From Exophiala sp. HKRS030 (Eukaryota > Ascomycota > Eurotiomycetes > Chaetothyriales > Herpotrichiellaceae), in the NCBI GenBank assembly GCA_023897205.1, contig JAHWDD010000010.1, positions 1,116,001 to 1,180,000 of the forward strand: 64,000 bases of DNA. The letters are read 5' to 3'. Of the stretch, positions 1 to 64,000 are shown piece after piece. Position 1 is the stretch's first letter, and every line of letters begins with the position of its first letter. The notes under the pieces were generated by a model, which was not told where the DNA came from, made no database searches, and was given only the letters and a program-made list of their open reading frames with translations. Made by a program: the position numbers and the translations under genes.

Positions 1-259
1 CAACAGCAAAGTTCTTGACCTTGCTGCTGACTTGGACCACTTCGCCGGCAAGATCAGAGCAAGGGATGACATTCTCGGTGACCTCCAGTGGATACGTGTT
101 GGTTTGGATAGCAATATCGCGATAGTTGATCGAGACACTTTTGATCTTCACGAGAACTTCATGATCACCGGCGGTCGGTATGGGCTCCTGGTATGCTTGT
201 ATATGGCCCACTCCGGTTCGCGAAGTCAGGCGAAAGACTGTCTGTGTGGTGGAAGACAT
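1..259 (-). CDS. MDR-family alcohol dehydrogenase/quinone oxidoreductase, N-terminal part
   Basis: Only the first 86 codons lie in the window; the gene continues past the left edge. The reading frame begins MSSTTQTVFRLTSRTGVG and runs through the GroES-like fold typical of zinc-type medium-chain dehydrogenases: an EVLVKIKSVSINYRD segment (beta strands plus the conserved N-Y-R-D) and an IPCSDLAGEVV segment, matching the family's P-x-x-D-x-A-G-x-V. These enzymes use NADPH to reduce aldehydes or quinones. An in-frame ATG lies 33 bases upstream (position 292), so the protein could be 11 residues longer, but the ATG at 259 fits the usual family length. Substrate cannot be judged because the cofactor domain is missing. 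Confidence 0.8.
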   Translation of the reverse strand, partial: MSSTTQTVFRLTSRTGVGHIQAYQEPIPTAGDHEVLVKIKSVSINYRDIAIQTNTYPLEVTENVIPCSDLAGEVVQVSSKVKNFAV

Positions 260-1146
260 GACGAGATTGGATACGGTAGCCGATGATTTCATTTTGATAC
301 GAAGACAAAAGATTCAGTGAAACTCTTGTGAAACATGATAGGGAGGGAGACTGTTGTTTATCAAAGAACAAGGGTGATATAACATGTGATATATATACAC
401 ACTCATATATGCATCACCATGTGTATCTCCATGGCACGCGAATTCTCGACTTCTTGCTCGACATTGACAGGTCATAACCTCTTACCATGGCCATTTGTCA
501 TCTCCAGCGGTACCTAATCTGCTACCAGCAGTTTGACCATTGGAGTAGAATATGATCATACTCTTGGATTGCCAAACGTCAGATCTTGAGATGAGCAATT
601 TGAGAACCCGAGAGATCTTGTCTTGTCCGCAATCAAGTCCGCGGATGAGCTTTCAATCGCGATTTGCTGAATTTCTACCCCGAGCATCCACTTTTTCACT
701 TCAGAGCCTCCACCATTTCTACCCCGATGGCCCCCTTTTTGAACTTCTTACGGACGATACCTACGAAACGTGACACGACCTTTGCGTGACAGCTGTATTC
801 TCGTGGCATCAAGAGTCCTTGCTGGGACCATTTCGAAGAGGCTTGTTCACCATATGCCGCTTTTGTGTTTCAGGGAGAGGTTTCATGCACCAACCTGATC
901 ACTCCGTGGTAGGGTCGCTCTTCGTGCCGGAGAGCAGCACCAAGAAAAGGAAAGACTGGTGATAACACCAAACACCAATATGACTTGTCTTCAGCATCAG
1001 AGCGACAAATCGTCCGGCACGAACATCGGACATTCCCTTTTTTATTTAAAAGATGGTCGCACCATGGATAGTCAGTCAAGTGAGGTCTGTCTTGTGTTGT
1101 TGAGAAGTCGTTTGACATCAGCGTTTTGGCTGTCGACCACTTTACA
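260..1146. other. Intergenic, divergent promoter region
   Basis: This is the shared upstream region of the oxidoreductase (leftward) and the epoxide hydrolase (rightward). An A/T-rich TTTATTTAAA element at about 1039-1048 lies roughly 100 bases before the epoxide hydrolase start and could act as its TATA element. No convincing gene is seen. Confidence 0.5.
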
Positions 1147-2403
1147 ATGACATACAACGGCTTCGACATTCTACCTTCTCAGGCTTCTGGTTCCATCAAA
1201 CCATGGAAGGTCGACATTCCCCAAAAGGAACTGGACAATCTAAGGACGCTGCTTGAATTGTCGGAAGTCGCTCCACCGACATATGAAAACTCATCATTGC
1301 CGGCGCGAGCGAGAGAACCTGGATTGGGTCTCCGACGAGAGTGGCTGGTCAAGGCGAAAGAATATTGGCAATGCGAATTCGACTGGCGAAGACATGAAAA
1401 ACACATCAACTCATTTCCACACTTTAGTGTACCTATACAAGACGACGACGACGACATAGGTAGAAGTACAACCTTTGACATTCATTTCGTCGCTTTCTTC
1501 TCGAGGCGTAAAGATGCCATTCCAATTTTGCTCTTGCACGGTTGGCCGGGGAGTTTCTTGGAGTTTCTACCTCTCCTGAACATGTTACGGACCGAATACT
1601 ACACCGCCGACACCTTGCCGTACCATCTCATCGTTCCGAGTCTGCCGGGGTACGCATTTTCCTCACCACCACCTTTGAATCAAAACTTTCGACCGGATGA
1701 CGCGGCGAGGATTTTTGACAATCTCGCTTGCCGAGTACTAGGTTTCGAGTCTTACATGGTCCAAGGAGGAGATTTGGGTGGAAGGATAGGTCGAATCATG
1801 GCGGCCAAGCATCCAGCTTGTAAAGCGCTTCACCTCAATACACATCCCATGCCTGTTCCTGACCTCCTGAAGACTACTCGGTCGGTTCAGATGACCGAAT
1901 CCGAAAGAGCCGGTTTGGAAAGAAATAATTTCTTCTTACACAACGGGACAGGTTATGCCATTGAACATGCCACTCGACCCAGTACGATAGGTTTCGTCAT
2001 GTCCTCAAATCCGTTGGCACTGTTGTGTTGGATCGGTGAAAAGTTTCTGGATTGGACGGATGATGAACCGAGTCTCGAAACCATCCTGGAGTCGGTCACG
2101 TTGTATTGGGTCACCAGATGCGCGTCCACGAGTGTATGGGCTTACCGACAGTTTTACGGGCCAAACGCCGACAGCCACGGATCAAAAAAGTGGCACATTC
2201 CCGGACAGAAACCTCTGGGGTATTCGTGGTTTCCAAAAGAAATCAATCCCATCCCGAGAGCTTGGATCGAGACGACCGGTAATTTGGTGTTTTACAAACA
2301 GCACGACAAGGGAGGACACTTCGCGGCCATGGAGAGACCACGAGAATTATGGGACGATGTCGAGGAGTTTACTTCCGGTGTGAAGGATGTGTTTGATGGT
2401 TGA
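1147..2403 (+). CDS. Epoxide hydrolase, microsomal (EHN-domain) type
   Basis: Intronless 418-residue protein of the alpha/beta-hydrolase fold, expected to open epoxide rings to diols. The first ~110 residues match the EHN leader domain: KPWKVDIPQKELDNL, then a GLGLRREWL segment. The oxyanion motif HGWPGS starts at residue 131, the nucleophile sits in QGGDLGGRIG (Asp209) and the catalytic His is His391 in GGHFAAMERP. The usual nucleophile elbow in this family is GGDWG; here Trp is replaced by Leu. I chose ATG 1147 because the frame extends upstream only to a TTG. It could act on xenobiotic, lipid or juvenile-hormone-like epoxides; nothing in the sequence decides. It sits beside a dye-decolorising peroxidase on the opposite strand. 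Confidence 0.9.
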   Translation: MTYNGFDILPSQASGSIKPWKVDIPQKELDNLRTLLELSEVAPPTYENSSLPARAREPGLGLRREWLVKAKEYWQCEFDWRRHEKHINSFPHFSVPIQDDDDDIGRSTTFDIHFVAFFSRRKDAIPILLLHGWPGSFLEFLPLLNMLRTEYYTADTLPYHLIVPSLPGYAFSSPPPLNQNFRPDDAARIFDNLACRVLGFESYMVQGGDLGGRIGRIMAAKHPACKALHLNTHPMPVPDLLKTTRSVQMTESERAGLERNNFFLHNGTGYAIEHATRPSTIGFVMSSNPLALLCWIGEKFLDWTDDEPSLETILESVTLYWVTRCASTSVWAYRQFYGPNADSHGSKKWHIPGQKPLGYSWFPKEINPIPRAWIETTGNLVFYKQHDKGGHFAAMERPRELWDDVEEFTSGVKDVFDG

Positions 2404-2414
2404 TGGTTGATGGT
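2394..2414 (+). repeat. Three copies of TGATGGT over the epoxide hydrolase stop codon
   Basis: Three perfect tandem copies of TGATGGT span the last codons and stop codon of the epoxide hydrolase. A copy-number change would alter the C-terminus by frame. Confidence 0.8.
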
Positions 2415-2594
2415 TGAAATGAAAGGTCCGAATTGAAAGTGCACGTTGTAGATGACAAGGAGAAACACTTGACGAGCATTGGAAATTGGAATCTGATGGA
2501 TGAGATTCGTGCAGTAAAATCAAGATACAGTATGTAGTATATCATATACCAAGGTACCTGAGGCAGAGTAAACGGTAAGTGGCAAAAGTAATTC

Positions 2595-3947
2595 TCAATC
2601 ATCACCAAGACCGGACAAGACACTGGCAGCAGGAACGAAAAATGTCGTGCCCGTCGTGGCTGTGGAATAATCCAAGATCCGATCGTGCAGACCGGGAGGG
2701 TTCCCGATGAACATCCTCTCCAACATTTTTTCCACCACCCACAACTTGTTGGAATAGCCGATGAAGTAGGTCCCAAACTCGTTTGAACCGGGGGAACCAA
2801 ACGGCATGTTGTCACGGAGGATGTCGTGTTCACCACCTTCCTGGTCCTCGATGGTGGCCAGGGACTTGTGGGACATTTGTTTGCCTTGATCGGCGTCGTC
2901 GAGTTCGACGTTGTCCAGTTTCGTCCGTCCGATGATGGACTCTTGGGTTTCGGTCGACAGGCCGCGCCACCGCTTGAGGTCGTGGACGTACTTTTGGACG
3001 ACGACATAACTCCCCCCCACCGACCGGGAGTCGCCGCGGTCGTCGGCGTCGGCCGCGACGATGGTCGCGTCGACGGCGGCTTGACCCACGGGGTTGGCCG
3101 TGCCGTCGACGAAGCCCAACAGGTCTCGGGCGTCAAAGTAACGAAACCCGACGGTCTCGTCGACCACCGTCACCGAGTCCCCCAGCAACTCCATGACCTG
3201 ACGCTCGAACTCGAAGCACAGGTCTCGCCGTTGGGACCGGATGTGGAACAAAACGTCCCCCGGCGTCGACACCGCGGTGTGCACTTTGCCCTTGATCTCC
3301 CTGAACGGGTGGAGTTCCGGGGGGCGAGGGACACCACCCTGTGTCAAAGTGTCCCACGCGTCGCTCCCGATGCCGACCGTGCACGCAAAAAGAGCCTGGA
3401 GGTCGCGGAACGCCACGTTCTTGACGAGGTCGTCGACGCTGGACAAGACGGACCTCACCGTCTTGATGGAGTCCGCGTCCGGTTTGATGGTCAAGACCAG
3501 AAAGGTCGCCGACGCCGTCAAGGGAGCGTCGACGCTCTGAGGTTCAATCGGTACTCGCCCTGCCATGGAGGAGGAGGAGGAGGAGGAGTTCTTTTGAGAG
3601 GTTGATGAGGAGAAAAAGCTACGAGTGGTGAGTCTTGAGGGTGAGAAGTAGGGAGGGCAAGGTAGATGATGTCGGCGATTTGATGGAAAAGTGGACAATG
3701 ATCGTTGTGTGTGGTGGTGGTGGTGATGGTGATGGTACTGCTGGTACGTGGAGCTTCGTCGGACAGGGTGTTGTCGTTGGTGTCGTCCTCCTGCTATCGA
3801 CAACACGGTCGTCGTCGTGATTTTATCAGAAAGAGGTTGAAGTCGAGGTCGAAATCTAAATCTACTAGTGACCGGAGAAAAGCGGCAGAATGAGGTCTGG
3901 GTACTGATGGTGCTGTAGAACGATCTGCCGGCCGTATTGGGATTCAT
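2595..3947 (-). CDS. DyP-type (dye-decolorising) heme peroxidase with long N-terminal extension
   Basis: Heme peroxidase of the DyP superfamily, which oxidises dyes, phenols and other aromatics with hydrogen peroxide. Counting from an internal Met at 3566, the 323-residue core has GFVDGTANP with catalytic Asp154, proximal heme His233 (MSHKS), distal Arg251 (DILRDNMPFG) and GTYFIGY. That core is the normal length for the compact bacterial-like DyPs. The same frame is open upstream to ATG 3947, giving 450 residues. The extra ~127 residues are rich in Arg, Ser and Thr, nearly free of acids, and contain an eight-His run and a poly-Ser run; the first ~40 residues look like a mitochondrial presequence. 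The frame opens further only to a GTG. Either start, or both, may be used. The gene ends 190 bases from the epoxide hydrolase stop (convergent). Confidence 0.88.
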   Translation of the reverse strand: MNPNTAGRSFYSTISTQTSFCRFSPVTSRFRFRPRLQPLSDKITTTTVLSIAGGRHQRQHPVRRSSTYQQYHHHHHHHHTQRSLSTFPSNRRHHLPCPPYFSPSRLTTRSFFSSSTSQKNSSSSSSSMAGRVPIEPQSVDAPLTASATFLVLTIKPDADSIKTVRSVLSSVDDLVKNVAFRDLQALFACTVGIGSDAWDTLTQGGVPRPPELHPFREIKGKVHTAVSTPGDVLFHIRSQRRDLCFEFERQVMELLGDSVTVVDETVGFRYFDARDLLGFVDGTANPVGQAAVDATIVAADADDRGDSRSVGGSYVVVQKYVHDLKRWRGLSTETQESIIGRTKLDNVELDDADQGKQMSHKSLATIEDQEGGEHDILRDNMPFGSPGSNEFGTYFIGYSNKLWVVEKMLERMFIGNPPGLHDRILDYSTATTGTTFFVPAASVLSGLGDD

Positions 3948-5870
3948 GCCATCGAGTTCCACCCGCTGTGTCTGTGTCTGCGTCGGTCGGCGGGGCGGGA
4001 GAGGGGAGACTCTTGATTACAATAATCTCAGACGGGAGAGGCTGAGATTGTATTTACGAGTTGAAAAGGCTAAGTGCCTAGGTAGTTTGTACTCGTCAGA
4101 GATAGGAAGAGAGAGATGTAACTGCTTTGTCCTGGGGGTGGTGTGATTTGACCAATTTGACGGTGGGTTGTCAGGTTCAACGTATCTCTGACCAGATTGT
4201 TTCTTACTCGTACGAATCTCTCGCACGAGGATGATGCCTGATTGCTGATTCATTCAGAACCCTTGTCAAAACTAAAACACACCAATGATGTCGAGGCAAT
4301 TAGAAACACTCGCAAACTTGCCAGATACGAATACGACGGAGCTCAGATATTGTACCTGAACCTTTCAGAATAACAAATAACTCGGTCTGAATGTCCAGAA
4401 TACTGTCCAATTTGATACGAAAGTTACTTGGAAAGGCCAACCATAGGGCGGTGATATTCCCGTTTGTGCTACCTATCACAACACTGCTACGCTTGAGAGA
4501 TCAAGCAGTTCATGAAGTGATCTTACCTGTCGTTAGGAGCAATTATGACACTCACGGTTCGAACTACCATTCATATTTCAAGTCGGAGTCTCGTGTTTAC
4601 GGTCCTGTGTACGTGGATGCCACGGCACATAGATTGACGGGTCGTGATCGATCGAGGGCAATTCAAGTATGGTTATCGTTAAGATCCAACACCAACATCC
4701 CTAACTATTCTGACACCAACAATGCCAATACGGATCTACTCCGGCCATACACGTCGTCGTCACGGTTGTTTTCGAACAGTGATGTAACCATTTGTTGTAA
4801 CAGTTCATTTTGGCCTTGTCATCACTGTACATCAAAGTATATCACCATCACGGTTTCATTGGTAAGATGTCACTCTTGTTGGAGAGGTTGGGTGAATGAT
4901 GAAGGACGTAGGCAAATACCAACTACAATGTTCTTGACAATAATCACCGTTCAACAACTCACATGCGTCGCTCATCCGGCCAGTCTCCCAATCTTGTTGA
5001 CCCGGCAAGGCAGAAATGGGAACGAGTATGTATGAATGTATGGTCATTGTTTGTCAATTTATGTAAATACCACAGCTTCTGTGTTGAATGAGGGACAATG
5101 GACCTGAACGGAGGTCAAGAGTCGTATAATATAGGTAAAATTTGATTCTGGTTTGTCGTCGTGCTCGTTTGCGAGTCAAGCATTCCATGGTGGTCCGAGT
5201 CGAGTACTCAAATGTACAATGGCGTCTGTAAAGTTGAGCACCATTGCCCTGTCCATTTCTGTTTGTTAGCAAAAATGAAATGCAGAAGGATCATGAATCA
5301 AGGTGACAATTTAGGATCCTGGTATCCATAATTGAATTGATTTATTCCAGATCGAAAATCCCAGGTCTGTGCCTGTTGAATCAATCTGTTGATTGATACC
5401 ATCGGCATTGCATAGATCAAAACGAAACCAAAACAACAAATGACTCAAGTATTAGCACGCGGAAATGGTAGAGAAAACCGAAAATGAATTCGGTCGATGG
5501 TGCTAGATTCTCCGATAGATATATCATGGTATCACTTCCTCTTCTGTCGAATGTGACGCTACCTGTCTCCAATATGCTGTAGAGTAGTATCCGAAAAATC
5601 CTTGCTGACAGAGTATCCGAATATTGGGACGTGGGGGTTGATGCCGACGTCTGAAAATGGAAATGCTTACGACCGTAGTCCATAAGGGTAATTTTTTCTG
5701 GCTAATAAGCAGAGATTCGTTCTTGAGATGATATAGCCCTCGTCCTCGTACTGCCTCTTTGTTGTGCCCTGGCTTCATTTCCAAGTAGTACGAGTCACGA
5801 ACTCACAAACTCACGAGTTGTAGACATTGGCGACAACACGGTACGAGTAGGGGTGCGCATCATTATCATC
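3948..5870. other. Intergenic, 1.9 kb
   Basis: No recognisable gene. A 214-codon ATG-initiated frame (4391-5035, plus strand) is present, but its product shows no domain or biased composition. I regard it as unsupported. The last ~150 bases are the acetyltransferase upstream region. Confidence 0.5.
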
Positions 5871-6488
5871 ATGTCTTCTTCGTCGATAGCGTTCCCACCA
5901 ATACTCACCGACCGGTTGATATTGCGCGTATTCGACCCGTCGATCCCCTCGGATTACGAAAAGACCATTGCCATATACAACGCTCCATACACCATGCGAG
6001 TACTCCAGACCAACCTTGGGATTGACTCACCTGAAGGGATCGATCGGCGTTGCGCGGCTGAACGACCTCGTTCCAAGGACGAAGCCATTCAGACACCGAC
6101 ACACCCCATTCACCTGGTCCATCTCCGATCCGATGACACCTTCATCGGTATAATTGCCTTGTGGCACAGGAACGCATTTCCCTGCCCAGATATTGCGTAT
6201 GCCTTTGACGAAGGGCACATCAATCAAGGTTACGCCACAGAAGCTGCAAAGGCGGCATTCGCGTGGTGGTCCAACGACCTGCTGGTCGAGAAGATATGGC
6301 TCGGCACGTTCGACAACAACAAGCCCAGCATTCGAGTGGCGGAGAAGATTGGCTTGGTGGATGGTGGGAAGCTCAAGATCATTCTCCCAGGCGGTGCCGT
6401 CAAGGAAGGACTGATTTTTGTGCAAAAGCACATGGGAATGGTGTTGGATGGCACGACCATCGATGCGAGTAAGACACGCAAGGCGTGA
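5871..6488 (+). CDS. GNAT-family N-acetyltransferase (RimJ/RimL-like)
   Basis: Intronless 205-residue protein with the Acetyltransf_3 layout. It opens with TDRLILRVF (residues ~14-21, the usual strand beta-1), then an FIGIIALWHR strand, an IAYAFDEGHINQGYATEA segment holding the acetyl-CoA pyrophosphate loop (QGYAT, ~119-123), and an NKPSIRVAEKIGL helix that pairs with the thiol end of CoA. Such fungal proteins acetylate amino groups of small molecules or protein N-termini; the acceptor is unknown. The frame extends 18 bases upstream to a GTG, but ATG 5871 gives a normal N-terminus. Confidence 0.88.
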   Translation: MSSSSIAFPPILTDRLILRVFDPSIPSDYEKTIAIYNAPYTMRVLQTNLGIDSPEGIDRRCAAERPRSKDEAIQTPTHPIHLVHLRSDDTFIGIIALWHRNAFPCPDIAYAFDEGHINQGYATEAAKAAFAWWSNDLLVEKIWLGTFDNNKPSIRVAEKIGLVDGGKLKIILPGGAVKEGLIFVQKHMGMVLDGTTIDASKTRKA

Positions 6489-8888
6489 GAGGTGCCTACC
6501 GATGAGGCCGGAGGTGAAGTCAAGAAGGGCGGGCAGGACATGACTGGTAAAGCGTCAACCAAATGTGTTTTGCGTCAGATTCACCTACGAGTATAGGTAT
6601 CGCGGTCGTCGGCGAGATGTGGTAGAAAAAGTGATGACCACCCACAGGACTTCCAGCTCATCAGGGGTAGTAGACATGACCGTCGATGAGGGAGGTTCAT
6701 AGCCCCTTGTCCAGCTGAGTGACTGGCACTGCCAACTCTTCTCGGTGTGAGTAATTCATGGATGACCATGATTGGAACAAGACCACCGGATATTGTTTGT
6801 TTTTTGCTCGACGATCTGCGGTGAGATCATCGTCATGTTTGTCTCTCGCTAAAGTGGGAATTTTCAGAAAGATCTTCAGAGACAAAGACATGCTTGCAGG
6901 AGGATGGTTGGGTTTGTGGTTCTCAGGGTCGACAATATTCTCATTTCCCATGCGCTTTAGGTCCTTCCAGGATATGCCTCCATGAACACCTCGATCGTGG
7001 AGTTCAGAGTTTTTGATAGATTGAAGTAGATGTAACAGTTGGTGTTTCGTATTTCCTTGGAATTGTTCAGTCTCTCTGTGAAGTGCCATTTCGCTTAAAA
7101 TGAAGTTGACATCATGTTCTCGTCTACTATGAATAAGAACCAATGATTTCCTGGGGTGTTTTTTTTGGCGATGCGGAGGGTCTCGGCAATGAATCAATTT
7201 CGATGTTTGGAACTTGTCATGTACAGTAAAGGGTCACACGGAGTGAGCCAGAAAAGAAAAAGGTGCCGGATGGGAATTCAAGGGTCTAGATCAATGACAC
7301 CAGTGAATTGAATTTCGGCCAAAATTGCTCAACCGGCAATTCATTCTCTTCCAGATCCAGACTGAAGATGAGTACTCCGTGTATATACATGTATGTAGGT
7401 ATATTCCATCCTGATGGTGGAGTAAATCCTCGTAGGGCGACCGTTATTCCTGCCGCTGACTTGGTTGCCGATCACAGTCTCCATCCTTTCATTGATTCTC
7501 CATGTTTCTCTTGTTCCTGGTCCCTGAATACTTCTTCTGATTGTCCAGTAGGGAGTTTTGTAGGGATATGATATTCGTACTTGTCTCACGCGGCAGCCAC
7601 ACGAACTGCCACTCATCACTTTCTTTGCTCCACAAAGATCAACATCAACTTCCATCCACGTCCTAGCAACAAACACCGAACTTCAACTGGTTCGAGAATT
7701 ACGAGACTACTATCCAAGGAACAATCCCTGTCCAAGTTTCTATTCTTTTCAATCGTCATCTTTGTTTCTTCTCCATTGGTCATAGCAAGCCACATCTAGC
7801 CCAGCACTCACCGTTGTATCCTCCTATCATCACCATCATACAATGTACTTCGTACTTCGTCACTATGGCGGTGTCTCACTCCAAGGTCAGACCAGGGACC
7901 AACTAACGACTATTCATGTGATGTCGCAGACCCCCCTCTCTCTATTCGGGACACATGGCTGAGGCTCTCCATTGATGATCTTCAAGCGCCGTTGAGAAAG
8001 ATCGACGGACCGTTGACCGTTGTGGGATTCCCTGCCGGCACTACTTGTAAGTTGATAGTTTTGAGCTTTCAAGGTACGTCTGTTTCACCATCCATCCGAC
8101 TCTCCCGCTCTCTACTCGTACACACACGACTTCTCCGTGATTGGTACGAAAGGACCATGAGGACTTCGCTTCTGTCCGGTGGGCTCCCTAACGGACAAAA
8201 GACTCCACGTCCGCGCGCCACCCCCGGTGTAATTGCCATCTTGTCAGGACAGCGCATTCTCTCCGACCAGGCCCAACCAAGTCCCATGGAACATTTTTAC
8301 AAAATCCAGTCTTTCTTGTTTCCCGAAGCGATCGCCGCAGGTACAAGTACCCACACAAGGAACCCGGTGACGTCGATCCTTGGGGATTTGCAAGGGGTGG
8401 GCCAGATCGTGAGAGCGTTGTTACTCGTATTGGAGCCTCATCTGGCATAACCCCCGTTGTCTACCCTTGCCTCACCTCGAGAGTTCTCGCTGGTGATTCG
8501 AGCGCAAACCGAGAAGATTCACAAAGTGATCGTCATCAATTTCCAAGGCTTCAGTGAAAGTTGAAAGCACATTGCAGATCCATCATTATCACGGATCGTT
8601 GAGGGTTCAGATGACGACTACATTGCTCTGTTTGTCACTTGCAACTTCTGGTAGGGTGGTTGGGAGTACGGAATACCAGCAAGTAAAAAAAAAGTATAAA
8701 GTCGAGCAAGTTATGCTCCTTGATCAGAAAGCTCATCCTTCAGACACAAAAGTTCAAACACTCACCTACTCATACCAAAAGAACCAAACAAACACAATCT
8801 TTCCTCTCCGTACATATATACCCAACCACTCGTTGCACAAACCTCTCTTCTCCCCTCACTTCCGGATAAAACAACCCACACAAAAACA
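6489..8888. other. Intergenic, 2.4 kb, with an ambiguous coding-like stretch
   Basis: No gene can be assigned with confidence. The plus strand from about 7844 to 8557 has coding character: an ATG at 7844, a CTAAC branch-like site followed by CAG at ~7929, an open frame to ~8065, then two overlapping open frames, one ending at 8450 and one open from 8192 to 8554. The pieces do not join into one clean model, so this could be a decayed or heavily spliced gene, or chance. The last 190 bases hold the hydrophobin promoter. Confidence 0.35.
8695..8700 (+). promoter_or_regulatory. TATA box of the hydrophobin gene
   Basis: A TATAAA sits 189 bases before the hydrophobin ATG, and a second AT-rich run (ACATATATAC, ~8811-8820) is closer to the start. 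Strongly expressed fungal surface-protein genes often have such elements. The transcription start was not determined. Confidence 0.45.
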
Positions 8889-9368
8889 ATGCATTTCTCA
8901 ACCGTCTTCGTCGCTCTCGCCGGCGCCTCTGCCGCCGTCGCGACCGCGATCCCGGCCCTCACCGAACGTCAGAGCGCCTTGTGCTCCGGTAGCTACCAGG
9001 CACAATGCTGCGCCACTGATGTCTTGGGTCTTGCCGACCTCAACTGTGCCACTCGTGAGTCTCTCCTGCCTGCCCTGAGAAACGGAAGTACTCTCGTCGT
9101 CTCTTGATGTCCCATGACCCAAGAATGGTGTACCGTACGGTGACTGACTCTTCGTCTCTCCCAAAACAGCACCAACCACCCCGACTGACCCAGATGACTT
9201 TACCAACATCTGCTCTGGCATCGGTCAACAGGCCAGGTGCTGCTTGTTGCCAATCGTAAGTTCCTCACAACGACCGGCAATCCATCTCCGAGCCCGAGAT
9301 GGACTGAACGTGTGCTGACACATGTGTGACAGCTCGAGCAAGGCATCATCTGCGAAGATCCCCTATAA
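8889..9368 (+). CDS. Class II hydrophobin
   Basis: Small secreted amphipathic coat protein that self-assembles at air-water interfaces. Three exons: 8889-9054, 9170-9255 and 9333-9368, joined by GTGAGT...CAG and GTAAGT...CAG introns, each with a CTGAC branch site. The 95-residue product has a signal peptide (~1-20), a possible processing site at TERQ, and eight cysteines in the class II pattern: C-x7-CC, then CCATDVLGLADLNC, 16 residues to the fifth Cys, C-x8-CC, 10 residues to the last Cys. The LxxLxC segments and spacings agree with Trichoderma HFBI/HFBII except that the first loop is two residues shorter. No transmembrane or GPI signal follows. A convergent laccase gene ends 620 bases downstream. 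Confidence 0.95.
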
Positions 9369-9988
9369 ATGAATGAACTTTACGAAAAGTGGGGAGAAGG
9401 CTTTGAAGACCCAGTACGATGGACTCTCCTTTGGGGGTCGGTTTGTGTCATGCAATCTGGTCTGGTCGGCTTCAGGTCAGGTCAAGGAAAGAACAAAAGG
9501 GGAAGGAAAGGATCATCTTGTATCTTAACCATGTCTCTCTCTCTCTCTCTTTTTGCATAAAGTGTATCTTGCATCAATTCCATCAGGATAGGCAGGGAGG
9601 TGGTGGCTTGGTATGGTGGTAAATCTCCCTTTGCGAAACTGATTAATTCCCTAACCCTGAAACCGTTCTTCGACATTTACACTTATTGTGTCCTCGTGTT
9701 TACGGACCATAGTTCTGGCAGGTCGAGAGTTGTATTCTTGTGATGTGTCTACATGTCCCATAGTAGCATCACTGTTCCTCTCTTTGTCTTCTTCATCATT
9801 ACATATTGCATACTGTAATATCATCTCACATGACTGTCCGCCCAGGTTATCTCGCATTCCTTTATCATTGTCCCAAGTTACTACAAGGACGAAGTCGCGC
9901 ACATCTCCTCTTTTACCTCGTATGAGGTTTGTGTCGATTCCCGATACTCCGACCTGGCTGGCAACCCCTAGGCTATGGGGTTACAGGG
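9369..9988. other. Intergenic between convergent hydrophobin and laccase genes
   Basis: Holds the 3' flanks of both genes and a (CT)n microsatellite. No further gene seen. Confidence 0.6.
9533..9551 (+). repeat. (TC)n microsatellite
   Basis: A run of about nine CT dinucleotides in the hydrophobin 3' flank. Confidence 0.9.
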
Positions 9989-12555
9989 CTAAATGCCCGA
10001 ATCGACCTGCAGCGGAGCCAGGTCGGGATGGTTCTTCATGCAAGGGTCCGAAGGGTCGTGGATTTTGGGTCTCCAGTCGTCCCACCGTCTACACATGTCG
10101 AAAAAGGGTTCGTCCCAACCCAGGGGGAAATTGATCTTGTCCGGGTTCTCGACGATCTGGGCGGCCAGACCGGAAGAGGCGTGGAAGGCGATGTGACAAT
10201 GCATGATCCAGACACCCGGATTGTCCGCCTTGAACGCGACGATGAGGTACCCCTTGTCGGGTAGGAAAGCCACGTCCCGCCTGGGAGGGTTGTCCAGGGT
10301 CAAGTTGGCCTTGCTCACGTCGCACTCGGTGTGACCATCCGGCACGCATTGATCCAAGATGGCGAAGTCGTGACCGTGGAGGTGAATCGGGTGTTCTCCA
10401 GGTACAAAAACTCCGGGGACCTTTGGCACCGGGTGAGGGAGTAAAGGGGCGGACTTTTTCCTCGCCCCGGAAATGACGGTCAGTTGAATCCATTGATCTT
10501 CGGGCACTTCGCCGGTCTCGACGACGGCGAGCCACGGCTTCTCGCTGAAGTCCTCGTGCAGGTTTAGTAGCGTAGGACCGCTGAAGTTCAACCACATGGG
10601 ATGACCGGACACCAATTCGAACCTCCCGACTTGTTTGTCACAAGGGTAGTAAGGTGACTGTTTCAATTGATGGTAGGTGAGGTAAAAAGGGTCCATTTCT
10701 GTTTTACTCTTAAATTAAACCTCATTCATTACTTTGATGGTGTGTAGATTCCAGGAAAACTCACCATGTCTTGAAGTACCAACTTGCCATGGCACGACCG
10801 GTGAGATGTTACGGTAATACGTCTCGTCCGCACAAGTCAAGGTAAACTTGTTTCTCGGCGTGGTGGGTAATCTGTCGTCGTCGAAAGTGTATCGGACAAT
10901 ACCGGTATGCTCGTCGGGTATTGGGGCAGAGGGACTGAATGAGGTACAGTTTGGCGCCGGACTGGTACGGATCCAATAGCTTTGGTCGGCGGTAAATCGA
11001 TCAGGGATAGCCTCGACTATGATGTTATATCGTTGTCCTGAAACACGACAGAGGTCAGATGGTACGGAGCGAAGCGCATTGAGTTGGACAGTTAGTCAAG
11101 ACTTACCAATTCCAACCACAACATGATCGGTATAATATGGTTCAATGGCGACAAAGTCGGTCGAAATTACCCAGAATTTATGGTTGTCGATTGAAAAGAC
11201 AAATGTGGTGTCAGCAGCACCGTTGATTAATCTCATCAAATACCTCACTCCCTGTCGTCAATGTTAGAAGCGATATGAAAACCTCCGAGAGGAGGAACTC
11301 CAAAAAAAAACAAGACAATGTTCACCTTTTGAAACATCACTTGATTGAATTTTGGCTTGCCAACTGTTTGGGAATCCTCTTGGGAGTCGAGCTTGAGAGG
11401 TGGCCAATGACCTGACAAAAATTCTGCTTTGAGCTTACGGACTCGGAACCATGTATGGGACAAACAAACTTACCAATACCGTTTTGCAAGATGTTATCAA
11501 CGAATACCTGGCTACCATTGTCCTTGATAGATACGTCCCACTTTTGATATGGACTGCATGACAGTATTAATTAAATTAATCCGAGAGATGGAGCTGGTAT
11601 AAAATCACACCTTTGATGTAACCAGTCACTCATGATGATGGGATACAACTGATGATCAAAGTCCCTTGACGCCGGACCGTAGATGGTCAATGGACCCATC
11701 GCTCCAGCGGCGTACTGGAGGCGAAAAAAATTCCAACGTCAGGTACAATATTACTTTTGCCCCCAAAATAGCCAACAAGTCGAGGCTCACCTGAAGAGAA
11801 TAATGGCTGTGATACCATGTGGTGCCATATTGTGTGGCATTGAAGACATAGGTAAATTCCTGGCCAGGGGCAATCGGGCACTGAGTGACGGCGTTGACGC
11901 CGTCCATGTGGCCAGTGTTTAATTGTCTGACGCCGTGCCAATGTACAGAGGTGCCATTGCCGGGCGCTCCGTATGGCTGCTCACCGGTCAACTTGTTCTT
12001 GACGGTGATTATGAGCTTGTCACCCCAGCAGGCCTGGAGTCGAGGTCCGGGGAAGCTGCCGTTGAACAGCTGCGCGGGAAGTGAACCGAAGCCGTCCGGG
12101 TCGCTGAGGGTCTCCTCCAGCTCCAGATAGTAATGTCTTTCGATCCCCTTGGGACCATTGTTCTCGTAGTCGGTGTGGATGTCGAAACGTTGACCGGTCT
12201 TTGTGTTTTTGATCCAGCACTGCCTGTCGTTCCGAGTGTTGCATGCCACCCAGCCTTGTGACTCTGGGTAGTCAGGATAGTCACAACGGAAGGGGGCACC
12301 TTCAAGATCGTCCGGAGGGTGGAAGATGGGATGTTTCGCTGCTTCCGGTCTTACTGGGGGCTGTATTGGAACCTGAAGTCCGGGGTCATTAGTGCCGGTG
12401 GAATCGAAAAACCAGCCTGGGGAGTTGGTAAGAAGACCAAACAGAGAGGTGACGCCGGTCCAAAAACTCCCTATGGGAGCCATCTTCGAGGTATTGAGTA
12501 CTTCAAGATGGTTGTACTTGATAGACCGAGGTAGCTGGACGCACAAGAAGTTCAT
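9989..12555 (-). CDS. Laccase (ascomycete multicopper oxidase) with DSGI C-terminal plug
   Basis: Oxidises phenols at the T1 copper and reduces oxygen to water at the trinuclear centre; role in pigment formation or aromatic turnover. Seven exons: 12555-11791, 11714-11611, 11553-11474, 11411-11326, 11251-11107, 11037-10765 and 10698-9989, all GT...AG, giving 720 residues. All four copper motifs are present: [17 protein letters not shown] (first intron directly after), [10 protein letters not shown] and [12 protein letters not shown]. The axial position after the T1 His is Leu, as in higher-potential ascomycete laccases. The protein ends in DSGI, the C-terminal plug seen in Melanocarpus-type laccases (DSGL there). 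It is longer than typical (~560-620) because of the N-terminus; an internal ATG at 12483 gives 696 residues. A clear signal peptide is not obvious with either start. The usual HCHIAWH has Phe instead of Trp. Confidence 0.92.
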
Positions 12556-13585
12556 ATATGTCGCTCAGATCATCCCCAGGTCCGACGTGACGGAATGTCT
12601 CTCTTTTCTTCTTTGAGGCTGACCATGCATACCGTCATGTGTTACACCACGGTCCAAGGACTTCCATCTCTCGTTTAGTAACAAAATTCTGCATTCCCCA
12701 AGACGCGGTTCAGCTCAGCCTCCGTAATGTTTCCAATGGATCACACCAATCACAAGGCGAGTGCATGGCGGGCCTCGTTGAGGAAGGCACAGTCAGCTCG
12801 ACCATGACTGGTCTCGTTGTCCCTACCTTTGCGATGAAAACGAGGATTTCAGCTCAATATTCGAAACGGGGCTTGATGGAAGGACTTGTCAAGCACACAT
12901 CTCAATGGCCAGCCAATAAGGCGCCCTCTTTTGGTCGCGAGTGGATGATTCCAATGCAATTTGGGGGAAATGTGATTGGAAAACGACCTGCATGCATGTT
13001 GTACAGGTTCACGGTCTGGAAAAAAAACATCATTGCTGCAAGCATCTAAGCGAGCTGAAAATCAATGGCTTTTGATGGTGTGGCATTCTGACGGGAAAGG
13101 ACAAGGATGCCAGTGCGGAATCGGATCGCCCGTGCAAATGATGCTCTGGGCAAAATATATGTTCCCTCTCGTATGCTGGTGAGTTAGTAGGTAGGGATCG
13201 TATGGCTGACATCTGGTTCGTCTTCGGTATGGGAGGAATTGTAGAAGGTATGGGGGATCATCTTCAGCACTAGCCATCAAAAGTACTTTGCGAATGATTA
13301 CTCAGATGTTGTTGTTGACAGAAAGTAATCACAGCAGGGTTGAGGAGGCTCTTGGATCTCTACGAACACGGATCATGAGGTAAATCAAAATCTAACCGTA
13401 TTGAGAATCGACCTCGGCTCTGAGGCAGAAAGGTCGAGTATTGTACGGAGTCTTCACGGAGTAGTTCATTTGTCTACAAAGTACAAAGGTCATGTTAATG
13501 TACAGTATGGTCATGGTCTCACTCTCTCAATGTCTGCTTAGATAAGACGTCGAGGTACCTTTTGTTCCCTTTGACCTGAACGACC
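12556..13585. other. Intergenic, divergent promoter of laccase and enoyl-CoA hydratase
   Basis: About 1 kb between divergent starts. A 136-codon frame on the plus strand (12639-13049) has no recognisable features. Near 13440-13465 two copies of an ACGGAGT(C/A) sequence resemble the intergenic TACGGAGTA motif found elsewhere in the window. Confidence 0.5.
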
Positions 13586-14464
13586 ATGTCCGCCCCATCA
13601 CCTCCGTCGAGTCTCAAGACTCCTCCCCCGTCGACACCAAACACGATCCTCCTCTTCCCCACACCCTCGATCCTTCTCATCGTCCTCAACAACCCGCGCG
13701 GCCTCAACTGCCTCTCGACGTCTCTCCACTGGTCCCTGGACGCGCTGCTGTCGTGGTTCGACAATGAACCGACCCTGGGCTGCTGCGTCGTCACCGGCAT
13801 GGGCCGCGCATTCTGCGCCGGCGCCGACCTGAAGGAGTGGAACGAGTCCAACGCCCGCGCCGCCAAGGGCCAACCGGGCCAACGGGTCATGCCTGCCAGC
13901 GGGTTCGGCGCCATCAGCAGACGTACGGGTAAGAAACCCGTCATCGGTGCCGTCAACGGTCTCGCCTTCGGCGGAGGCATGGAGATGGTGGCGAACATGG
14001 ACATGGTGGTCGCCGCCAAGGGAGCGCAGTTCTCGCTGCCCGAGGTCAAGCGAGGCGTCGTGGCTTTTGCGGGGGCCCTACCACGTCTCGTCAGGACCGT
14101 CGGAAAGCCGAGGGCAATGGAGATGGCCTTGACGGGCAGGACAGTGAGCGCTGCCGAGGCCAGAGAATGGGGGTTCGTCAATGCCGTCACCGGAGATGCA
14201 CCTGTGGAGGCCGAGATTCTGGACAGACCAGTCGTGAAGAAAGCACTTCAATACGCAAAGGAGATTTGTGGCAACAGTCCAGACAGTGTCATTGTTAGTC
14301 GGGCAGGTGTCATTGCAGGTTGGGAAGATGGCAGTGCAGAACATGGTACACAAACCACAAACGAAGTCTATCAGAGACGGTTGAACGAAGGAGAAAATAT
14401 CCGGGAAGGTGTCAAGGCATTTGTTGAAAAGCGCTCTCCGAGATGGGTACCCAGCAAGCTGTAG
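13586..14464 (+). CDS. Enoyl-CoA hydratase/isomerase, peroxisomal (C-terminal SKL)
   Basis: Crotonase-fold enzyme, 292 residues, single exon. The oxyanion-hole segments are FCAGADLKEW (~76-85) and GLAFGGGMEM (~126-135). Both family glutamates are present: Glu133 in GGGMEM and Glu153 in LPEVKRG, which favours hydratase chemistry. The last three residues are SKL, a canonical PTS1 signal, so the protein should be imported into peroxisomes and act in beta-oxidation or a related CoA-thioester pathway. The first ~20 residues are Pro/Ser-rich and not part of the fold. The codons are strongly GC-rich compared with its flanks. Confidence 0.93.
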   Translation: MSAPSPPSSLKTPPPSTPNTILLFPTPSILLIVLNNPRGLNCLSTSLHWSLDALLSWFDNEPTLGCCVVTGMGRAFCAGADLKEWNESNARAAKGQPGQRVMPASGFGAISRRTGKKPVIGAVNGLAFGGGMEMVANMDMVVAAKGAQFSLPEVKRGVVAFAGALPRLVRTVGKPRAMEMALTGRTVSAAEAREWGFVNAVTGDAPVEAEILDRPVVKKALQYAKEICGNSPDSVIVSRAGVIAGWEDGSAEHGTQTTNEVYQRRLNEGENIREGVKAFVEKRSPRWVPSKL

Positions 14465-14945
14465 GTCAAAATATCAAGCCCAAAAATAAAACTGTGAGTA
14501 GAGTAATGGAATGTGTTGTTGGATATCTTTTTAATATTTTCATACTTTCCGTGTCAGCGCAAGCCTGGACTTGACCATGCCTGTTGACTCCTCAAGTAAA
14601 CACTTCCCGCCCCCGACGATTTAGTTCAGCCATCGTCGGAATTTGCTTCCATCCAGCAAGATACAGAAAGACAGATAAGTAGACCCCCCCGTCTGGAAAA
14701 CAAGCTTCAATTTCAAACACAAGATATGTGCCAGGTCTCCAGGTCGATGATGATCGTTGCATAAATGTGAGAAAGCCATCATCCCAGAGTCGAGTGGCAC
14801 CTGATTAGGCCCCAACGTCGCCGTGCACGCCATTGGCAAACCCCTCTGACGAGCAACATGCCGGTGTTTAGAGTGCATCTCCATGCATGTCAGAACAGAC
14901 ATTGGCGCGTGATTGGTATCATCGTTTCAAGAGTAAAGACTGCAT
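14465..14945. other. Intergenic between convergent genes
   Basis: 3' flanks of the hydratase and the MADS-box gene. No gene seen; small frames here lack any supporting feature. Confidence 0.6.
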
Positions 14946-15686
14946 TTATGCTCGCTGGTGTTGAGGCATCTGAGGCATACCTGCATATTGACCACTCTGA
15001 TTTTGTTGTTGAAGTTGCTGGTAGTACATGGCTTGCTGCTGTTGTTCTTGAGTCATGTAGGGGCCATGGCCAGGAGGACGTGGCATGCCCGTGGCTGCGA
15101 CTGCAGGTGGCATTGCGGGGACATCATCAGGCGAAGCGACATCATCAGCGCCATCAACCCCATTCTCATTGCCTGAGGGTTCGGGGGCGTTCAAGCATGC
15201 CTGAGCCAATGTTAGCGTAGGAAAGGATGCTAAGATTCAACAAGATAATGTACCTGAATCAAGTTCTTGCCTTCGGCCTTTGTGACAAGTGGTTGAAGCT
15301 TGGGGGTGGTGAAGGTGTAGACAAGACCGGTTTCAGAGACGACCAACAAAAGAACTTGTGTGCCGGTGAGGACTGAGAGTTCGTAGGCCTTGACAATGGT
15401 TAACATGTATGGCGTGTGGTGTGAGTATTCTGCCTGCGCTTACCTTCTTCATGATACCCGCCTTTCGTTTTGAGAAGGTAATGTGACGACGCGATTTATC
15501 TTGAATGAACTTGATCTCGATCTTTCTTCTCTCTCTTCCTCCCTTCTCGTCATCATCGTCGTCGTCGTCCCCAGCCATGGACGTCCTCGGACGTTTTGTG
15601 CCTCGAGATTCAACGCCGTTACCGGTGAGCTCATCGCCAGGTGAGGGTTGGTCGAGACCAGCGGAATGATCGGTGATGTCGGCCAT
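14946..15686 (-). CDS. mcmA: MADS-box transcription factor, Mcm1/SRF type
   Basis: Orthologue of yeast Mcm1, a DNA-binding dimer that recruits partner regulators for mating, cell-cycle and development genes. Three exons: 15686-15444, 15388-15254 and 15200-14946; product 210 residues. The SRF-type MADS domain (~52-110) is almost textbook: RRKIEIKFIQDKSRRH, ITFSKRKAGIMKK and, after the first intron, AYELSVLTGTQVLLLVVSE and GLVYTFTTPKLQPLV. An acidic run (D40-D46) precedes it. The C-terminal exon is a Gln-rich, Pro-rich tail typical of fungal Mcm1 transactivation regions. A GTACCC...TTTAG sequence at about 15787-15731 on the minus strand could be an intron in the 5' leader. Its upstream region is unusually long. 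Confidence 0.95.
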
Positions 15687-18600
15687 GTCGCTTTTCGAGG
15701 GAACAGGTCAAGTATTAGGTCAAGGTGTGCCTAAACAAGTAAAGTGTCAATGGACGAAAGAGGAAATGAAGTGGATGTGGTAGGGTACCTTTTTCTTGAG
15801 GCTGCAGGGTGGCTTGTCAAGGGTTGTCAGCAAGGTCTAGGGTAACCTGGTCTGTAAGAGACAAGTTAGTCAGAAGTTGGCAATTGAGAGAATAGTTTGT
15901 AGAATAGCATTGTTGTTCTTCTTAGAACGCGACAGGAACTTGTTGAGGCAGTGAAGGCAAGGTGAGCGGACATGTCACGGACGCGTCGACGGAGAAGTGC
16001 AGCGGGCAGGGGCGGTTGCAGCAGGCCCGGACGAGTCGGCAGCGAGGAAATCTGGGGAGGATCACTGACAGGTGTGAAGACAACGCAACCAAGCTTTGTG
16101 GATGGAAGAGGGATGTGCAACAATTGCACTGCAAGAGGATAGAAGTGGGTTTGGGATACAGAAGAGGTAAGGTAGAACAAATCTGATCTGTATGGGCTGG
16201 TATGGTGGATATGGGATAGGAAATAACGAGTGTTCCTTGTCGCGGTGCACAGGAAGTGAAAAGGGTTTGGCTTGGGAGGTTGGATGAGGGGGAGCGAACG
16301 AGCGACGCGCAATGTGTGCAGTGCAGTGAGTGTTTCGGCAGATTCCAGGCCCAGCGGCAGCGGAGGGGGGTAAGAGTCGCAGTGCAGTTGGTGAGAGAGA
16401 GCGCCAGGTGAAGAGGCGGGTGAGTGGGTTGCAGTGAAGGGAAGAGAGACCCCGAAGCACGGAGCGTGACAGGGACAGTGACACCCAGAGGAGGCTGGAA
16501 TAGTGGGTGGCTTGGCCGAACTGGTCCGCTCCAGAGGCCCCGTCCAGTCCCAGTCATGCCCTTTCAGGCCCTGCCCGTATTTTCTGCCACTCTTCCATGT
16601 GCGTTACTCGAGTCCTTCGACCGCGATTTCTGCCGTGTCTGGAAACTTCCGTTCTGGCGCACCAATTTCTGGTCTTTTGCAAAAAAAGGTACTCAGGGGG
16701 GCCAGCAAACAGAACAGCCAGTCTCCAATGGCTACTCCAGACTCAGGACGGAGTACCAAAGAATCGACCATGGTTGTGGGCATTTTCTGTTCCAATTGTT
16801 TGTGGGTTCTTGGTTTGTAGTCCGAACGGACACGGTACTCCGTATGGGCTCAATGAGGGAAAGTGAAAAGTTGATCCCGTCACGTTTGATGGAAAAAGGT
16901 AAAGAGGGCATTGGAGGAGCACCACCAAAAATGGTGTACACACAGAACAACAAGCAACAACAAGAACGACAAACAATAAACACAAGACAACGTACCGATC
17001 TTTGTAAACAAGGGCTGAACAATTTTGTCGTTCCAGCAAGGATTACTCTTTGTCAGTTGTCGAAGTTTTGCAGGGCGTGGCACGAGATTTGCGGCGTGTG
17101 CAGTGGTGGGATGGTCGCTGTGAAGGGGAATTGAGGATGGACGAGAGAGGAAAGGGAGTCGGAAAGGGCATAGCGGCGACCTGCCTGCCTTTTGTAGATT
17201 GAGGCCTCTGGGCAGCCACTGGCGGCATCAGACGTGTACGCGGTGTGATTGGGTGCTAGGTCCAGGCGGATCATTCTTTCCCCGACTGCCCGTGAGCTTC
17301 CAGCCCTTTGCGAAGGGGGGGGAGAGTGAGTACAGTACAGTACTACTCCGTAGGTAATAAGTCAAGCAAGAAAAGCCAGCAACAAGGCGCAGCCAGTGGT
17401 TCCCCTTGGTGGTTCTAACTAGTGACTAGTGGACCTTTCTAGTGCTGCGGTGCGTAAGTGGTTCCAATGATTGCCATGGTTCAATCAACGCTGCTAGTCC
17501 TGTGCCAGTGCCACTTGCTAGTTGCTACTCTAGCTTACCCAACCTGCAAGTTTAACAAGTTGGACTCCGAAGACGAAGTCTTTTCTGCTCCAATTAATTG
17601 GAAACCTATAACTCCGTACTCCGTAGGCTACTGTACTGTACAGTAAGTTGTTGAAGAGGGAAGAATTGATGGTCTGACACCCTCGTGACTTCTTCTCTTC
17701 AATCCACCTTGACGAGGACGGGACTTTTACACGTACAGGATTCTTTTGTCATCTTTGGCTCCAATTGATGATGCGTTGCCTGGAATCATTCCTCCATCCC
17801 GATAATAGTAACAGTAATATACTTTACACACCCCCTTCTATACTCTACAGTATGTTCTATACACCTGTACTCTCAATACTACAGTATGTTCCCAAGAACC
17901 TCGGTCCTCTGTATGTACAGTAGTAAACCAACATCCCTCCACACCTCGGCCTACATCCACCCTTGACGACCCAAAACTTGCCCCTTGCCGTGTTTAGCTT
18001 GCAACCCTCAAGGGTGACTAGCCCGGACTTAGCCTACCGTAGCTTACTATCCGCAAAACTCGTAGCCCGTGGTCAGCAAACATGCAATCCACCTTCAACC
18101 TTGCTGAATCATCGGGCGACCCAACCATTAATTGATTCGCAGGTGCTCGGAACCTTCCCCAGCTTCCATTTTGACACCCGGAATGGCCGCCCCTGGACCG
18201 CCTGGATGTACATACAGTACAGGGCTCTATGTACTCCGTACGGATACTCCGTGTCGCACATGAACATGTGCATAAACACGTTTCTTTGGGGGGCTACGTA
18301 AGCTTGCGCACCAGATATCAGCGACTCCCTGAATCTCATGTCGTACTCATCTGTTTTCCACTTGTACATTACCATCCTCCGTACTCCGTAACTGGTCCAA
18401 TCATCTTTTCGCCGGATGCCACCGGCCTTTACTTTGCTGCATGCCCCGTCACCTTTCGCTGATAGTGATACGGGATGTACGGAGTATCACAAAGTCATTC
18501 GATCCTGAGATAAGACCGACTTGCATATTTATTACTTTTGTGTCTGTGTATTTGCATGCAATTCGTTCATACCTCAGTTCATTTCGACACAGCGCTCGCC

Positions 18601-18690
18601 TACGTCTGACTAAGCCTTCCGACAACCGCGTCCACGGTACAGAGTACACGGCGCAGTAACATTCTCTGTAATCATGCGTGTACGTCTGTG
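15687..18690. other. Long (3 kb) upstream region of mcmA
   Basis: No convincing protein gene; long frames at 15922-16557 (minus) and 16424-17134 (plus) overlap each other and show no domain. The stretch is unusually rich in short repeated words: the 9-mer TACTCCGTA or its complement at 16836, 17344, 17617, 18232, 18382 and 18478, and a cluster of TACAGTA-type words at 17330-17930 including CTACAGTATGTTC-like copies near 17846 and 17880. The proximal part probably contains an intron-bearing 5' leader of mcmA. Confidence 0.5.
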
Positions 18691-19518
18691 TCAGGCGGGG
18701 ATCTCTTTACCATCCCAGTCCCAACACTTCCCTCGTCCATCTTGCCCCAAACCATTGACGACGTCGATCAACCTCTCCGCGCTGAATTCCGGACTGAACA
18801 GTTTCTCCTTGGGAGTGCTTTCCCAAAACTCCTCGCTCAGACCGGTCTTGACGGTGCCAGGGTGGAGACCCACGCACATGGCGTTTTCGGAACTCTGCAT
18901 CTTCAGGTAGATGTCGGTCGACTTGACAAACTGATTCAGGCCAGCTTTCGAAGACCGGTAAGTGTACCACCCTCCCAGACGATTGTCCCCGATCGACCCG
19001 ACCCTGGCGCTCATGAGCGCCAACACGGCCGAGCGTGGAAGAAGACTGCTGCCGCCGTCCTGGTACTGTTCGAGAGTCACCGATTTTCGCGGCAAGAACC
19101 GAGAAAAATGTTTGACGAGCATCATGGGAGCAAGCAGATTCAACTTCAACATCTGCAGTGCCGACTCGTATTCCACCTTGTCCGGGGCCTTTTCCGGGAC
19201 CAACATGCCAGGAATCATGAACCCCAGACGTAGGTGTGCCGTCTTGTTTCGTGTTCGGTCGTTGTATTTCCCCTTGCAATACTCGGCCAGTTCCGATATC
19301 GAGGACTCGGAGAGGACGTCACATTCACACACGTCCAGACGCGAAGCCTGTTCATCCGACACGTCCTCCAACCCCGACAAGAGCTCCTCCTTGGTGCCTG
19401 ACACGTTCGACCTCGCCGTCGCCACGATTGGTACGCCCGCGGGCAACGTCCAAAGGAGATGCCTCGTCAAGGCAAACCCGATGCCTCGCGAGGAGGGCGT
19501 GACCAACGCCCAAGCCAT
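18691..19518 (-). CDS. Short-chain dehydrogenase/reductase
   Basis: Rossmann-fold NAD(P)-dependent oxidoreductase of 275 residues, single exon. The cofactor loop is TPSSRGIGFAL (~7-17), the structural Asn is in KLNLLAP (~Asn128), the catalytic Ser lies in ARVGSIG (~175) and the active site is Tyr187 and Lys191 in YTYRSSKAG. The HPGTVKTGL segment (~220-228) is typical of the subgroup resembling C-factor/carbonyl reductases. The frame is open 27 codons upstream, but only to a TTG; ATG 19518 puts the glycine motif at its usual distance from the N-terminus. Substrate unknown. Confidence 0.9.
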   Translation of the reverse strand: MAWALVTPSSRGIGFALTRHLLWTLPAGVPIVATARSNVSGTKEELLSGLEDVSDEQASRLDVCECDVLSESSISELAEYCKGKYNDRTRNKTAHLRLGFMIPGMLVPEKAPDKVEYESALQMLKLNLLAPMMLVKHFSRFLPRKSVTLEQYQDGGSSLLPRSAVLALMSARVGSIGDNRLGGWYTYRSSKAGLNQFVKSTDIYLKMQSSENAMCVGLHPGTVKTGLSEEFWESTPKEKLFSPEFSAERLIDVVNGLGQDGRGKCWDWDGKEIPA

Positions 19519-20796
19519 CGTAATTCGAGAGTTTCTTATCCGTACTGTGGAGAGACGGATTTCATCGAGCACGGCTTCTTTCAAGTCTAGAGCTAACAAG
19601 TAAAATGCTCTTGAACCCCTTTTTTCATTTCATGTCCTTTGTAGCTGTATTGCTGACGCAGTCGTATACTTGTTGTACTTGTATTGATTCAGTTAATGTA
19701 TAACCAACGTCGATTCGGTTCTCGTGTGTTGTATGTGGGGTGCTAGTTGTGTTTGTCTCTGTCTGTCCCGTGTTACTCGTGGAACGAAACATTTGAATTT
19801 TGTCGATATTTGGTACTCGATAAAGACAAGCCATTTGGGAGTGATGACCACAAAATATAGTAAGAGTAAAATAAAGTTGACTTTTCTCAAGACGTTGACA
19901 CATGCAAACACTGTACCTAGGTCTAGGCATGTAAAGTAATGTCAGGGGGAGAACTGGAGGTCATGATGTCGAAGACATGACGGACCACGATCATCATCAT
20001 AATCATCATCATCATCATGGTTTGCCGATCATCGCATCTAAACACGAGAATATGGATACTGCTACCGAGTAAATCGATCGACCCTCCTTTCCCCGTTATA
20101 ATTGTACTCGTACAAGTACTTCTTACTGATGATCGATATAGGGCTGAACACGATGCTCAAGACTAGCTCCAAGGTCATTTACATTTCATTGAACCCAACA
20201 AAGTGCAAGTCGTAGTCCGTAATCCGTACCCATACGGAATGTGACCGTATTTGGAATCTCTCAAACAATATTCATGCGCTTCTACATTGATCTAGAAACC
20301 CGTGGAATACAAGAAACGAATCAAGGTGAAACCACGCGATAGGAGTGACATGACTGTGACTGCATATATAAACACATACCCTGTGTAGTTATATCCGTAC
20401 AAGCTCATATCCCCTCCTCCTGCGCCATCCTGCTATCTATCATGAGATAAAAGGGTCTTGTACAAATCCAATTCACAACAAATCTCAAAAACGGAAGCTG
20501 TATAAAACTCCGAGAACAATCGCGAACTCTCGACAATGAGAAGAAACGCTCAAAGCTGTCGTAAAGTACGTGGAGCTCATTGAAGCCATGGTTGGCTACA
20601 CATCACCTCACCTATCCGTCCTTCAACCTGTACCAAGTCGCCATGTGGGCGCTCTCCAAACAAATCGCAACGTCCAGCGCAGCTCGAAGGCGATCTTCGT
20701 CTGCTGTAACCCTTGAGGCGAGGTACAATTTCGGGCCATGAAGTGCATACACCACAGAACAATTTGACCCAGGTCTCGTTATCGAACTTGTCAGAC
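19519..20796. other. Intergenic, 1.3 kb
   Basis: Contains an (ATC)n microsatellite and no recognisable gene. It includes the upstream region of the dehydrogenase and the 3' flank of the tetraspanin. Confidence 0.55.
19990..20018 (+). repeat. (ATC)n microsatellite
   Basis: About nine ATC/AAT-type triplets in a row, one unit being imperfect (ATA). Confidence 0.9.
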
Positions 20797-21521
20797 TTAG
20801 ATAGGCCCAAATCCCCTTTTCTCATCAATCAGTCTGTACCGCTTCTTCTCCTTGCGGTCCTTGATCAAGCACAGTGCCGCAAGTAGAAGCATCATGTCGA
20901 CCGCAACGAAACCGAAGAAAGTGGTGAAGACGATATCGAGGAATCGATTGGCGAAGACGCCAAAGGGGCTGACGCAAGGGCCGAGCTTCGCAGCGGTAGC
21001 AGCACTGGTGCAAACATCGTCCTTGATAAAGAGCGCGGGGTTTGTATAGCCACAGCACTTGAACTTTTGCTGCAGCATGGACTGAACGTTGGCGCTCTGG
21101 TTCATCCAGACAGGAGTCAGGTTCTTGTGGATTTCGAGTGTCGAGAACCAAATGGCCAAGCCGATGGAGAGGGTCATGAGTGCGGCAACGATGACGCCAG
21201 CAACGTGGATTTTGAGCCAAACTCGGTTGCGACGCAGAAAGAAGGCGGGGATGGAGAGGAGGAAGGTGATGAACATGATGACCGAGTTGGCTTCGCTGGC
21301 TGCGAGGATGTTAGCACTATAGAACAAAGTTTCCAGTGTCCGGGCGCATGCTTACCAGTCAAAGGACAATGGTCCAGAAGCAAGTTCGTCGCGACGTCGC
21401 CCACATTCATGTTGTTCTTGACGGCCTGCCGAGTGTACAGTGGGATGACCAAGTGCAACGCGGCACATGCCAGGAAGGCAAGGTCGAAGCCGATGAAGAC
21501 AAGGAGGATCTTGTTCGCCAT
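20797..21521 (-). CDS. Tetraspanin
   Basis: Four-pass membrane protein of 222 residues from two exons, 21521-21356 and 21299-20797 (GTAAGC...CAG, branch CTAAC). Membrane segments lie at ~3-28, ~58-78, ~83-110 and ~170-200. The large extracellular loop has the family-defining CCG (FKCCGYTNP) with two more cysteines (DDVCTS and LGPCVS), enough for two disulphides. The tail is basic (KDRKEKKRYR). Fungal tetraspanins such as Pls1 control polarised growth and septin/NADPH-oxidase organisation; which subfamily this belongs to I cannot say from sequence alone. The start ATG gives a normal short cytoplasmic N-terminus. Confidence 0.88.
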
Positions 21522-22933
21522 TGTGATAGCTCTCGACTTCGAATTTCGCGGTGGTCAAATAAAAGGGAGGCTGGGCCGGTTTACGATACAATCGTCGTGG
21601 TGTTTTCTTTTAAAATGAGAGTGAGGGCGAGTCCTGCTCGAGATGGGGAATGGGGGACGCTGTCGTTCTGCGGCGACCGGGCGCGCAGAAGGTCAGCGTA
21701 CGGGGGCGAGGTGAGGGAGCGAAAAGGAGCGGGTGGTGAGAACGGTGGTGGTGACGGAGGTGATGATGAAAAGGAAGCCAACAGAGAAGAACAGAACAAG
21801 CGAACAGGGAGTAGATGAGTGAAAGGCTCAGGGAGAGGCCACAGCGCGTGTCAGAAGGGCACGGTTGCTGCTGGTCGAGTAGTTGGCATTGTGACAAAGG
21901 GGGCGCTTCAGTTTCTCGGGTCTCGTTTCAGGATTGCTCCACAAGAGGATACGTCGACAATGGCCCAGATCCCTCACCTGACGGGCTTTGTATCAAGAAT
22001 CATGCTCAAGTAAACATCATCGAGCTTCATCATCTTCGCGTAGGGTTGAAGCAGAGAGGAAGAAAGATGTATGATAGTTGAAGGACAATCAGTCAATGGT
22101 AGAAGGATGAACTACAGTACATGTTGCCTGCGCAAATGACTTTGGAACAGAAGGCTTCATAACACGTTACCATCGGTGTTGGGTGACGCCGACACACTAC
22201 GTACATAGAATAATGGGAACGAGGAACCACCTGCAACTCGGTACGAGTACGAGGACGAGAACAGCACACCAAACACACCGAGTGACCACTTGTACAACTC
22301 ATGTCTCCCACGGCAAGTCTAATCGTGCACTTCCCCAGGAGCTGATATCGATAGCGAATGCCCCTGATTGCGTACATTGTATTCCTTACATCGAGACTGT
22401 CGTTATTCCTTGCCATTCTCCTTGCCCCCTGCAGCCAGTGGTACGCAGCGGGATGCGAATTTTTCCATGCAAGGCACCCTATTGGCTTAGGAAAGCGACG
22501 TGTAAGATGGTCGAATGCAGCCTCGTCTCGAGTTGTCAGCTTTTTACAAGTACTCCCGTAGCCACCTCAGACATGTTTCTGGGTACTACGACTCCTGGCA
22601 TGCGTGTTCAACTCTAGTAGGATTCGAAGGCGCGTACGCAACGACAGGGTTTGGTTCGATTCTTACAATAGCAACATTATGTGAACACTCTACGTGGATG
22701 AGGATCCCCTTAACGAGATGTTTCAAGACAGCAACCTACGCGGCCAGTATTATCTGGTTCAACATTGATATCCATTAAACATAGAATACATCCCGTTTAA
22801 GCATATCCAGCCAAGCGAGAGAGCCCAAGGCCCCTTATTCCCATAGTCTTCACACATCAGTCGTTACGCAGACCTCCAGTAACTTATTGCCCAACTCCAC
22901 GCAATGACGCTGTCCTACCCTAGCTGCCTCAAT
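21522..22933. other. Intergenic, 1.4 kb
   Basis: Upstream region of the tetraspanin and 3' flank of the Zn2Cys6 gene. Purine-rich GAG/AGG tracts occur between 21620 and 21840. No gene recognised. Confidence 0.55.
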
Positions 22934-24214
22934 TTACTCAAAATTAGATGCCGGCCATTGAAGGTGCTCTTGCCAGGATTCTGGTATTGATTCCTGAACC
23001 GACTTCAGAATGTATCTGGCCCATCCATTGATGAACCAGGTGTCGTTTGGATCTTCGGCTTCTCCCCAAGACATGATCACGCAATAGTGTGCCAATATGA
23101 CCATGGCCGCGGGTTGTTTCTCGCCAAGTAGGTCCAGAAACTTCGGCGGCAGATTGATGGGCCAAACGAACGCCGTCAACAGCGAAGAATCGCCTCGGCC
23201 TTTCAACACAGAAGCCTGGATAAATGTGCTGAGCAACGAATGGATCGCGAGATCGAGAGCATGAGCTGTCTCCTTATCATGCTCTGGCAAGCTGCAGATC
23301 CGAAATAGCTTCGTGATCTGGTCGGTGTCTACCACCGTATAAGCGGCTGTGGTCTCATTGTAAGACAGCTCGTCCAGCAGTGGCTTCAAAAAGCTGCATC
23401 GAATTGTTTCGGAATGCATGTCCAGAACGATATTGGCACCCCTCAGAAGGTAGAACCAGTGCACGACATTAGTGTTGAAGTCTTTCGGCTTGTCTTTTGC
23501 GTCGGATGCGAATGCAAGCACGATGAGGAGGCAGGAAAAGGCGAAAAGAGCGTGACAGTTGGTTTCGTCCACGTGAGCGAGAGTATCTTGAAAGTCCTTC
23601 AGGCCAATGGCTTGATGCGTGGTCCCGATTAAATCGTACTCTGCTTTCTTTTCTGGGTGGATATAGCCCAGATGAAAAGCAGCGACGGCTAGAATTCCGC
23701 GAAGAAGAAAGTTGTGTTTGAAGCCTAGCTTGACTGCATATACCTGCCATAATGCTAGAGCTTCGGGGGTATGAGAACTGGCAAGATTGGGTGCCACCCA
23801 GGAGGTAAAATGATGCATGAGTCGGAGATTCGTGATGTCGAGATCGGTGGTCTTCTGATTACTGACCAAGTCAGGTTGTTGGAATGGGTCGACCACATGC
23901 TGTGATGATTTTCGCCTGGCCTCCCCATCGGCTGATCCTGCTCGGTCACTACACTCCGCCTTCGGAACGCTGCCATGGCCGTTGATGTTGGTACTGGGCG
24001 ACCTGCTCACACCAGGCGACTGCGAGAAGTCGCAAGATATCTGCCGCCGTTCGCAGTTGGAACATATTGGGTGCACTTCATTGCACTATATCACGCATGA
24101 GCCAGAGACGATGGAGTTTGCCAGAGGGGGACCAACCTTGATTCGTCGCACTTTACACTGGGAGCACCCATTCTTACTTTTGGTGTGCGACCGCCGTTGA
24201 TTCTTGGGCGGCAT
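22934..24214 (-). CDS. Zn2Cys6 transcription factor, Upc2-like
   Basis: Fungal regulator of 409 residues. Exon 1 (24214-24137) and exon 2 (24085-22934) together restore the zinc cluster exactly: CSQCKVRRIK, then CNEVHPICSNC and ERRQISC, spacing C-x2-C-x6-C-x6-C-x2-C-x6-C. The intron (51 bases) starts with GTTGGT, a weak donor, and ends TATAG. The rest of the protein resembles the Upc2/sterol-uptake-control type of fungal regulatory domain, with LMHHFTSWVAP, LGFKHNFLLRGILAVAAFHL and a series of predicted helices. Target genes are unknown; members of this group regulate sterol or secondary-metabolite genes. Without the intron the frame would lose three cysteines. Confidence 0.92.
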
Positions 24215-24793
24215 GAGAGACGATGATAACCGAAAAGAGCCGAGCGCAATACGGCATGAAGCTATCCAAGCATATCTGTGTGAGGGTGCTGTAGTGTTCG
24301 ACAGAGCGTAAAGGCTCGTATATCGTATTCGTATTTCGAACAATCTGGCGTTGAATCGGGATATTGGACAATCCACACGAAACACTTTATTCGAAGCACG
24401 TCTGCCCAAGTATCATTGCCAGTCACTCTGCAACGGGATGCGCCAGAATTCCGTCAAACGGACACGTTTAGCAATAAGAACACTGGTTGTTGTGGCTGCA
24501 AATGACGAGCGGCAATTGAGCACTATTGTTATTATTATTTTTAGGGTGCACAATTTTTGTTGTTTGTCGGTCCGGGGAGCCCGTGGCCTAGACAAGCTTG
24601 GGGCAGGGGCCAATATTGTCCCAGTTCAGTACCCGACATAGTATTGCGGCTTGTGAGCACGAAGCAGTCGAGGTTCCATGTGCAAAATTAAGGTATATTT
24701 GATTGTGGCGATAAATGTCATGCGACTACTAGAATGGCGTAATTCCAGCAAGATACCCTTGTTACACTCAGACCTCAGATCTTTCGCTACATC
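24215..24793. other. Intergenic
   Basis: Upstream region of the Zn2Cys6 gene and 3' flank of the Nop8-like gene. Nothing recognised. Confidence 0.6.
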
Positions 24794-26281
24794 CTACCAG
24801 TTCCGGGGTCTTCGTGCTTTATTTTCACGTTGGCGTTTTTCCTTCAGGACGGTCCGCCGCCTTGTCTTCCATGATCGGTTGTTGTCGCCTCGATTTTCCC
24901 AAAACTTCTTCTCGAATGCGCTCTGTTTGTGCGAGGGCGTGGCGCTTGGTCCTTTGCTTTGCTCATTTCGCTCATGGGAAGCGGCCCGTGTGTCTGCTCT
25001 GTCATCGTCCACCTCTTCCTCATCACCTGGCAAGCCGGAACTTCCATAGCTATTGAAACGACTTGGATGTGCTGAATCTGGTGTGGGAGCTGCACTTCGT
25101 AGACCTCGGGTTCGAAAATCTTGAGAGCTGAATGGCGTCAAAGGAGCGGTCATCTCGCCCTCGTCTTCCTCGTCGTCGTCATCTTCCGATTGGAAGAACG
25201 CAAATGATGTTGCTACCTCTAGTGATGGCTTCGCAACGTCTTGTGAGGCTGGCTTGCTTGGTTTCTTGAAGAGCGCTTCGAGTGGATGAACCTCGGTGTT
25301 GACAGACTGGTTTCGGGTTTCAGACGTACTGGTGTCTTGTTCATCTGAGGCTTCTTCGGATGTTTCTGTATCAGAATCTGACTCGGAAGACGAGCCAGAA
25401 CTGCTTGTATTATCGTCCAACTGGTTGGCTGCTGGTCCAGGTTCTCTATCCTCATCGCTATCTGTAAGTGAATCTTCCTCTGATCCTGATGTGGACGTGT
25501 CCGACGAAGCCAGCTCTTGAACGTTCGTGGGTTTTGGCCTGGTAGGTGCATCCTGTAGCGCACGTCGCTGCCGTGATACTCGATCGCTTTCGGGCTCGAT
25601 TATCTGACCATCTGCATCGGCCCAACCTTGACCCTCGACATACTCCAGGTTGTTCTTAATCCCTAGACCAACATTCTGTCTGAGGAAGGACGGCTGCGCT
25701 GTAGATCTTTTAAACTCATGGACCACATGGTCATCTTCTTTCTGCTTGGACTTGGTTCTTTGCTTCTTCTCTTTCTCCACATTTTCCTTCTTGTTTGGAG
25801 GCACAATGGTGCGGAACAGTAGCTCGTCCTTGTCTGAATACTTCGATTTTGAAGAGCTAGATTTGCTCTTTTTGCTGGCTGTGGACGGGTATGCCTCGGT
25901 CCAGCCACGTTTCACCTTGCGATCCGTAGGTAATTCATGCCCTGCGATGACATTGCGTTCCTTCTTGGACTTCTTCACTTTCTTTCCCGGCGCTTGCTTG
26001 GGTGCCTGCTCGGTACTATCTTCTTCGCGCAGGCGCTTCTTCGGCCGAGCCTCTTCGACCATGACCTTCTTGCCTTTCAAGATAGCGCCGTTGACTCTGT
26101 TCTTGACTTTCTCAGCTTCCATCGCAGGGAGCTCAAGATAGCCGTAGTTATTTTCGGGGAATGTTTGGATAGTGTGGTAGGAAACGTTCGAGACCGAGTT
26201 GATGAGTTTGGGCCCTACAACTGCGGCGAGCAAGTCGGGGGTTAGAGGAGTAATGTGTAATCGCATCGAAGGCGCCGTCAT
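24794..26281 (-). CDS. Nucleolar RNA-binding protein, Nop8-like
   Basis: Single-exon protein of 495 residues. The N-terminus is a divergent RRM: MRLHITPLTPDLL as the first strand and helix, a NNYGYLELPAMEAEKV segment and LKGKKVMVEEARPKKR as the last strand. After this come basic, Lys-rich patches (VKKSKKERN, KSKSSSSKSKY), a long acidic Ser/Asp/Glu region (~270-400), and a C-terminal WENRGDNNRSWKTRRR tail with a coiled basic end. This order, short RRM plus basic and acidic low-complexity regions, is that of yeast Nop8 and human NOL8, which act in assembly of the 60S ribosomal subunit. Identity is by architecture, so only fairly sure. Confidence 0.7.
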   Translation of the reverse strand: MTAPSMRLHITPLTPDLLAAVVGPKLINSVSNVSYHTIQTFPENNYGYLELPAMEAEKVKNRVNGAILKGKKVMVEEARPKKRLREEDSTEQAPKQAPGKKVKKSKKERNVIAGHELPTDRKVKRGWTEAYPSTASKKSKSSSSKSKYSDKDELLFRTIVPPNKKENVEKEKKQRTKSKQKEDDHVVHEFKRSTAQPSFLRQNVGLGIKNNLEYVEGQGWADADGQIIEPESDRVSRQRRALQDAPTRPKPTNVQELASSDTSTSGSEEDSLTDSDEDREPGPAANQLDDNTSSSGSSSESDSDTETSEEASDEQDTSTSETRNQSVNTEVHPLEALFKKPSKPASQDVAKPSLEVATSFAFFQSEDDDDEEDEGEMTAPLTPFSSQDFRTRGLRSAAPTPDSAHPSRFNSYGSSGLPGDEEEVDDDRADTRAASHERNEQSKGPSATPSHKQSAFEKKFWENRGDNNRSWKTRRRTVLKEKRQRENKARRPRNW

Positions 26282-27287
26282 CTGAGCATGTTGTAATTGC
26301 GTCTACTCGTAAATGGGCCAGCAGGGCGACTGTCAAATGCACGACCTTTGAGCACACATGCAAAACGCAGATCTTCTGTTGATAGGATTGTCATGGAATT
26401 TTCGCAGATGGCGCCGTTCTAGGCGGGAGGGGGTCCTGTTTAGCGGGTGCCACAAGCGAGCAGAAACTCGCCAGGCGCACCAAGCTTAGGCGCGGACAAG
26501 GCTGGTTGAGCCTAACTTGATAATTACTAGGCCACGTACAGGGGACAGAGGTACCTGGCTACCACCTCGCCTTAGGTATAACTGCGCCCAAGTACAAAAT
26601 TATGCTCCGTGCGACGCGGGGCATTCGATGCCCACTCAGCAGGGAACCGGGCAGTGGCGGCATCGCTCGCAGCCAAACAGCTGGCAGCCACAGGCGGAAG
26701 AGGGCATAATCTCAAGCACTAGCCACAGGCCTGCCGTATCGTTATCGTTGCCGAAGACATCACCACCACCATCTCCTCCTCCTCCACCACTTCTTTTTCC
26801 CTCCCACCTGATCCATACCGAACCGCACTTGTTATCCTCTAGCATCACCCTGCATAGCTTAAGGTTATTCCGGGTGCAGTAAACTTGGCGGCCTACCACG
26901 GGCTGATCCTGTCTTGCGCATTGCATTGCGTCTATCGGGCATCGACTTCTATCCAACGTGCCTGTCGAATATCCTGTTATGCGAGCATCACTCCACACAA
27001 TCGACTTATCTCATTCTCTTCTTCTATCTTCAAAGCTCTGGCCCCGTGTAAACATTCCTCGTCAACGACCAATCGCCCAATAAACCCTGTCACATCAATC
27101 CCAGAACAGTCATCTTTACGTGGCTGCGCCAACTACCCACGTATCTGACCGAATCTTATTCCGGCCGGTCTTAGCAGAATACCGTCCAAAATTACACACT
27201 GGCCATAAGATGTGGCGATAACTACGCAATAAGGGTGTGGACAAGTAGCAGGAGGCTGAAATCACACTCCCCAGCGGCGCAGCCAGG
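26282..27287. other. Intergenic, divergent promoter of the nop8-like and sip5 genes
   Basis: About 1 kb between two divergent starts. C/T-rich tracts at 26760-26810 are typical of fungal leader or promoter sequence. No gene seen. Confidence 0.6.
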
Positions 27288-29781
27288 ATGGGTAATTCTC
27301 AAACAAAGGAAGCACGTGGGCAGGGTTCTGCCAGCTCTCGGATCAACGGCAGCTCGAGCCCAACTTCACGGCAGGAATCACAGGCGAACGGCACTGAGAT
27401 CCCAATCCGCCCGTATTCGTCTTCTCGACAAACACGACCAGGTCGACACGATTTCTCGTTTCTCGGAATAGGCGGAAGCAATGACCAAGATGCTTCATCC
27501 CTCGAAGCAAGGAGAGAAACCAAGGTGGAAAGGGAGGCAAGGAAGGCCGAGAAGGAGAGAGCTACGAGACTGAAGGAACGAGAGCGCAGCATGAAAGAAG
27601 AGAACGTCGATGGAGGTTATCTCGTCACACAAGGTGTTTATGTTGGCACTGAGGACTTTAATAAAGGGATTGTGCGCCAACTCATGGTAAGTGATGTTCG
27701 GAACAGGCGGCGGTTACATGCTAACGCGAATACAGATTGAACGCAGACTGGCACCTTTCTGGAGAGGTTTGAATGACTTTTCAGAGTCCTGGGCAGAGCA
27801 TCAACTCATGGCCGCTGCTCGCGGCATGGCAATTCCTCCAGCCGACGAGGTGCCTCCGGAATTGGAATACCAATTAGCCAAAAGAATTACAGCCGATAAA
27901 ACTACTCAATCGGCCCTGAAGAATCTTACAATACCAATTGGTGGCCGGTCGCATTCATTTCAGTCAGATAGCTCGGCTCCGCTATCACCCGCCATGAACT
28001 CGCTACCCTTACCATCTCCAAGTTCACCACCTCCTACAAGCTTGTCGGGAACCAATATACTAAGCCGAACTCGAGCGAAGACGTTAGCTTCGCTGACAAC
28101 TTCATCTCGTGGCAACTCCCAGGCTGATATGACTCCAAGAGAGTTTCAGCTGCCTCCGGATCCGTTTGTCAATGGGCAACCGATCGAGGTCTACCTCTAC
28201 AAGGATGCATCAGAATGTCCGATTTGCTTTTTATATTATCCTCCGTATCTCAACACTACCAGATGTTGCGAGCAACCAATCTGCTCGGAATGTTTTGTGC
28301 AGATCAAAAGGCCAGACCCCCATCCTCCGGAACATGAACAGCCAGATCCAAATGCGCCCCCGGTGTCTGAGGCAGAACGTGAAGCACAAGCGGAAGGCTT
28401 ACTTGTTTCTGAGATAGCGACCTGCCCATACTGCAAGACCCCCGACTTCGGTATTACATACACAGCGCCACCTTTCCGTAGAGGCCTCACTTATGGGGTT
28501 GGGTCTCAGCCATACCAGGTGATGTCAGCAAGGTCATCTCAGACCTCGATATCCTCGGGCGCAGTATCTCCAGGTCCTGGTCGGCGACGGGGAACCTCCC
28601 TATCGGCCAATGCGCCAGAAGTGATCACCACTGACAAGATCCGACCTGATTGGGCCACCAAATTAGCGGCAGCTCGCGCTCATGCAGCTCGCCGCTCAGC
28701 AGCAGCTACAGCTCTTCACACAGCGGCCTACTTGATGAACGGGCAAACTGCCGATTCTCGATCCTTTTCAGGATTCAGCCGCCGAAACATGCTTAGGCGA
28801 TCTACTCTCGATAATGCGGACAGCAACACGAACTCGAGCTTGAGTGCTCTGGCCATACTGGCAGAACGCCATGCCGCACGCCAGCAGGAAGCGGAGACCA
28901 GAGAAGGTCGTGCAAACGCCGCCTTGCCTCCTCCACGAGGAAGTAGCTCTCGAAGAAGCCGAATGGATGACCTTGAAGACATGATGATGATGGAAGCCAT
29001 AAGGTTAAGTCTGGCTTCGGAGGAAGAACGTCGCAGAAAAGAAGAAAAAGAGGCTCGTAAGGAATCGAAGCGAAAAGAAAAGGAGGCCAGGAAGGCGGAA
29101 AAGGCTGCACGGAAGAACAGCCTGTTCACGCTTAATTCGAACACCAGTACTCCTGACGCTTCTAGCATGGAACGATCCCGTAGCAATTTGTCTCTCGGCG
29201 CAGATGATGACTCCATCTCAGGTAAAGGCAAAGGAGTTGAGCGTAACGGTGCTTCGTCTCCAGATGGCGCAAAGGTCGAAGATGAAGCGCCACGACCATC
29301 CTACATCCCAGCTTTGTCACTTTCGGGCACTAGTCAAGAATCCGTCGCATCATCCATTCCAATTCCAACGGCATCCGAACCGTTCCGTCGATCGCATCTT
29401 CGACAAATGTCAAATGCATCATCGGCTTCGTCGTCATTTGTTGAGCCAGGAGCTGCAGCCACATTTTCGGGTTCTGGAACACCGCCACCAGGAAGCTTGG
29501 AACCCATGTTCAACTTCAGAAGCCTTGCCGCTATGATCGGCCAAGAGGACAAGGGAGAAACCAGCAGTCACGTTGAGCATGCTGAGACACCTTCTCCAGC
29601 CGAGGCTGAACATGCGCGAGACCAGTCTCCCCTGATTAAGGAAGTAGAGCAATCAAATGTCGGGGATATGAGTCCGTCTAGGTCCTCAGTCTCTGATTCC
29701 AGGAAAGGGTCAGATGATGACTCCGGGCTGAAGAAGGAGGGGCATGCTGTCGAGACGTCTGCTACTGTATCAGATGTATGA
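27288..29781 (+). CDS. sip5: Sip5-like protein (RING-like, N-myristoylated)
   Basis: Orthologue of yeast Sip5, which binds the Snf1 kinase and Reg1 phosphatase subunit in glucose signalling. Two exons, 27288-27686 and 27736-29781, intron GTAAGT...CAG with CTAAC; product 814 residues. MGNSQTKE at the start is an N-myristoylation signal. A basic coiled coil (~85-115) and a conserved [18 protein letters not shown] segment end exon 1. A RING-like zinc-binding region (~294-365) has [25 protein letters not shown] and a distant CPYC. A segment around 548-565, [12 protein letters not shown], matches a ubiquitin-interacting motif. The remainder is Ser-rich and probably disordered. Start is fixed by the Gly2 context. 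Confidence 0.9.
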
Positions 29782-30560
29782 GATTTCCTTCAAAAGGATG
29801 AATCCTCTGGGCACAACTTCAGAGATATGTCAGGATATGATATGAGGCGTTCGGAGCGATTGCCTAACGAGTCATCGCGGACAGGGAGAAAAAGTGTATG
29901 GAATCGTTTTGGAACTGATCACAATCGTTGCGAGCATAGAATGTTGGAACTTTGAAACGATGTACATGAAGCTGGAGTGGTTTTATGGTCACTCACTACC
30001 TCATCTTTAGGAGTCGAGGAAGGGTATTTGTTACGAGGCCATATATAGGTACTTCTGGCTGGCGTGCAGCTTTTCAAATATATAGAGATTTTATATCTTT
30101 ACTGGTTGTGTCGTGATGGCATTGTTAGGACTTACTCCGTACGTAGGTGCTTATACTCCATATGTTGGATCTCTTGGTGTCTCGAAGCAAATGCATCCAT
30201 ATTCGGCCATGATTGGTTCATTACGACGCGACACTTGATTTCCCAAAGGAAGATTGCGTTGGCGACCAAAACCACGACGTTCGCCTTTGAACCTAATAAT
30301 ACCGAGACCTTCGAATATCTAGCCCCTTGCTACTCGATTTCTTTGGTGGAAAGTTCGAACTGTTGATCGAGAGAAGTGCTGCTACTGTTCACTGTATTGC
30401 AGTTGACGACATCACCTTGTATGAACTGTGGCCCCAATACGAGCTGCGCAGATGGTGCTTCACTGTCAATAGCAGCAACAAGGCCAAAAGTTCAGACACC
30501 TCCGTCCTTCTCGTCCACTGTTTCCCTCCAGAATCAATACAGCATTCACTCTTTCACACC
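29782..30560. other. Intergenic
   Basis: 3' flank of sip5 and upstream region of the next gene. One TACTCCGTA copy at 30133. No gene recognised. Confidence 0.6.
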
Positions 30561-31735
30561 ATGGCTCCAGACCTCAACTCTATTCCACGATCACCCCGCA
30601 ACGGTCCCAACCCTCAGCACACCGTCCATCCACCGTCCTCGCAATCCGCCTCCCGACGAACGTCAACCCAGATGCCACCTCCTCCCCTTCCACGAAGCGA
30701 GAGCAGTCTTCCTAGTTCTCCTCGACCCGCTCAAGCTACAATGATAGACAATACGGGGGTTGGCATTGGACCAGGTAGGTCTACCATGCCTTTTGAATAT
30801 GAGATCACACGCCTGACAAGAAGATGACCAGGACCGATTAGGCATCCGAGGCCGTTGACCGCGGCAGAACTGCACCTGGAACTAGAAAAGGAGCAAGAGA
30901 GTATTGTACAGTCTCCCCCCTCCCCGTGGCCTCAGAGGGACCTGAATCTAACGAGAGGTTCCGTCAGGTCAACCGCCTCACCCGTGAGCTCTCGGCCCTG
31001 AGAGCACAAACCGCGTCGGTCGCCTCCACCACTTCCAGCACGTCAGACCACTTCTTCTCTTCCAGTGACCCGTACACATCCACTGGCACAGGGACGACCA
31101 TCATCCCTACGACAACGCGCCGGCACAGGAGCAGTTCCAACCTCTCCGCTCGATCTGCCAGGAGTATCCGTGACAACCTCGCCAGTGCAGGACATACCAG
31201 TGTCTCCGGCGTCGCAGCCCCGCGAGATCAGAGCAGCCGCCCGAGCATGGAACTGACGCGTGAACGTCCCGACATGAGCCGGCAGAACAGCATGAGCACG
31301 AGCGTGTCGGGTCTGGGCATGGGTTTCAGGAGCAGCAGTATGACGGGTAGTCCCCATCTGACGCAGCAGGGTGTCGGTTCGAACATGAGCCCGTACTCCG
31401 CCGCTGGTGGTGGCTATCCTCACCGTAGCAGCGTTTCTAGCAATAACCAGGCTGCCATCGCCACCAGCGTCGTGGGAAGCGAAGCAGGTACCGGCCACCC
31501 TCGGAGCCCCAGTGCAACGAATACCGGTGGCGGATCCAGCGCCGCGGCGGCAATGAGATACGAAGAAGCCGCACTCCAACGCGCCGAGTTGGAAGCGGTG
31601 AAACGGGAGAACGAGATTCTGAGGGCGAGGGTTAAGGAGCTCGAGAAGAGTTTGAGCAAAGTCAACGAGTCGACGAGCGAGGCTGTTGGTCCAGCGGCCA
31701 GAAGTACACCGACGCCATCAGCCCCGGCACCCTGA
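30561..31735 (+). CDS. Ser-rich protein with C-terminal coiled coil, function unknown
   Basis: Three exons, 30561-30774, 30832-30905 and 30968-31735, give 351 residues. The second intron (GTACAG...CAG, branch CTAAC) is needed to keep the frame: it joins LHLELEKEQESI to VNRLTRELSALRAQ, forming one continuous heptad-type helix (~85-115). The middle is low-complexity Ser/Thr/Gly. A second coiled coil near the C-terminus contains RAELEAVKRENEILRARV and KELEKSLSKV. I do not recognise a named family, though the first coiled coil with the preceding HPRPLTAAELHLEL looks strongly conserved in style. Probably a cytoplasmic scaffold; function unknown. Confidence 0.82.
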
Positions 31736-33015
31736 CGTGACAAAGACAAAGCACTTGGTGGTCGAGAATGTCTTTGCCTCTTCCTACTCAGGCGAGGCTA
31801 TGATCATCGGCGCACACCTTTGCAGCAGAGACAAATCAGGGTCAGGATCAGGACTTGGAACTCTCGGAGCCAGAGAATGAAAAAAGGAATTTGATGAGAA
31901 AAACGAACGAGGGAACGACACAATTGACCACGAAAGAATTGGATGAATCAAAGATTAAAAGAGACGAAGCCACGAACTGGATTGAATTGAATTGCGATGC
32001 GACGGGACGCAATGGCGTTGGTGTTCCTGATTGGGAGAATGAAGAAAAAGGAGAACAAAAAGAGAAAACAATCTTAGGTACACAAGGTAGGTAGGCAATG
32101 AACCATGCACGGTGTTACGGGGTGCTTGTTTTCGTATTGTTTTGTCCCGGGGAGGGTTGCAGATCAAGGGGTGGGAGGAAGTACTTCGTTCTGGAAGGAG
32201 ATGACTCCAAAGGATAGCCTTGAGATTTCAAATAGATGAAAGAAAATTGAAACGAAATCGATCGTTAGGAAGACCAAGATCTGTGATTGACATTTGAAGA
32301 CTCTGTCACCACCAACAAGACTCCATTGCATGACATTCCGTTAGACATGTGCCTTTGTGTCTTGTGACTCTGGTAGAAATCGACCCCGGCGTCTATTTAG
32401 CCCTGGGTTCGCGCTCTGATGCCCCTCGGTGCGAGTGACACCGTCTCCTGGTCACCACCATGAATTTTTGAATTCCCAGTTCCCCCTGACCCATGATCTG
32501 CTGTGTCTGTCCAGAAGAGTCGCCACCATCTTCGATGGCCTGGGCAAGCGAGAATCCATCTTGGTTCACAATCCACGATTCGTTTAGCACCCACGACTTG
32601 GGAGGTTCGTCAGTAGTGGGCAGGTCGATGATTTGTAGCCTCTGTATGCGTCCGGGTGCCATAATTTGGACGACGCATGAGCCTCGCTGTTGACAATGGA
32701 AAGACACGACCTCGATGGCTAGTAGTAGAGTCTTGATGCCCACGTGCCACGCGTAACGCTTCGACGAGCTGACGATGTCGGCTCAAGGAAATCGGACTCG
32801 GATTGTCCAGAGGCGCTCTTTCTCGAATTTGGTACCAAGATCTTGCGAACCAGGGGGTCCCGGGTTCCGTCTTGAAGTCCAGTTTATTATGACAGTGAGG
32901 GGGGGTGGTTTCCGGCAGGTCCCTAAGACAATGTCGAGAGAATCAAGTTCGTATCATGGTTATCAGCATTAGTTTTTGTTTAAATCTTTTCTTTCTTGTC
33001 GAGTTTCTTTCTTTT
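31736..33015. other. Intergenic, 1.3 kb, with an unresolved minus-strand open region
   Basis: On the minus strand an 89-codon ATG frame at 32662-32393 (it opens MAPGRIQRLQIIDLPTTD) reads like real protein, and the same frame is open further upstream to a single TGA at about 32773. A second overlapping frame is also open there. I cannot make a consistent gene model; it could be a small unannotated gene or a decayed one. The rest is flank. Confidence 0.35.
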
Positions 33016-33607
33016 TCATTTCAACTCCAGGAGCCTCGGTTCTCTCGTTGCATTCTTTGCCTTTTCACTCGCCTGCTCACCACTCTGGACCACCTTGTCT
33101 TTCACGTCCTTGGCCGCGGCTTTCCCCTCGCTCACGGCCTGCTTGACGTTCCGCTCGACCTCCTTTGCCGTGTCCTTGGCCCGGGCCTCGAGGTCCTGAG
33201 CGGTCTGACTCGACCTGATCTTGGCCCAGCCTGCCGCGATCTTGTCTTCCCACTCCCCACGCTTGGCCGCCCAGTCGGTCGTCTGCAGGTTGCGCACGAT
33301 CGTCTCGACCTCGGTGTTCCAGTGGTCCTTGAGCTCTTCGACCAACCCCGCCTTCCGAACTTCGTACGCCGGCGGGTCGGGCAGCGGAGGCAGAGGGTCG
33401 ACGGCCGAGTTGAGTAACGTCGCTTGTTGTTTGAGGAGTGTACGTTGCGCGTGTCTGTTGGTCCGGTGCACGTATAATGACATGTAAAGGACTGAGTAAG
33501 TTAGGGTAAGTCCACCCAGCTAAAGCAGAGAATTAGTACCATAGCACGAGGAGCGGCAGGATGACTTAGAGAAAGGGAAAACTCACGAAACCTGTTGTGA
33601 AACCCAT
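33016..33607 (-). CDS. mic12: MICOS complex subunit Mic12 (Aim5)
   Basis: Mitochondrial inner-membrane protein that helps organise cristae junctions. Two exons, 33607-33587 and 33519-33016; the first exon is only 21 bases and encodes MGFTTGF. Joined, the N-terminus is MGFTTGFLGGLTLTYSVLY, a single membrane segment with glycine-rich face, followed by MSLYVHRTNRHAQRTLLKQQ, matching the Mic12/Aim5 family. The remainder (~60-174) is amphipathic and charged, with a WAAKRGEWEDKIAAGWAKI segment and a C-terminal Lys/Ala/Glu-rich helix. Length 174 residues is normal for the filamentous-fungal protein. Without the tiny first exon the membrane anchor would be lost. Confidence 0.9.
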
Positions 33608-34203
33608 ATTTGCTGACTTCAGGGACAAGGTGGTGTGTATAACTGTTGGAGCCGGCCGTACACAAAGCTTGATATTACTCTGCAAAGAGCTCGAGATAGG
33701 CCGACGTGGAGGTCTTAGGAAGACTGCGGGTGAGTAATGAGGTGAGATAATTTGGTTAAAGTGGTATTTGATTGAAGAAGAGAGGTGTCTTGCCCGAGAG
33801 GCGTCTTGTATCCGAACAAGGGAAGCTTCAAAGCATCGAAAAGTTTCCGGACTTCAGGTGGGTGGGTACTCCGCCGGACTATCTACGGTGGACCAGGACG
33901 TCAGTTCGTAGATCATACACTCCGTATATCCGCCTTCCTACCACTGTCTACTCTGAAATCCGACAAGATATGTTGTGGTTACAAAAAACATGTAGTCGTA
34001 AGTGCGTTATTCTTGGAGCTTATGGATGCTACATATCAGTGCTGCATAGCTACCTCGTGTGCCGGCTCTCAAAGGGAAGATAATCCCCTTCCGGGTGTCA
34101 TGTCTTTCCTATCAATCGAGGCCCTTCTTCCTCCATTGACCCCACCGTCACCATGGTAGGCATCGCCCTTTTCTCGAATCCAGCCCACAATCCGAAGTCC
34201 ATC
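33608..34203. other. Intergenic
   Basis: Upstream region of mic12 and 3' flank of the BIM1-like gene. No gene seen. Confidence 0.6.
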
Positions 34204-35177
34204 TTAAGCCCTATTGCCTGGCATGTTTGAGAGCGCAATATCCTGGGTCGAGGCTCGTGACGTTGGAGGCGAACCTGCTAGTTGTTCGTCCCATTTCACC
34301 GCTCTCACGGACGCTTCGTGTTCACGCAGACGCTTGTTCCGTGCAGAACGACGCCAGAAGAAGAACAAGAGGATGCCAGCAATGGAGCCTACCCCTGCAA
34401 CAACGCCAACCACAATGCCTGCAATGGCGCCTCCCGAGAGACCTGGCGAGGATGATCTCGAGCTCTGCGAAGGGGCCGGTGCCGTGGCGCTCGCTCCCGC
34501 GGCTGTGCCTGAGGCGCTGGAGCTCGGCTCGGTGATGTTGAAGTCCTCGATTGTGGCGTTGAAGCACGGCACCTGGTAGGTGAATTGGCTGGTTGGGATG
34601 TAAGTTATGTCTGAACAGGCGTAAAATGTCTCATTCTTATCAGTGTCGAAGTCGGAAACGTATTTGATCTGCAGCGTGGCATTTGACCCGGTCTCGACGT
34701 CGGCGGGTGGGTTCACAATGGGGAAGCACTGGTGTCCTTCATCCAATTCTGGTATCCTCATTGGAGCGATGATCGTTTGGAAATCGTCGTTGGAGGTGGG
34801 ATCTACATTCACCCGTCAGCCTCAGTGCTCAGACATGTTTGGTTCTTTATGTCTTACTGTTGCTGTAGGATATGGCGACTTGGACCGACCAGGATTCATC
34901 CTGTGCTACAAGAGCAACCTGGCCATTGACTGCAAGAATTTTAGCACAGGAACTTAACAGCCCACACAAACATACGTAGTGGAAACTGGGTCCTGTTGGT
35001 CACCCCCGCCACTGAACCACAGGGTGCAGTATTGTCTTGAGCAGCTCCCCATACGCGGTCAGGTGGCCACATAAATGCAACCGGTCCCATCGTTTTGGAA
35101 TAGTCTTCGCCATGTTGCGCCTGGGCGAGGGCAATGATGCAAGCGCCCAAAGAGAGAAGGTTCAATCCGCCCTTCAT
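34204..35177 (-). CDS. BIM1-like (X325) copper-binding surface protein with membrane anchor
   Basis: Member of the copper acquisition factor BIM1-like (LPMO-related X325) family, which binds copper through an N-terminal His and handles copper at the cell surface rather than cleaving polysaccharide. Three exons: 35177-34976, 34929-34858 and 34802-34204; 290 residues. A signal peptide (~1-20) is followed by Gln21-His22, then MGPVAFMWPPDRVWGAAQDN and TAPCGSVAGVTNRTQFPL, hallmark sequence of the family. Conserved cysteines follow (GHQCFPIVNPP, FYACSDIT, QVPCFNAT). After a Ser/Ala-rich linker, a transmembrane helix (~218-240) and RRSARNKR stop-transfer lead to a ~45-residue cytoplasmic tail. Known members are often GPI-anchored; this one has a membrane span instead. 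If the signal peptide is cut after Ala20, Gln precedes the copper-binding His, so the exact cut matters. Confidence 0.88.
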
Positions 35178-36153
35178 GCTGAAAGCCCGTTGTCGAAGTA
35201 CAGCGAGGGATACAATGATGTTGGGGAAGGGAATCAGCAGCAATCCTTTCTGTTATTAACAATGCAGATTTGCCTTTTGAGGAGGCGGGGGTGTGGTTTG
35301 GATGCCGTCTTATACTTGCAAGCAGGGTGGGAAGTATATCACGAGCTACATCCACATGAAGAACACACTAGGTTGCAGTTCGTGGCATTCTTGTCCAGGC
35401 AAAGCCATGCCCGCTACTTCCGATGTCGCCACGGCAGCTTTGAACTTTCGCTAACTCTGTCAAACGCATCCTCCCAGTGGTGTGAGTCACAGCATTCCCT
35501 TCGTTAGGAAGTTCTTGACGCAGAGGGGTTGGTCCACAGAAGCAGTCGGCGCACCACCACCACGTCGTAGGGGAGGGAGGCCGTTCTCGGAATCTAATCT
35601 GATTAGATCCCCTCTCCTTGGCGTGGCTACTAATTCTTTTGAGCTGACAGAATTGTTTTGGGCCGATAATGTGCGAGATTTGGAAAGAAATGGTAACGTC
35701 AGACGAAAGAATTACATGATCAGATAAGATAATTCGCGCACTCCCAAGACAAACCGGTCGATGCCAGGCGTTGACTATTGACCCTGGCAAGCTCCACCTC
35801 AAGGGCAAAATACTTGGGGGAGCGGCAGAGAATCCTCAAGGTCCCTGCTCGCGTGGTGACCACGAGCAGATGCCGACTTTCGAGAATCCTCGATGTCCAG
35901 AGCACGAGTGGGACGCCAGTTGAACCCAATGCGAGCATCGGACAGAAAACATGTTCGGCAACAGTGTGGTTCATGCGCCACGTTGCAAGGGTGTGACGGG
36001 CCTTTGATTTGGCCTTGACTGAGTATATGAACCGGCGGGCGTTCCTCGCGGGTTCTTGTCTTTTTCTACAACCGTTGCCATCGACTATTTGGGTTCTCCT
36101 GCGTCTCAAGCTTACCTTTTCTCACCCACACACTGCCCCGACACTCGCTCAAG
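35178..36153. other. Intergenic, divergent promoter of two surface-protein genes
   Basis: About 1 kb between the divergent BIM1-like and GPI-protein genes. No gene recognised; shared regulation of the two is possible but unproven. Confidence 0.6.
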
Positions 36154-36879
36154 ATGCGTGCTTCCATGCTGGTTTTCGCGTTCGCCGCAATCATCTACCC
36201 TGCCCTTGCCTTTATTTACCCAGAAGCTGTGCCTCTGCACCGTCGACAAGCCCCGGGAACTCCAGAGTATGACTGTCACGCCGATTGTGGTAGGTGTTCA
36301 GGTTCCAATGTTGTCGGCAAGACAATCTCAAAAGCCAGGCTGATTCGTTGGTTACAGGAGCCGTGATCGTTGATGGCCGAACCCAAGGCTATTGCAATTC
36401 AACCAACTTCACGACTTCACTGAACGATTGCCTTGACTGTGCACTCCAATTCAACATCTGGCAGTACTATGGCAACAGCGTCGCGCAGGCGGCTCAGGGC
36501 TGCGGACTCGACGCGACACCGGTCCCCGCCAACGCGACCTCCGCGGCGAACGGCACCTCTTCTTCAACCACCACAGCTTCCGCCACGGATTCTGCGAGTC
36601 CATCTGAGACGGCCCAGGGAACAGCTGCCAGCTCGTCCGCTGGTTCGGGTGCAACGGCAGGGTCCTCAACCGCCGCATCTGGTAGCTCCGGAGTATGTCA
36701 CATCACACACCGAGATCAGAGTTTCTGCTAACCCCGAGCGTTCGCCTCGTCAGAGTGCCACAGCTGCTTCGTCTGGTGCTGCAGCGTCAGCGACTTCTGG
36801 CAACGCAGGAAGTCGTGCAGTTCTGACCGGTGGGCTGGCCATGATTCCCCTCGCTGCAGCGATCGCGGACTTTGTATAA
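36154..36879 (+). CDS. Small GPI-anchored Cys-rich secreted protein
   Basis: Three exons, 36154-36289, 36358-36692 and 36754-36879; 198 residues. Signal peptide ~1-19, a Kex2-like site at HRRQ (~28-31), then a compact Cys-rich domain with CHADCG, GYCNSTNF, DCLDCALQF and GCGL (about six to seven cysteines). A Ser/Thr/Ala-rich stalk follows, likely heavily O-glycosylated. The end is a classic GPI signal: small residues (SGNAGSR) before a hydrophobic tail that runs to the last residue (GGLAMIPLAAAIADFV). Second intron has a CTAAC branch. This domain type is common in ascomycete cell-wall proteins but has no known activity that I recognise. Confidence 0.85.
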
Positions 36880-37635
36880 ATGTCACGGGAAAGGACCTGA
36901 ATTTGTGCCTCTGGTGGTAGATTGGACAGTGATGAGGGTTGGGAAAAAAATTAGTCGCACCGGAATGGTGGAGGCGGTCATCATGTAACATAGGACACAA
37001 GGCAGGGCTGTTTGATATCGGAAGTGGTTGTCGGCCAATGAAGCATCAAGGTGATATCCATGTCCAGGACGACGGCATCTGCTACTGTGTGTACTCCGTA
37101 GCTCCTTGCGAGTTTCCTCACCTAGAACCCCTGGCCCGCCTGGTTTGTGAGAGGCAATCTTTCCCACGCTATCGTAGTCCTTGGTCGATCGCGACATGTG
37201 CTGAGATGGGTGGGTAGGAATGACGGGAACGAGAGTACGGGTCAGGGAGGGTCATGGTCTTGCCTTTGGCGATTAAGGCGGTGGCACCGAATACAGCCCG
37301 AACAGCAACATAACCCCATCCGGGAACTATACGTACTGTACAGAGAAAAGGTAGATGGTACCAGAACTAGGGTGGTGGATCATATAATAAATCACATGTA
37401 CAAGCATATGACCTTCAACGGGACCACACGTCGAGTGTTACGATGAGACGGACGCGTTGGCCGCCCTTTTATCGATTCCAAAACATGATCCCCTTACTAT
37501 GGGAAGACTCATCCAGGTGTGTACGACAAGTTCCCCTGTCCTCGCGGCGCTCTACGACTCTTTCCTGGAATCATTGCTCCCTAGCTCCTCCGTTGATCTT
37601 TGGACGCTCAGCCCCGGACATTGTCAGGGAAGGCA
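36880..37635. other. Intergenic between convergent genes
   Basis: 3' flanks of the GPI-protein and MFS genes; TACTCCGTA at 37092. No gene seen. This is the left boundary of the four-gene block. Confidence 0.6.
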
Positions 37636-39708
37636 CTAGGCGGTTTGTTCAACGTGTCGAACTGTCACTTGATGCTTCGCGTGCAGCTCTTCCGCAGGGG
37701 CATCGACCCGATAGTTCATCGTGGCACGCAGACCTCCCAGGAACCAAGAGGCCAAGAAGCCACACACCCCGAATGGCGCCGCGATGATGAAGACGGTCCT
37801 GAAGGAATCGGCTTGAGCTTGCAAGAGAGCCGCCGTGGCGGCCTGGATGACGACCGGCGTGATCCCGGGCACGTCCTGCAACGCCGTCGCATCATTCTGT
37901 AGGAACGCCGCGGTGAAGGCCGGCAGCGACTCCGGCAGGAGGCCGGCGGTGACGGCAGCCCTTGCGACGTAGGCGGGAATCTTGGAGCCGAGGCGGCTTC
38001 GCACGGCCGCCGAGTAGACGGCGGTGAAGGCTGATGCGGACAGTCCGCGCGCCGAGGCGACGAGCGCCGTGGAAGTGGCGAGCAGGTGATGCGGAGTGCA
38101 GAGCTGGGTGGCCGCCAGGGTCAGAATCAAAGTCCCACCGGATCCCAGGCCTGTCAAGGCGGCCATGGCGATCGAGGTGGTGGAGTCCTTTGGCTGGATG
38201 GTTGCAAATCCGACCGTTCCACCCGTCAACAGTACAAAGCTCAACCCCATGGGCCCGCGAATGGTCCTGAGCTTGGTGCTGGCATAGCCCGTCGAGAGGC
38301 ATCCGAAAATGATACCGACCCAGTATGCCTCCTGGCGAGCCGCCAACAGCATGGGGGTCTGCTCGAAAAGTGCGAGTGTGCTGGTGGGGAAGAAGGGAGT
38401 TCAGTAAGTGCTACCTCGTGTGGCCGTGACCAAGCAGGAGAACGGGTTGCCACTTACAGTGCCGGGAAGAATATCAGGTAAGAGAAACCGACGAGAGCTT
38501 CGACGACTATGAGGAAGATGCAGACGATCATGGTCCGACCGTTTCGACCACGGAAAAGTTCGTGGTTGACGAAACCTGTCTGAGTGCCATATCGCTCGTA
38601 CAGCCCGAAGGCGACGAGAGTCACTCCCCCGACAATCATCGTGACCAGGACTCTAGAGTTGGACCATGGATATAGACCGCCTCCGAGATTCAAACCGGCA
38701 ATCACCAGCGACATGCCCAGGGCGAGAATGGAGCAACCTACCAGGTCGACTCGGCCCACCTTTTGCAGGAAGGAAAGATGGCCGAAGCGACCCTTTCGCT
38801 TCAGAGGGCGGTATCCGAACAACAATCCTGCGGCACTCAGTGCCCAGAGGCCTGTCTGGACCCACTGCTTTCGAGTTAACCGGAGAAAGATCCAGACACA
38901 GGTACAGAGTAATTCACGCACATAAAAGTTCCGCCAGCCTTTGGCTCGATCGTTGATAGAAAACAAGCCCATGACCACGGGAGCCATCATTCCACCTAAG
39001 CAAGCCCCGACATTCATGGCAGCCTGTGTCACTAACGAAATAGACATTCAGTATGCAACGTTCCCAACTTGGCCTTGAGGCAGCCACTTACTTGGTCTCC
39101 ATCTCCGGGGAAGAATCTCACTCGGGACCACGTACGCCAGAGGCACCGCGGCCATGCCGACTCCGATCAGGCTTTGGGCTGCGATCACCTGGTATATGGT
39201 GGCCGACCGGGGGGCTATGGCCGATCCTACGAAAGCGACCGCGCAGGAAGCTATGAGGATTGATTTCCGAGCCTGGAAAGTGTCGGACGCAGAGGATACC
39301 ACGGGCGCGAGGACAGTCTGCACGAGACTGAGGGCAACGGGAATCCATGTTTGCACCGCGGCAGCATCGAAGTCTGCCCCGATGTAGCCAAGCTGTGCCA
39401 GAGAGCCATCCACGTCAGCAAATTCCACCCTCAACGTTGAGGCTCGGACGACACTCGTCTCATCTTACAAATGAAGGAGGGCCTTGAAGCGCAAATACTT
39501 GGACCAAGTTCAGGAAGAACAAGGCACCCACAGCCGTCCAGGTTCGCAGATGGAGGGCAGGCTCTTCTTCTGGATTGTCGTAGACCACATTCGGCTCTGC
39601 CGCATCCACCTGTTCTTCCGCCGAGCCGTCTGTCTTTTCCATGTGTTGAGTCGAAAATTCGATCTGCGGAGATTCCGCCTTGCGAGACAGCACTTGCTGC
39701 GCCTGCAT
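37636..39708 (-). CDS. MFS exporter, TRI12 (trichothecene efflux pump) type
   Basis: Drug:H+ antiporter-like membrane transporter of 600 residues and about 14 membrane spans. Five exons: 39708-39469, 39392-39092, 39031-38922, 38864-38458 and 38380-37636. The family signatures are QTWIPVALSLVQTVLAPVVS (spans 2), IYQVIAAQSLIGVGMAAV, LPRRWRPMTQAAMNVGACLG (after joining exons 2 and 3) and NFYWVQTGLWAL (exons 3 and 4). These match TRI12 and the related siderophore-type pumps. The intron between exons 3 and 4 is 57 bases with no in-frame stop, so retention would only insert 19 residues. The C-terminal tail is cytoplasmic. By context it probably exports the substrate or product of the neighbouring P450 and hydrolase (inference). 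Confidence 0.88.
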
Positions 39709-40689
39709 AGCGCCTGAACAAGTGTTATTACCAACACAGGCCTTCGTTGCGAGATCCTCAGCAGACCAGTACCTGGTCGTAATAAATCGAAGATGTAGAC
39801 TTGGTGTGGATTCTGTTCAAGATGGTAGGTACCGTTCTGGACGGGCGCACCCGAGCTTCTTATACAGTCTGCACGATACTGAACATCTTCGTGCAGGTAT
39901 TCCTGACCAGGCGGGGTCTAGACTCCATATTTGGTGATCACCCCGTGGGACAAACTAGTACTTCCAGGGTCGGAAAGGTTGTGGGCTCGTCCTGTTGGGA
40001 AAGAAACGATGTCGAAGGTTTGGGAGATTCCTCCTTTTCCATCGCCTCCTTAGAAGGCGCGGGACTCGATAAAAGTGGGAACTGGGCGGGCTGCGGGACG
40101 GCCTCGCACAGAGTCTGCCAGGCTTCATTTGCTCTCGTTGATAGTCCGGGGGTCCATTATAGGGTGGCACGTTGTTCGTTTTGGACTCCAAGCCTCGGGG
40201 GCTAAGTTCAAAGATCTTCGTAAAGGGACACCGATATGCTATGCTCTTGAGGGGATTGATGGCTGGACTTTGGACTTGTGTGTTCGTATGAGCCGTGTAT
40301 AACAAAATATTTGCACGATTGCAATCCCGTAGATGATACACGCTGAAAACCAGTTCGTAGTCAGCACTGCTAGCCCGCTTTGCACTTCCCACCACTTTTA
40401 TGCATAGCAAGGGGACCTCCAGAATACCAGGACCACACGGGCACCGCTAGATTTCACCCGGTGGTCGATCAAGGGAAGATTCAGAGGACAGGGACGTCCT
40501 TAGATTTGTTGCTACCGTCAATGTTCTTGCCACGCGTGTCATCATCCGTGCAGTCTCTGTTGCTGACAAGGAAATCTAAATGTGAATGAATTGATTGGGG
40601 ATACGCCCCTGATCTGTAAGGAGAGCACAAATCTACATATCTGTGGCCGCGCCGAGCTTCGACACCGGTTTGGGCACTTTCCGTAAGAG
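39709..40689. other. Intergenic within the four-gene block
   Basis: About 1 kb holding the MFS upstream region and P450 3' flank. Open frames on both strands show no features. No gene seen. Confidence 0.55.
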
Positions 40690-42393
40690 TTACCGCATTC
40701 GCAGGGTAATGTTGCAGCTTCGTCCTTTCGGAAATCCACCGAAGAAGTTGATCATGTCCATGTCATCCAGGTGTGATAGGGCCAGTCGCGCACCACGACA
40801 TTCCCGGAAGAACAATGCAGTAGCCACACGGAGTTCAATGTAGGCAAGATGTATACCGAGGCACACTCGTGAGCCGGCACCAAAGGCTGCAAATGGAGTG
40901 GCTTGCTCTTGCTCCGCGTACCTCTGCTGAAGGAACCTGTCGGGCTTGAACCTGCGTGTGTAGTCAGAATTTGTTCTGCTGTATAGTGGAGCTACTGCGA
41001 CTTCCGTCACGGTTTGGGGGGTGCAAGGGAGTGCCGTACAATTCAGGGCTCTCGAAAATCTCCGGCTTCCTATGCAAACTGTATGATTGTGTGCACACCT
41101 CTGTTCCCGGAGGTAGAAAATATTGTCCGATTTGCAGGCCTGCATTGGGGACAACGCGACGTAGACTGCCTGGAATTGGGCCGTACATTCTCAGCGTTTC
41201 TTGAATGACCGCATTCAAATACTGGAGTGACTCAAGATCGTTATCCGTGAAGTCGGTTGGAAGTGTAGAGACTTCATCTTCGAGCCTCTGTTGTATGCAC
41301 GGATTAGACAAGACTGCCCACACGAGATATGTCAGAGTCACACTCGTAGTCCCACCCCCAGCGCCGATTAATCCCGTGGCTTCAACGACGATGCTTTCAG
41401 CCGAGATGTAATTCTCGCTGGTCTCCTTCCCGCTGAGGTGACCTGTAAAGATATTCTTCTTGTCGATTGATCCCTCACCTGCTCGCTGTAGGACTTTCTT
41501 GCCCTGACGGATGATTTCTTTCTCGTCACCATTGACGTCGTAGATGAAGTTCGGTGCCAGGCGGAGTATATAGTATACGAAGGGAAGCTCGGCACGTAAT
41601 GTTGCGATGAACGAGAAGTCTTCGAACAGCTGTATGAATCCTGCTTTCTGTACAGGATTAATCGGTACGTCTCTAACTCCAACGTGGGGCGAAGCCTACC
41701 TTTCCCGTCTCGAGCATTCCGAAGGATTCACCAAAAGCAACCTGTCCGATTACATCCGTGGTAAAGAAGGACCACCATTCAAAGATGTCGCATACCCCAG
41801 TCTCGGCCTTTGACCTCATTTTCCGTAGTGCCAAGTGAGCCTTTTCACGCACAAGAGCTTCCCAGTTTTGCCTCAAATTCGACTTCGAAAACGGGCGGGA
41901 TAGGATTCTGCGCCGGACTGAGTGGCTCTGAATATTCGTCTCTGAGAAGACATCTTGGTCACGGTATGCTGTTCGAAACCTCGGGTACCATTGGCTCTTG
42001 GTAAATCCATTGCCGATCTTATGGATTGCGCGATAGCCATCAAGGTCTGTTACGTCGACCTCGTTCGGTGCGATACGGACCACTGGACCGTAGATTTTGT
42101 GTAGGTTGTCGATGTATTGCACCCTTCTGGCCTTGATAACGTGAACCTTGAGCGGCAGAGCTGTGAACTTGGCAAGCCAAGGGCCCGGGACGGAGGCCAA
42201 CGGGGTGAAATAGGCCGCGTAAACTGTCTGCAACACCATAAGCGATGGATCTGACAAACAATAAACGCCAGTTACCAACCTTGACCAACCAAAGTAACAA
42301 AAGGAGGAGCAGAGGCCATATCGTAATGGCTAGAGTGCCTGAGTCGCCAAACATGATGGTCCGATGTGCTAGATCACGAATAGTGGCCTGCAT
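40690..42393 (-). CDS. Cytochrome P450 monooxygenase
   Basis: Membrane-anchored heme monooxygenase, 503 residues, four exons: 42393-42280, 42227-41700, 41647-41040 and 40951-40690. Exon 1 holds the N-terminal anchor (IWPLLLLLLLWLVK) and exon 2 starts TVYAAYFTPLASVPGP, the proline hinge. The K-helix is QETLR (Glu364, Arg367), the PERF-type segment is FKPDRF, and heme binding is FGAGSRVCLG with Cys447. In the I-helix the sequence is AGGGTTS (~310-316): the acidic residue normally before the Thr pair is Gly, which may alter proton delivery. Intron 1 uses a GTTGGT donor; the nearby GTAACT would break the frame. Family resembles pisatin-demethylase-type and benzoate-type fungal P450s, but I do not assign a CYP family. 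Confidence 0.92.
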
Positions 42394-42976
42394 TTCGGTG
42401 ACTCTCTGGATGTCTTGCAAGCGACATTGGCTGTAAGGTTCGAAAGCGAAGGATATATATAGGAAAAGGTGGAGCTCTATCCGATTCAGTCGAAGCTCGC
42501 CAAGGTATTGAAGTTCCCATGACTGGCTAGTGTGCTGTGCGTCAGGGACTTGACGGTGGGAGTGGGAAATTCTGAGTGGGTGGGAAGTGTTCAATGAGTG
42601 GGAAGGCGGGAAGCACTATAAACCGAATTTCCTCTTAGCTACCACATCGAAGCAGCTCGACACTATTGCGGCCGAGCCATATCGGTGGGCAGGGAGTAGG
42701 GGAGGCTTACCGTAGCCGTTCTTCAAGTCTGTGTTTGTATAATTGCACAAGAGTACTGCGGTTGTAAACATTTCGACACTTCCCGTGCAGCTTGAAATCC
42801 ATTTCTCTTTTCCGTCGGACTATTTTGATCTCTGCTCAATGACCCGCGTCAAAAGGATATGTCGTTGTTGATCCTTCCAGTTCGGGTCCTCCATCTCTGG
42901 TCAACATTTGTCGATTTGGCTGAGATCCATGCGATCAAGCACTCAAATGGCCGGAATTACACAATGGCTACCTTCT
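42394..42976. other. Intergenic, P450 promoter region
   Basis: Contains a TATATATA about 60 bases before the P450 start and the 3' flank of the regulator gene. No gene seen. Confidence 0.6.
42454..42461 (-). promoter_or_regulatory. TATA box of the P450 gene
   Basis: TATATATA lies 61 bases before the P450 ATG on the minus strand. The ZHD101-like gene in the same block has an identical element at a similar distance. Confidence 0.5.
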
Positions 42977-45632
42977 TCAGGCACAATTGCCAGAGATGAA
43001 GACCTGTAAAAGTTCCCCAAGTCTCCGCGATATTCCACTGGTTTGAAGTCGGTATAGTGTGGATTCAAGAACACAGAGTATATCGGCCTTTATTTCAACT
43101 GGATTGCCTGCGAGAAATCTCTGAAGATCTGAAATTACTTTATCGATGACAAGATGTGGCGGCGACATATGAGTTCCGGACTCATGCAAAAATCGGATTT
43201 CCGGGAGCTCCTTCAGATACGATACGCACTCGTCATCAGACAAGTTTTTCGAATCGGCGGTATCTGGACTTCTAGGTAGATATAGCATGTAACAGTACCA
43301 ACATAGAGCAGCGGAGAAGAGGATTCGGGGAGTATGCATGGCAGTAGCAGAGTCTACCGTCGTTGATCGCAGCAGATTCTGCAGACACAAAGCATGAAGG
43401 AGGCATCTTTTGGATTCTGGAGACGAAATCCAAGATCTCACATAGTCCCTTACGTTGGGGGAAATATCACTTCCCTCTCGTCCAACGGCAATCTCCAGGA
43501 GGTTAAGATCTGTCGATAGGATCATGAAGATGTAATGCCATAGTGGTCTCAAGCAGAATGGAAGCTCGCTTTGCCTCAGGCTCCGACAATCACCATATTG
43601 GCAACAGTTCTTGCTTGAAGCGTACCAGTTCACGAGTTCAATTTCAAAGTCGAGGATACGCTGCGCCGAGAGGAGTTTAAGATGCCGGCACTCAACGATG
43701 GTAGCACTTACACCGGCAAGAGCTACCCATGAACGCAAGCCATGTTCATTCGATTTCTCAATCGTGATTGTCGAAGACTCACCGGCCGTGGCAGGAGAAG
43801 GTGTTGTTTGGACCTGTCGCCTTCTCTGATATTCTCTATATCTTGTTGCCCACACTGTCGCTGTTGGTGCATGAAATAACTCTGCAGGAGCCAGGGTAGG
43901 TAGCGGTTGTGCGCTGTGGCGAAATATAGGTTCATGGTGGAAGAGCGCAGCAAGCTCTGCATCGTGAACGTAAATGATGGCTGCTGCCCTGATTGCTTCG
44001 TCAGTGCTGTCAGAGAGCAATCATACGCCAAAACCTAAAGTTCACCTTTTCATCTCCTCCCCCCTGGCCCACTGTTTCCATACCTTTTCAAGGTCATCCC
44101 TGGTAAGGTGCTCTGGCAACTCCAGATCGGAAGCCTCTGTGAACAATCTAGCATGCCGGCCAAGCTGCTTTCTTGTCAGTGTATGCCATCGTTTGCATGA
44201 ATTTTCCATACCGAAATGATGGTCCCATGGTACCCATCTGCAATCACTCGGTGCGCACGGTCTTGTGATAGCAGTGCGAAGGTCGCGCCGATGACGGATC
44301 CTTTGATGTTGTCTCTCTCCAAGTGTGGTCGTTCCAACAGCATCCTCTCCCATGATCCTGCATTTCCAACTTTGAGGACACGCTCAAAAAGCATTGTTCC
44401 CAGACGCAAGGCCTTATCAGATGGCATCGTTGACGCGCCCGCAGAACACATTGTCAAGACAAGTAAGATGTTGCCAGCGCTGGGCTTGAATGTTGGGCCG
44501 TGGATAAGGGGTACCGCAACATTGAATCTTGTGAAAAACAAACGCATGCAGAGATTCTAGGCCTTCGTTAGAAGTTGCAAGGTAGATATTGCAAGACAAC
44601 ATTACCAGGATATCAATAGATGGTAGGGGTTCATTGCGCAACGGTGGACGAAGGCCTTCGGTCAATTGATTATGATATAGCTCATCGATATCTCTCCCCC
44701 TGGCAGCAGATGGCGGTTTTCCGGTATCGTCGGGGTCGTAATCAAGGTCGACGAGTGCACTTCGTGTCTGCACATGCCACATACGTCGGAGGTCCAAAAC
44801 CTTTGGAGCTAGGTTGCCGTCTTTAGTTGAGTTTGTAGCTGCAGGTCGCTGATATATTAGGTCAGATGAGATTCGGTTTGCGCCAAATAAGAGGTCGTCG
44901 CCTGACAGATTGATGAAATCTTCGTCTAGGAGCCAATTTGAAGCATCGAATTGTACAAGGGCGTCAGCGAAAGTAGCACCGTCCATCATACTCTCGTCGA
45001 GCCCGGCGTCGTTTTCCGAAGCGAGGATACTACGATTCCAGCTGGCTTCAATGGATTCTGCCACTGTTGACGTAAAACCCACGTCCTGATCGGAAAAATC
45101 GCTGGAGTCTTGGTTCCGCGAAGGAGTCCCAACGCTCAAGAGCGGTGCCTTCGCTTTCTCTCCATGCAGAGTCTCGTGCTGTAGAGTGGAGATTGTGGCA
45201 GTCGTGCCATGGCCAGGGCTGAAGCGCAGAGTGCCGTCCAGATGTTCTGATCCTGCTGGAGATCCGGAAGGTAGGTGGTTGCTATACTCCCGAGACGCTG
45301 AGTGTTCCGTGATGAAGGACGAGCTCTCTCTGTCAATGATGTTTAGGTCATTTATGAGGTCGGCAGAGGAGATTGCTTCGTTGTTTCGTCTCGCATTGTG
45401 AATCTTGATATGGCGTAGGAGAGTATCACTACGCTCGTTAGATGCAAGAGCCGTCAATGCAAGCGTGCACGCACCGGCGTGGGTAAAACTTTTTACACAC
45501 TCGGCACCCAAAAGGCTTCTCATTCGTATGGGACCTCAGATGACGCTCATAATGATCATTCTTCGTGAATTCTCTTGAGCAGTATGGGCATTTGCGCGTC
45601 TTCCCGCCCGTCGGGGCAACCGATGCATGCAT
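42977..45632 (-). CDS. Transcription factor with two C2H2 fingers and fungal_trans domain
   Basis: Putative regulator of the surrounding four-gene block, 824 residues from five exons: 45632-45475, 45428-44606, 44556-44212, 44164-44046 and 44006-42977. Finger 1 is C15/C18/H31/H35 (CPYCSREFTKNDHYERH); finger 2, completed across intron 1, is C43/C46/H59/H63 (CRVCKKFYPRRDTLLRH). The fungal_trans part starts near SIDILNLCMRLFFTRFNVAV and contains FHHEP and a helical C-terminal half. The intron before exon 4 ends AAAGCAG, so two acceptors three bases apart are possible. The last intron is only about 39 bases. An in-frame ATG at 45797 would add 55 residues. Combination of C2H2 and fungal_trans is common in pathway-specific fungal regulators. 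Confidence 0.87.
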
Positions 45633-46303
45633 CCTTGAAGATAAATCCGCAGGTCTAGATGGATGGGAAAGATTTACGATGTCAGTGATATGATTGGAAC
45701 GCTCCCAAGAAACAATCGAGACTATCGCGCACGACAATCGTCGCAATACGAGCAAATGAAGAGATGTTTGGCCGCGGGAAATTACGGAATGATACATCTA
45801 GGGTCATCGGGTTCTAACATAGAATCGATATTGGTTTCCCTGCAGTATGAAGGGCCTGGCCGAAAGGAGCAAGTACAGTATTGTGCGCTACAAGGGAGCC
45901 CCGACCGCATCCCCAGCTCTAGCCTGATCTGTTGAACCTCCTTTGCGGGCCTTTGATGTAGTCCTGATTGGGATATCTCCATGGCGGGGGAAGGGAACGA
46001 GCTTGACGAGAAGTGCGGGCCAAATGTGGGAAACCGAGAAGGTTGGAAAGTCGAATGCAACAATGTGACTGTGGGAGAACGCTTTCATCAGATCATTCCG
46101 AGATCTCTCCTACATGATGGCTACGGAAAACAAAACCGAACTTCCCACAAGCCTTGTGCAAAGACTCAGTCGTGAGTTTGAGGAAATGAAGATGATTTCC
46201 AGTTCCGAATTTGCCTGCATCCTCGCTTTCTGGTTGTTGGTTACATTTCAGGAAAACACTCGACTTCTTGATTTCCATCTTATTTCCATACTCTTATTTT
46301 CTT
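45633..46303. other. Intergenic within the four-gene block
   Basis: Upstream region of the regulator and 3' flank of the hydrolase. No gene seen. Confidence 0.6.
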
Positions 46304-47101
46304 TCAAAGGTACTTCCGACATGTATCGACAACGTATTTGGCGAAAGCCTCGGGATGAGAGACATATGGGAAATGACTCCCCGGGAGAATGCCAATGTGT
46401 ATGCCTTCCCTGCCTGCTATGACGAAATTCTCCCAGAACGCCTCGGACGGAGTAGACGCTCCCACGGTCCAGTCTATCGGTCTTTTATGGAGGTCTTCAC
46501 TTGCCGTGGGTGCTGATGGGGGTATGGTGCGAGGATATCCAGCTGTCCAACGAGGGTAATTGATGTGAAGCCTGGCGTGGACTTCCGGGCCTAGAGCATC
46601 CCAAGCCTCGACACCGCCAGAAAAGAACCTAGTGACGGCTGCCATTTTATCCGCGATCTCAGCAGGGTTGAGATCGTTGATGCCATGAAGCTTTTCGGGG
46701 TTCGTCATTGGAAGTTCGTGCGCCATCGCATTGCGCACACGTTCTGGGAAAGCTGCACAGAGTGCAAGCACTGTGGTTGCGCCCGAGCTACAACCCCAGA
46801 CCGAGGAATCCTTGATGCCCAGGTGTTCCAGAAGAGTATCGACATAGGTAGCTAGCTTATGGCCTGTCACATCCTTGTACGTTTCGGGCGGTGCCTCCGA
46901 TGACCTTGACATTCCAGGCATGTCGAATGTTGTTACGCGGAAGCCATTGCTGGCTATGATTGACATGGGCTTGTCGAACATTTGGCACTCACCCAAGCCA
47001 TCTGGAACTAACACGATATCAGGCCCAGAGCCTTGTTGCTCGTAGTACCATTTGATGCCGTCCTTGGTCTCAGTTGTCGATCTTATGCGGGCAGAGACCA
47101 T
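46304..47101 (-). CDS. Alpha/beta hydrolase, ZHD101-like (zearalenone lactonohydrolase family)
   Basis: Single-exon 265-residue protein that closely follows Clonostachys rosea ZHD101, the enzyme that opens the macrolactone ring of the mycotoxin zearalenone. Shared blocks include WYYEQQGSGPDIVLVPDG, GECQMFD, GFRVTTFDMPGMSRSSEAPP, YPRTIPPSAP, DWTVGA and GSHFPYVSHPEAFAKYVV. The catalytic triad is intact: Ser105 in WGCSSGATT, Glu129 in AHELP and His243 in GS-H-FPY. A Trp in NYPRWTAGYP (Trp185) matches the ZHD101 substrate-stacking Trp183. Length equals the family norm (~264). Whether the substrate is zearalenone or another resorcylic lactone cannot be known. It lies upstream of, and in the same orientation as, the regulator, P450 and exporter. 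Confidence 0.93.
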   Translation of the reverse strand: MVSARIRSTTETKDGIKWYYEQQGSGPDIVLVPDGLGECQMFDKPMSIIASNGFRVTTFDMPGMSRSSEAPPETYKDVTGHKLATYVDTLLEHLGIKDSSVWGCSSGATTVLALCAAFPERVRNAMAHELPMTNPEKLHGINDLNPAEIADKMAAVTRFFSGGVEAWDALGPEVHARLHINYPRWTAGYPRTIPPSAPTASEDLHKRPIDWTVGASTPSEAFWENFVIAGREGIHIGILPGSHFPYVSHPEAFAKYVVDTCRKYL

Positions 47102-48373
47102 GATGACGGTCGATGTTCAGCCACTCTCGAGGTAAAGTACAGGCTGGATGCATCTCAACAACGTGCTGTACACAATTTATATATACCCAGGCATTTTAAC
47201 ACGTATGTATGCATACATCTCGATTCAAACCACCTCAGACTAATTGCGTGGGAAGGTGGATAATACTGCAGCGGTAGTTTCCCGTCCGTCCCGCCATCCC
47301 ACCTTCCCACCTCCCGAACTTATACTGACATACAAGCAAACAAAGACGTGACCGGATCAATCGTTTGGTGCCAAAAAGTACTCGGTGCCAATGCTTCCTA
47401 GTTGGGCCCATGCTGTTTCAAGCGCCTTGACTGCTTATGCCCCATTTTTGCATCCCTCATAACAAGGTCTGCATGCGGGCGTGGATCCCAAGCTCACTCA
47501 CTTAGCATTCCGACGGCATATCCCATCTTCAGTAAGAGGTTACTCGCACATCCATAAGATCCGAATTTGGCCTAGGGGGCAGCACCAGGCTGCGGGTGAG
47601 GCTGTCGTGTGCAGGGAATAGATCATGTTCTCGTTCCTCTGCGCTAGATACATGGCGCAGTGGCCGTAGTTGATGCTCCCACTCGTGATGGTAAGGTACC
47701 ATTAACATACGTACACACAATAATGGCGAACCAAGCGAATAAGCAACTTGCTCCTTCTCATTGTCACTGGCGAAGAGTACGAGGCACTCATGTTTCTCTT
47801 GCACCCGTTGACATATCGTATATTTTTCAACTCCTTCCTATAGCGTTCGATGCGCAAAAGTGTGAAGAACGAAGAGGTTCAAGTTGACGAACTTGCCCGT
47901 TTGCAAAGAGTTATCGAGCATATTGAAGCAGGAGGACCTAGATCGAGGGAACCGCAGATGTAGTAGAGTACTTGTGAACGATGTATTGCAAGGTCGGAGT
48001 GGTGAGGCGCGGACGGTTCAACCAAGTCTTGGCGCCGAGACGAGGCTGATCTCCCCGAGTCGATTGGCCCGAAAGAGAAAGTTGCTAAGCTGCGTCCCGG
48101 GACGACTTTGACCTTTTTATTTAGCAAAACCACCACGACTGGCGTTCAAGCGCAATCTAGATCTTCGTATTCGTGCTCTACAGTCTTTCTAAGCTTCTTG
48201 AAAGATATTGAACCAGGATCTCCAACCTCCCAGCGACCTTCCCGAAACGATCGTCTGCATACGAATTACAAAGTCTAAATTTCCCTGCAACAGCCCACGA
48301 CGCATTCGGGTCTGAGCCCACGACTCCTCGATCCTCAGCTTCCGGGGCTTTCCAAAGACGGAACATATAAACG
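47102..48373. other. Intergenic, right boundary of the four-gene block
   Basis: Divergent promoter region between the ZHD101-like gene and the ribosomal-protein gene. TATA element near 47180; no gene recognised in the remainder. Confidence 0.6.
47178..47185 (-). promoter_or_regulatory. TATA box of the ZHD101-like gene
   Basis: TATATATA about 77 bases before the hydrolase ATG on the minus strand. Confidence 0.5.
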
Positions 48374-49150
48374 ATGTCTTCGATAAAATATCGACATCTG
48401 TCGAGGAACTCTGCCCACCGACGGGCCCTCCTCCGCAACCTCGTCACATCTTTGATCGCAAATGAATCAATATCCACGACTTACGCCAAAGCAAAAGAGG
48501 CACAACGACTGGCCGAAAAGATGATCACCCTGGGGAAGAAGAACACAAATGCTGCCCGTCAAAGGGCCAAGTCTATATTTTTTGTACGTTTTCAAACTGG
48601 TCCAGGCATGACTGCTGCAAGCGGTCACATGCATAACACACAAGACAAGTACTAATGTGGTCATCGGGTGCTGCAGGAACCAGATCGACACATGGAGAAA
48701 CTTTTCGACACCCTGCGCAAACGTTACGAACACAGACCCGGTGGTTACACGCGCCTCTTGCGCCAGGAACCCGTCCGCGAAGACCAGGCCCCGTCGGCCA
48801 TTCTGAGTCTCATCGACGGACCTAGAGATATGCGGTTCAGTATGACCGCCAAAGCCATCGTGAGACAACGGAAAGAGAACCTGCCGATGCACGAACTCAC
48901 GGCGGTCAACATTCGTAAAGTCACGAGGTTCCGAGACGGAGGTGAAGAGGCGCTCGAAGAGGAGATCAAAAAGTTGGAAACCGCCATAGAGGACCAGAGT
49001 CTGGAGGAAAAAGAAGCCTTCGAAGAAGACGGCACCACCTACGAGTGGGTGAGGGGCGAGAAGAACAGACGCACGGGTGTGAGAGGGGAAGAGAAAAAGG
49101 GTCCCGGGAGGCTGAAGAGACAACCTGTCGGGGCGGACAAGATTGTTTGA
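48374..49150 (+). CDS. mrpl8: Mitochondrial large-subunit ribosomal protein bL17m
   Basis: Homologue of bacterial L17 and yeast Mrpl8, part of the mitochondrial 54S subunit near the exit tunnel. Two exons, 48374-48583 and 48677-49150; product 227 residues. The L17 core is in exon 1 and early exon 2: YRHLSRNSAHRRALLRNLVT, SLIANESISTTYAKAKEAQR and LAEKMITLGKK, then KLFDTLRKRYEHRPGGYTRL after the intron. The C-terminal ~110 residues are the mitochondrial extension found in filamentous fungi, rich in Glu and Arg. Splicing (GTACGT...CAG) replaces a frame that would otherwise stop shortly after exon 1. Confidence 0.93.
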
Positions 49151-49489
49151 ATTTAGACTGGACAAGATTGGACCTGGAAAAGAGGTCATGTATATTGATT
49201 GTACCATCAATTCGAAGAGCGATGTCAATAAGATTACGTTGCTTTGGTCAATTATTTTTGAAGCCAAAACATCAACTCGTGGCGATCTGCTCACAGTAAA
49301 TTCCAAGCATTTCTCCAGCGTCCGGAGCACCACGTTCCGAGAAGCAGGAAAATAAGAACGGTGTCATGATCATGCATCATGTATGAATGAACACTTCGTC
49401 TGACTAGTGATACGGCATCGTCGTACACCTGGGAACCATCCTCAGATATGGGCTTCCATCAGAATAGCACTGGCCTCCCTCTGCGGCCA
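49151..49489. other. Intergenic between convergent genes
   Basis: 3' flanks of the L17 and eIF2B genes; nothing else seen. Confidence 0.6.
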
Positions 49490-50945
49490 TCACAGCTGCA
49501 GATCCTCGTCGTGATACTGCTCCCTAACCACTCTATAGAGATAACCCGTGCTCACGACCGCGGGGACCTGGTTGGTGACGAACAAATCAACGTCGCCCGC
49601 TTCGACATAATCGTACAATGGATTCCTCACGCCGACGTCTAGTCCCGAGTGTAGCTCGCCGTCCTGCAAGGGGACGACCTTTCCGGGGTCGCCGTACTCG
49701 ATCAGCGAGTGAGGGTCATAAGGGTACGTCGGCGACAGCTTGTGGGTGGCGGCCAGGACGACGACGGGGACACGGTGGAAACGGGCGGCTTTGATGACGG
49801 CTTTAGACCCAGCCGCCGCAAACAGAGAGCCGTTCGCCAGGACGGCGTGCGTGTCGAGAATCACCTTGGTGGCGCGGGACATGACGGCGAAGATGGCAGA
49901 GTCCGGGACCAAGACCACCGAGATCCCGGCCGCCGTCAAGGGTTTCGAGAAGGACTCGTTGGGCAGCATATCGTCGTCCTCGGTGCCGTCCTGGCCGCCG
50001 GTCAGGAGGGCGTGCGTCTTGTGGTAGTTGTTCGGGTAGGCTTCGGCGTGTATGACGGTGAACTTGCGTTTCGAGGCGGCACGAAGGAGGAATCTCTGGA
50101 CAGTGACGGAGGAGGAGTAGGTGAAGATGGTCTCGTGGGGGTGGATCTGTTCGAGGGCCGCAGAGGCGATCTCGTCGTCGGACCCGCTGATCTCGTCGAT
50201 GATCTCTTTGATGCCCTTGATGACTTCTTGCCGGAGGTTCGACAAGGTCCCGGACACGCTCATTCGGGGCGTGACGTTGCCACTGCCTTGAATCGGGGAC
50301 TCGACGCCTGACGCTCGCATGGTCGGGTGGGAGATGATGCTGAACATGGACGTGACGGGGCGAGCACCGCCCGGGGCGCCTGTGTGAGAGGAGAGGAGCG
50401 GAGGGCGGGACGACATGCCTCGTTGTGGTGACGGGCTGGCGGTGGAGGAAGCGCTGGTGGCTGCGAACTGATGCGACAAGTGTGTTCGTTCTATGGGCGT
50501 AGGAGGGTCGAGACCTGCATCGCTCTCTGCGCTTCCCCCATCGCCGCCGGCTGCCGCATCGTCTTCATCTTCTTCTCGGATTATACCCAGGACTCTCCGG
50601 ACGATGTTTCCAACAGACGGCTCATGCGGCGCAGCGTTCATCAACTTTTTGCCAACCTCGGTGACCCTCTGTATCAGTCTTTCGGAATCGGCTTGCTTGG
50701 TGAGTTCGACTGTGCGAAGGAGAAGGAGGGTGGTTGCGACGGCGCATCGTTTCGAGCCTTTGATCTGTCGTCGCTTGAAAAGACTGGGGGCAGAATTAGC
50801 GAGATCTCGAGGAAGGATGCCAAAAGAATATAAAGTGCAAGACTCACGAGACAAGGTATGTTACGGAAGAGTCGATGGGTTCAGTAGATAGAATTCTTTG
50901 AAAAGTACCAAAGCCGGGAGTCAGAGGTGCTCCTGAAGGGGCCAT
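49490..50945 (-). CDS. gcd7: Translation initiation factor eIF2B subunit beta
   Basis: Regulatory subunit of the eIF2B guanine-nucleotide exchange factor, in the alpha/beta/delta subcomplex that senses phosphorylated eIF2. Two exons, 50945-50848 and 50783-49490; product 463 residues. Joined sequence starts MAPSGAPLTPGFGTFQRIL and continues YLVSLFKRRQIKGSKRCA, the usual first helices. The C-terminal Rossmann-like domain has IFTYSSSVTVQRFLL, VVLVPDSAIFAVMSRATKVI, ANGSLFAAAGSKAVIKAAR and the terminal TNQVPAVVSTGYLYRVVREQ, all classic IF-2B family motifs. A Ser/Pro-rich insert (~125-215) lies between the halves, as in other filamentous fungi. Confidence 0.95.
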
Positions 50946-51715
50946 GATGGCAGCCCTTGATATGTGGGCGTGGGAATATCAACGAGGCGGTCGTAGTCAG
51001 TTGTGGGATATTTATTTGCAGTCCTGTCGTGTGGTTGGATTTGAGGCTTCCTCGGCGTGTTGGAAACGTCGAATTATTTGCGACAAGTCTGGCTCGAATG
51101 ATGCGTTTGTTTGTTGTAGTAGTGGTGGTATGTAAATTGTATGGTCGTCACTCGTGTACAGTGTCTCACCAAAAAAATGTTATAGAGAAATACTCCGGAA
51201 TATGACTCGTATTCGAAAATGCGGGTCTCTCTCTCTCTCTCTCTTCCTTTTCGGCATCTTGAGAAACAGCATCATCCGACGAGCTGCTCACGATCTTCTC
51301 TCCATCTCCATACGGAACGATTCCAGCCACCAAAAACATCCTCCTCATCCTCCCCCACCACCACAACTGCTTCTGGTTCTTCTGTTTCATCCTACCAGCA
51401 TTATCCTTGTCATCTTCTTCCACCACCCTTGATCCAATTACTTTGTATCTGGCCTTCTGGCGACTCTCGGTTCATTGTTCACGACACCCCGACTATGTGA
51501 TTTCTCAAGCAACACTTATTTCGCGTCGTTATTCCGCTCGAATCGACCCTCCCACCTCCCCACCTTCGTTTTCCGCTGTACTTTGACCTCCGACATGCCC
51601 TTGTCATAACATCATTTTCCAATTGTCAACCGAGTGCTTAAAGAGGTATATTCTGCCAGGTACCTGCGCTCTCTCTCCGACCGGTCACCCGTCTGCGCGA
51701 CATCCGCGCTGGAGG
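50946..51715. other. Intergenic, divergent promoter of gcd7 and nem1 genes
   Basis: Includes a (TC)n run at about 51226-51245 and C-rich leader sequence before the Nem1 start. No gene seen. Confidence 0.6.
51226..51245 (+). repeat. (TC)n microsatellite
   Basis: Ten CT dinucleotides in the upstream region of the Nem1 gene. Confidence 0.9.
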
Positions 51716-53319
51716 ATGAACTCACTCAACCTCATCTCATCCCGGGTCATCGGACAAAGCCCAACACCCACACGTCCTCGTTCGAGATCCCAAGGCGAGC
51801 CGCTCAAGAGAGGTTACGGTGAAGATCATCATAGGGGAAGATCATACAGCGACGACCGTACAGCTCAGATCAAACACGAGAGCGATGGTGAACTGTCGGA
51901 CATCCTGGGTGCGTCACCCTCTGCGGACGATGAGGATGTTCCAATTAAGGACGACGAGGAGCAGGAGCCGCTGCTAGGCCATGACGAAAAGGCAGCTTTG
52001 GCAAACGAATCCCATGGCTGGCGGGCATTCGTGAAGAGACTGACAGACGCTATAACTGCTATCCTGACTGCCATTGGAGCCCCCATTGTCTATGTCGCCA
52101 GATACCTGAGAGACCCAGATGGCAAGCTTTCCCCGGCACCACGATGGCGGCGACGAGATCGAATCTCCAGTAGCACTACAGCTGGAGCCAATGGTCTTGC
52201 CGGTGGTACCCATGATAGCACCTGGAGCTTGGAGAAGCCCACGCACCGCGCACTGCAGGATACCAAACTACGACACTCTTACTCGTCCGACTCGATGAAC
52301 ACCACGTCGGATTCGGACTCTGAGCTCCGGAAGGCCGAGAAAGCTTCGCGGAAGATCAAACCGAAGAGGGAGAAGAGCGGACGCGAGGAGTCAGAAACAC
52401 GGAGATCGTCTATTCGTATCAAGGAACAGACCGACCCTGCCTTGAAGCGACGCAGGCAAAAGAAAGCTGCAAGTCCACTGGGTGACAACGGCACTTTGAC
52501 TGTCGACAGCATCAAGTCACCAACTTCTCCTTCCCCATCACTTAAGATAACGCGATACCCGCATGCGCCACATCCACCAAGACCTCTCATCCCGCGAAGG
52601 CAACCCTCATATGCCAACCTTGTTCCCCGTCCACCTACCCGTGGTTCGGCACCATTACAGCAAAAGACGTTGATTCTAGATCTCGATGAAACACTCATCC
52701 ATTCTCTGGCTAAGGGCGGTCGCATGTCTTCTGGTCATATGGTCGAAGTGAAGTTGAACGTGCCTGTTGCTCTCAGTTCACCCCAGCCTGGCCAGGTCGC
52801 CTCGGTTCTGGGACCACAACATCCCATCCTGTATTACGTGCACAAACGACCCCATTGTGACGAGTTCCTCCGCAAAATCTCCAAGTGGTACAAGCTCGTC
52901 GTCTTTACTGCTTCGGTCCAGGAATATGCAGATCCCGTCATTGACTGGCTAGAGCAAGAGCGTAAATATTTTGTCGGGCGGTATTATCGACAGCATTGTA
53001 CTTTCAGAAACGGAGCTTACATCAAGGACCTGAGCAGCATCGAGCCAGATTTGAGCAAGGTGATGATTCTGGATAACAGTCCAGTCAGTTACATTTTCCA
53101 CGAAGGTGAGTGCGAGGAACGACGAGGAGACTTGATTCCAAAACAAGGAAGCTGACATTGTCCGTGCTAGACAACGCGATACCGATTGAGGGATGGATCA
53201 ATGATCCGACGGATAATGATTTGCTCCATTTGATACCCATGTTAGAGGCTTTGCAGTACGTGACGGATGTGAGGGCTCTGCTAGCCCTTCGACGAGGAGA
53301 GGCAGACGCAGCCTCGTAG
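51716..53319 (+). CDS. nem1: Nem1-type protein phosphatase (lipin activator)
   Basis: HAD-superfamily phosphatase of the FCP/SCP type; with Spo7 it dephosphorylates the lipin Pah1 at the nuclear/ER membrane and so controls triacylglycerol and phospholipid synthesis. Two exons, 51716-53105 and 53171-53319; 512 residues. The catalytic motif is LILDLDETLIHS (~319-330), followed by YVHKRPHCDEFLRKISKWY, LVVFTASVQEYADPVIDWL and LDNSPVSYIFHE, with the intron inside the last motif and DNAIPIEGW continuing in exon 2. A hydrophobic segment near residues 110-135 (TAILTAIGAPIVYVARYL) fits the membrane association. The N-terminal third is Ser/Arg-rich. The frame is open 31 codons upstream of ATG 51716 but with no ATG. 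Confidence 0.94.
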
Positions 53320-54171
53320 ATTTGTCGTTATGTTGGTATACTCTAGAGGGCTGTAATCACAATGTACTACATCGCATCATCCCCTGCTCCTTGGTCTCGT
53401 CTTTCTTGTGAAACCAACGTGGAAAAGTACCCCATGGAGAACAAAGTACGTTCTCTAGGGACTGACTGCTCACTCATGGTTAGTTCCTATACTCTGTGCG
53501 ACTTACAGTGCATCACATCATCACTGCATCTACGCCCTGCTCTCTACCCTGCTGAGTCTCTGTACCCCGGTCTCTTTTCCCTTTTCTGGCGGCCCGGCCA
53601 GCAGCATCCTGCATTCTGAGCCTCATGGAGAGCATTCGTATCTCTCTTCTCATTGGGGAGTGAGTTGGCTAGACCTCGTGTTGTTCTCCGTTGGGCGCAT
53701 CCGATACCCGGACCAGACCATGTTTAGCCCTGATCGCTCCGGACTCAGCGGGCATTGATACTCCATACTCCAGACTTGGGTCTCCAATAAGTGACAAAGA
53801 CGCCGACAATCATTGCTGTGTCTGTCATACTCAGGTCTGCAGCCCGCTAAACCGCCGTCCCTCATGAGACCCTTTCATTCTAATTCGCCGCGCCTTTTGA
53901 TTCCCTGCATAATAAGCAGTTTGTGTGCATCCCGGCGATAGTCCATTATGGAGATTCGAGTCTCTCTTTCTGTTTTTATGTTCTCGTTTTTTGGTTGTCC
54001 ACTCTTCAACGACCTGTTTCTCACTCACGGCCACCTACACGTGTATCGTCATCGTATTCAGTCCTTTACTAAAATACCCTCCGACCGGATCGTTCATTGC
54101 CCGGCGACTTTTTCCGTCTTCTCGACTCGATCACAAATGAATGGGCTAGAACGGACATTTACTCGTGGAAC
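53320..54171. other. Intergenic
   Basis: 3' flank of nem1 and upstream region of the transporter gene. No gene recognised. Confidence 0.6.
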
Positions 54172-55941
54172 ATGTCATTGCCCAACCCTGACACTTCCAA
54201 TGTATCACCAAGAAACGATGTGAATCAATCCCTTGGCGAACCCTCGATAACCTCATCGTCGTCGTCGTCGTCCTTCACTCCCGCAGCCACCACTCCACCT
54301 ATTCGAAACGACGCCAGGAAATCCTATCTTGACGTCCCTGCATTCCATCCTACCTTCCGACCCTCCCTCGACAGCACCTTCACCGAACTATCCGAGTTAT
54401 CGTTCCATTCAGAAGAGTTACGGAACACCCGTCCTCTCATCCGCAGTGTACCTGAAGATGCCACAGCAACCTCGTTCTGGTCCCGCTTCGCCGTCGCCTT
54501 GCACAAATTCTACATCTTCAACTATGGCGCCATGCTCGTGATCCTTGCCCAATTCTTTGGCGTGGGAATGAACGTGAGCACCCAACTCCTCGAAACGGCG
54601 GGGTCCCATGGCGAGCCCATGCATCCATACCAAATCCTCTTTGTCCGTCAGTCCATTACCGCCGCGTTATGTACGGCGTATGGTCTCTATACCAAGTCCA
54701 TCCCTGACTTTCCCCTGGGTCCCAGAGACGTGCGGTGGTTGCTCGTGTCACGAGGCTTGTGTGGATTTTTTGGGGTGTTTGGCATGTACTTCAGTCTCTT
54801 GTACTTGCCCCTCAGTGAAGCCACGGTCTTGACATTTCTCTCCCCCATACTCAGCTGTTACCTCTGCAGTTTTGTCATTCCAGGAGAGACCTTCACCAAA
54901 CAGCAGCAGCTCGCTGGCTTTGTCAGCCTGATTGGTGTTATCTTCATTGCCCAGCCAGCCTCGCTGTTTGCATCGAGCACTTCTGACTCGACATCATCAC
55001 CGTCATCAGGTGGTCCCGGGACCTCGGCGGCGAGAAATTCAACCATGACCCAAGAGCAGCCTGAACAAGGCCCGACCCCACATGAACACTTGCTGGCCAT
55101 TGCCATTGCAATGGTAGGTGTTCTCGGTTCGACTGGTGCCTTTACCTCCATTCGCGCCATAGGCACACGAGCCCATGCCTTCATCAGCATCAATTACTTT
55201 AGTGTCTGGTGCACCATCGTTTCCATGTTCTGTTTGATCGTCTTTCCCGACGTCAAGTTTCGACTGCCAGGTAATTTGATCGAATGGACGTTGCTGATCA
55301 GTCTCGGACTGTTTGGCTTCGTGATGCAATTTCTGCTGACGGCCGGCCTTACTTATGGTGGACCGTCATTGCCTTCAGAGGCGTCAGTGCCGCCGCCGCC
55401 AGAGCATCATCTTTCCTTTGCCAAGACAGGAGACGTGGAGAATCATGACCCGGACAGGCCTAATGTCCCCCATGAAAGCTTCAGGTTCCAGTCTATCCCC
55501 AGGCCGACCGCGGCGGGTTCTGGGACGAGAGCGACGAGTATGGTGTATGTCCAGATGCTTTTCGCGCTGGCGAGCGACAGGGTCTTTTTCAAAATCACAC
55601 CCACCGCAATGAGTTGGATTGGCAGCGGTCTCATCTTGGCCGGAGCCATCTGGGTCGCCGCGGCACGTGACGAAGAGACGACAACGACATCATCTCACAC
55701 AGGCGTCGACGATGCTGTGCTCCCCGGGTCGTCTGTAGTGCTTACCGAGAGTACGGGTGGGAAAGAAAACGAAGTCACCGAAGAGGTGGTTGGATTGATG
55801 CAGGATCATGACATTCACGAAGCATACGATGATGATGACGATGACGATGAACGTGGGGAGGCGACCCCCAAGGATGGACATGACGACGGTGGAACTGTCG
55901 AGGCTTTGGAACTTGACGAGCTACCAACCACCCCAAAGTAG
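54172..55941 (+). CDS. EamA/DMT-family membrane transporter
   Basis: Intronless multi-pass protein of 589 residues with two EamA repeats. The first repeat includes YGAMLVILAQFFGVGMNVST, ILFVRQSITAALCTAYGLY, LVSRGLCGFFGVFGMYFSLL, YLPLSEATVLTFLSPILSCY and GFVSLIGVIFIAQPASLF; the second includes LLAIAIAMVGVLGSTGAF, FSVWCTIVSMFCLIVFPD and a final MSWIGSGLILAGAIWVAAAR. The arrangement resembles the human SLC35G / drug-metabolite transporter group found in fungi. Long Ser/Thr stretches at the N-terminus (~18-45), in the middle loop (~283-320) and an acidic D/E-rich C-terminal tail (~545-589) are species-variable. The frame extends 25 codons upstream to TTG; ATG 54172 is the first. Transported compound unknown. 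Confidence 0.85.
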   Translation: MSLPNPDTSNVSPRNDVNQSLGEPSITSSSSSSSFTPAATTPPIRNDARKSYLDVPAFHPTFRPSLDSTFTELSELSFHSEELRNTRPLIRSVPEDATATSFWSRFAVALHKFYIFNYGAMLVILAQFFGVGMNVSTQLLETAGSHGEPMHPYQILFVRQSITAALCTAYGLYTKSIPDFPLGPRDVRWLLVSRGLCGFFGVFGMYFSLLYLPLSEATVLTFLSPILSCYLCSFVIPGETFTKQQQLAGFVSLIGVIFIAQPASLFASSTSDSTSSPSSGGPGTSAARNSTMTQEQPEQGPTPHEHLLAIAIAMVGVLGSTGAFTSIRAIGTRAHAFISINYFSVWCTIVSMFCLIVFPDVKFRLPGNLIEWTLLISLGLFGFVMQFLLTAGLTYGGPSLPSEASVPPPPEHHLSFAKTGDVENHDPDRPNVPHESFRFQSIPRPTAAGSGTRATSMVYVQMLFALASDRVFFKITPTAMSWIGSGLILAGAIWVAAARDEETTTTSSHTGVDDAVLPGSSVVLTESTGGKENEVTEEVVGLMQDHDIHEAYDDDDDDDERGEATPKDGHDDGGTVEALELDELPTTPK

Positions 55942-56117
55942 GATCAGACCTGACGGGCTGGTTTGACCATTGGTGTATTTATCCACATCAGGGCAAATTT
56001 GGGTGTTGGAGAGAAAGATACTGGTGTGGAAGGGGAGAAAACAGAGGGCTTTGATGTGGAAATCGAACCTGGTCATAGTACGCAACATCATCAACATCAT
56101 ATACGAGCTATATACAA

Positions 56118-56132
56118 AGAGAGAGAGAGAGT
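56118..56132 (+). repeat. (AG)n microsatellite
   Basis: Seven AG dinucleotides in the 3' flank of the transporter gene. Confidence 0.85.
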
Positions 56133-56628
56133 AAGGCCAGGTCACCAGGGGTGGAAATGGAAGAATAAAACAAGGCAGTGGCATAGCGTCGGCGTGGTCC
56201 TAATTTGGGAGGACATGGGACCTTCAATACATTATGGATACCAGAAAATCCCAAGAAATTATATACAATACGGATTCTCTAGGTCACGTAGGCAGGAAAC
56301 TAGCCGTACTCATCTGATCAGCAAACGAGAATGGGATCACCAAACTTCTAGACGTAACGTGCAAATGGTCAAACCAGCTCGTCCCCTTCGGTGAGTTATC
56401 TATCCTCTTCACAAACGAGACCAAATCAGACAAAACAAGAAGAAGGGCTCGACTGGAAAAGAAAAATTGTGTGATGAAGTGAATTCTTTATCTCTTTTTT
56501 TGCGCCGAGCTCGTTCTTTTGCACTTCCCATTCTTCCCTTTGACCATCCGGTTGGTGGTGGTAGTGGTGGCAGTGGCTCCTCTTGGGAAAACCAAATCCT
56601 TATTCCCCGACCCTTTCCAGTCCCATGC

Positions 56629-56674
56629 GATGATGACGACGACGACGACGACGACGACGACAATGATGATGATG
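56629..56674 (+). repeat. (GAY)n trinucleotide repeat
   Basis: About fifteen GAT/GAC triplets in a row, outside any supported coding region. Confidence 0.9.
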
Positions 56675-56963
56675 CCATGCAATCAATTCCCACTTTGGAG
56701 AGAAACCCACTCAAGTTAACCATGGGGGGTATTGTATTTGTGTTGGGTTTGCAACTAACACAATGATACCTTAAATTTTTGTTTCAATACGCCTTTTTCC
56801 CCTTTTACTCCATACACTTCAAATGCCACCGGTTGGGCCCTTTTCTTTTTCTAATTCTTCTTTTTCTTCGTCGAAAAAAAAGAAAATCCCATGTCCATTC
56901 GAGCAGGATACCGCTGATGCGCTGCTGATGCATTTTGCAGCAAGAAAGAAAAAAGGCCGTGAC

Positions 56964-59499
56964 TCATGTGAGAGACGCACCAGCAGGAGCTTTGTTCGCA
57001 CCGTTCAGAGTCATGGGTCCTCCATTGCTTGCCAGTGTCTCAACGTCGAAAGAAGGAGGGACCTGAGACGGGGGAGGCTTCTTTGGAAGATGAGCAGGTG
57101 CACCATACTTCTGCTGCAACGAGTCTTCCTTTGGCATGGGCGAGGCAAAACTGGGTGCGGGTTTGTCGAACCCCCGCGAGGATACGCTACTAGCGCCGGA
57201 AACATCGCTGCTGAAAGGTCTCGCGATATTGCTGCCTCGGGTTTGGCTCGATGGTGGTGACGGCTTCTTCCGTCCACCTCGACCACCGGTGCGGCCGGTC
57301 GCGGTATTGGGAACGAACGACCGAGTTTGTGGATTGAACAAGGTTCGAGAGTACCCTTGCATAGGATTTTGCATGTTGTATGATGCGTTGGCGTTGTAAT
57401 TTTGCCCAGCACCTTGACGATATGCGTATGAGGCCCCATTGTTCGTTACTGGGTCGGGCTGATAACCCTGCCAGCCATTCATGTTTGAGCCTGGATTGCC
57501 AGATGATGGATAGTAAGAATTTTGAAACTGGTTGTTCATCCAACCCGAAGACTGTTGCATTCCTTGCGGTGATTGTTGCATGTATGGGTTGTTCATCTGT
57601 CCCATCATCGTTGGTGGCATACCCTGAGAGTAGCCGGAGGTTGGGGACGAAGAATAGTTCATAAACCCATTTCCAGGAGTCGACTGCACAGACGACCAAG
57701 AGTCCGGTGTACTATATTGCTGATTGTTGTTGGGACCATAACCCATACTGTTATATGGCATAGGTGGCTCAAACTGGGGGTAAGATTGGGTTGGTGTAGT
57801 ACCATAATTCATGCCTGTACCATACGTATTCCCAGCGCCTTGGTATGCATTTGGAAACACCTGATCAGAATACTGAGGCTGGTAATGCTGCTGCATCTGT
57901 TGCATGTGCATTGGAGCATAGCTTGGAATGTATGCGGATCGGGCCTCGAAGCTGTCATCCTTTGGAGTCTTTTGCTTACGTGTCTTTCTTCTGCCGCTCG
58001 ATGAACTAGATCGAGACATGCTGGCCGAATTGTCTCCAGTAGATGTATTTTCGCTCGTCACAGACTCTTGAAAGTCACCAAAGATTCGTTCCCTAGCAGC
58101 TTTGTACTGGGCCTCTCGCTCCTCTCGAGTCAACTTGGATTTGTCCTTGTTAGGAGTTTCAGCAGGGGACAAAACACCCTCTTCGCTGTTTGTCTCGACA
58201 CCAGCTTCCGAGGTGGCTTTGGAGGGCGCGGACGAACTGGCAGGTGTACTACCACCAGCCGATCCTTGACGAGGGCCTAGGCCAGCTCGACGCATAATCT
58301 TGACTGCCATGGCGGATGGAGGTTGAGATGGTCCAGCGGGGATTGACTGAGCAAGGACGTGTAATGGAGTTGGCCTGTCATAGTCAGCAATGAAAATCTT
58401 GCGGCAATGATGTGCTTACCGAGAGGCTGACGCAGTCTTGAAGACCCTGATGGACGTGCTGTCATCATTTGTGTGATGGGCAAGCGAGTAATAATCCGCA
58501 AGCTTGTGTGTCAACAATCGAGCAAATCCGTTTTGGGGAGGCAAATCTAAAAACATGCTCCTACTCATTGTTAGACCATGATATGAGCCTAGGACGGCAC
58601 ACTTACTCAGAATTGGCGAGCAGACCGAGAAATTTTTCCTCCAACTGCAGTAAAGAGAGGCGGTCCTTCGGGCTTGCCAGTGCATCTAGAAGTTTCTCAT
58701 CTGGCGCAACGGGAAGCGAGGCTGTTCGTTCCTGCACACCAATCTGTTGTGGACCAGTGCCCTCGGAATGGTTTTGCTCGTCGGCTCCTCCTCGTAACAT
58801 AGGAATGACTGGGAGATCCCCAAATCGTGGAGGATTTGTCAAAGTCAACGTATGGTAACGGCGAGCGGCAATCGTAACCCCTGAGGGCATTGGTCTCTGA
58901 TTCAGACGTTCATTGTCGCGAGTAAAACTCATTTCTCGGCTTGGTGCGCTCGAAGCTTCATCATCTTCTGCAGCTCTGACACTAGCACTGTCATCTGGAC
59001 GAATGCTCTCCTTCTCATCCATTGCAAATGTAGTCACCGACGCCATGCTCTTGGTATCGAAACTTTGCTGTTTGATCGAGGAATTGGAGAGTTGCGATTG
59101 GTCATCTTCAAGCGACTCTCCACTGTCCGCACTTTGCGACCCAGGTGGTGCAGTAGCAGCTCCTTGGACCAGTGACAACCCCTGAATGGCATTCGTCACG
59201 TATTCTGACTGCGTATTTGTGTCAATGGTTGATAGTGGGAGCCCGTCACTTTCCCTCGGCGAGGTTGTGGGTTGCAACGGATTTGGTGGAGCTGAGTTTT
59301 GTGTGTTGTCAATATCAGTCGAACGAGGCTTCTTGTCTTCGGTCAAATGGGAATTGGGCATTGGCACTGTGGGTGCACGCATAGCCGCAACCTGAAATGA
59401 AAAATTAGAGCGCATTCAGCGACGATAATACTCAGACTGGGAGCTCACCTTTGCAAACGATAATTTCGGCGGACCTGGTCCAACCCGAGAAGACGCCAT
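56964..59499 (-). CDS. R3H and SUZ domain RNA-binding protein
   Basis: Predicted single-stranded nucleic-acid-binding protein of 795 residues. Four exons: 59499-59449, 59391-58607, 58560-58420 and 58374-56964. Exon 1 is MASSRVGPGPPKLSFAK. The R3H domain (~265-325) spans exons 2 to 4: LQLEEKFLGLLANSESMFLD, then NGFARLLTHKLADYY, HHTNDDSTSIRVFK. A SUZ domain follows (~405-430) with LTREEREAQYKAARERIFGD. The C-terminal ~350 residues are rich in Gln, Met, Asn, Pro, Gly and Tyr, a prion-like low-complexity tail. Same architecture as yeast Rbs1, which genetically affects RNA polymerase III assembly, and animal Encore/R3HDM proteins. Acts probably in mRNA metabolism in the cytoplasm. Confidence 0.88.
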
Positions 59500-60535
59500 T
59501 TTGTCCAAGGAAATTCGTCACGTCGTGTCCAACAGCCGTGAGGGAAAATTCACCAAGCCGAGGATTGAAAAAGAGTGTAGGTGGCACGAGCGAGAGCAAA
59601 AGCTAACGCTGCGATATTGTTGTCCTTTGTTTCACACAATCTCTTGCTCATCGAACGAGCCAACACAGAATAGCCTAAAGGGCGCCATGGATTCCACAAT
59701 TGCGATGGCTACAGTCAAGGTTCGGGAAGGTTGGTCGACCTGCCAAACTGAGTTTGCAAAGTTCTGTCGGTAAGGTTGTTGGCCGCAGTCAATGTACAGC
59801 AATGTACAGACCAATATCAGTGACAATGTTTACACACTGCTTTGGAAAAGCTCGAACAAGGCAAGGCGGAGGACAGGCTAGCAAAGGGCTGACTGCGTTG
59901 AGAGGAGTGCAGGTTCGCAGGATGTTTGTCGCCAATCGTACTTTGAAGGAGAGGTTTGTCTGAAGTCTGCATTCAACACTGTCGGCTTCCTTACTCCTGC
60001 TCAAGTCATCCTTGAAGGGAAGACAACATTTGAGGGAGATGAGTGAAGTGAGGCGCAGGTCAAGGCAGCAAAAGCGCGAGGAGATGAATGCACTGAGGTT
60101 TCCAAAAATGCCAAGGTGTGGTTACATAATCTGGTGGAAGTTGATGCCGCTTTGTGCACCTGGACTCTGCGCTCTCTACAGCGAAGTCCAGACTTGTACC
60201 AATAAACAAGTCGCTGCTTTAGATTCCGGAAGCCCAATATCATGTTAGGAAGCCAAAGTCTGCCTGCCTGAAACCATCTCACTATTCAGATATCACACAT
60301 TCTTGGTGTCGGTAATAAGCTCACCTCTTCCAAGACGCATGAGGTTTTGCACGGACATCAAATTTCCATTACTTCCAGTTGCATTCGTCCTTGTGGCATT
60401 CTAAAAATTTTGGACAAAACTCTACTCAGTGTTTCCAGGCTACTACACAGCCAGGCGGGTTAATTTCGATCCTCACGTCGACTTGCTGCTTGGAAGATTA
60501 ACATCATCTCCAAGCATATCGCAGATTTCCAATCG
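59500..60535. other. Intergenic, divergent region
   Basis: Upstream regions of the R3H gene and the zinc-knuckle gene. On the plus strand one frame is open from 59882 to 60202 except for a TGA at 60044. The pieces YFEGEVCLKSAFNTVGFLTP and AKVWLHNLVEVDAALCTW read like protein, but no start or splice model is convincing. Otherwise nothing seen. Confidence 0.4.
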
Positions 60536-61506
60536 ATGAACAGATATCGCACTATACCTGGCCTAGGCCCCCAAAAGGCCTCGGCATCCACCGTCTGTCA
60601 AAAATGTTTGCAAAAAGATAGGTTCTAGTACTCCATCATCATGTTCTTTGGCTGACTATTTATGCACGCCACTACAGCTATGAATGTAAATCGACCGCTC
60701 AAGAACGACCATATATCTCTCGGCCTTCGAGAACGCAACAACTGTTCAACCCGAGACTGAAACCAAAACTCACTAATGACAGTCCGAATGATCTTCTGAA
60801 TAGGTATTCTGGTATCATCCTTATCGATACTGCAGGAGTACTAACCGTTATCAGCAAAGGCGTGGCAGACCAGCAATTAGAGGAGGCAGAAGCCAGTCGC
60901 AGAAAAGCAGACGCAACAGAGTCTCATGAACGGGGTCGGTCCATGAGCCCAAAAGCCCAGTCGCTTTCGCGGTCACCCTCGTCAAGCTCAGTCTCAACAA
61001 TATCAACCGACCGAACTCGCTCCCGATCTCATACACCACCCAGGAAGTCCGATGACAATTATAGGACTAGCCGACGAACAAGTCGTTCACGGTCAAGGAC
61101 ACCTCCACGCAAGCGCAAACATCGGTCGATATCTAGCTCTCGTTCGCAGTCTCAAACACCCCCACCAAAGGCTCCAGGATCACACCGCAAGAGCCGCCGC
61201 CATCGTACTATTAGCCCCATTGACCGTGGGCGGCCCCCCAGGACCCGTCGGGGTAGTCATCGTAGTCGAACGGACAGCCCAAGCTTAGACAAGAGTCAAA
61301 TCACGAAGCACAGAGTGACACTTGGGTCTGAAAATGGTACGAATGATGACCGACGATACGAACGACACGACCGACACGGTGATGATAGATCAAGGGGGAA
61401 TGCAAGTACGAGATCGTCCAATGCTGGGCCAAGGCAGCACAAGAGGGAGCGGAGTCTTAGCCCCTACAGCAAGAGGCTGGCATTGACTCAGGCGATGAAT
61501 ATGTGA
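60536..61506 (+). CDS. Zinc-knuckle/RS-domain protein (ZCCHC10-like)
   Basis: Three exons assembled by eye: 60536-60621, 60678-60803 and 60855-61506; 287 residues. The N-terminus is MNRYRTIPGLGPQKASAS, then VCQKCLQKD at the end of exon 1. Exon 2 gives YECKSTAQERPYISRPSRTQ, QLFNPRLKPKLTNDSPNDLL, and exon 3 KGVADQQLEEAEASRRKAD followed by a Ser/Arg-rich RS tail ending ALTQAMNM. The CQKC...YECK and RPSRT arrangement is that of the ZCCHC10 zinc-knuckle family; the tail suggests a role in mRNA splicing. Oddity: with the canonical intron-1 acceptor (TACAG at 60677) the knuckle lacks its His; bases just before it (60669-60677) encode HYS in the right frame, but starting there would need a non-AG acceptor. 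Intron 2 (GTATTC...CAG, branch CTAAC) is clean. Confidence 0.78.
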
Positions 61507-62246
61507 TTGCTATCGTTACATTTTTGGAATATCAAGGCTGGACCTCGTGCTGTTAATGTCAAAGAAGTATAACATTGTATGCGTATTGGAAGGGTTTTTG
61601 CTTGACGATAGAGGCTACGTTGTAGGTCTAATTGACCCTTCGCCTGTTCCACGCAATAGATGCTCTATTCACTTGTGGAATGCTCTCCCTTCTTGCGTCA
61701 TATGCACTGTGAATCGTTCTTGATCATGACGCTCCTGCATCTCTGGCCGTGCGGTATACTGACCAACTCTGAGAAAGTAGTACAGTCGAGAATAGCCTGC
61801 CACGTAATCCGTGCGAGGACCATGTAGGCGCGTTATCCTGCTGCAGTGCACCAGATGTGAATGCTGCCATTCTATTGAACCATCGACACCTCCCCTCCAT
61901 GTGGTGGATCCGAAGAGTCAAAGGGCACCATCCCGCTTCGATCTTGCAAACTACTAGACGCGGTATGTTCCACGACCTCAGGTGAACCAGGTGTCGCAAC
62001 CGTGACCGCGACCGCGATTCTGACGTACTGAACGCCAAGTACACACTTGCACAGTCCTAGGATGTGGTTTGTAAGGTGAAAGTGGCTTCCGTGGTCTGGC
62101 CTTCCTCCTGTGCCTGCGAAGTGTGCGATAAAACGTTGAGCTCAGCGATGATGGCGATATGCGGTCCGAGCCAGAACTCGGCTAACAAGGTTGCCTGTCA
62201 ATTCTATTGTCGCCGGCGGGCTTGCTTTGAATGGCGGGGCTCTGGC
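61507..62246. other. Intergenic between convergent genes
   Basis: 3' flanks of the zinc-knuckle and Cwf18 genes. No gene seen. Confidence 0.55.
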
Positions 62247-62879
62247 TCAAGAGATGTCGTCCTCTTCTTCTTCGAGGGCAGCCTCTTTCTCCTCTTCTTG
62301 CTCGCGCAGGTGGATACCTTCGACCAAGGTGTTGCCCTCGATGCCGACCTCTTCTCCTTGATAGCCATTTTCTGCCTCCGCCGGTGCCTTGCCTTTGTCC
62401 AGGGCCTCCTTCTTCGCGCCTTCGATTCTCTGTCTGACCAGTCTTGCAATCGCATTTTGTGTCTGGACGTCCAGGATCTTCATTTTCTCTGCCAAGTCCC
62501 TCTTCAAATCCCAATTCGGCTTCTTCGGCTGTAGTTTGAACAGGTCGATGCCTTTCTCTGCCTCTGCCTCGTCCTGCGCGGCTTGCTCGGCCGTCGCGGC
62601 CGCAATGCGATCGGCCTGCTGTTCCAACGTCTCGACATTCGCTATGGGAACATTCTCGAAACCGAGCTTGGCATTTTTCGAGGCTATATCGTAATTCCTG
62701 CCAGAGAGATATTTATCTGTGGACGTCGATGTCGACTGATCATTCTCTTGCTTTTCATCTGGCGTAGCGTTTCCCGTGGATCCAGAGTCGGGTTGCTTGC
62801 GCTTGAGCGAAGCGAGTTTGGCGAGTCTAGCCTTTCGATCGACTGCCGCAGCATCTAGACTAGTATGAGTTGCGGACAT
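62247..62879 (-). CDS. cwf18: Pre-mRNA splicing factor Cwf18 (CCDC12 family)
   Basis: Component of the Prp19/CDC5 spliceosome complex. Intronless, 210 residues. The Cwf18 domain is clear from ~25 to ~165: DRKARLAKLASLKRKQ near the start, LSGRNYDIASKNAKLGFEN, then the hallmark KGIDLFKLQPKKPNWDLKRD and LAEKMKILDVQTQNAIARLV. The C-terminus is acidic (REQEEEKEAALEEEEDD). The open frame extends 25 codons upstream to a non-ATG start; ATG 62879 gives MSATHTSLDAAAVDRKARL, typical of the family. It lies 740 bases from the RS-domain zinc-knuckle gene, another likely splicing factor, in convergent orientation. Confidence 0.93.
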   Translation of the reverse strand: MSATHTSLDAAAVDRKARLAKLASLKRKQPDSGSTGNATPDEKQENDQSTSTSTDKYLSGRNYDIASKNAKLGFENVPIANVETLEQQADRIAAATAEQAAQDEAEAEKGIDLFKLQPKKPNWDLKRDLAEKMKILDVQTQNAIARLVRQRIEGAKKEALDKGKAPAEAENGYQGEEVGIEGNTLVEGIHLREQEEEKEAALEEEEDDIS

Positions 62880-63103
62880 GGTTTGGGTAAAGTAGACGTT
62901 CGCATCGACGGTGTGGTAGAGAAATTTGAAAAAGGTACTCCGTAAATGGTGCATCAGAAAGAATACTCGCGGGCCATGAGAGTATGGTAGAACTTCGGGT
63001 ATTTGTGCCTGCTCTCAAAACTTCATGGGCGATGGTCCTCTTTTGAATCTCACTGCGTTCATTACATCCCTTAAGGGCTTCAAAGTCTCGTTCAAACACC
63101 TGA

Positions 63104-64000
63104 ATGCCAGTCAGGTCACTAGGCTCCTTCTTTCAATGCTACCGCTTTAGGAAACCGAAGTGCCCGTCTCGCCCGGCCATCGCCTGCCGATATTTGACAG
63201 GGTTTCCGACCAGCCATGGGAGCAGGCATGAGACTTCCTCGCCGCAATCATCTCTAAACACAACGTCACCTCCTTCACTCGCCCCTCGATCTTCGCAAAC
63301 TGTCGCTTTTCGTCCCATAAATGCGCAGCCGCAAGATAGTCTTGGCCCGCAACATTGGAAGTCTCAAGATATCGAGGGCTTTAGTGGTCGCGGAGTACCG
63401 CAGGATGGACGAGGGGCAGATGAAGCTATTTTCTGGGGACCTGGTTGCTTCTGGCATGAAGGTACACATGTCAGAAGACCCAAGCCAAAGAAATTCGAGG
63501 GCACATGGCGAAAGCTGTACAAACGCTTGGTCCTCTCATTCAACAATGACCTCGAGAGAGCACGACGGAGTGTAGAACGCCACCGACAGACCGCTATATC
63601 CTTTGTGCGTTATGACGACGTCGAGAAGTTGCGTGTCGCTTGGCTGGACATGCCTAGAGTCTCCAGGCGTAAGATGTTGCCATGTGTCTTAATTGGTTCG
63701 CTCGTCGACTCTGCACGGAAGACTCTTCTGATGCTGACAATGCTGCCTGTGCTTCCGCGAGACTGGCGAATGCGCTGCGAATGCCTGGCTTACCTTGATA
63801 TGGTCCATCGGGAAGAGATCGATGCAAACCCGGATTTGCAAGCCTTATTCTCGAAACAGATCGACCGCATTTCCCGAGCCGAGACGTGGCCAAAATTGGC
63901 CGAAATGCCTCTTCCCTTCCTTACTCTTCTCCTCCGTCATAATACCACGCGTCGCTGCGAAGACATTATCGATGGCGTTTTTGCAGCAACGAAATCCGTC
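63104..64000 (+). CDS. Unrecognised protein, N-terminal part, runs off right edge
   Basis: One frame is open without a stop from ATG 63104 to the window end (299 codons). The protein starts MPVRSLGSFFQCYRFRKPKC, basic with no acids for about 45 residues, so a mitochondrial presequence is plausible. The middle (~60-120) is Ser/Pro/Gln-rich; from ~125 it becomes a folded-looking, helical region with EGTWRKLYKRLVLSFNNDLE, FVRYDDVEKLRVAWLDMP and CECLAYLDMVHREEID. Repeated helical hairpins of this sort occur in fungal mitochondrial RNA-processing proteins, but I see no definite motif and assign no function. No intron is needed in the visible part. Start is the first ATG after the divergent Cwf18 gene, 225 bases away. 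Confidence 0.75.
   Translation, partial: MPVRSLGSFFQCYRFRKPKCPSRPAIACRYLTGFPTSHGSRHETSSPQSSLNTTSPPSLAPRSSQTVAFRPINAQPQDSLGPQHWKSQDIEGFSGRGVPQDGRGADEAIFWGPGCFWHEGTHVRRPKPKKFEGTWRKLYKRLVLSFNNDLERARRSVERHRQTAISFVRYDDVEKLRVAWLDMPRVSRRKMLPCVLIGSLVDSARKTLLMLTMLPVLPRDWRMRCECLAYLDMVHREEIDANPDLQALFSKQIDRISRAETWPKLAEMPLPFLTLLLRHNTTRRCEDIIDGVFAATKSV

What the first reader, a model, noticed from the sequence alone, without database searches (positions are those of the whole stretch)
37636..47101. Four-gene block pairing a ZHD101-like lactonohydrolase with a P450, a TRI12-type exporter and its own regulator
All four genes lie on the minus strand in tandem. The hydrolase has the full ZHD101 triad and the substrate-stacking Trp. 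TRI12 pumps export mycotoxins, and C2H2/fungal_trans proteins are often pathway-specific regulators. There is no PKS, NRPS or terpene synthase, and housekeeping or surface genes flank both sides (Bim1-like/GPI on the left, bL17m on the right), so this looks like a detoxification or catabolic module for a resorcylic-type lactone rather than a biosynthetic cluster. ZHD homologues are known as single genes; I am not aware of a described module of this kind. Families are established knowledge; the joint function is inference.
Basis: partly seen in the sequence, partly recalled or inferred. Interest (0 to 1): 0.8.

Follow-up and report, generated by a model that had tools for sequence, protein, structure and literature searches.

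The report
Fungal gene cluster against macrolactone toxins
Four neighbouring genes in a black yeast look like one switchable kit for opening, oxidising and pumping out ring-shaped antifungal toxins such as zearalenone, with a shared DNA tag in front of all four genes that the kit's own regulator could read.

Summary
The four genes are real, intact and in tandem on the minus strand. The species is almost certainly Exophiala oligosperma: P450 and transporter are 100% identical to PV06_09633 and PV06_09632. The hydrolase is a ZHD101-family enzyme with triad and Trp; homologues from six other black-yeast species are listed in a review as zearalenone hydrolases. No PKS or NRPS match lies on the contig. 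(1) GTGGGAA occurs nine times in the four upstream regions (2, 2, 3, 2), never inside the genes, about 19-fold over background; 1 of 1,500 random non-coding draws does as well. By the recalled zinc-finger code it fits the cluster's own C2H2 regulator. (2) The block is not seen elsewhere as a unit, but pairs recur: hydrolase and P450 relatives are three locus tags apart in E. spinifera; hydrolase and a TRI12-type transporter are neighbours in E. aquamarina and C. chaetospira, with transporters of another clade. Best reading: an inducible resistance cluster against benzenediol-type macrolactones, like the Fusarium FDB clusters. Substrate, export direction and regulator binding are inferred. My ten open-access library searches, not all aimed at this, listed no description of such a cluster.

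The parts
46304..47101 (-). ZHD101-family lactonase gene, intronless, 265 aa; Ser105-Glu129-His243, Trp185
   Evidence: only copy in the held genome
42977..45632 (-). two-finger C2H2 plus Fungal_trans regulator, 4 introns (45474-45429, 44605-44557, 44211-44165, 44045-43989), 818 aa
   Evidence: the second finger is completed across the first intron; start ATG chosen by me, 45797 is an alternative
40690..42393 (-). cytochrome P450, 3 introns (42279-42228, 41699-41648, 41039-40952), 503 aa, haem motif FGAGSRVCLG
   Evidence: identical to PV06_09633 of E. oligosperma
37636..39708 (-). MFS transporter matching Pfam TRI12, 4 introns (39468-39393, 39091-39032, 38921-38865, 38457-38381), 600 aa
   Evidence: identical to PV06_09632 of E. 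oligosperma
47248..47310 (.). upstream of the lactonase: GTGGGAA at 47248 (+) and its reverse complement at 47304, 147 and 203 bases above the ATG
46026..46148 (.). upstream of the regulator: GTGGGAA at 46026 (+) and its reverse complement at 46142, 394 and 510 bases above the chosen ATG
42562..42604 (.). upstream of the P450: three direct GTGGGAA copies at 42562, 42580 and 42598, spaced 18 bases, 169-205 bases above the ATG
   Evidence: the 18-base pair occurs 6 times in the 59.8 Mb genome, 2 of the 6 here, control pattern 0
40075..40392 (.). upstream of the MFS gene: GTGGGAA at 40075 (+) and its reverse complement at 40386, 367 and 678 bases above the ATG

Best explanation
The block is an inducible xenobiotic-resistance gene cluster against antifungal macrolactones of the benzenediol (resorcylic) type made by competing fungi. 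The C2H2/Fungal_trans protein binds GTGGGAA sites upstream of itself and of the other three genes and switches them on together when the lactone, or a stress it causes, is present. The lactonase hydrolyses the macrocyclic ester with its Ser-Glu-His triad; the P450 oxidises the lactone or the opened chain; the MFS pump removes lactone or products. Shown here: the four intact genes, the active-site residues, the shared upstream word, no PKS or NRPS match on the contig, and pairing of ZHD with a close P450 relative or with a TRI12-type pump in other black yeasts. Inferred: substrate class, order of steps, direction of transport, and that this regulator reads the word.
For: Sequence: 74% identical to the R. 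mackenziei enzyme as deposited in the PDB, 71% to C. bantiana's; solved zearalenone hydrolases match end to end. Passages of PMC12613374 (Table 1) list zearalenone hydrolases from R. mackenziei, C. bantiana, E. spinifera, E. aquamarina, F. multimorphosa and F. monophora; passages of PMC8879097 describe the C. bantiana and E. aquamarina enzymes as degrading it. Regulation: GTGGGAA 9 times in 3,307 upstream bases against 0.47 expected from 183,855 background bases, 0 in the four genes; 0 of 300 dinucleotide shuffles reach it; 1 of 1,500 draws of real non-coding DNA, simple repeats excluded. By the recalled recognition code, finger helices KNDHYER and RRDTLLR suggest GNG-GGR, which contains GTGGGA. 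Precedent: in C. rosea, ZHD101, a P450, an MFS and ABC-G transporters are in the zearalenone-induced library (PMC3902428, passages), and disruption of the lactonase made C. rosea sensitive (PMC12115441, passage). Kind: the FDB1 cluster holds hydrolases, a hydroxylase, an MFS and a Fungal_trans regulator (PMC4726666, passages).
Against: No four-gene unit was seen in another species: the best E. spinifera TRI12-type relative is PV08_06676, far from its ZHD. Several species with a close ZHD (C. bantiana, C. immunda, F. multimorphosa, F. monophora, P. macrospora) have no entry among the 120 P450 hits listed of 247. The three ZHD-linked transporters are not one clade (p-AU 0.013), so this pairing arose more than once or was swapped, or is partly chance. 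The regulator was not searched in other species. Without the filter for simple repeats, 3 of 400 non-coding draws hold some 7-letter word as often, and 2 of 400 some 8-letter word as often as CTTCCCAC. The broad code-derived pattern GNGGGR is only 2.3-fold enriched, and its GAGGGR and GGGGGR forms not at all. The word also occurs 11 times in the rest of the window. No expression data; no test on any lactone.
Confidence: 0.6

Rival explanations
1. Chance neighbours: a ZHD gene, a P450, a regulator and an MFS, all but the first from large accessory families, lie together without joint function in a P450- and MFS-rich genome.
For: The genome has many P450 matches (101 rows, exon-wise) and many MFS relatives (88 rows); no four-gene unit seen elsewhere.
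Against: Shared GTGGGAA in all four upstream regions and in none of the genes. ZHD-P450 three tags apart in E. spinifera. ZHD next to a TRI12-type gene in 2 of 9 species with usable tags on both lists; 21 ZHD x TRI12 pairs at about 12,000 genes each would give about 0.004 adjacent pairs by chance. The two cases are sister genes, so perhaps one event.
Confidence: 0.2
2. A catabolic module: the lactone is opened, oxidised and used as carbon; the MFS protein imports it.
For: Black yeasts are credited with degradation of aromatic compounds (PMC5844311, abstract and passages); transport direction is unknown.
Against: No aromatic ring-cleavage gene among the four; TRI12/DHA2-type proteins are mostly exporters (recalled). 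The ZHD-linked E. aquamarina transporter matches the DHA2 efflux model EmrB at 3.8e-22, below that model's cut-off; the window's own transporter matches no NCBIfam model.
Confidence: 0.1
3. Siderophore use: the transporter imports an ester siderophore and the hydrolase opens its ester, like the esterase beside a siderophore transporter known in Aspergillus (recalled).
For: 17 of 107 transporter relatives carry the automatic name siderophore iron transporter; the Pfam TRI12 model also catches siderophore transporters (recalled).
Against: The hydrolase is 57-74% identical to enzymes reported to hydrolyse zearalenone, with the same triad and Trp, and a P450 has no obvious place in siderophore release.
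Confidence: 0.05
4. A remnant or satellite of a biosynthetic cluster, with the hydrolase acting as tailoring or self-protection enzyme.
For: P450, MFS and regulator are usual tailoring parts (general knowledge).
Against: No ketosynthase (0 of 20) and no NRPS condensation match (0 of 24) on contig C10; housekeeping-type genes on the right flank.
Confidence: 0.05

Closest known systems
ZHD101 of Clonostachys rosea and black-yeast zearalenone hydrolases (RmZHD, CbZHD, EXO, ZHD_LD)
   Same: whole-length match, Ser-Glu-His triad and Trp, close identity; same enzyme class
   Different: treated as single enzymes in what I read; here next to P450, pump and regulator with a shared upstream word. Phe160 stands where the R. 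mackenziei sequence has Tyr
FDB1/FDB2 xenobiotic resistance gene clusters of Fusarium (PMC4726666)
   Same: hydrolytic step, hydroxylase, MFS transporter and Fungal_trans regulator in the FDB1 locus, no backbone synthase in its table
   Different: metallo-beta-lactamase against plant benzoxazolinones, Zn2Cys6 regulator, nine genes in FDB1; here an alpha/beta lactonase, a P450 and a C2H2 regulator
Zearalenone response of C. rosea (PMC3902428)
   Same: lactonase, a P450 and an MFS transporter among the induced transcripts
   Different: there the emphasis is on ABC-G pumps, and physical linkage was not reported in the passages I read

Membership tests
ZHD101-type zearalenone lactonase | alpha/beta hydrolase matching over the whole length | tested here: met
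   residues 5-265 align with zearalenone hydrolase 3wzl, E 3e-108
ZHD101-type zearalenone lactonase | Ser-Glu-His triad and substrate-stacking Trp | tested here: met
   Ser105, Glu129, His243, Trp185. In 19 aligned rows all agree except Ala at the Ser column of the PDB-derived R. mackenziei row, which I take for a crystallography mutant
ZHD101-type zearalenone lactonase | hydrolysis of zearalenone | not testable with these tools
   homologues at about 57-74% identity are listed as zearalenone hydrolases (PMC12613374, PMC8879097, passages)
Xenobiotic resistance gene cluster (FDB1-like) | contiguous detoxifying enzyme, transporter and pathway-type regulator, no backbone synthase | tested here: met
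Xenobiotic resistance gene cluster (FDB1-like) | co-regulation | tested here: inconclusive
   shared upstream word; no expression data
Xenobiotic resistance gene cluster (FDB1-like) | resistance lost on deletion | not testable with these tools
   needs a knock-out
Conserved four-gene module of black yeasts | same four genes together in other species | tested here: not met
   only pairs (ZHD-P450 in E. spinifera; ZHD-TRI12 type in E. aquamarina and C. chaetospira); judged from locus tags on capped lists, regulator not searched
TRI12 trichothecene efflux pump | match to Pfam TRI12 over its cut-off | tested here: met
   75.5 bits, cut-off 23.2, positions 47-556 of 599
TRI12 trichothecene efflux pump | orthology to TRI12 and mycotoxin export | not tested
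   the family is broad; 17 of 107 relatives are named siderophore iron transporters
Secondary-metabolite biosynthetic cluster | PKS, NRPS or terpene backbone gene nearby | tested here: not met
   PKS 0 of 20 and NRPS 0 of 24 matches on the contig; terpene search uninformative

The most novel reading that the evidence does not exclude
Black yeasts carry a dedicated macrolactone-response regulon. A C2H2 regulator reads GTGGGAA, and its target set is built by repeatedly bringing a lactonase together with a pump and a P450, more than once and with different transporters: a fungal counterpart of bacterial resistance islands, aimed at benzenediol lactones.
Probability: 0.35. Interest if true: 0.7.

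Novelty: new variant of a known kind. Interest (0 to 1): 0.55.

Why it matters
In the reviews I looked into, zearalenone hydrolases are treated as single enzymes for feed use; their native role in black yeasts is, to my knowledge, open. A linked pump, P450 and regulator with a candidate binding word would make that role directly testable (induction, binding, deletion), could give a lactone-sensing regulator for biosensors, and would add a fungus-against-fungus case beside resistance clusters against plant compounds such as FDB1/FDB2. It bears on the question, reviewed in PMC12115441, of what macrolactones are for.
Full report
Observation. The four genes are real and intact. Reading the minus strand with GT-AG introns gives 265, 818, 503 and 600 residues without an internal stop (regulator stop at 42977). 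The P450 and MFS models equal E. oligosperma PV06_09633 and PV06_09632 over their whole length, which points to the species and confirms the splicing of those two; the regulator model has no such check. Pfam assigns Abhydrolase_1, zf-C2H2 with Fungal_trans, p450 and TRI12/MFS_1. The flanks are Ribosomal_L17, IF-2B and NIF phosphatase on the right, BIM1-like and AIM5 genes on the left. The held genome has 59.8 Mb in 50 contigs; the window is C10:1116001-1180000.

Hydrolase. Best solved relatives are 5xo6 (R. mackenziei), 5xwz (C. bantiana) and 3wzl (the C. rosea-type enzyme); species of the chains from papers and recall. Identity by alignment: 73.6% to the R. mackenziei row, 71.3% to C. bantiana, 70.5% to E. 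spinifera, 56.9% to E. aquamarina. Ser105, Glu129, His243 and Trp185 are present. The R. mackenziei row has Ala at the nucleophile; it stems from a PDB sequence, and I take it for an inactivated crystal variant. Residue 160 is Phe where that row has Tyr. A review table lists zearalenone hydrolases from R. mackenziei, C. bantiana, E. spinifera, E. aquamarina, F. multimorphosa and F. monophora (PMC12613374, passages; also PMC8879097, passages). That our enzyme acts on zearalenone is therefore likely but untested. In a tree of 42 of the 120 listed homologues (169 found), window, E. spinifera and P. macrospora fall in a 6-row set (SH-aLRT 97), and R. mackenziei and the Cladophialophora/Fonsecaea group in the wider 12-row set (100); E. 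aquamarina and C. chaetospira form a separate pair (98).

Shared upstream word. While reading the sequence I noticed a repeated word; I then counted all words without preference. GTGGGAA is the 7-letter word found in all four upstream regions with the highest count: 9 copies (ZHD 2, regulator 2, P450 3, MFS 2) in 3,307 bases; 0 of 300 dinucleotide shuffles had such a word as often, nor an 8-letter word as often as CTTCCCAC (6). The window holds 20 copies in all, 11 of them outside these regions, one just past the 3' end of the MFS gene; 0 lie in the four genes. Background: 26 copies in 183,855 bases (29 sequences of this genome; 13 loci left out, 9 because they overlap the window and 4 because the word itself fetched them; two background loci overlap each other), 7 in 51,748 non-coding bases; Poisson P about 1e-9 for this word, not corrected for the choice of word. 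Corrected: drawing four stretches of equal length from non-coding background, some 7-letter word did as well in 3 of 400 draws by plain count (two of them AGAGAGA), some 8-letter word in 2 of 400, and in 1 of 1,500 by a log-likelihood score with simple repeats excluded (7-letter words). The three copies before the P450 are direct repeats 18 bases apart; that pair occurs 6 times in the genome, 2 of them here, and the backward control 0 times. By the recalled zinc-finger recognition code, finger 1 (KNDHYER) suggests GGR and finger 2 (RRDTLLR) GNG, together GNGGGR; GTGGGA fits. Not all that fits this code is enriched: GNGGGR 2.3-fold, GTGGGR 5.5, GCGGGR 3.7, GAGGGR 0.9, GGGGGR 0.3. The regulator's own upstream region has two copies, so self-activation is plausible. 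Binding is inferred.

Gene order elsewhere. No fungal genome collection could be read as DNA; I used locus tags and contig lengths printed with homologues, on capped lists. E. spinifera: ZHD PV08_07297, P450 PV08_07294 (64% identity; apart from R. mackenziei at 61% the next hit has 49%), both on a 3,726,234-base contig. E. aquamarina: ZHD A1O9_11392 and TRI12-type A1O9_11391, both on 645,342 bases. C. chaetospira: ZHD H2200_003704 and H2200_003703, both on 1,878,169 bases. Not adjacent by tag: E. spinifera, C. bantiana, C. immunda, F. multimorphosa, F. monophora, E. bonariae, S. tyrrhenica. So 2 of 9 species with usable tags on both lists have ZHD next to a TRI12-type gene; species without serial tags on both lists (R. 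mackenziei, Z. cellare, T. proteolyticus, Xylaria and others) were left out. With 21 ZHD x TRI12 pairs and about 12,000 genes per genome (12,527 for F. pedrosoi, PMC5640708, passage; otherwise recalled) about 0.004 adjacent pairs are expected. The E. aquamarina and C. chaetospira transporters are sisters (73%), the window's belongs to another clade (tree of 54 of 107 hits); holding the three together is rejected at p-AU 0.013 (33 rows; tested). Thus the pairing arose at least twice, or the transporter was exchanged.

Not a biosynthetic cluster. No ketosynthase (0 of 20) and no NRPS condensation match (0 of 24) lies on contig C10. The terpene search proves nothing because none of its controls rang.

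Transporter label. The TRI12 match is over the cut-off but modest (75.5 bits of a 599-position model). Relatives carry automatic names of siderophore iron transporters (17 of 107), MFS drug efflux pump (1), trichothecene efflux pump (1) and drug resistance transporter (2) (my count of the cut names). The ZHD-linked E. aquamarina relative matches the DHA2 efflux model below its cut-off; the window's own transporter matches no NCBIfam model. Export is my preference, not a result.

Mechanism. Lactone enters; the regulator, directly or through a stress signal, activates all four genes at GTGGGAA; the lactonase opens the ring; the P450 oxidises; the pump removes. Parallel: C. rosea has ZHD101, a P450 and an MFS gene in its zearalenone-induced library, with ABC-G pumps (PMC3902428, passages), and loses tolerance without the lactonase (PMC12115441, passage). 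The architecture resembles the FDB1 resistance cluster (PMC4726666, passages) with other protein families in most roles.

Novelty. Library searches touching ZHD with gene clusters, neighbourhood or locus tags and black-yeast genomes or fungal resistance clusters gave listings in which I saw no such module; in the main text of the 2025 review of these enzymes the words gene cluster, P450 and transporter do not occur. Only open-access papers are held and I read passages, not all listed papers, so print elsewhere is possible.

Verdict. A credible, testable resistance cluster; the regulatory word and the recurrent pairs are the new facts. Function remains inference.

Noticed in passing
L031 (1501-1525), L032, L033, L034: Four other genome places carry two GTGGGAA words 18 bases apart; in L031 the pair lies just upstream of a frame that looks by eye like a Zn2Cys6 regulator, with an amidase-like frame, also by eye, before it (no family search run).
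   Followed up: partly
[not shown]
   Followed up: partly
window 34204-34815 minus: A BIM1-like (copper acquisition factor) frame with a Ser-rich tail lies to the left of the block.
   Followed up: no
protein P0343 (E. xenobiotica LTS15_009481): A 715-aa database protein combines ABC-transporter domains with an MFS piece 63% identical to the window's pump over 31% of the query; likely a fused gene model.
   Followed up: no
G000:C8:827452-828691: P450 paralogue with the highest identity by pieces in the same genome (48% and 38%); a frame at C6:74589-76022 scores more bits at 31%. Surroundings not examined.
   Followed up: no
whole genome G000: 59.8 Mb in 50 contigs is large by my recollection for Exophiala (about 38 Mb), yet the ZHD gene is present once, so plain duplication of everything is not the reason.
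   Followed up: no
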